Shown piece after piece: positions 1 to 6,498 of a DNA stretch of 6,498 nt. The stretch covers positions 1 through 6,498 of the forward strand of contig CAMWMM010000294.1 in NCBI GenBank assembly GCA_947175285.1, in the 5' to 3' direction. The notes beneath the pieces were generated by a model. It was not told the DNA's origin, made no database searches, and worked only from the letters and a program-made list of their open reading frames with translations. How positions within the stretch are numbered: the stretch's first letter is position 1; each line of letters opens with the position of its first letter. The position numbers were made by a program, and so were the translations under genes. The DNA comes from an uncultured Lachnospiraceae bacterium (GTDB lineage: Bacteria; Bacillota_A; Clostridia; Lachnospirales; Lachnospiraceae).

Positions 1-1205
1 CGGATATGCAGCATTTGTTTTCCGTCACACTTTCTGCAGGCTTCTATCGCATTATCCAATGCATTATTCAACAAAATTCCTAAGTCAAATGCTTCAATGA
101 CAAGATTCTCCGGATAGATAAACTCGCATGTCAGCTCAATTCCTGCATTTTCACATTCCTGCCATTTCCGGTTCATAACCACATCCGTAACCGGATTCCC
201 TGTATTATAGTGAAATGTCAGCGCATCCAAAGCGTTTTTCATGCGATACAGGTACTTTCCGGCTTCCGCGTCTTTGTCCGCATAAAAAAGCTGTTCCATA
301 TCCGCAATACAGTTGTTCATATCATGGCGCATACTGCGGATGCCGTCATAAAGCCGTTCCATATCCTGCACATGTTCCGTCATATCCAAAAGCTGCTGCT
401 TGTAAAAAAGCATCCTGTTCTTTTCCGCTTCGGCATGCATCAGCTCTTTATAAATTTTCGTGCTGTATACAATGGATAGAAGGCACAAAAAGTTCATAAG
501 CGGTACGATGACATACATTCCCGCATGTTTATCATAAATGAAATCATATTCAGCGCCATTTCTTGTAAAAAACAGACAGCGTAACATGACATCAAATGCC
601 ATACCGACAGCCGGAAAAAGCATTAAAAACAAAATCCCCTGTCTGTCAATGTTTTGTACGCCCCGCCTGTACTTTAGTACAACACGAATCGCAATATAGG
701 AAATCAAAAAATACAAAAGCATCAATGACAGATTCCATATATATCCCATAATCCGTATGCGGTCGATATAAGTTTCCAATGCTGAAACATCATCCATCAT
801 CCTGTTTATCTGCCAGTCATTGTATGCATTGAGAAACAGCATCCAAAACCCATGAACCCCAAACTTTGCCAACTCCAAAATCGTCTCATACAAAAGTGTC
901 AGATATGCTTTTATCAGTTTTTTACCCTCATAAAAAAAATCCAACAGCAAAAAACAAACAAGCATCATCATAATGACTTTGATAAGACTGGTACTGCTTT
1001 TTTGAACCGCCATGTCTTCCCCATAAAGAAGCCTGTTAAGCCATTCGGAATTACTAAGCCAGAATGTCCAAATGACAAAGAGCAGGAAAAATAAATATCT
1101 TCCCTGCCTGCTAAACCGCTTTTTCCAACTAACCATATCACTGCACAAATACAGTAACAGAAGCGCCCGTACTGCGCATTCCGTCATATTAATCAACTGC
1201 TCCAT
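1..1205 (-). CDS. GHKL-type (AgrC-like) sensor histidine kinase, 3' end beyond the window
   Basis: Membrane sensor kinase that should autophosphorylate on histidine and pass phosphate to a LytTR-type regulator. The frame is open from the ATG at 1205 to the window edge: 401 codons are visible and the C-terminus is missing. The N-terminal half is hydrophobic, with about six or seven membrane segments (roughly residues 8-22, 36-52, 73-92, 105-125, 154-175, 189-213, 227-247). A helical linker follows (about 255-290), then the H-box RSMRHDMNN with the likely phospho-acceptor His294. The ATPase N-box is LLNNALDNAIEA (379-390). The G boxes lie outside the window. The start has a good ribosome binding site (GGGAGAAAG, 1211-1219) and lies 17 bases after the carboxypeptidase stop, so the two genes are probably cotranscribed. 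The likely partner is the LytTR regulator at 2542-3243. The ligand is unknown; nothing here resembles a peptide-pheromone gene. Confidence 0.9.
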   Translation of the reverse strand, partial: MEQLINMTECAVRALLLLYLCSDMVSWKKRFSRQGRYLFFLLFVIWTFWLSNSEWLNRLLYGEDMAVQKSSTSLIKVIMMMLVCFLLLDFFYEGKKLIKAYLTLLYETILELAKFGVHGFWMLFLNAYNDWQINRMMDDVSALETYIDRIRIMGYIWNLSLMLLYFLISYIAIRVVLKYRRGVQNIDRQGILFLMLFPAVGMAFDVMLRCLFFTRNGAEYDFIYDKHAGMYVIVPLMNFLCLLSIVYSTKIYKELMHAEAEKNRMLFYKQQLLDMTEHVQDMERLYDGIRSMRHDMNNCIADMEQLFYADKDAEAGKYLYRMKNALDALTFHYNTGNPVTDVVMNRKWQECENAGIELTCEFIYPENLVIEAFDLGILLNNALDNAIEACRKCDGKQMLHI

Positions 1206-1222
1206 ACTGACTTTCTCCCGTA

Positions 1223-2410
1223 CTATGGCGATGTTTTATGTGCTGTGGAATATTCCTTATATAAATAAGCATGGTCTTCAATACAACGCCATTTTCCGGC
1301 AGCATCAGCCGTCACACAAATATATTCTCTGCCGCCTTTATCAATTCCATAGCTTACTGCGCAGTGCTGCGACTGACCTACATAACCTGTTTTTCCGCAA
1401 AGTACTTCGCCGTTTGTATCTTTGTCCTCGATACGGCGCAAAAACCAGTTAGACAGAAGAATGCCCTCCGGATGTTTTTCCGTTACGGAAGTCGTATACG
1501 TATGTGCAGACAACACTTCCCTGCATGTTTTATTTTTGACGGCAGCCTGCATAATAACCGCCATATCACAAACCGTACAATAATGATTATCGTCATAGAG
1601 TCCCACACAGTTTGTAAAATGCGCTGTTCCTGCTATCCCCAGTTCTTCCAGTTTCGCATTCATTAACTCAACAAAAGCCTCATGAGAACCCGCCACATAA
1701 TTGGCAAGTCCAAGCGCTCCGTCCGCACCTGACGGCAGAATAGCCGCATATAATAAATCTCTGATTGTCACAACTTCTCCGACTGCAAATCCTGCATTGC
1801 TGCAGCCATTTAGCAGACAATAATCCGTGATATCACTTGTTATTTCAAATGTATCATCCAGATTATCAATGTTTTCCACGGCAACTAGCAGAGTCAGCAC
1901 TTTTGTCATGGATGCCGGAACGATTCGGGCAGTCTCGCCTTTTCTTGCGATAATCGCTCCGTTTTCCATATCTATAAAGACAGCATAATTGCTGACAATA
2001 TCGCTCCCAAGCTGTACCGTGTCTTCTGTTATTTTATATTCTGAAAGCAGAACGTTATTCTCAGTCTCTGGCTTTTCATCTTCCTCACTTTCCGGTTTGT
2101 CCGATAGCGAATTGTCTGAATCCACTGTCTGACTTATCTGTACTTCTGCCTGTGTGGGCAGTACGGATTCCTCTTTTTTAGTCTGCTCCGGCTCTACATC
2201 CGTATTTTTCGCCTTTTTTCCTACCCCTATGGCAATGCAGATTACAAGCAGGACAAATACTACCGCAATCCCCGGAATTGCTGCTTTCCGAAACAACTCC
2301 TGCCTTTGCTTTTGACGTCTCATTTCCTGTTTTCTTTTTTCCCACCGCGCCCTGCGTGCGGCATCCTCGTCCAGCCGATTTTCCATATCTGCCATAAACC
2401 TCATTTCCAT
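1223..2410 (-). CDS. Membrane-anchored D-alanyl-D-alanine carboxypeptidase, peptidase family S11
   Basis: Penicillin-binding protein of the DacA/PBP5 type, expected to remove the terminal D-Ala of peptidoglycan stem peptides outside the membrane. Numbered from the ATG at 2410 it has 395 residues. There is a very basic cytoplasmic tail (about 15-43), one membrane helix (about 45-63) that looks like an uncleaved signal anchor, an acidic low-complexity linker (about 70-120), then the catalytic domain. The motifs are SMTK with nucleophile Ser167 and Lys170, SGA at 227-229 where most S11 enzymes have SGN, and KTG at 340-342. It lacks an obvious C-terminal amphipathic PBP5-type anchor, which fits N-terminal anchoring. 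The start is uncertain: the strong promoter just upstream would start RNA only about 7-11 bases before 2410, so in-frame ATGs at 2395 or 2386 are possible, with ATGAGG at 2400-2405 as a poorly spaced ribosome site. It lies between the response regulator and the kinase genes. Confidence 0.9.
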   Translation of the reverse strand: MEMRFMADMENRLDEDAARRARWEKRKQEMRRQKQRQELFRKAAIPGIAVVFVLLVICIAIGVGKKAKNTDVEPEQTKKEESVLPTQAEVQISQTVDSDNSLSDKPESEEDEKPETENNVLLSEYKITEDTVQLGSDIVSNYAVFIDMENGAIIARKGETARIVPASMTKVLTLLVAVENIDNLDDTFEITSDITDYCLLNGCSNAGFAVGEVVTIRDLLYAAILPSGADGALGLANYVAGSHEAFVELMNAKLEELGIAGTAHFTNCVGLYDDNHYCTVCDMAVIMQAAVKNKTCREVLSAHTYTTSVTEKHPEGILLSNWFLRRIEDKDTNGEVLCGKTGYVGQSQHCAVSYGIDKGGREYICVTADAAGKWRCIEDHAYLYKEYSTAHKTSP

Positions 2411-2425
2411 ATAACCTGAACGTTT

Positions 2426-2455
2426 ATTATATGACGTATTCTACCTTTTTGTCAA
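2426..2455 (-). promoter_or_regulatory. Consensus sigma-A promoter for the carboxypeptidase-kinase unit
   Basis: On the minus strand a perfect TTGACA (2455-2450) is followed after 18 bases by a perfect TATAAT (2431-2426). Transcription should start near 2421-2417, just before the carboxypeptidase reading frame. Two perfect hexamers at near-optimal spacing in the intergenic gap make this the best-supported promoter of the window. It gives the carboxypeptidase and the downstream kinase a transcript separate from the response regulator. Confidence 0.85.
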
Positions 2456-2482
2456 TCTGCACAGCCTTTATATACCGCAAAG

Positions 2483-2514
2483 CAAAAGTGGATAAGTATC
2501 CCTATCCACTTTTG
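2483..2514 (-). terminator. Hairpin terminator after the LytTR regulator gene
   Basis: A perfect 12-base inverted repeat, CAAAAGTGGATA and TATCCACTTTTG, surrounds an 8-base loop, 28 bases after the regulator stop and upstream of the carboxypeptidase promoter. On the minus strand the right arm ends in TTTTG and is followed by CTTTG, so the U-run is short and partly inside the stem. That makes it a plausible but not ideal intrinsic terminator. The symmetry could also serve as an operator, though its position between a stop codon and the next promoter favours termination. Confidence 0.6.
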
Positions 2515-2541
2515 TCAAATATTGTTATGGTAGTCAAACTA

Positions 2542-3243
2542 TTAGAATGATTCCTGCAAAAAACTACAATATGTCTGCACAAACTCACCGTACTTCCGCT
2601 TTGCCAGATAAATCTGCTCCCCGTTACTGATACGGATGCTGGTACTGTCATATCCCCTGACTTCCGCTAATGATACAAGATAACTGCGATGGCAGCGATA
2701 GAATCCCTCTCCCAGTCGTTTCTCCAGTTCTTCCATCTTCTCGTAGAATTCAAGTTTTTCCTGTCTCGTATGCAAAATGACTTTTCTGCCGTCACTTTCC
2801 GCATACAAAATCTCTGACAGGTTCAGTCTGCGATAACCATCCGACACCTTTACCAACATATATCTTTGCCTGTTCTTTGCTTTTTCCACTTCCGCAATGG
2901 CTCTTTCCATAACCGAAAGCAGCTTCTCTTTTTCTACGGGCTTTAACAGATAATGAAAGGCGCCTACATCAAATGCCTGAAATACCTGTTCTTTTATGCC
3001 TGTCACAAAGATAAGCAGCATATCGGAAAGTTCCCGCAGCTTTTTTGCTGTCTCCATGCCGTCCATGCCATCCATAGCAACATCAAGCAGTACGATATCC
3101 GGCATATACTGCCCTCCTACCGTCTCCAATAACTCCCGTCCGGAGGCAAACTCACGTATCGTCATTTCCGGAAATGCGGATTGTAAGATAGTGTGTATGC
3201 CTTCTCTGATTCTGCTCTCATCATCACAGATTGCAATATTCAT
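2542..3243 (-). CDS. LytTR-family response regulator (AgrA/LytR type)
   Basis: Cytoplasmic two-component regulator. Numbered from the ATG at 3243 (233 residues), the receiver domain spans about 1-118, with the acidic pair Asp7-Asp8, phospho-acceptor Asp54 in VLLDVAMDG, Thr81 and Lys101 in LLKP. The LytTR DNA-binding domain spans about 128-227, with characteristic stretches ILYAESDGRKV, FYRCHRSYLV and IYLAKRKYGEF. The ATG at 3243 was chosen because the receiver core MNIAICDDE begins exactly there. A longer version using TTG at 3294 adds 17 residues with no family resemblance, yet it has the better-placed ribosome site (GGAG 3306-3303, 8 bases away). For the ATG the nearest purine run, GGAAAG, is about 14 bases away. 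The GHKL kinase at 1-1205 is the likely partner. Target promoters are unknown, and no clear LytTR direct-repeat site was found in the window. Confidence 0.93.
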   Translation of the reverse strand: MNIAICDDESRIREGIHTILQSAFPEMTIREFASGRELLETVGGQYMPDIVLLDVAMDGMDGMETAKKLRELSDMLLIFVTGIKEQVFQAFDVGAFHYLLKPVEKEKLLSVMERAIAEVEKAKNRQRYMLVKVSDGYRRLNLSEILYAESDGRKVILHTRQEKLEFYEKMEELEKRLGEGFYRCHRSYLVSLAEVRGYDSTSIRISNGEQIYLAKRKYGEFVQTYCSFLQESF

Positions 3244-3250
3244 ATATGTC

Positions 3251-3306
3251 TTAGTAACTTTCCTTCCTGCCCCTCCATGGCTGATTACTTTCAAAATCCA
3301 TTCTCC
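3251..3306 (-). other. Alternative TTG start, its ribosome site, and a 16-codon leader frame before the regulator
   Basis: GGAG at 3306-3303 lies 8 bases before a TTG (3294) in frame with the regulator. A second frame opens with ATG at 3301 and ends with TAA at 3253-3251 after 16 codons, only 7 bases before the regulator ATG at 3243. The leader ATG is just 1 base from the GGAG, too close for efficient initiation. It is therefore probably not a real peptide gene, but translation through this stretch could couple into the regulator. Confidence 0.3.
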
Positions 3307-3319
3307 GGTATCTGTTATT

Positions 3320-3349
3320 ATTATCGGGCAGTCTGTGGCAGTTTCTTAA
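3320..3349 (-). promoter_or_regulatory. Weak candidate promoter of the LytTR regulator
   Basis: TTAAGA (3349-3344) and GATAAT (3325-3320) are separated by 18 bases on the minus strand. RNA would begin near 3313, just ahead of the GGAG at 3306. The -10 matches five of six consensus positions, the -35 four of six. Read-through from the sigma operon is an alternative source of transcript, since no good terminator follows that operon. Confidence 0.35.
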
Positions 3350-3356
3350 CAGGGAT

Positions 3357-3413
3357 GTCACGAAATGACTTGTTTTTGTCATAAGCGTCTACATTTTGAC
3401 TTTTTTCACGTCA
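3357..3413. repeat. Cluster of five alternating GTCA/TGAC motifs
   Basis: The gap after the FtsX-like gene holds GTCA at 3357, TGAC at 3366, GTCA at 3378, TGAC at 3397 and GTCA at 3410, in alternating orientation. Neighbours form small inverted repeats, for example ATGAC-N8-GTCAT at 3365-3382 and GTCA-N5-TGAC at 3357-3369. No run of T follows on the minus strand, so it is not a convincing terminator. It could be a binding region upstream of the regulator promoter, or chance in AT-rich DNA. Confidence 0.35.
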
Positions 3414-3962
3414 CTATTCTTCTGAAAAACGTGATACCTTTCTGACTCCGTCAAGTCTCTCAAAATAGGCTATAATTTGTGCCGTATCTGCATTGAGAGA
3501 AACAGCGGCTTCAAAGTTAGCCGAATCCGCCAACGGATTGTCTTCAAACTGCTCTGCCAGTTCCGGCGTCAGATATGCCTCGCTGAATTCTTTCCACGCA
3601 GTATCGCCATCCACATACCGCCATGAGGAAATTCCTTCCATCTGCCCTAACTCGCTCTCAATCCGGGAAAGCTGCTCACTCGTAATATCCGGTTCAAAAA
3701 AGATACTAAAATGTGTGTTCATATAAACGGCATGAGCCGTTATACCGGTACAGGCTAAAATGAGCGCCAAACATGCCGCCGGTAATACTTTTGCATACCG
3801 CAGTCTGTAACTTACCTTTCTTTCGGATTTTTCTTTCTGCCTCATTAACTCCTGTCTCATCTGTTCCGGCAGCGCAGCGCTTTTGACAGCCTCTTTCCAT
3901 GTACCGTTTTCCAGTTTATCCTCCACATTAATATTCCCTTTTATTCCTTTTTCCATATACAT
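3414..3962 (-). CDS. Single-pass membrane protein with FtsX-like extracellular domain, putative anti-sigma factor
   Basis: A protein of 182 residues: a charged N-terminal cytoplasmic part (1-56), one membrane helix (about 58-79), and an outside domain (about 84-178). That domain reads as the extracellular domain of FtsX: FFEPDITSEQLSRIESEL at its start, a central stretch with the characteristic DNPLADS (141-147), and LDGVRKVSRF at the end. In FtsX this domain binds or activates peptidoglycan hydrolases. Here the FtsX permease half and its other membrane helices are absent, and no remnant of them follows the stop codon. It begins 18 bases after the ECF sigma gene with a strong ribosome site (AAAGGAGC), the usual place for an anti-sigma factor. 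The cytoplasmic part has no zinc-type HxxxCxxC motif, so sigma binding is inferred from context. ATG at 3956 is an alternative start. Confidence 0.8.
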   Translation of the reverse strand: MYMEKGIKGNINVEDKLENGTWKEAVKSAALPEQMRQELMRQKEKSERKVSYRLRYAKVLPAACLALILACTGITAHAVYMNTHFSIFFEPDITSEQLSRIESELGQMEGISSWRYVDGDTAWKEFSEAYLTPELAEQFEDNPLADSANFEAAVSLNADTAQIIAYFERLDGVRKVSRFSEE

Positions 3963-3980
3963 TTTGCTCCTTTCCTAATT

Positions 3981-4451
3981 TTAATGTTCCTGCAGTTTTT
4001 TCTTCAGTCCTGCCTTTGCCCGCTGCATTCGCTTTTTTACCGCATTCTCTGAAATGGCAAGTATATCCGCAATCTCTTTTAGCGAATATCCCTCTACATA
4101 ATGCAGTAGCAGCACAATCCTCCATCTTGGCGGAAGCTGTATGATTTCCTGTAAAAGCTGTCTGTCATCCGTATCCACTGCCTCTATTTCCAGTTCATCT
4201 ATCTGTATGTACTGATGTCTGAACCGGAAACGCAGCATATCTTTACAAAGATTGATTGTGACACGCAGCAGCCATGCTTTCTCATGCTCGCTGTCATGAA
4301 ATTCGGGCATCTTCTGCAAGACCTTTAACATCACTTCCTGCAGGACGTCCTGTACATCCTGCGGATTTCCTAATATCATGATGCCTGTTCGATAGAGCAA
4401 ATCGCCATATAAATTTATGATATTTTCTATTCTGGTATCATCCGGCATCAT
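3981..4451 (-). CDS. ECF-type RNA polymerase sigma factor
   Basis: A protein of 156 residues with the two-domain layout of extracytoplasmic-function sigma factors. Region 2 covers about 12-75, including DVQDVLQEVMLKV and the -10 recognising stretch AWLLRVTINLCKDMLR. After a short linker (76-98), region 4 covers about 100-153, with LPPRWRIVLLLHYVEGYS and the helix-turn-helix LKEIADILAISENAVKKRM that reads the -35 element. Length is normal for the family. The start has a good ribosome site (GGAGA at 4462-4458, 6 bases before ATG 4451); the adjacent ATG at 4448 is equally possible. It is followed by the FtsX-domain membrane protein, presumably its regulator. A TGAAAC-N17-GGTA element upstream suggests autoregulation. 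The subgroup and regulon cannot be assigned from the sequence alone. Confidence 0.93.
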   Translation of the reverse strand: MMPDDTRIENIINLYGDLLYRTGIMILGNPQDVQDVLQEVMLKVLQKMPEFHDSEHEKAWLLRVTINLCKDMLRFRFRHQYIQIDELEIEAVDTDDRQLLQEIIQLPPRWRIVLLLHYVEGYSLKEIADILAISENAVKKRMQRAKAGLKKKLQEH

Positions 4452-4473
4452 CTTATGTCTCCAACCTCCATTT

Positions 4474-4490
4474 CTGTTTTGTATAAACAG
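4474..4490. repeat. Small inverted repeat in the sigma gene leader
   Basis: CTGTTT and AAACAG flank a 5-base centre, lying between the candidate ECF promoter and the ribosome site of the sigma gene. It could be an operator or a small hairpin in the 5' leader. Six-base arms are short enough to arise by chance. Confidence 0.3.
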
Positions 4491-4500
4491 CCGCGCGCTT

Positions 4501-4527
4501 TACCTGTTCTACTTTATACACGTTTCA
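4501..4527 (-). promoter_or_regulatory. Candidate ECF-type promoter of the sigma/anti-sigma operon
   Basis: On the minus strand TGAAAC (4527-4522) is followed after 17 bases by GGTA (4504-4501). Bacillus ECF sigma factors recognise a TGAAAC-like -35 and a CGTA or CGTC -10 at 16-17 bases, so the -35 is perfect and the -10 is one base off. The position, some 50 bases before the sigma start, is right for autoregulation. The -35 lies directly at the end of the U-run of the preceding terminator. A clear sigma-A promoter was not seen in this gap. Confidence 0.5.
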
Positions 4528-4533
4528 AAAATA

Positions 4534-4557
4534 AAAAAGGTGCCGCCGCACCTTTTT
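4534..4557 (-). terminator. Rho-independent terminator of the FMN dehydrogenase gene
   Basis: A perfect 10-base stem (AAAAAGGTGC paired with GCACCTTTTT) has a 4-base loop and begins 8 bases after the dehydrogenase stop. On the minus strand GCACC is followed by TTTTTTATTTTT, a typical U-run. The structure is near symmetrical, but the plus strand has no gene ending here, so it serves the minus-strand dehydrogenase. Confidence 0.9.
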
Positions 4558-4565
4558 ATAAAATA

Positions 4566-5588
4566 TTATGGAATACGCACCATATCCCTTGAGATATCCT
4601 CTATGCAGACTGCACCGCACATTGCCATTGTATCACTTAATTCTCCTGCCAGCTTTTCTATGTAGGTTTTAATGCCTAAAGCCTCACCGCCATAAAGCGC
4701 CGTCACAAAAGGTCTGCATATCAATACGCCGTCCGCTCCCATAGCTAAAGCTTTAAAAATATCCGTACCGCTTCTGATGCCGCCGTCTACCAGAATTTTT
4801 ACGGAACTGCCCTGCAGTGCGTCTGCAATTTCCGTCAGAACCTCTGCAGTTGCCGGACACTGGTCTAACACACGCCCGCCGTGGTTACTGACAACAATTG
4901 CTGCTGCTCCCGCTTCTTTTGCTTTTAGTGCGCCTTTTACCGTCATAATTCCCTTTACGATAAACGGCACACCTGCCATCTCCACGATTTCCTTTAACTG
5001 TGCAACACTCTTACTGCCCGCAGGCGGCGTCATATTTTTCAAAAAAGGCAGTCCTGCCGCATCCACATCCATTGCCAGTGCAAAACATCCCGCTTCTTTA
5101 CAGAGCGCCATCTTCTCCCGGATTGTTTCGATATTCCAAGGTTTAATCGTCGGTATTCCCTGTCCGTTTACCTGCGCAATCGCTTTGGCTGCCTGTATCA
5201 CAACATCCGGATTCGTTCCGTCTCCGGTAAATGCCGCTATCCCGTTTTCCACACATGCTTTCAGCATAATGTCATTATATGACTGGTCATCATATTTATC
5301 ACCATAGTGGAGATTAACTGCTCCAACCGGCCCCGCAAAGAAAGGATAACAGAACTTTTTGCCAAACAGTTCTATCGAAGTGTCCGGCACCTGATATTCG
5401 CACAGCGTATCCATGTTGACACGGATTTCCTGCCATTTTGCATAGTTTCTTGCTGCGGTATCACCTGTGCCTTTTGCGCCCGGACCGGGTATCTGATTTT
5501 TACAGGCTATGCCATTACAGACCGGGCATGCCTTGCAGTATTCGCCGATGTTTTCTTTTGCTGTTTGTAAAATTTCAGAGTATGTCAT
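4566..5588 (-). CDS. FMN-dependent alpha-hydroxy-acid dehydrogenase family protein with Cys-rich N-terminus
   Basis: A 340-residue TIM-barrel flavoprotein of the glycolate oxidase / L-lactate dehydrogenase family, expected to oxidise a 2-hydroxy acid to the 2-oxo acid using FMN. Family catalytic and flavin-binding residues are visible: Lys212 in FIVKGIMT, His236 and Arg239 in SNHGGRVLD, the phosphate-binding LVDGGIRSG (266-274), then ADGVLICRPF (285-294). The N-terminus has four closely spaced cysteines, C18-x2-C21-x2-C24-x4-C29, which classical mitochondrial or plant enzymes lack; they could bind a metal or Fe-S cluster. I recall similar N-termini in clostridial relatives. The substrate cannot be assigned, and the same fold includes type 2 isopentenyl-diphosphate isomerase. 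The start has AAGGA about 10 bases upstream. It is probably monocistronic, with its own terminator, and divergent from the superoxide dismutase gene. Confidence 0.9.
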   Translation of the reverse strand: MTYSEILQTAKENIGEYCKACPVCNGIACKNQIPGPGAKGTGDTAARNYAKWQEIRVNMDTLCEYQVPDTSIELFGKKFCYPFFAGPVGAVNLHYGDKYDDQSYNDIMLKACVENGIAAFTGDGTNPDVVIQAAKAIAQVNGQGIPTIKPWNIETIREKMALCKEAGCFALAMDVDAAGLPFLKNMTPPAGSKSVAQLKEIVEMAGVPFIVKGIMTVKGALKAKEAGAAAIVVSNHGGRVLDQCPATAEVLTEIADALQGSSVKILVDGGIRSGTDIFKALAMGADGVLICRPFVTALYGGEALGIKTYIEKLAGELSDTMAMCGAVCIEDISRDMVRIP

Positions 5589-5661
5589 TCTAGAGAATTC
5601 CTTTCTGTGGATGTTTTATTGTTTTTATTCTGCTTTCCACACTCAAAATGTATTGTTCACA

Positions 5662-5678
5662 TAGTATATAGCATACTA
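5662..5678. promoter_or_regulatory. Inverted repeat in the divergent gap, possible operator
   Basis: TAGTAT and ATACTA flank a 5-base centre in the AT-rich gap between the dehydrogenase and the superoxide dismutase. It sits 27 bases before the dismutase ATG, where it would overlap or abut the promoter. It does not match the Fur or PerR boxes I know. No good -35/-10 pair was found for either divergent gene, although TTGAGT at about 5648-5643 on the minus strand is a possible weak -35. Confidence 0.35.
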
Positions 5679-5704
5679 CTTTAAAATAAAACGGAGGAAC
5701 AAAT

Positions 5705-6190
5705 ATGCCTTTTGCCAACATGTCATTTCCTAGCATACCTGATGCACAGGCAATCATTCGCGGCAGCCAATTATATCCTGACTTATATGGTGTTGTCTTT
5801 TTCTGTCAAATGCCTTGCGGCGTCTTTATCAATGCACAGTTTCACGGACTGCCGTCTGTCTCGGAAACAAATGCCAAAATAAACCGTTTTCTGGGATTTC
5901 ATATTCATGAATTCGGAGACTGTACACAAAACGCAGACTCTGAGTTTGACCGTACAGGAAACCACTACAATCCTGACAATTTTTCCCATCCCAACCATCG
6001 CGGCGACCTTCCGCCCATTCTAAACTGCGGCGGTTATGCGTGGCAGTCTTTTCTGACAGACGCTTTCTCTGTTCCGGAAGTCATCGGACGAAGCATCATC
6101 GTACACGCAATGCCTGATGATTTTATGACGCAGCCATCCGGCAACAGCGGCACAAAAATTGCCTGCGGCATCATACGGGCTGACGGCTAA
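5705..6190 (+). CDS. Cu/Zn superoxide dismutase family protein, no signal peptide
   Basis: A 161-residue protein that should convert superoxide to oxygen and hydrogen peroxide at a copper/zinc site. Every metal ligand can be placed by comparison with human SOD1: copper His66 and His68 in GFHIHEFGDC, bridging His87 in GNHYNP, zinc His95 and His98 plus Asp101 in HPNHRGD, and copper His134 in IIVHAMPDDF. The disulfide cysteines are Cys73 and Cys154 (IACGII). The zinc loop is about six residues shorter than in SOD1, and Lys151 replaces the usual electrostatic-guidance Arg of GNxGxRxACG. No signal peptide or lipobox is visible, so it is probably cytoplasmic, unlike most bacterial SodC proteins. 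The start has an excellent ribosome site (GGAGG, 5693-5697, 7 bases before ATG). It is the only plus-strand gene, and its stop overlaps that of the convergent phosphatase gene. Confidence 0.92.
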   Translation: MPFANMSFPSIPDAQAIIRGSQLYPDLYGVVFFCQMPCGVFINAQFHGLPSVSETNAKINRFLGFHIHEFGDCTQNADSEFDRTGNHYNPDNFSHPNHRGDLPPILNCGGYAWQSFLTDAFSVPEVIGRSIIVHAMPDDFMTQPSGNSGTKIACGIIRADG

Positions 6191-6498
6191 ATCTGGTTCT
6201 CTTTTTTTAACCAGTCAAGCAATGCCTCGCAACCCTCTACAATGTCGTCATAGGTAATATCGAAATTGCCTGTATACCAAGGGTCTGCTATATCCCTCGG
6301 ATGACTGCCGAAATCAAGCAGTTTGTACACTTTATGCTCCGTATCGCTTCCCAGTATCCTCATCATGTTGCGGATATTCATTCCGTCCATGCCAATCAGA
6401 TAATCGTATTTTGCATAATCGGCTTTTGTCATCTGAACAGCGCGGTGCGGAATGACAGGAATGCCTACGGAGCGGAGTTTATTGACCGTCCCGTAATG
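6187..6498 (-). CDS. Low-molecular-weight protein tyrosine phosphatase, 5' end beyond the window
   Basis: The C-terminal 103 residues are visible, and the frame is open to the right edge. The stretch KLRSVGIPVIPHRAVQMTK, then YDYLIGMDGMN, then DPWYTGNFDITYDDI, is typical of this family. The Asp of DPWY is the general acid that protonates the leaving group. The N-terminal phosphate loop CxxxxxCR(S/T) with the nucleophilic cysteine lies outside the window. The internal ATG at 6432 is not the real start, because family-like sequence continues upstream of it to the edge. The enzyme would remove phosphate from tyrosine residues of cytoplasmic proteins; the substrates are unknown. Its TAG (6189-6187) overlaps the dismutase TAA on the other strand, so no separate terminator fits between them. 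Confidence 0.92.
   Translation of the reverse strand, partial: HYGTVNKLRSVGIPVIPHRAVQMTKADYAKYDYLIGMDGMNIRNMMRILGSDTEHKVYKLLDFGSHPRDIADPWYTGNFDITYDDIVEGCEALLDWLKKENQI

Follow-up and report, generated by a model that had tools for sequence, protein, structure and literature searches.

A putative anti-sigma factor with a stand-alone FtsX extracellular domain in an ECF sigma factor operon of Lachnospiraceae

We analyzed a 6,498-nucleotide stretch of DNA (the window) from an uncultured Lachnospiraceae bacterium (GCA_947175285.1, contig CAMWMM010000294.1). The reading that we favor, with a probability of about 0.6, is that it carries an autoregulated two-gene ECF sigma/anti-sigma operon in which the sensor of the anti-sigma factor has been replaced by the extracellular domain of FtsX, which would read a hydrolase partner. 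An earlier note had proposed a sigma/anti-sigma pair that senses hydrolase or division status, and the results below support this interpretation in part.

Results

A sigma factor gene followed by an FtsX-type membrane protein gene

The genes and protein segments of the pair are as follows.

3981..4451, minus strand: ECF sigma factor gene, 156 aa, with regions 2 and 4 only
3414..3962, minus strand: gene of a putative anti-sigma factor with a stand-alone FtsX extracellular domain, 182 aa
3834..3914, minus strand: candidate cytoplasmic sigma-binding segment, residues 17-43
3726..3788, minus strand: single transmembrane helix, residues 59-79, from a structure model, with a K/R-rich cytoplasmic side
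3435..3710, minus strand: FtsX extracellular domain, residues 85-176, by Pfam FtsX_ECD and fold match
3519..3608, minus strand: X-lobe (partner-binding lobe of FtsX), residues 119-148, with W123, F126, Y130, F139 and NPL at 142-144

The sigma protein contains Sigma70_r2 at residues 12-74 and Sigma70_r4_2 at 97-147 (Pfam) and scores 88.7 bits against TIGR02937 (cut-off 42.9). It has regions 2 and 4, lacks region 3 and is short (156 aa), as ECF sigma factors are.

The protein in the anti-sigma position had been described as having one membrane helix, an FtsX-type outside domain and no permease domain, and this description was confirmed. The permease domain PF02687 was absent from the 182-aa protein at E<=1, and its helix count is one, as compared to four in FtsX. 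Its gene does not adjoin ftsE, the neighbors being the sigma gene and a LytTR regulator gene. The predicted fold could have failed to match that of FtsX; both Pfam FtsX_ECD and a structure match supported it. The earlier note had also guessed that databases name such proteins FtsX, and NCBI does label several relatives "permease-like cell division protein FtsX", which we regard as an annotation error.

Linkage to one sigma lineage

We read 38 distinct loci with the stand-alone domain (L001-L004, L014-L018, L060-L083 and L085-L089). In 37 of them, the gene immediately upstream, in the same orientation, is the sigma gene, and 3 to 231 bases separate the profile matches; in the sole exception, L075, the contig ends at the sigma position. 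The homologues are thus linked to sigma genes in every testable locus, and the proposal passed a check that missing linkage would have failed. No sigma gene was found near FtsX itself in 28 FtsX loci with flanks of about 1.5 kb.

The stand-alone gene is present in 44 of 77 genomes of one genus and in 6 of 37 of another. When the 77 genomes of the first genus were scanned with the sigma alignment A6, 42 gave at least 244 bits and the others at most 203 bits. The orthologous sigma factor was found in 42 of the 44 genomes with the FtsX-domain gene and in none of the 33 without it. The gap in score is wide, but the test is not independent, since A6 comprises the window and 19 of these loci and the threshold was chosen with the gap in view. 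In the two genomes without a sigma match (G827 and G849), the FtsX-domain gene lies at a contig edge.

A protein search with alignment A2 gave 733 proteins at E<=1e-10. At least 6 of 397 genomes of the family of G004 carry the stand-alone type (at least 98 bits, open frame below 235 aa), and the other listed matches among these genomes score at most 82 bits and nearly all have frames of FtsX length. In 391 genomes of the class, the matches at E<=1e-23 were two already known stand-alone proteins and one full-length FtsX.

These data bear on the view that the protein is a decayed FtsX paralogue or pseudogene that follows the sigma gene by chance, which we consider highly improbable. The FtsX annotation of several relatives by NCBI would fit such an origin. 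However, a scan of 18 genomes with PF18075 detected a separate full-length FtsX in 17, all but G064, and the relatives among the matches listed (120 of 733) are 156-255 aa long and have no permease domain among their Pfam entries. A misannotated or decayed FtsX is also contradicted by the sigma linkage in every testable locus, by the co-occurrence and by the N-terminus, which resembles that of the sister proteins described below.

Two unusual arrangements were seen. P0016, a protein from a metagenome contig, has sigma region 2, a membrane helix and the FtsX domain fused in a 229-aa frame, which reflects either a deletion between both genes or an assembly error. In the genome with L076 (G818:C12), the pair occurs twice; at L076, the second copy, the sigma match is shortened at its 5' end and the promoter motif is missing.

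A conserved predicted promoter and the search for further targets

Two elements were recognized upstream of the sigma gene.

4516..4544, minus strand: ECF-type promoter GGCACC-N16-CGTGTAT, predicted from sequence only (-35 at 4539-4544, -10 at 4516-4522)
4534..4557, minus strand: hairpin resembling a terminator, which follows the upstream FMN-dehydrogenase gene and overlaps the -35 element with its 3' arm

Of 38 operons (the window plus 37 loci), 32 carry the motif [GA][TGA][CA]AC[CTA]-N16-CGT[GA]TA ahead of the sigma gene, 30 of them in a stricter form. With spacers of 10 to 23 other than 16, none of the 38 operons has it, and 300 shuffles gave a mean of 0.02 and never more than 1. Five of the six motif-less operons (L018, L071, L086, L087 and L089, but not L076) show, by reading, a near match with the same spacing. 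At the sequence level, the motif strongly supports a candidate ECF-type promoter from which the operon would be autoregulated.

Genome scans with GKCACCN16CGTRTA gave 10 matches in 9 genomes, 7 at the sigma/FtsX-domain operon. GTCACYN16CGTRTAT gave 47 matches in 77 genomes; 31 belong to this operon and 6 immediately precede a sister sigma gene, and the remaining 10, located elsewhere, compare with 16 for the reversed control pattern. With one mismatch allowed, 8 genomes gave 61 matches (8 at the operon) vs. 102 control matches. A wider regulon was therefore rejected for this promoter type, as no excess of sites was found in these scans beyond the own operon and the sister-sigma promoters; one that relies on another -35 element is possible.

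The cytoplasmic segment and the sister sigma loci

The family motif I-T-M-P-x-x-L/M-x-x-x-L lies at residues 29-39 of the anti-sigma protein and reads AALPEQMRQEL in the window; P32 is conserved in 87 of 89 family rows and L39 in 78. When both genes were modeled as one tethered chain with AlphaFold2, residues 8-27 reached a pLDDT of about 70, as compared to about 38-52 for the protein alone. In the same model, which has a pTM of 0.36 and comes with no interface error, residues 28-37 dropped to 43. No known anti-sigma Pfam family was recognized in the window protein. The motif Hx3Cx2C of zinc class I anti-sigma factors (excerpts of PMC7406223) is absent, since residues 1-58 contain neither His nor Cys. 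In Pfam, DUF4179 was absent from the matches of the window protein at E<=1; 8 of 89 relatives matched it at E<=1 (best 0.026). As judged by these comparisons, the window protein is outside the FtsX, zinc class I and DUF4179 families.

We also read 29 loci whose sigma factors rank next in similarity (151-203 bits). They are not a random sample: six were picked for the promoter motif, which was not detected in the remaining 23. In 27 of the 29, contig and sequence permitting, the next gene encodes a short segment like that of L196 (LKNAVEAIEIRETMQQEI), a hydrophobic helix and an outside domain. Five of these sister proteins were scanned, with no FtsX match and no Pfam family covering most of the outside part at E<=0.1. 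With hhalign, 64 N-terminal columns of the FtsX-domain family matched 26 sister proteins with 96.8% probability, none of 100 column shuffles reached this score, and the reversed profile gave 0.2% (the probabilities are those of single pairs). The comparison is not very specific because the sister profile also matches DUF4179 N-termini with 92% probability. The homology of the N-termini suggests that the partner proteins of one sigma lineage combine a shared cytoplasmic module with outside domains that can be exchanged, and the FtsX domain appears to be one of these.

Two further features of the sister loci were seen. In L196-L201, the sister ECF sigma gene is preceded by the same promoter type, and the protein in the anti-sigma position has a different outside domain; cross-talk with the FtsX-domain system is possible. 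In L219, L221, L223, L226 and others, a PVRA stretch common to sister sigma-linked proteins follows the helix.

A different role was considered, in which the protein is no anti-sigma factor: its expression would depend on the sigma factor, which would be controlled otherwise, and as a decoy anchored in the membrane it would titrate or activate the hydrolase with its FtsX domain. The predicted promoters agree with this role insofar as they show no excess beyond the own operon and the sister-sigma promoters, so that the main product may be the protein with the FtsX domain. We find this role improbable: a pure decoy would not need a conserved cytoplasmic motif homologous to that of other sigma-linked membrane proteins, and the FtsX-domain gene co-occurs with one sigma lineage.

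The X-lobe and a candidate partner

The X-lobe of FtsX binds a coiled-coil partner and is missing from other type VII ABC proteins. Lobe residues named are F152, F158, L162, L165 and the mobile W155 in E. coli FtsX, where a charge substitution of F152 impairs EnvC binding, and W123, F126 and N131 in pneumococcus (excerpts of PMC7668044 and PMC6355983). M. tuberculosis FtsX has a Phe cluster (excerpt of PMC10694151).

In our alignment with chain 8ymc_C, whose residues were assigned by spacing, F126 and F139 of the window protein fall on F152 and L165. A122, W123, F126, Y130, F139 and NPL are common to the stand-alone domain and the host FtsX in 17 same-genome pairs, with the exchanges that F126 is Y in one FtsX and Y130 is F in one stand-alone protein. 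Identity is 50% in the X-lobe vs. 24% in the rest of the domain and is higher in the lobe in all 17 pairs (the FtsX proteins of G326 and G357 being partly aligned). Where the rest of the domain is 20-30% identical, the stand-alone domains match FtsX at 48.1% in the lobe; FtsX-FtsX pairs of equal divergence have 48.5% in the lobe, although these are only 7 pairs and the FtsX sample (24 loci, L019-L042) leans towards similarity because it consists of the best-scoring FtsX matches. Extra conservation of the lobe was thus rejected, as FtsX-FtsX pairs of equal divergence keep it equally well, and our claim is reduced to a preserved constraint, which could be one of fold.

In G001-G004, the gene after ftsE-ftsX encodes a long protein with a coiled coil that ends in M23 (4 of 4 genomes, by reading). 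One such protein matched CC_PcsB (E=2.1e-08) and Peptidase_M23 (E=2.5e-10) in Pfam. This protein is the natural candidate ligand of the stand-alone domain, which, because it has these residues in common with FtsX, may bind a coiled-coil hydrolase partner through its X-lobe.

Neighboring genes

Other genes of the window are the following.

3-1205: apparent histidine kinase, by reading only
1223-2410: D-alanyl-D-alanine carboxypeptidase-like gene (Peptidase_S11)
2542-3294: LytTR response regulator, beside the sigma/anti-sigma pair
5705-6190: 161-aa protein, by reading similar to a Cu-Zn superoxide dismutase

A gene similar to the last of these adjoins the locus in L001 and L004. In the same two loci, a BceRSAB-like module of an OmpR-type regulator, a histidine kinase, an ABC ATPase and a 640-aa FtsX-fold permease directly follows the anti-sigma gene (L001:3464-8050, genes assigned by Pfam; L004:6563-11182), and in L003 a comparable regulator-kinase pair lies 4 kb further along. 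The window lacks this block, and the leader of its LytTR gene is 90-92% identical to those in L001 and L004, which places the gain or loss of the block between the anti-sigma and LytTR genes.

Because the operon runs into such a module in L001 and L004 (2 of the first 9 loci), with the regulator-kinase pair of L003 nearby, the signal could be an antibiotic. The protein would then be an anti-sigma factor whose FtsX-type domain senses a cell-wall antibiotic, the state of lipid II or a membrane insult, with the hydrophobic X-lobe cavity as the ligand pocket. Detergents occupy the helical lobe of pneumococcal FtsX at W123 and F126 (excerpt of PMC6355983). We consider such a signal unlikely, although worth keeping in mind. 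In 28 of the 35 loci with a visible next ORF, that ORF points the other way (by ORF calls only), so that no Bce cargo follows; the window has no such module, and the X-lobe residues correspond to a protein-binding surface.

Discussion

A sigma/anti-sigma pair that reads a hydrolase partner would work as follows. The N-terminal helical segment of the anti-sigma factor would tether the sigma factor to the membrane. The outside domain, with the same aromatic X-lobe as the host FtsX, would bind the coiled coil of the PcsB/EnvC-like M23 protein whose gene adjoins ftsEX. A shift in the amount of this partner that is free or docked on FtsEX would alter the anti-sigma factor by proteolysis or conformational change and free the sigma factor. 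The freed sigma factor would transcribe its own operon from the GTCACC-N16-CGTRTA-type promoter, the step that the conserved motif strongly supports at the sequence level, and the additional anti-sigma factor would reset the system.

As no further target promoters stand out and the next ORF is on the opposite strand in 28 of 35 loci, the main output may be the protein with the FtsX domain itself. This leads to a speculative version, of low probability in our view, in which the operon is a self-contained homeostat. The FtsX domain of the anti-sigma factor would compete with FtsX for the coiled-coil M23 hydrolase activator, and surplus free partner would bind the domain and release the sigma factor. 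With the own operon as the only strong promoter of the sigma factor, the response would be more FtsX-domain "sponge" in the membrane. If so, sensor and output would be the same protein, and septal wall cutting would be coupled to transcription without a regulon.

A sigma regulator bearing the partner-docking domain of FtsX would allow a direct test of how the state of septal hydrolases reaches gene expression, for which a single reporter and a small number of point changes would be enough. It would also mean that this domain is able to work separately from the transporter. No report of an FtsX domain in an anti-sigma factor was found among the matches listed from open-licence PubMed Central, by titles and starts of abstracts.

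Compared to FtsX (FtsEX; PF18075 and PF02687), the window protein has no permease domain, one helix instead of four, and a sigma gene in place of ftsE. It resembles membrane ECF anti-sigma factors (classes I and II of PMC7406223, in excerpts; RsiV, RsiW, CnrY) in gene order, one-pass topology, a short N-terminal helical segment and an operon that is predicted, here from the promoter sequence, to be autoregulated; CnrY likewise has two helices (same source). It differs from them in having no zinc motif, no recognized anti-sigma Pfam family and an FtsX-derived outside domain. The -35 element of the window-type operons is GTCACC, whereas the AAC type is named typical in an excerpt of PMC8103513.

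DUF4179 proteins of the same genomes are similar in their short cytoplasmic segment, helix and outside domain, and a sigma gene accompanies them in 23 of 25 loci. Their outside domain is different, however, and the profile comparison with the FtsX-domain family is weak (40% probability over 8 columns).

SigI is not an ECF sigma factor, and the sensors of RsgI are borrowed carbohydrate-binding or enzyme domains, of other kinds than the domain described here. The receptor domains of RsiV/SigV and SigP/PbpP are likewise not known to be related to the FtsX-type domain. The RsgI anti-sigma-I factors of cellulolytic clostridia, characterized in literature excerpts as substrate-sensing anti-sigma factors, are similar in the borrowing of a sensor. 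In RsiV/SigV and SigP/PbpP, according to such excerpts, the anti-sigma factor, or else its partner, serves as the receptor of a protein or drug that acts on the cell wall, whereas the candidate ligand of the window system is the hydrolase partner of the cell's own division.
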